Assembly (NCBI GenBank): GCA_027010005.1 | Contig: JALVCM010000109.1 | Location: forward strand, 1-14,733 | Direction: 5' to 3' | DNA length: 14,733 nt | From: Thiohalobacter sp. | GTDB taxonomy: Bacteria; Pseudomonadota; Gammaproteobacteria; DSM-19610 | Shown: piece after piece, positions 1 through 14,733 of the stretch | Numbering within the stretch: position 1 is the stretch's first letter | Layout of the letters: the number at the start of each line of letters is the position of its first letter | Notes under the pieces: model-generated | Database searches by the model: none | Told to the model about the DNA's origin: nothing | What the model saw: the letters and a program-made list of their open reading frames with translations, nothing else | Made by a program: the position numbers and the translations under genes

Positions 1-1363
1 CTTGTTGCAGCAGCCAGTCTTCGCGGTGCGGTGTTGTGGCTGGCGTTGCAGGTGGTTGCGGTTCAGCTGACGTGTTCCCGGGCTGTTCGGCCGGAACGGT
101 TTCGGCCCCGGCAGCCGGGGTGGGCGATTCGCTCACGGGCAAACTATCCGGGGTGGTGTTTTCACGGCGGGTTGTGCTGGCGTCAGGTGTCACGGGTTCC
201 CTGGTGTCCTCGGCCTTTTGCACGGGTTCAGATTCGGATACAGGGACAGGGGCAGGTTCAGGCGCAGATTCAGTTGCCTGCGTCGTCGCTGTCGGTGCGG
301 CAGTGGTTACGGCGGTATCTGGCTGGAGGGCTTCGCTTGTGTCGGCATCAGCAGAGTGCTGCTCGCCGCCCGGCTGTTGTGCCTGATCAACGGCGAGATC
401 ACCGGGTGTTTTCGGTGGAACTTCGAGAGGCTGTTCGACTTCGGCAACAAGTGGCTCGGGCAGCGCGGCAGTTGGGACGCTTGCTTCATCCGGTGTGAAG
501 CGTTGCCAGCCCAGATAGCCGGCAAGGATGGCTATGACGAGTGAGGCGCCGATCCACAGCGGCGTGTTATATTTTTTCCGGATATTCGGTATGGGTGCAC
601 GTTGCTTGATTCGTGCACGCATATGATGTTCGACCAGTGATTCATTGGCCAGCCGGTTGATATGCCCGGGCCGACCGTCCGCCGATTTACAGATGGCGCG
701 TATCTCTGTTGGTGTGAAAGGGCTTTCACCGCTGTAGCCGGCGACAGCCAGCCGGTACATGAGATAGGCAGCGGTCTCTTCTTCCGTCAGCCGGGGGATC
801 TCCAGTGTCTGACAGGTGCGCTTGCTACCCAGTTGTTCCAGTATCGTGCGAACACGTTCGGTAATGTCCGCCGTGCCGAACAGCACGATACGCAGCCGGT
901 CCCCGTCCGGCAGGTCAATCAGTTCACAAAGGCGCCGGCAGGCAGGCTCACTGAGTTGTTCGGCATTATCGACAACAATCACCAGTTGCCGGGACGCTTC
1001 GCTTTGCGTTGCCCAGCGGACCAGCAGGGCCTTTTCATCCTCATCCGCCGGGGCGCCGATGACTTGCGCGAGGCTTTCGGTCAGTTGTTCGCCCTGGCTG
1101 CCGTCGATTGCACAGACTGTCCACTGCGGGTTGATGTGGCCCAGAAACTGTTCGAGCAGCGTACTCTTCCCGCTGCCATCCGGGCCGCTGACAATAACGA
1201 TCGACTCACTGAACTGGACCAGGTGGGTCAGCAGGTCGAGCCGTTGCATCAACGTACTGCCGGCGTAGAAGAATTCCGGGTCGATCTGTTCCTCGAAGGG
1301 GTGACGGCGCAGCGACCACGACTGCAGGTAGTCGGGTTGTCTCGCGCCGGCTGTTTCGTTCAT
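1..1363 (-). CDS. DamX/ExeA-like AAA ATPase with membrane helix and SPOR domain (C-terminus cut by window edge)
   Basis: The frame is open from an ATG at 1363 to the window edge, giving 454 residues. Residues 1-250 form an ExeA-type P-loop ATPase: Walker A GPDGSGKST at about 60-68, Walker B-like LVIVVDNAE at about 127-135, and a sensor-2-like RPGHINRLAN at about 231-240. A single membrane helix follows at about 268-286. Next comes a roughly 160-residue linker rich in Pro, Ala, Glu and Thr with no obvious fold. The last visible residues, EDWLLQQ, are typical of the start of a SPOR domain, which binds denuded septal peptidoglycan. The domain order implies a cytoplasmic ATPase, one membrane pass and a periplasmic SPOR domain. 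This resembles the AAA-SPOR protein after aroB in Pseudomonas and the DamX group; E. coli DamX is from memory shorter and lacks a full ATPase domain. A role in cell division is inferred. The start overlaps the stop of the WGR gene by 4 bp (ATGA), so translation is probably coupled. The antisense frames here are shadows. Confidence 0.88.
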   Translation of the reverse strand, partial: MNETAGARQPDYLQSWSLRRHPFEEQIDPEFFYAGSTLMQRLDLLTHLVQFSESIVIVSGPDGSGKSTLLEQFLGHINPQWTVCAIDGSQGEQLTESLAQVIGAPADEDEKALLVRWATQSEASRQLVIVVDNAEQLSEPACRRLCELIDLPDGDRLRIVLFGTADITERVRTILEQLGSKRTCQTLEIPRLTEEETAAYLMYRLAVAGYSGESPFTPTEIRAICKSADGRPGHINRLANESLVEHHMRARIKQRAPIPNIRKKYNTPLWIGASLVIAILAGYLGWQRFTPDEASVPTAALPEPLVAEVEQPLEVPPKTPGDLAVDQAQQPGGEQHSADADTSEALQPDTAVTTAAPTATTQATESAPEPAPVPVSESEPVQKAEDTREPVTPDASTTRRENTTPDSLPVSESPTPAAGAETVPAEQPGNTSAEPQPPATPATTPHREDWLLQQ

Positions 1364-1605
1364 GTCTGTGCCTGCATAAACACGACCTGGTAACCTTTTT
1401 TCAACTGTGCGTCACGGATTGACATCATGGCCTGTTCCGCCTGTTCACGATCAGTATAGTGGTCCTTGAGTATGCGTCCGCCGGCACCCTGGTAGCCCCA
1501 CTCACGCACAAGTGTCCAGCCGTCGATCAGGTCTTCCTGCAGGTGCAGGTGGTAAAACCTGGGTGGACCGGCGTCGCTGGGCGGAATTTGCATATAAATG
1601 CGCAT
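1360..1605 (-). CDS. Small WGR-domain protein
   Basis: An 81-residue protein that is essentially one WGR domain. The family core is visible as WTLVREWGYQGAGGRIL at residues 30-46, followed by a helix (about 52-69) and a closing strand (GYQVVFMQ, 71-78). WGR domains are named for a Trp-Gly-Arg motif; here it is spread as WGYQGAGGR. In PARPs and MolR-like proteins the domain is thought to bind nucleic acid, but nothing catalytic is fused here. A purine-rich ribosome binding site (AGGTAGAG) lies about 7 bases before the ATG at 1605, supporting that start over the Met at codon 5. It begins 27 bp after dgt and ends in a 4-bp overlap with the AAA-SPOR gene, so it is an operon member. Its function is unknown; a nucleic-acid-binding accessory is the most that can be inferred. 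Confidence 0.85.
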   Translation of the reverse strand: MRIYMQIPPSDAGPPRFYHLHLQEDLIDGWTLVREWGYQGAGGRILKDHYTDREQAEQAMMSIRDAQLKKGYQVVFMQAQT

Positions 1606-1632
1606 GTCTTGTCTCTACCTGGCACGCCGTGC

Positions 1633-2814
1633 TCAAGTCAGCTCTCCCGGGTTATATACCCGGTGATGTTCGCTAATGGCGTAGCGGTCGGTCATGCCGG
1701 CAATATAGTCGGCAACGGCACGCGCCTGGCCGGTTTCGCCCTGTTCAGCGCGCAGTGTGGCCACGTGTTCCTGTGCTTCATCCGGTAACAGCAGCGGGTC
1801 TTCGTTGAATGCAACAAACAGGTCGCTGATAACACGTCTTGCCTTGGCGCTCATCCGGTGGACACGGTAGTGCCGGTACAGGTGCTTGCGCAGGAACCGT
1901 TTCAGTTCCAGGTTGCGTTCCCGCATGGAGTCACTGAAGCTGACGAGTGGGCGGGGTTGTTGGCGCACCTCAGCGAGGCTGGCTGGCCGTGCATCGGCCA
2001 GTTGCGCCTGGCTGGTCTCGATCAGGTCGACAACCTGGCAGTTGATCAGTCGTCTTACGACTTCATGGATGACGCGCCGTTGTGACAGTGCAGGGTAGCG
2101 TTGCCTGACCTCGCTGTATTGCTCGGCAAACAACGGTACCTCGTTGAGCTGGTCGACCGCGATCAGGCCGGCACGCAAGCCGTCATCGACGTCGTGGCTG
2201 TTGTAGGCGATTTCGTCGGCAAGATTGGTGAGCTGGGCTTCCAGGCCGGGCTGCTGCTTTGCCAGGAAACGTTCCCCGACATCACCCAGTTCGGCAGCGT
2301 TTTTTGCCGAGCAGTGTTTAAGGATGCCTTCACGTGTTTCAAAGGTCAGGTTGAGGCCGGGGAAATCGGCGTATTTTTCTTCCAGTTCGTCGACCACACG
2401 CAACGACTGCAGGTTATGTTCAAAACCACCGTAGTCTGTCATGCAGGCGTTCAGCGCGTCCTGCCCGGCGTGCCCGAAGGGTGTGTGTCCAAGGTCATGC
2501 GCCAGCGCGATGGCTTCGGTCAGATCTTCATTCAGTCGCATGGCACGGGCAATGGAGCGTGCAATCTGTGCCACCTCGATAGAGTGTGTCAGGCGCGTCC
2601 GGAACAGGTCGCCTTCATGATTCACGAAGACCTGGGTTTTGTATTCAAGCCGGCGAAATGCCGCTGCATGGATAATCCGGTCGCGGTCGCGCTGGTATTC
2701 ACTGCGGTAATTGGGGGCTGGCTCGGTGTGACGGCGGCCGGCGGATATTGCATCCCTGACGGCATAGGGTGCCAGCCCGGTTTCGTGTCCGAATTCCTCT
2801 GGCAGGCTGTTCAT
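1633..2814 (-). CDS. dgt: dGTP triphosphohydrolase-like HD-domain protein
   Basis: A 393-residue member of the dGTPase family (the shorter 'dGTPase-like' subfamily), which hydrolyses dNTPs to deoxynucleoside and triphosphate and so trims the dNTP pool in the cytoplasm. The HD-superfamily metal site is visible: His77 in [12 protein letters not shown], His106-Asp107 in [15 protein letters not shown], and probably Asp200 in [11 protein letters not shown]. The conserved N-terminal stretch [21 protein letters not shown] (about 42-62) is also typical. The ATG overlaps the aroB stop by 4 bp (ATGA) and there is no strong ribosome binding site, so expression probably depends on translational coupling to aroB. 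Position after aroB is, from memory, common in beta- and gammaproteobacteria. Substrate preference (dGTP or other dNTPs) cannot be read from sequence. Confidence 0.93.
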
Positions 2815-3908
2815 GAACCCGTCAGCGGCAGGTTCTGGTTGAGTGTTTCATCCAGCCGCCGGTTATCGTACTCGGCGGTAATCTTCGCTGCACCGATGGC
2901 GTCGAGCAATACCAGTCGCAGACCGTCGTCCATGGCTTTCTTGTCGACTGCCATGAGTTCCAGAAAACGTTCACGGCTGATTTCCCCGGGCGGGTCGGTT
3001 GGCAGCCGGGCCTTTTCAAGCAGGGCACGAATGCGTGCGACATCGGCCTGGCTTATCCAGCCGTGGCGCGCGGACAGGTCGGCCGCCATGGCCATGCCGG
3101 CCGCCACGGCTTCGCCGTGCAACCAGTTACCGTAACCCATGCCGGTTTCAATGGCGTGTCCAAAGGTGTGGCCAAGATTGAGCAGGGCACGCTTGCCGCT
3201 TTCCCGTTCATCGGCAGCGACAATTTCCGCCTTGCAGCGGCAGGAGCGCTCGATGGCATACACCAGTGCCTCGGTGTCACGCTCCAGCAGGCGCGTCATG
3301 TTGGCTTCCAGCCACTCGAAAAAGGCCCGGTCCTCGATCAGGCCGTACTTGATGACCTCGGCGATGCCGGCCGACAACTGGCGGTCATCCAGCGTATTGA
3401 GGGTATCGGTATCTGCCAGTACCAGGCGCGGCTGGTGAAAAGCACCGATCATGTTCTTGCCAAGCGGGTGGTTGACGCCGGTTTTGCCGCCGACCGATGA
3501 ATCCACCTGGGCCAGCAGCGTGGTAGGGATTTGGATAAAGTCCACACCGCGCTGGTAACAGGCTGCGGCAAATCCCACCATGTCGCCGACCACACCACCC
3601 CCCAGCGCTACCAGGCAGCAGGAGCGGTTGAAGCGTTTTTCCAGCAGGGCGTCAAAAATCGAGTTCAGCACCTCGAGGGTTTTGTACTGCTCGCCATCCG
3701 GCAGGACCAGCTGTTCGAGCCGGTAGTCCTGCAATGCCTCGCAAACGTTATCCATATACAGGGGGGCGACTGTGTCGTTACTGACAACCATGACCTGGCG
3801 CCCGCGAATGGCGGGTTTATAGAGCGCTGTCTGCGACAGCAGGCCCGGCCCGATGTGTATCGGGTAGCTGCGTTCGCCCAGTTCAAGTTGCAGGGTTTGA
3901 GTGATCAT
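2811..3908 (-). CDS. aroB: 3-dehydroquinate synthase
   Basis: A 365-residue AroB, the usual length. It converts DAHP to 3-dehydroquinate, the second step of the shikimate pathway, using NAD and a divalent metal in the cytoplasm. The NAD-binding segment [18 protein letters not shown] lies at 99-116, the substrate-binding [20 protein letters not shown] at 128-147, and the metal ligands are Glu184 (AEVIKYGL), His247 ([11 protein letters not shown]) and His264 (LHGEAVAAG). No key residue is missing. The start lies 3 bp after the aroK stop without a visible ribosome binding site, implying re-initiation by ribosomes finishing aroK. The stop overlaps the dgt start by 4 bp. aroK-aroB adjacency is the classical arrangement; transcription is probably tied to the same unit as dgt, the WGR gene and the AAA-SPOR gene. 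Confidence 0.97.
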
Positions 3909-3911
3909 GGC

Positions 3912-4448
3912 TCAAGGATAAGGGGGTGACTGGTTTTCCTCAACAAAGTGCGTGATTTTCTGTACTACGTCACGCACCTTGCAGCCATCGGTTTCGATGA
4001 TAAAATCAGCGACTTCCCGATAAAGCGGGTCACGCTCGGCGAGCAGTTGTTCCAGTTTTTCGCGTGGGTTGTCAGTTTGCAGCAACGGGCGGTTCCGGTC
4101 ATGTGCGGTGCGTTGCAGTTGCTGATCCACAGAGGTTTGCAGGTAAATGACCGTACCGCGGCTGGCCAGGTGTTTGCGGTTTTGTGGGTCCAGTACGGCA
4201 CCGCCCCCGGTGGCAAGTACGATTCCCGGTGTGCCCGACAACTCGTCGATGACTTCCTGCTCGCGCTTGCGGAATCCGGATTCTCCTTCCAATTCAAAGA
4301 CTAACGGGATATCCACACCGGTTCGTGCTTCAATTTCCCTGTCGCTGTCGATGAATCTGAGGTCGAGTGCCCGTGCCAGCTTGCGGCCAATGGTGGATTT
4401 GCCAGCCCCCATGGGGCCGACCAAAAAAAAACTGCCCGGCATTTTCAT
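3912..4448 (-). CDS. aroK: Shikimate kinase
   Basis: A 178-residue shikimate kinase that phosphorylates shikimate at the 3-hydroxyl using ATP. Walker A GPMGAGKST is at 11-19. Shikimate-contacting residues are visible as Asp36 (FIDSD), Arg60 and the GGG at 81-83. The lid arginine lies in DRNRPLL (about 117-123), followed by RDPLYREVAD. Two in-frame ATG codons (4448 and 4442) fit the family N-terminus MKMPGSFFLVGPMGAG; no better upstream start or ribosome binding site is seen. Oddly, both ATGs sit inside a perfect hairpin that is followed by nine T on the coding strand, so this start overlaps an intrinsic terminator (see the terminator entry). The gene follows pilQ by 43 bp and is followed by aroB after 3 bp. 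Confidence 0.96.
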   Translation of the reverse strand: MKMPGSFFLVGPMGAGKSTIGRKLARALDLRFIDSDREIEARTGVDIPLVFELEGESGFRKREQEVIDELSGTPGIVLATGGGAVLDPQNRKHLASRGTVIYLQTSVDQQLQRTAHDRNRPLLQTDNPREKLEQLLAERDPLYREVADFIIETDGCKVRDVVQKITHFVEENQSPPYP

Positions 4449-4457
4449 GCCGGGCAG
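4423..4457 (-). terminator. Intrinsic terminator overlapping the aroK start codon
   Basis: On the minus strand an 11-bp perfect stem (CTGCCCGGCAT paired with ATGCCGGGCAG) encloses a GAAA tetraloop and is followed at once by nine T (4431-4423). This is a classical rho-independent terminator placed 35 bp after the pilQ stop. It would end pilMNOPQ transcripts. Its stem and loop contain both candidate aroK ATG codons, and the T-run encodes the Phe-Phe of AroK (SFFLVG). Some of the T-run could be coding constraint, but the perfect stem just upstream is not explained by that. Termination efficiency is not known. Confidence 0.85.
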
Positions 4458-4491
4458 ATATGCCAGAAATTCAGGCTGTGTACAAGTCGGG

Positions 4492-6645
4492 CTACTGGAT
4501 ACTGATGCCCTGCTTGATGAGTTTCGGGGTCACGAAGATGAGCATTTCACTCTTGTTGTTGGTTTTACGCTCGGTCCTGAACAGCCAGCCGACACCCGGC
4601 AGCTCGCCAAAGAAGGGAACACGTTCCGCTTCCTTGCCGCGCTCCTGCTCGTAAATACCACCGAGAACCAGGGTTTCACCATTGTCGACCAGAACCCGTG
4701 TTTCGACATTACGGGTATCGATACTGGGGACGCCGGCAAAGATCTGGCCCACGCTGTCCTTGCTGACCTTCAGGTCCATGATGATGCGGTCATCCGGCGT
4801 GATCTGGGGTGTGACCCGCAGTTCCAGTACGGCTTCCTTGAAGGTCACCGCTGTTGCACCACTTGAAGACGCACGCTGGTAGGGTATTTCGACACCCTGC
4901 TGGATAACGGCTTCCTGCTGATTGGAGGTAATGACACGCGGACTGGAGATCACTTCACCGCGATCTTCCAGTTGCATGGCGCTCAGTTCCAGTGCCAGCA
5001 GGTTGCTGCCCAGTTTGCCCAGTGCGATGCCCAGGGCACCGGAAGGGTTGGTAGCCGGAAGATTGACCAGCAGTCCTTCGTTACCGCTGCCGCCCGGGAC
5101 TTCGTAGGCGGTGATGGTATCTGCGTAATTGACGTCACCATTCTGTTTGCCACCCAGGACAAACTGGGTTTCATTGTCACGTGCCGTGCTGTTGTGACTG
5201 AGGCCGAACTTGACGCCCAGTTCGCGGGCGAAGTCATTGTTGGCCAGCACAATACGTGACTCGATCAGTACCTGGCGTACCGGGATATCCAGGCGGGCGA
5301 CCAGGCGGCGGATCTGCTCCAGCTTCTCAGCCGTATCCTGGATGAGCAGTGTATTGGTGCGTTCATCAACAGACACCTTGCCGCGCTCCGACATCTGTGA
5401 GCTGTCTTCAGAGCTCAGCAGGTCGGCAAGGTCGGTGGCCTTGGCATAGTTGACCTGGATAAGGTCAGAATACAGCGGTGCCAGTTCCTCGATCTGTTTC
5501 ATCGACTCAAGTTCGAGTTTTTCACGTGCGGCGATTTCCTCGCTCGGTGCGATCAGGATGACATTGCCATTTTCACGCTTGGCAAGGCCCTTGGTCTTCA
5601 GCACGATATCCAGTGCCTGGTCCCAGGGAACATTCTGCATGCGCAGGCTCAGGTTGCCGGTGACAGAGTCACTGACCACGATATTCTGGCCGGTGAAGTC
5701 AGACAGCAACTGCAGGACCGAACGAACCTCGATGTCCTGAAAGTTGAGGGACAGGCGCTCGCCGGTGTAACCGAACTCTTCTTTCTTCGCCAGTTCCTTT
5801 TCTTCCTTGGTGGTTTCGCGCACTTCGACCGTAAACTGGTTATCGCTCTGGTAGGCGAGGTGTTCATATTCGCCAATCGGTGTGATTTCCATGCGAACGC
5901 CGTCGCGTTTGTTTTCGGTGTCAACCAGTTTCACCGGTGTGGCGAAATCGGTGACATCCAGGCGGCGTTCCAGCTCTTCCGGCAGCGTTGCGCCGGCAAA
6001 ATCCAGAACGATCTTTCCGGCTTCCTGTCGCATGTCGACCGGGATAGACGGGTCAGACAGTGTGACGATGACACGGCCTTCACCCTGTTCACCACGGCGG
6101 AAGTCAATGCCTGTAATCGTGGGGGTGATGCTCGCAGCACTGTTACCAGAGGTGGCAGTTGTGCTTGCAGGCGCGGCTGTTTCAATACGCTGGCCCGAGC
6201 TGCCAAGTGTGACAATAATCCTGTTGCCTTCGGTACGGGTTTCGTAGGGCACCATTTCAAAAAGGTTGAGTACTACACGGGTGCGACCCTTGACCTCGAC
6301 CGCGGTGACGCTCTTGGCGGGGCCTATGCCGATGGTCTGTGAACGCTTGGCAAGTTCACTTTTTGTTGCAGGCAGATCGAAAGCAATACGCGCCGGGTTA
6401 TCGATGGTAAAGCTGGCCGGGTTGGAGACAGGTTGCTTCAGCTCAAAGGTGATTTGTACCTGGTTGCCGGGCAGTCCTGCAAAATTGATGTTTTTGAGAC
6501 TGTTCAGTTCAGGCGCTGCGGCACCTGCAGTCTGCAGACCGGCGGCAAACAACATGCCCAGGATAAAAATCCTGTTCAGTGTATGGGCGGCCGACCACGT
6601 TGCGATTCGCGCGGCATCCTTCCACATGGTGTGAATTGCATTCAT
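4492..6645 (-). CDS. pilQ: Type IV pilus outer-membrane secretin PilQ
   Basis: PilQ forms the multimeric outer-membrane channel for the type IV pilus and, in competent bacteria, for DNA uptake. With the ATG at 6645 it has 717 residues. A signal peptide with an unusually long N-region has its hydrophobic core at about 26-40 and ends near AGAAA at 40-44. Two AMIN domains (about 46-148 and 175-275) should bind peptidoglycan; then come a secretin N0/STN domain (about 296-370), a NolW-type N1 domain (about 390-455) and the secretin core (about 560-712) with the signature VPFFGELPGVGWLFR at 676-690. An upstream in-frame ATG at 6660 abuts the pilP stop, but GGAG placed 9 bases before 6645 favours the shorter start. 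It is the last gene of pilMNOPQ, and an intrinsic terminator follows 35 bp after its stop. Confidence 0.97.
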   Translation of the reverse strand: MNAIHTMWKDAARIATWSAAHTLNRIFILGMLFAAGLQTAGAAAPELNSLKNINFAGLPGNQVQITFELKQPVSNPASFTIDNPARIAFDLPATKSELAKRSQTIGIGPAKSVTAVEVKGRTRVVLNLFEMVPYETRTEGNRIIVTLGSSGQRIETAAPASTTATSGNSAASITPTITGIDFRRGEQGEGRVIVTLSDPSIPVDMRQEAGKIVLDFAGATLPEELERRLDVTDFATPVKLVDTENKRDGVRMEITPIGEYEHLAYQSDNQFTVEVRETTKEEKELAKKEEFGYTGERLSLNFQDIEVRSVLQLLSDFTGQNIVVSDSVTGNLSLRMQNVPWDQALDIVLKTKGLAKRENGNVILIAPSEEIAAREKLELESMKQIEELAPLYSDLIQVNYAKATDLADLLSSEDSSQMSERGKVSVDERTNTLLIQDTAEKLEQIRRLVARLDIPVRQVLIESRIVLANNDFARELGVKFGLSHNSTARDNETQFVLGGKQNGDVNYADTITAYEVPGGSGNEGLLVNLPATNPSGALGIALGKLGSNLLALELSAMQLEDRGEVISSPRVITSNQQEAVIQQGVEIPYQRASSSGATAVTFKEAVLELRVTPQITPDDRIIMDLKVSKDSVGQIFAGVPSIDTRNVETRVLVDNGETLVLGGIYEQERGKEAERVPFFGELPGVGWLFRTERKTNNKSEMLIFVTPKLIKQGISIQ

Positions 6646-6660
6646 CGTTTTTATCTCCAT

Positions 6661-7215
6661 TTACTCGCTGAGTGCCAGTGATGCCTGGCGTTCTATCCAT
6701 CCCCCGAGGCCATCAGGCACGATCTCGGTCAGTTCTACTTCGGATTCCGTGATATTGACAATCTTGCCATGGTTCTGGCCCAGGTAGTTGCCCGGTTTGA
6801 CGCGGTGAATGGTGCTGTCGCTCATGCGTACCAGGGCCCATGACATGCCGTCACGTCCAAGTGTTCCCACCATGCGCAGGCCATCCAGTGGCTCGGACTC
6901 AAGGGGTTCGCGTGGCCGGTTGAAGTCAGGAGAGATACCGCCATTCGAAGCTTGCGCAACCTGTGATTTTGGCGTTGAGTACGAAGGCGGCGTGAAAGGG
7001 TCACGTGCATTCATGGCCTGATAGAGGTGCGTTTCAAAAGGCGAGAATTCAGGTAGCGGTTCTACCCGGGCAGTTTGTCTGGATTTGACCGAGTCGACGT
7101 AGCTGCGCAGGTCTTCGGTATTGTTTCCGGCACAACCCGCGATACCGCCGGCCAGCAGGCCTGCAATGGCAAAACGCACGAGTGAATTCAGTTTTCCCAG
7201 TGAGTGATTCTTCAT
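6661..7215 (-). CDS. pilP: Type IV pilus assembly lipoprotein PilP
   Basis: A 184-residue PilP. The N-terminus has a lipoprotein signal ending in the lipobox IAGC, with the predicted lipidated Cys at residue 28. A flexible, proline-containing region with the conserved DPFTPP (72-77) follows, then a compact beta domain (about 108-180; LDGLRMVGTL, WALV, VKPGNYLGQNHGKI), the HR domain that contacts the N0 domain of PilQ. PilP joins the inner-membrane PilMNO complex to the secretin. The start overlaps the pilO stop by 4 bp and is preceded by a strong purine-rich ribosome binding site (GGAAGGGGG). The residue after the lipidated Cys is Ala rather than Asp. Confidence 0.96.
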   Translation of the reverse strand: MKNHSLGKLNSLVRFAIAGLLAGGIAGCAGNNTEDLRSYVDSVKSRQTARVEPLPEFSPFETHLYQAMNARDPFTPPSYSTPKSQVAQASNGGISPDFNRPREPLESEPLDGLRMVGTLGRDGMSWALVRMSDSTIHRVKPGNYLGQNHGKIVNITESEVELTEIVPDGLGGWIERQASLALSE

Positions 7216-7811
7216 TGGGCGCCCCCTTCCTCTTCTTCATCCAGGTAACGATAGGTTTTCGCAAGGATGTCCATGGTCAGTTTGCCTTCTTCCTTGTTTT
7301 CAGTAATGTTCACATCATGGACCGTGACGATACGCGGCAGTGCAGCGATACCGCTGACGAATTCACCGAATTCGTGGTAGTCACCCTTGACGCGGATGCT
7401 GATCGGAAGTTCTGCGTAGAATTCCTTTGGCACCTCGGCCTGTGGTTTGAACAGTTCAAATTCCAGTCCGGCAGCGAGACCGGTCTGGGAAATATCCACC
7501 AGCAGTTCCGCCACTTCGGTTTTGTTGGGCAGCTGACGCAGCATGGCACCGAAAGATTCACGCATCTCTGCCAGCTGCTGTTCGTAGGCTTCCAGGTTTG
7601 CGGCTTTCCGTGCACGGTTTTCGAATGTCGTGCGCAGCTGAACTTCCTTGCGCTCGGATTTCTCAAGCTGGGTGCGCTGGTCCTTGATGTCCAGCCAGTA
7701 GCCTGCTGCCAGAACACCGGCAAACACCAGGGCGATAACAAAGACCCTTGCCGGCAATGGCCAGTTGGCAATGTTGCTCAGGTCGAGTTCATTGAGTTCT
7801 GAAAGATCCAT
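7212..7811 (-). CDS. pilO: Type IV pilus inner-membrane protein PilO
   Basis: A 199-residue bitopic PilO: a short cytoplasmic N-terminus, one membrane helix (about 22-40, RVFVIALVFAGVLAAGYWL), a periplasmic coiled coil (about 42-95) and a ferredoxin-like C-terminal domain (about 100-190; KTEVAELLVDISQTGLAAGL, then GDYHEFGEFVSGIAALPRIV). It heterodimerises with PilN and contacts PilP in the alignment subcomplex of the pilus machine. The start shares one base with the pilN stop (TGATG) and has a strong GGAGGAG ribosome binding site. The C-terminus ends in an acidic run (DEEEEGGAQ). Confidence 0.96.
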   Translation of the reverse strand: MDLSELNELDLSNIANWPLPARVFVIALVFAGVLAAGYWLDIKDQRTQLEKSERKEVQLRTTFENRARKAANLEAYEQQLAEMRESFGAMLRQLPNKTEVAELLVDISQTGLAAGLEFELFKPQAEVPKEFYAELPISIRVKGDYHEFGEFVSGIAALPRIVTVHDVNITENKEEGKLTMDILAKTYRYLDEEEEGGAQ

Positions 7812-8379
7812 CAGCTCTTCTCCTCCGCAGCTTCCTCAGACGGAGCAATCTGGTTGGCACGCAACACAAAGGTTGCGGTCCGGCGGTTGTCGTCTTCCCT
7901 GGTTTCGATAACATCGAGGCGTGGCTTTCCGATCCACTGTGAGTTATCAATATTGCGCATGTAGGCAGATACCCTGGCATTCGACTGGGCAATGCCACTC
8001 ATGGTCAGCGATGTACCTTTCTGGGTAATCGAGTTCAGGTAAACACCGTCCGGCAGGGTGTAGACCAGTTCATCCATCAAATGAACGCTCTGCGGGCGAC
8101 TGTGCTGCAGTTGCTGGATAATATCCATGCGTGCCAGCAGGGCGGCCTTGGTTTTTTCAAGGTCCTTGATTTTGGCGATCTTTTTGTCGAGTGCGGCAAT
8201 TTCAGTGTCGAGAAACTTGTTGCGGTTGTTCTGCTGGTCAATCAGACCGCTGATCTGCATGTGCATCAGCAATACCAGGAGTCCACCAACAATAGCGCTG
8301 CCAACGCCGATAACGGCAAACTGCTGCTGTTTCTCTTTGCGAAGTTCTTCGCGCCAGGGGAGTAGATTGATATGAGCCA

Positions 8380-8380
<1 letters not shown>
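7811..8380 (-). CDS. pilN: Type IV pilus inner-membrane protein PilN
   Basis: A 189-residue PilN. The cytoplasmic tail begins MAHINLLPWR; this INLLPWR motif (4-10) is the hallmark peptide that docks into PilM. A membrane helix (about 21-42), a periplasmic coiled coil (about 45-95) and a ferredoxin-like domain (about 100-175, with the GVYLNSITQKGTSLTMSGIA stretch) follow. It pairs with PilO. The start overlaps the pilM stop by one base (TAATG) and is preceded by GAGGAG, so it is both coupled and well initiated. The C-terminal tail is short and acidic (PSEEAAEEKS). Confidence 0.96.
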
Positions 8381-9462
<1,082 letters not shown>

Positions 9463-9469
9463 TTAAATT

Positions 9470-9485
9470 CACTACAATTGCAGTG
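9470..9485. promoter_or_regulatory. Imperfect 16-bp palindrome in the pilM leader
   Basis: CACTACAATTGCAGTG reads almost identically on both strands, with 7 of 8 base pairs symmetric about the central AATT. It lies between the predicted pilM transcription start (near 9496) and the pilM ribosome binding site. It could be an operator or a small leader hairpin, or chance in an AT-rich spacer. No binding protein can be named. Confidence 0.35.
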
Positions 9486-9502
9486 TATTGATACGGTTAT
9501 GG

Positions 9503-9531
9503 ATTAGAGAGCAACACCAAATCATTGTCAA
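9503..9531 (-). promoter_or_regulatory. Sigma-70 promoter for pilMNOPQ
   Basis: On the minus strand a perfect -35 hexamer TTGACA (9531-9526) is followed by a 17-base spacer and the -10 hexamer TCTAAT (9508-9503, five of six matching). Transcription should start near 9496, leaving a leader of about 45 bases before the GTG start of pilM. It is the only near-consensus promoter I found in the window. I saw no convincing sigma-54 site. Confidence 0.75.
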
Positions 9532-9556
9532 TCAAGTGCTCTTTATCCTCTTGGGT

Positions 9557-9585
9557 TCGATTCAGAGTATCGGACGCTTTATACT
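9557..9585 (+). promoter_or_regulatory. Candidate sigma-70 promoter for ponA
   Basis: A good -10 hexamer TATACT (9580-9585) is preceded, after 17 bases, by a weak -35 TCGATT (9557-9562). Transcription would start near 9592 and give a leader of about 50 bases before the ponA ATG. Its -35 lies about 25 bp from the -35 of the pilM promoter, facing the other way. The weak -35 makes this tentative. Confidence 0.4.
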
Positions 9586-9643
9586 GAAGTTTAGGAATCC
9601 TTTTGATTTTAATTTTGAACCCCATCACATCCCCGCCAAATTT

Positions 9644-12148
9644 ATGACACTTCGTACCCGTTTTCTGCGCTTTTTGCTGGCTTCAGTGTTTGCGCTCACG
9701 ACCGCAATGCTTATCGTCATTGTTGCCGCATTCTTTTATATATCGCCCCAGCTGCCCCCCATCGAGCGCCTGAAGGATGTCCAGTTGCAGGTGCCCCTGC
9801 GGGTCTATGCGCAGACCGGGGAGCTGATGGCAGAGTTTGGCGAGCAGCATCGCGAGCCGGTCCGCTATGACCAGTTACCGCAGGCCGTGATCGATGCCAT
9901 CCTGGCGACCGAGGACGATCGCTTCTTCCAGCATCCGGGGGTCGACTACCAGGGAATCCTGCGCGCCGTGGTTACCTTGATCAGCACCGGGGAGAAGCGC
10001 CAGGGTGGCAGTACCATCACCATGCAGGTGGCGCGTAATTTTTTCCTCAGCCGTGAAAAAACCTACCTGCGCAAACTGACAGAGATCTTCCTGGCGCTGA
10101 AAATCGAGCGCTACCTGAGCAAGCAGGAAATCCTCGAGCTGTACCTGAACAAGATCTACTTCGGTCACCGGGCCTACGGCATTGGTGCGGCGGCGCGGGT
10201 GTATTACGGGGTCGATATCGACCAGCTCAGCATCCCGCAGATTGCCATGATTGCCGGTTTGCCGAAGGCCCCCTCGGCAAATAACCCGATCAGCAACCCG
10301 AAGCGCGCGCTGCAACGCCGCAATTATGTGCTTGGGCGCATGTATTCACTGGGCTTCCTGGATACAGATACCTACCGTGATGCCGTGGATGCCCCGGACA
10401 ATGCCACGTTACACAAGGCAGCGGTGGAGCTGCAGGCCCCCTGGGTGGCCGAGATGGTGCGCAGTTACATGCTGGACCACTATGGCGAAGCGGCCTATAG
10501 CGCCGGCTACAATGTCTACACCACCATTGACGCAGGACGCCAGCGTGCGGCCAACGCGGCGGTGGACAAGGCACTGCTGGATTACGACCAGCGCCACGGT
10601 TATCGCGGCATTGTGCGTCACGTGGAACTGGCAGAAGATTTCGATGACACACAAGTTGCCGGCCTGCTGAAGAATGTCCGTCCCTACGGACCGCTGAAAC
10701 CGGCCCTGGTGGTCAATCTCGAAGGGATGACGGCGCAACTGCGCCTGCGTGACGGCAATACGGTCGAGATTGACGAAGACGGTCTGGCCTGGGCGCGACG
10801 CTATATCACCGTGAACCAGCGTGGCCCCAAACTCAAACAGGCCAGTGACGTGCTGGCGCGTGGCGATATTGTTTACCTCCAGCCGCTCGAGGAAGGTCGC
10901 TGGCGGCTGGCACAGTTGCCCAACGTATCCGGTGCGCTGGTATCGGTCCGGCCCCGGGATGGCGCCTTGCAGGCCATGGTCGGCGGGTTTGATTTTTATC
11001 TCAGCAAGTTTAACCGGGCGGTACAGGCACAGCGGCAACCCGGCTCCAGTTTTAAACCCTTTATCTATTCCGCCGCCTTGAACAAGGGTTATACAGTGGC
11101 GAGCCTGTTTAATGATGCACCCGTGGTGTTCGATGACCCGTCACTGGAAACCACCTGGCGGCCGGAAAACTACAGTGGCAAGTTTTATGGCCCGACGCGC
11201 ATGCGCGAAGCCCTGACGCGTTCGCGTAACCTGGTATCCATACGCCTGTTGCGCGCCATCGGGCCACGCTATGCCGCACGTTATGCACAACGTTTTGGGT
11301 TTCGGCCGGAGCAGATTCCAAAGGATCTGTCCCTGGCGCTGGGCAGCGGCACAGCGACGCCAATGGAGATGGCGCGCGCCTACAGTGTCTGGGCCAATGG
11401 CGGCTTTTACGTCGAGCCGTTTTTCATCGAGGAAATACGCGATGCACGCGACGAGGTCCTGTTCCGCGCCCGCCCGGTCCTGACCTGTGACAATTGCAAA
11501 CCCGGTGAGGAAAGTGATGAAGCAGACGGCCTGACGCAGGCCGCTGCACAGGAGGAAACCGCCCAGGACAGCCCGGACCCCGAAGAACAGGATGCTGCAA
11601 CGGAAACAGCGGAGGTCAGGGCGGCAGGTGTCGAACAGCCCGAACCTGTTTACGCGGAACGTGTGGTCGATGCAGCAAACGTCTACCTGATGACGTCGAT
11701 GATGCGGGATGTCGTGCGCCGGGGTACCGGCCGCCGCGCCATGGCGCTGGGCCGCAAGGATCTGGCCGGCAAGACCGGCACCACCAACGACCAGCGTGAT
11801 GCCTGGTTCTGTGGCTTCAATACAGCGCTGGTGACAACCGTCTGGGTGGGGTATGACCGGGTGCAGCCGCTGGGCAACGGTGAAACCGGCAGCCGTGCCG
11901 CCCTGCCCATGTGGGTGTCTTATATGGGCCAGGCCCTGAAGGGTGTGCCGGAATCGGTACTGCCCCAGCCGCCGGGCCTTGTCAGTGTGCGTATCGACCC
12001 CAGGACCGGCCTGCGCATGCCACCCGGACAGAGTGGCGGGATTTTTGAAATCTTCCGTCCCGAGTATGTGCCCCGCCAGTACAGCCAGCCGGCCGCGGCC
12101 AGTGAGGCGGGCGAGTCCACGGACCGTTCAGCAGAGCCGTTATTCTGA
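9644..12148 (+). CDS. ponA: Bifunctional class A penicillin-binding protein 1A (ponA/mrcA)
   Basis: An 834-residue PBP1a that polymerises lipid II and cross-links peptidoglycan at the periplasmic face of the inner membrane. There is a short cytoplasmic N-terminus and one membrane helix (about 10-33). The GT51 glycosyltransferase domain (about 55-230) has catalytic Glu90 in TEDDRFFQHPG and the GGSTITMQVARNFFL motif at 121-135. An OB-like domain (about 320-430) precedes the transpeptidase, which has SxxK at Ser468-Lys471 (PGSSFKPF), SxN at Ser527-Asn529 and KTG at 710-712. An acidic, low-complexity segment (about 619-668) preceded by CDNC (615-618) lies between SxN and KTG. The frame is open upstream to a TTG at 9488, but family alignment places the start at the ATG at 9644; no clear ribosome binding site is seen there. 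It is divergent from pilM, as in Pseudomonas. Confidence 0.96.
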   Translation: MTLRTRFLRFLLASVFALTTAMLIVIVAAFFYISPQLPPIERLKDVQLQVPLRVYAQTGELMAEFGEQHREPVRYDQLPQAVIDAILATEDDRFFQHPGVDYQGILRAVVTLISTGEKRQGGSTITMQVARNFFLSREKTYLRKLTEIFLALKIERYLSKQEILELYLNKIYFGHRAYGIGAAARVYYGVDIDQLSIPQIAMIAGLPKAPSANNPISNPKRALQRRNYVLGRMYSLGFLDTDTYRDAVDAPDNATLHKAAVELQAPWVAEMVRSYMLDHYGEAAYSAGYNVYTTIDAGRQRAANAAVDKALLDYDQRHGYRGIVRHVELAEDFDDTQVAGLLKNVRPYGPLKPALVVNLEGMTAQLRLRDGNTVEIDEDGLAWARRYITVNQRGPKLKQASDVLARGDIVYLQPLEEGRWRLAQLPNVSGALVSVRPRDGALQAMVGGFDFYLSKFNRAVQAQRQPGSSFKPFIYSAALNKGYTVASLFNDAPVVFDDPSLETTWRPENYSGKFYGPTRMREALTRSRNLVSIRLLRAIGPRYAARYAQRFGFRPEQIPKDLSLALGSGTATPMEMARAYSVWANGGFYVEPFFIEEIRDARDEVLFRARPVLTCDNCKPGEESDEADGLTQAAAQEETAQDSPDPEEQDAATETAEVRAAGVEQPEPVYAERVVDAANVYLMTSMMRDVVRRGTGRRAMALGRKDLAGKTGTTNDQRDAWFCGFNTALVTTVWVGYDRVQPLGNGETGSRAALPMWVSYMGQALKGVPESVLPQPPGLVSVRIDPRTGLRMPPGQSGGIFEIFRPEYVPRQYSQPAAASEAGESTDRSAEPLF

Positions 12149-12150
12149 AC

Positions 12151-12768
12151 ATGGCAAGAACAACAGCTTCGGGCAAGGCCATGCAAATGCGGATACGTAT
12201 CGCGCAGGAGGCCGCGCGCCTGATGGCGGAACAGGGCATTACCGATTTCTACGTCGCCAAACGCAAGGCGGCACGGCACCTCGGCGCCCCGGATACGCGT
12301 AACATGCCGCGTAACACCGAAGTGGAAGAGGCGCTGGCGTCCTATCATCGTCTGTTCCATGCCAGTGAACAGGCCGGGCAGCTGGCGGAGCTGCGTGCCA
12401 GTGCCACACAGGCCATGCGCTTCCTGGCGGATTTCAGTCCGCGGCTGGTGGGTTCGGTGCTGAATGGTACGGCCGGCCCTCATTCGGATATCAACCTGCA
12501 CCTGTTTGCCGATACAGCGGAACAGGTCGCCTTGTTCCTGATGGAACAAAAGATCCCCTATGACAGTAAACTGAAACGCTTTAAGCTGGGTGGTGACGAA
12601 ACACAGGAATTCCCGGTCTTTGGTTTCCGGGCCGGAGAGCACGCGGTGGAGTTGACGGTGTTCCCGAGTGAGGGGCGCAGGGAGGCACCGCGCAGCCCGG
12701 TCGATGGCAAACCGATGCGCCGTGCTTCACTCCAGGACGTCGAGCTTTTGCTGAACGAGGCGGATTGA
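12151..12768 (+). CDS. Uncharacterised protein with degenerate nucleotidyltransferase-like motif
   Basis: A 205-residue soluble protein starting 2 bp after ponA. I recall similar conserved hypothetical proteins in gammaproteobacteria but know no proven function. The N-terminal part (about 8-70) is helical and strongly conserved-looking ([39 protein letters not shown]). The middle holds [19 protein letters not shown] at 101-119, which matches the nucleotidyltransferase pattern GSx3Gx(n)SDxD except that the second Asp is Asn115. A following strand, HAVELTVF (164-171), could supply the third acidic residue (Glu167). The C-terminus is [22 protein letters not shown] nucleotidyltransferase fold is inferred from this pattern only; activity is doubtful given the Asn. 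There is no signal peptide or membrane helix. It ends 5 bp before purT and is probably cotranscribed with ponA and purT. Confidence 0.88.
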
Positions 12769-12773
12769 TCCCC

Positions 12774-13976
12774 ATGATAAAAGTCGGTACTCCCTTATCG
12801 GCAACGGCAACCCGGGTGATGTTGCTTGGTAGTGGTGAGCTGGGCAAGGAGGTAATTATTGCCCTGCAACGTCTTGGTGTCGAAGTCATCGCGGTAGACC
12901 GTTATGCCAATGCACCGGGACACCAGGTCGCGCACCGTGCACATGTCATCGACATGACGGACGGCGTTGCACTGCGGGCGCTGATTGAAAAAGAACGGCC
13001 GCATATTATTGTGCCGGAAATCGAGGCCATCGCGACCGAGGCACTGGCCGATATCGAACATGACGGACTGGCGCGGGTCATCCCCACAGCGCGTGCGGTA
13101 CAACTGACCATGAACCGCGAAGGCATACGCCGGCTGGCCGCCGAAGAACTTGGTTTGCCGACCTCGGCCTACGCGTTTGCAGAAAGCCTTGATGAACTGG
13201 TGGCCGCCATTGATGGGGGTATCGGCTATCCCTGTATTATCAAGCCGGTGATGTCTTCCTCCGGCAAGGGGCAGTCGCTGGTGCAGGATAAGAACGAGCT
13301 TGCCAGCGCCTGGGACTATGCAAAATCCGGCGGACGTGTCGACCGTGGCAGGGTGATTGTCGAGGCGCTGGTGCGTTTCGATTATGAAATCACCTTGCTG
13401 ACGGTACGCGCCATAGGCGCATCAGGTGATATCGAAACAGCCTTTTGCGCCCCGGTCGGTCACATCCAGAAGCAGGGTGACTATGTCGAGAGCTGGCAGC
13501 CGCAGGCGATGAGTGAGGTTGCGCTGGAACGGGCGAAGGGCATTGCTCGTGCCGTGACAGAAAGTCTTGGCGGGTGTGGCCTGTTCGGGGTGGAACTGTT
13601 CATTGCCGGTGACGAGGTGTTGTTCAGTGAAGTCAGTCCCCGCCCCCATGACACCGGTATGGTGACGATGGTGACGCAGTGGCAGAACGAGTTCGAGTTA
13701 CACGCCCGCGCCATCCTGGGGCTGCCGGTCGATACCTCGTTGCGCAATGCCGGTGCCAGCGCGGTCATTTACGGCGGCATGGATGCAAAGGGTATTGCCT
13801 TTGCCGGGATCGACCAGGCACTTGCCGTACCGGGCACTGATTTACGCCTGTTCGGTAAACCGGAAGCGTTTCAGCGACGTCGCATGGGCGTGGCGCTGGC
13901 CCGTGGCGAGTCAGTCGAGGAAGCGCGTGAACGTGCAACGAAGTCTGCAACGCTGGTTGAGACAATATGCCCATAG
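12774..13976 (+). CDS. purT: Formate-dependent phosphoribosylglycinamide formyltransferase 2 (PurT)
   Basis: A 400-residue ATP-grasp enzyme that makes formyl-GAR from GAR, formate and ATP in purine synthesis, independent of folate. The N-terminus [26 protein letters not shown] aligns residue for residue with E. coli PurT, including Glu22-Leu23, which binds GAR. Also visible are [11 protein letters not shown] (about 77-87), [21 protein letters not shown], the ATP-grasp segment [36 protein letters not shown], and the metal-site region [30 protein letters not shown]. The ATG at 12774 is chosen over an in-frame TTG at 12765, which overlaps the preceding stop; GAGG lies 13 bases upstream. Its stop is followed by a palindromic repeat and the convergent maeB. 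Confidence 0.97.
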
Positions 13977-13990
13977 TATCCAGTACCCCC

Positions 13991-14070
13991 GTCATTGCGA
14001 GCGAAGCGCGGCAATCTCCGTCAGTCTGGCGCAGGAATTAAAGAGATTGCCGCGCTGCGCTCGCAATGAC
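13991..14070. repeat. 80-bp palindromic (REP/MITE-like) repeat between convergent genes
   Basis: Two 28-base arms (13991-14018 and 14043-14070) are reverse complements with one mismatch (27 of 28) around a 24-base loop. The arms begin GTCATTGCGAGCG and end GGCAATCTC, a type of sequence I remember as recurring in intergenic regions of many proteobacterial genomes. There is no coding capacity. No T-run follows either arm, so it is not a standard intrinsic terminator, though such a strong hairpin could stabilise 3' ends of the convergent purT and maeB transcripts. No target duplication is seen in the flanks. Confidence 0.85.
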
Positions 14071-14102
14071 AGGTTAACTCGCACGGGAAGTCAGGTCTAA
14101 GG

Positions 14103-14733
14103 CTACAGGTGCGGTGCCGGCTTGTAGTGTTTCGGGAAACCGCAGCGTGCCACGCCCGAGTCAATCGCGGCCTGTGCCACGGCCGGCGGGACAAAATCCA
14201 TCAGGCGCGGGTCGAACGGCTTGGGAATAATATAGTCCGGGCCGAACGCCATGTGGTCCTTGCGATAGGCCTCGAGAATTTCTCCCGGGACCGGTTCATG
14301 TGTCAGGGCACGCAGGCCTTCAACGGCTGCCACCTGCATGGCCTCATTGATGGCGCGGGCACGCACATCCAGCGCACCACGGAAAATAAACGGGAAGCCC
14401 AGCACGTTATTGACCTGGTTGGGGTAGTCACTGCGCCCGGTGGCCATAATGATGTCATCGCGTACCTTGTGTGCAAGCACCGGGCTGATTTCCGGATCCG
14501 GGTTGGAAAGGGCAAACACGATCGGTTTTTCGGCCATGCTGGCGAGCATGGCTTCGCTCACCAGGTCGGGGCCGGATACGCCGATGAACACGTCGGCATC
14601 GCGCATGGCATCAGCCAGGGTTTCGCGTTGCGTATCGACGGCAAATTCCTGCTTGTAGCGATTCAGGTCGCTGCGCGAGGTACGGATGATGCCCTTGCGG
14701 TCGACCATGAAAATATTATCCGGGTTGGCGCCC
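14103..14733 (-). CDS. maeB: NADP-dependent malic enzyme, short form (N-terminal part lies outside window)
   Basis: The visible 210 C-terminal residues run in frame to the window edge (reading GANPDNIFMVDRKGII at the edge), so the Met at 14708 is internal and not the start. Malic enzyme decarboxylates malate to pyruvate with NAD(P)H production. The NAD(P)-binding half is clear: DADVFIGVSGPDLVS, IVFALSNPDPEISP, then the highly conserved IIMATGRSDYPNQVNNVLGFPFIFRGALDVRA. The protein ends at CGFPKHYKPAPHL, as in the roughly 420-residue Pseudomonas enzyme, so it lacks the phosphotransacetylase-like C-terminal domain of E. coli MaeB. NADP preference is inferred from that similarity. It is convergent with purT, 126 bp apart. 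Confidence 0.93.
   Translation of the reverse strand, partial: GANPDNIFMVDRKGIIRTSRSDLNRYKQEFAVDTQRETLADAMRDADVFIGVSGPDLVSEAMLASMAEKPIVFALSNPDPEISPVLAHKVRDDIIMATGRSDYPNQVNNVLGFPFIFRGALDVRARAINEAMQVAAVEGLRALTHEPVPGEILEAYRKDHMAFGPDYIIPKPFDPRLMDFVPPAVAQAAIDSGVARCGFPKHYKPAPHL

Follow-up and report, generated by a model that had tools for sequence, protein, structure and literature searches.

The closest described relatives of the arrangement discussed here come from mobile DNA and from phage. In IS10, RNA that reads through from outside the element folds a hairpin over the start of the transposase gene, whereas RNA from the gene's own promoter starts within the 5' arm of that hairpin and is translated; this fold-back inhibition of IS10/Tn10 is said to go back to Davis, Simons and Kleckner in 1985. 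In phage T4, the early read-through mRNAs of gene e, gene 49 and I-TevI hide the start codon, while a late promoter lying in the hairpin gives a late mRNA in which it is open, and we know of no terminator function for these early/late hairpins. The passages on transposase control in PMC5006887 and PMC8450116 do not describe the IS10 effect. A further point of comparison is the leaderless mRNA, which passages of PMC3890552 describe for C. glutamicum as starting at the start codon itself, and which passages of PMC7566282 define for Z. mobilis as one whose RNA start lies within 5 nt of the start codon.

The locus that interests us is the border between the pilus gene pilQ and the shikimate kinase gene aroK in a contig of 14.7 kb, which is the whole stretch analysed (here, the window), from an assembly of 2.44 Mb that is 82% complete. 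By analogy, the logic that we propose for it is that of fold-back inhibition in IS10 and in the T4 early/late mRNAs. It is like IS10 in that the gene's own RNA begins inside the 5' arm, at aroK as a prediction only, and unlike it in that IS10 governs the transposase of a mobile element with a Shine-Dalgarno (SD) sequence, whereas aroK is a housekeeping gene, is predicted to be leaderless and, in Thiogranum, carries a T-run on its hairpin. The likeness to T4 would be a start hidden in read-through mRNA and open in own-promoter mRNA; the difference is that T4 uses temporal phage control and SD-led mRNAs. An aroK RNA start at the predicted site would also fall within 5 nt of the ATG, as in leaderless mRNAs (1-2 nt, or 3 nt at loci L234 and L235 when anchored on the promoter boxes), but a terminator stem shared with the start is not described in those passages of PMC3890552 and PMC7566282. 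Finally, a GC-rich stem with a T-run directly downstream of an operon is what an ordinary intrinsic terminator looks like, except that at aroK both lie inside the start of the next gene and overlap its predicted promoter. In searches of the open-licence literature we recognised nothing that describes the aroK element, nor a terminator and a leaderless start combined in a housekeeping gene.

The pilQ-aroK border in the window

The features concerned are as follows.

4492..6660, minus strand: pilQ, secretin (PF00263 and AMIN), stop codon at 4494-4492
4480..4485, minus strand: predicted -35 box TTGTAC, 6 bp after the pilQ stop (TTG-N17 conservation)
4457..4462, minus strand: predicted -10 box CATATC, preceded by TCTGG, extended -10-like (conservation)
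4450, minus strand: predicted RNA start (+1), 2 nt ahead of the ATG (rule: 6 nt after the -10 box)
4457-4432, minus strand: hairpin CTGCCCGGCAT-GAAA-ATGCCGGGCAG with an 11-bp stem (sequence, terminator scan, folding, conserved pairing)
4431-4423, minus strand: T9 tract in the aroK codons Ser-Phe-Phe-Leu (sequence, codon choice)
3912..4448, minus strand: aroK, shikimate kinase (PF01202, 187 bits)

Pfam backs the identities of AroK, PilQ and AroB. An earlier note on this DNA had described an 11-bp stem, a GAAA loop and nine T, with both possible aroK start codons inside the hairpin, and sequence and scan agree on all of this at 4457-4423 of the minus strand: the ATG at 4448 and the alternative at 4442 both lie within the hairpin, and the T-run does fall in aroK coding sequence, reading AGT TTT TTT TTG. 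Where that description fell short was in the extent, because the conserved sequence is longer and runs from 4485 to 4419. The stem is the longest among the 18 terminator-like sites that a scan of the window returned at a loose threshold, at which shuffled sequences average 15.3 sites, and the predicted fold of the 141-nt region around it is worth -55.5 kcal/mol, where shuffled versions give -43.3 +/- 3.8 (z -3.2) and none of 200 does as well. In 400 kb of Thiogranum longum, 10 terminator-like sites survive a strict filter (stem of at least 9), and when these are compared with simple ORF calls of at least 150 aa, that of aroK is the only one at an ATG start; one lies at a doubtful GTG start, one within an ORF, one ends 15 nt ahead of an ORF start and six are unflagged. 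A GC-rich hairpin with a U-rich tract directly 3' of it, as in an intrinsic terminator, is present both in the window and across the genus, and predicted folds bury the start codon in the read-through RNA.

The earlier note also raised the thought that the element might be a regulated attenuator setting the ratio of pilus to shikimate enzymes, and the position of the terminator ahead of most of the aroK coding sequence would suit such a role. We consider this highly improbable. Read-through RNA was folded at 16 loci of the family (L002-L017), and at these the hairpin belongs to the minimum-energy structure; by eye, the varying 3' arms show no pairing with the conserved TTTCTGGCA block; neither a competing structure, a leader peptide nor a ligand site is seen; the window gives no match to any Rfam family; and in four genomes where pilQ is not its neighbour aroK has the element all the same. 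An attenuator working through a competing structure was for the same reasons of fold and Rfam set aside as unsupported.

Conservation of the hairpin and of the T-run

To follow the element outwards we used a covariance model of 67 positions, R1, built on 21 sequences, together with a search that found AroK in 52 of 56 genomes. Since absence of the stem from close relatives had been named beforehand as the result that would count against the idea, it is reassuring that the element is present in 15 of the 15 genus genomes with an AroK match, the window's own included (two of the 17 gave no AroK match). Of the 20 genomes of the window's order, 18 have an R1 match at the start of aroK, G004 and G011 giving neither element nor AroK, and a closer search of three more orders gave such matches in 17 of 23, 11 of 11 and 1 of 2 genomes. 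This makes 47 R1 loci, all 47 at the aroK start; the genomes without a match are G004, G011, G291 and G301 (no AroK match), four others of f153, and G135. Across a sample of the class, 17 of 274 genomes match, eight of them at aroK, and the nine other matches are weak (E 7e-4 to 0.0096), with no AroK P-loop anywhere in their loci. A broader survey for hairpins with the start inside found 10 among 95 loci, each belonging to the window's order, to f122 or to G135; the 95 are the readable ones of 100 (L080, L086, L125, L141 and L202 left out), the list is not independent because some relatives were added on purpose, and its perfect-stem filter missed L081, which has a mismatch. None of 12 more distant loci (L020-L031) has an in-frame ATG or GTG inside a hairpin, L030 having a strong hairpin in the start region without either. 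For orientation, the window's AroK is 93% identical to the shikimate kinase of Thiogranum longum, which NCBI taxonomy places in Chromatiales, Ectothiorhodospiraceae.

We also considered, and rejected, a repeated genomic family, as 18 of 20 genomes hold one R1 copy each when the best 150 first-look candidates per genome are scored; beyond these, G005 has its second copy, and three weak rows (E 0.016-0.020) come from G001, G005 and G013. Palindromes of other kinds do occur: at L013 and L200, long ones made of two inverted units of about 25-30 nt lie between the upstream gene and aroK and resemble repetitive extragenic palindromes, and at the far end of the window 13990-14070 translates to CERSAAISVSLAQELKRLPRCARND, which we take to be the familiar pattern of dispersed palindromic repeats and not a gene.

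The earlier note had suggested looking for covariation of the stem, and pairing is maintained through the changes seen among relatives, with two-sided changes at only one of the 11 pairs. One pair is GC in 14, AU in five and GU in two of 21 sequences, and the covariation score of the whole structure was reached by none of 500 shuffles, although related sequences inflate such scores. The arms are kept where the loop differs in length, with 1 nt fewer in L190-L193 and 3 nt more in L189 and L233-L235. When five of the 47 loci, picked to span the groups, were redrawn synonymously with the protein held fixed, the observed fold was matched in 88, 18, 44, 63 and 529 of 3000 draws, support being weak at L229. 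The best case that pairing is what is conserved is G135, an AT-rich genome of the fourth order that R1 missed, in which the aroK start codon sits in a 12-bp hairpin of unrelated sequence and -15.3 kcal/mol, with T7 behind it, written in the codons that follow an Asn, a layout like that of the window. Judged by such comparisons of sequence, the conservation of a hairpin at the aroK start is not chance.

An inverted repeat this close to perfect, lying across a predicted RNA start, might instead be a DNA operator for a dimeric regulator of aroK, and in another family the -35 box by eye also falls within a second inverted repeat. We think this very unlikely and have rejected it: the half-sites are held at no fixed spacing (it varies from -1 to +3 nt), G.U changes are tolerated (L178, L181), the G135 palindrome is unrelated in sequence, and g224, which has another terminator, lacks the repeat. 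As for that second repeat (CTGGC...TTGCCAG around the -35), by eye it is present in many of L201, L202, L214-L227 and L200, about 50-80 nt before the aroK P-loop, and in L218 and L200 it is altered yet paired; read-through RNAs of many f153 loci would therefore carry two hairpins in tandem.

The T-run has a history of its own, written in codons. Codon choice was compared in 16 AroK genes, those of 15 genomes of the genus and that of G017. Phe in the leader, two codons per gene, is written TTT every time (32 of 32 cells), whereas three conserved Phe columns further in have TTT in 15 of 48; the leader Ser is AGT in 15 of 16, compared with 3 of 16 at the inner conserved Ser examined; and the leader Leu is TTG in 11 of 16, although TTG accounts for 12% of the Leu codons sampled from T. 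longum. We read this as a T-run under selection in the window's family, with p-values no more than indicative, since the cells share ancestry. The run is T6-9 throughout the genus and, among 18 loci of the window's order and family, T9 in 11, T7 in four, T6 in one and broken (TTTGTTT) in two. Beyond the window's family it is mostly broken in this way or poor (4 of 9 T in L200, L236 and L237) and the hairpin is kept, so that termination cannot be its sole role there. At the level of protein, a search of named genomes found Ser-Phe-Phe at this position in 6 of 78 readable aroK loci out of 80, all six from the window's order, the commonest reading being Asn-Ile-Phe (at least 38 of the 78). Set out in a row, NIFL (L200, L236), NLFL or NVFL (L229-L235), SLFL (L183, L184 and 16 of 17 f153 loci) and SFFL (the 16 AroK genes) look like a T-run built stepwise on a hairpin older than the run, with the direction of the series being our inference.

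All this bears on a simpler proposal, in which the hairpin is a fold-back gate and little else: it hides the start in read-through RNA, termination is a minor or late matter in Thiogranum, and aroK RNA still starts in the 5' arm. Families that retain the hairpin with a broken or poor T-run speak for it, as does the spread of runs in the window's own family, unbroken T7 or T9 in 15 of 18 loci and otherwise T6 or TTTGTTT. We nevertheless hold it to be unlikely, given the uniform TTT choice, the placing of the run in an SFFL stretch whose SFF occurs, among the 78 readable aroK loci, in six of the window's order alone, and the absence of the hairpin in g224, where a separate terminator exists.

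The predicted promoter and its natural separations from the hairpin

How, then, would aroK be expressed? Of the alternatives raised in the earlier note, an RNA start in the hairpin or immediately ahead of it fits best, because a conserved TTG-N17-C(A/T)NANC arrangement puts the predicted start inside the 5' arm, and the opening of the hairpin by a ribosome, which the note had thought necessary unless an internal promoter did this, becomes superfluous if the RNA starts there. In the window the 17-bp spacer between TTGTAC and CATATC ends in TTTCTGG, and the last base of CATATC (4457) doubles as the first base of the stem. Anchored on the hairpin, 42 of 47 loci have TTG at N17 from the C(A/T)NANC box; among the other five, L203 and L237 have 16 bp, L234 and L235 have an extra base before the stem, and L228 (G298) is the sole locus of the 47 without recognisable boxes, its hairpin being intact and its promoter block rearranged. 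The pattern TTG-N17-C[AT][ATC]A[ACT]C covers all 21 members of the first set, from which it was itself derived. The first 10 bases of the spacer are variable, and TCTG precedes the second box in 41 to 45 of the 47 loci, depending on the position. The predicted +1, 6 nt past the second box, is a purine in 46 of 47 loci and, anchored on the stem, lies 1-2 nt before the ATG in 47 of 47, a short leader that follows in part from the anchoring, since the distance to the ATG is set by the stem; with the boxes as anchor, L234 and L235 have 3 nt. Over the 47 loci the whole hairpin is worth -12.6 to -22.4 kcal/mol, and RNA from the predicted +1 only -0.6 to -4.9, with the box-anchored +1 of L084 (= L234) leaving -9.1 kcal/mol.

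The predicted promoter has its weaknesses. The -10 box is a poor match to TATAAT (3 of 6), a sigma-70 scan of the window does not list the aroK box site, and the bare motif TTG-N17-CAWANC is hardly enriched in T. longum (33 occurrences, compared with 16-31 in five shuffles); a sigma-54 site in TGGCATACCTGCC was rejected for a GG-GC spacing of 7, not 10 (by eye). Nor does the ribosome-binding site set aroK apart as sharply as the earlier note had it. The weak SD of aroK and the clear ones of pilM, pilN, pilO and pilP stand, but pilQ, placed there among the clear cases, is weak as well: strengths are -1.5 kcal/mol for aroK, -2.4 for pilQ, +1.3 for aroB and -2.3 for the HD-domain gene, beside a median of -2.5 for random 20-mers, so that a site no stronger than that median is not peculiar to aroK. 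An SD is likewise absent at aroK in the 21 loci tested (-1.5 kcal/mol in 19, -2.0 and +1.5 in the other two). The case for an aroK promoter, which we regard as likely, rests on the conserved spacing and on the natural separations of boxes and hairpin.

In G005, G014 and G015, pilQ lies upstream of aroK on the same contig at about 7.2, 1.8 and 2.0 kb, and in G003 it is on another contig; in all four the element stays with aroK, and by eye no stem with T-run is found in the 250 nt after their pilQ. A gene with an Ig-like domain follows pilQ in these four Thiogranum genomes (L196:5192-6916 with PF02369 in G005; by eye in G003, G014 and G015). Non-Watson-Crick pairs (U.G, A.G, G.G) occur in the outer seven stem pairs at 3 of 4 pilQ-separated loci versus 0 of 14 pilQ-adjacent ones, a contrast uncorrected for kinship, and true mismatches at 2 of 4 versus 0 of 14 (p 0.04). 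The stem of G015 is intact although pilQ has moved away, and at L186, where a gene is inserted after pilQ, it is still intact. G005 holds two copies. The left one, terminator-like and sited after the Ig-like-domain gene (PF02369), has an unbroken hairpin and T7, has lost its TCTGG/-10 block and has no aroK behind it; the right one, promoter-like and sited before aroK, keeps the promoter block and carries a G.G mismatch in its stem and T6; between them (L196:7080-11997, minus strand) lies a set of genes for molybdopterin oxidoreductase, NrfD and 4Fe-4S proteins. Four g224 genomes have a separate hairpin with T-run upstream of aroK (-18.7 to -20.5 kcal/mol) and no comparable hairpin at the start (-1.5 to -4.6 kcal/mol), a fifth having given no AroK. 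Among these, L239 and L241, with pilQ adjacent, keep TTG-N17-CATACC at 8 nt from the ATG, and L238 and L240, with a different gene upstream, have neither the hairpin nor the TTG boxes. Hairpin and boxes can thus each exist without the other.

The plainest account of the border would be compaction, in which the pilQ terminator simply slid into the start of aroK and aroK is expressed by leaky read-through or from promoters inside pilQ, with the ribosome melting the stem. Separate terminator-like hairpins do lie upstream of aroK in nine of the 70 named-genome loci that were readable out of 80 (L089, L096, L099, L100, L104, L113, L126, L136 and L137), and this speaks for it. We judge it improbable all the same: the element remains with aroK after pilQ has moved, the two-box block upstream is conserved at nearly fixed spacing, aroK has no SD, and a strong stem would cover the ATG in any read-through RNA.

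A border probably set by the start of the RNA

The hairpin, the T-run, the start codon inside and the conservation through changes that keep the pairing can be read directly from the sequences. The explanation that we favour, and consider probable, is a 67-bp element at the pilQ-aroK border in which the hairpin and T9 would stop pilus RNA and an overlapping, likely promoter would start aroK RNA inside the 5' arm. RNA entering from the pilus genes would fold the hairpin and in Thiogranum would likely terminate at the T-run; in RNA that passes the T-run, or where the run is weak, the aroK start codon would be buried and go untranslated. The mRNA for AroK itself would begin near 4450 with hardly any leader and, lacking the 5' arm, could not fold the hairpin and would escape it, and the outcome would be an aroK unresponsive to transcription of the pilus operon. 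The hairpin would thus be a one-way gate set by where the RNA starts, not a sensor.

A bolder version, to which we give even chances, is that this is an insulator common to four gammaproteobacterial orders, with promoter, start codon and terminator stem overlapping, and that in Thiogranum the AroK protein was bent, Ser-Phe-Phe replacing Asn-Ile-Phe, to write the T-run. If so, aroK would hear only its own promoter. Genes crowded behind another operon face read-through, and the element would solve that problem in 67 bp and without any protein, the same bases being a terminator for foreign RNA and nothing at all for the gene's own. What transposons and phage T4 achieve by folding back would here have a leaderless counterpart in a housekeeping gene. 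The proposal makes exact predictions for the RNA ends and, as relatives have separated versions, the two functions of the element can be tested apart. Such borders may also be misread by terminator finders and by start-codon callers alike.
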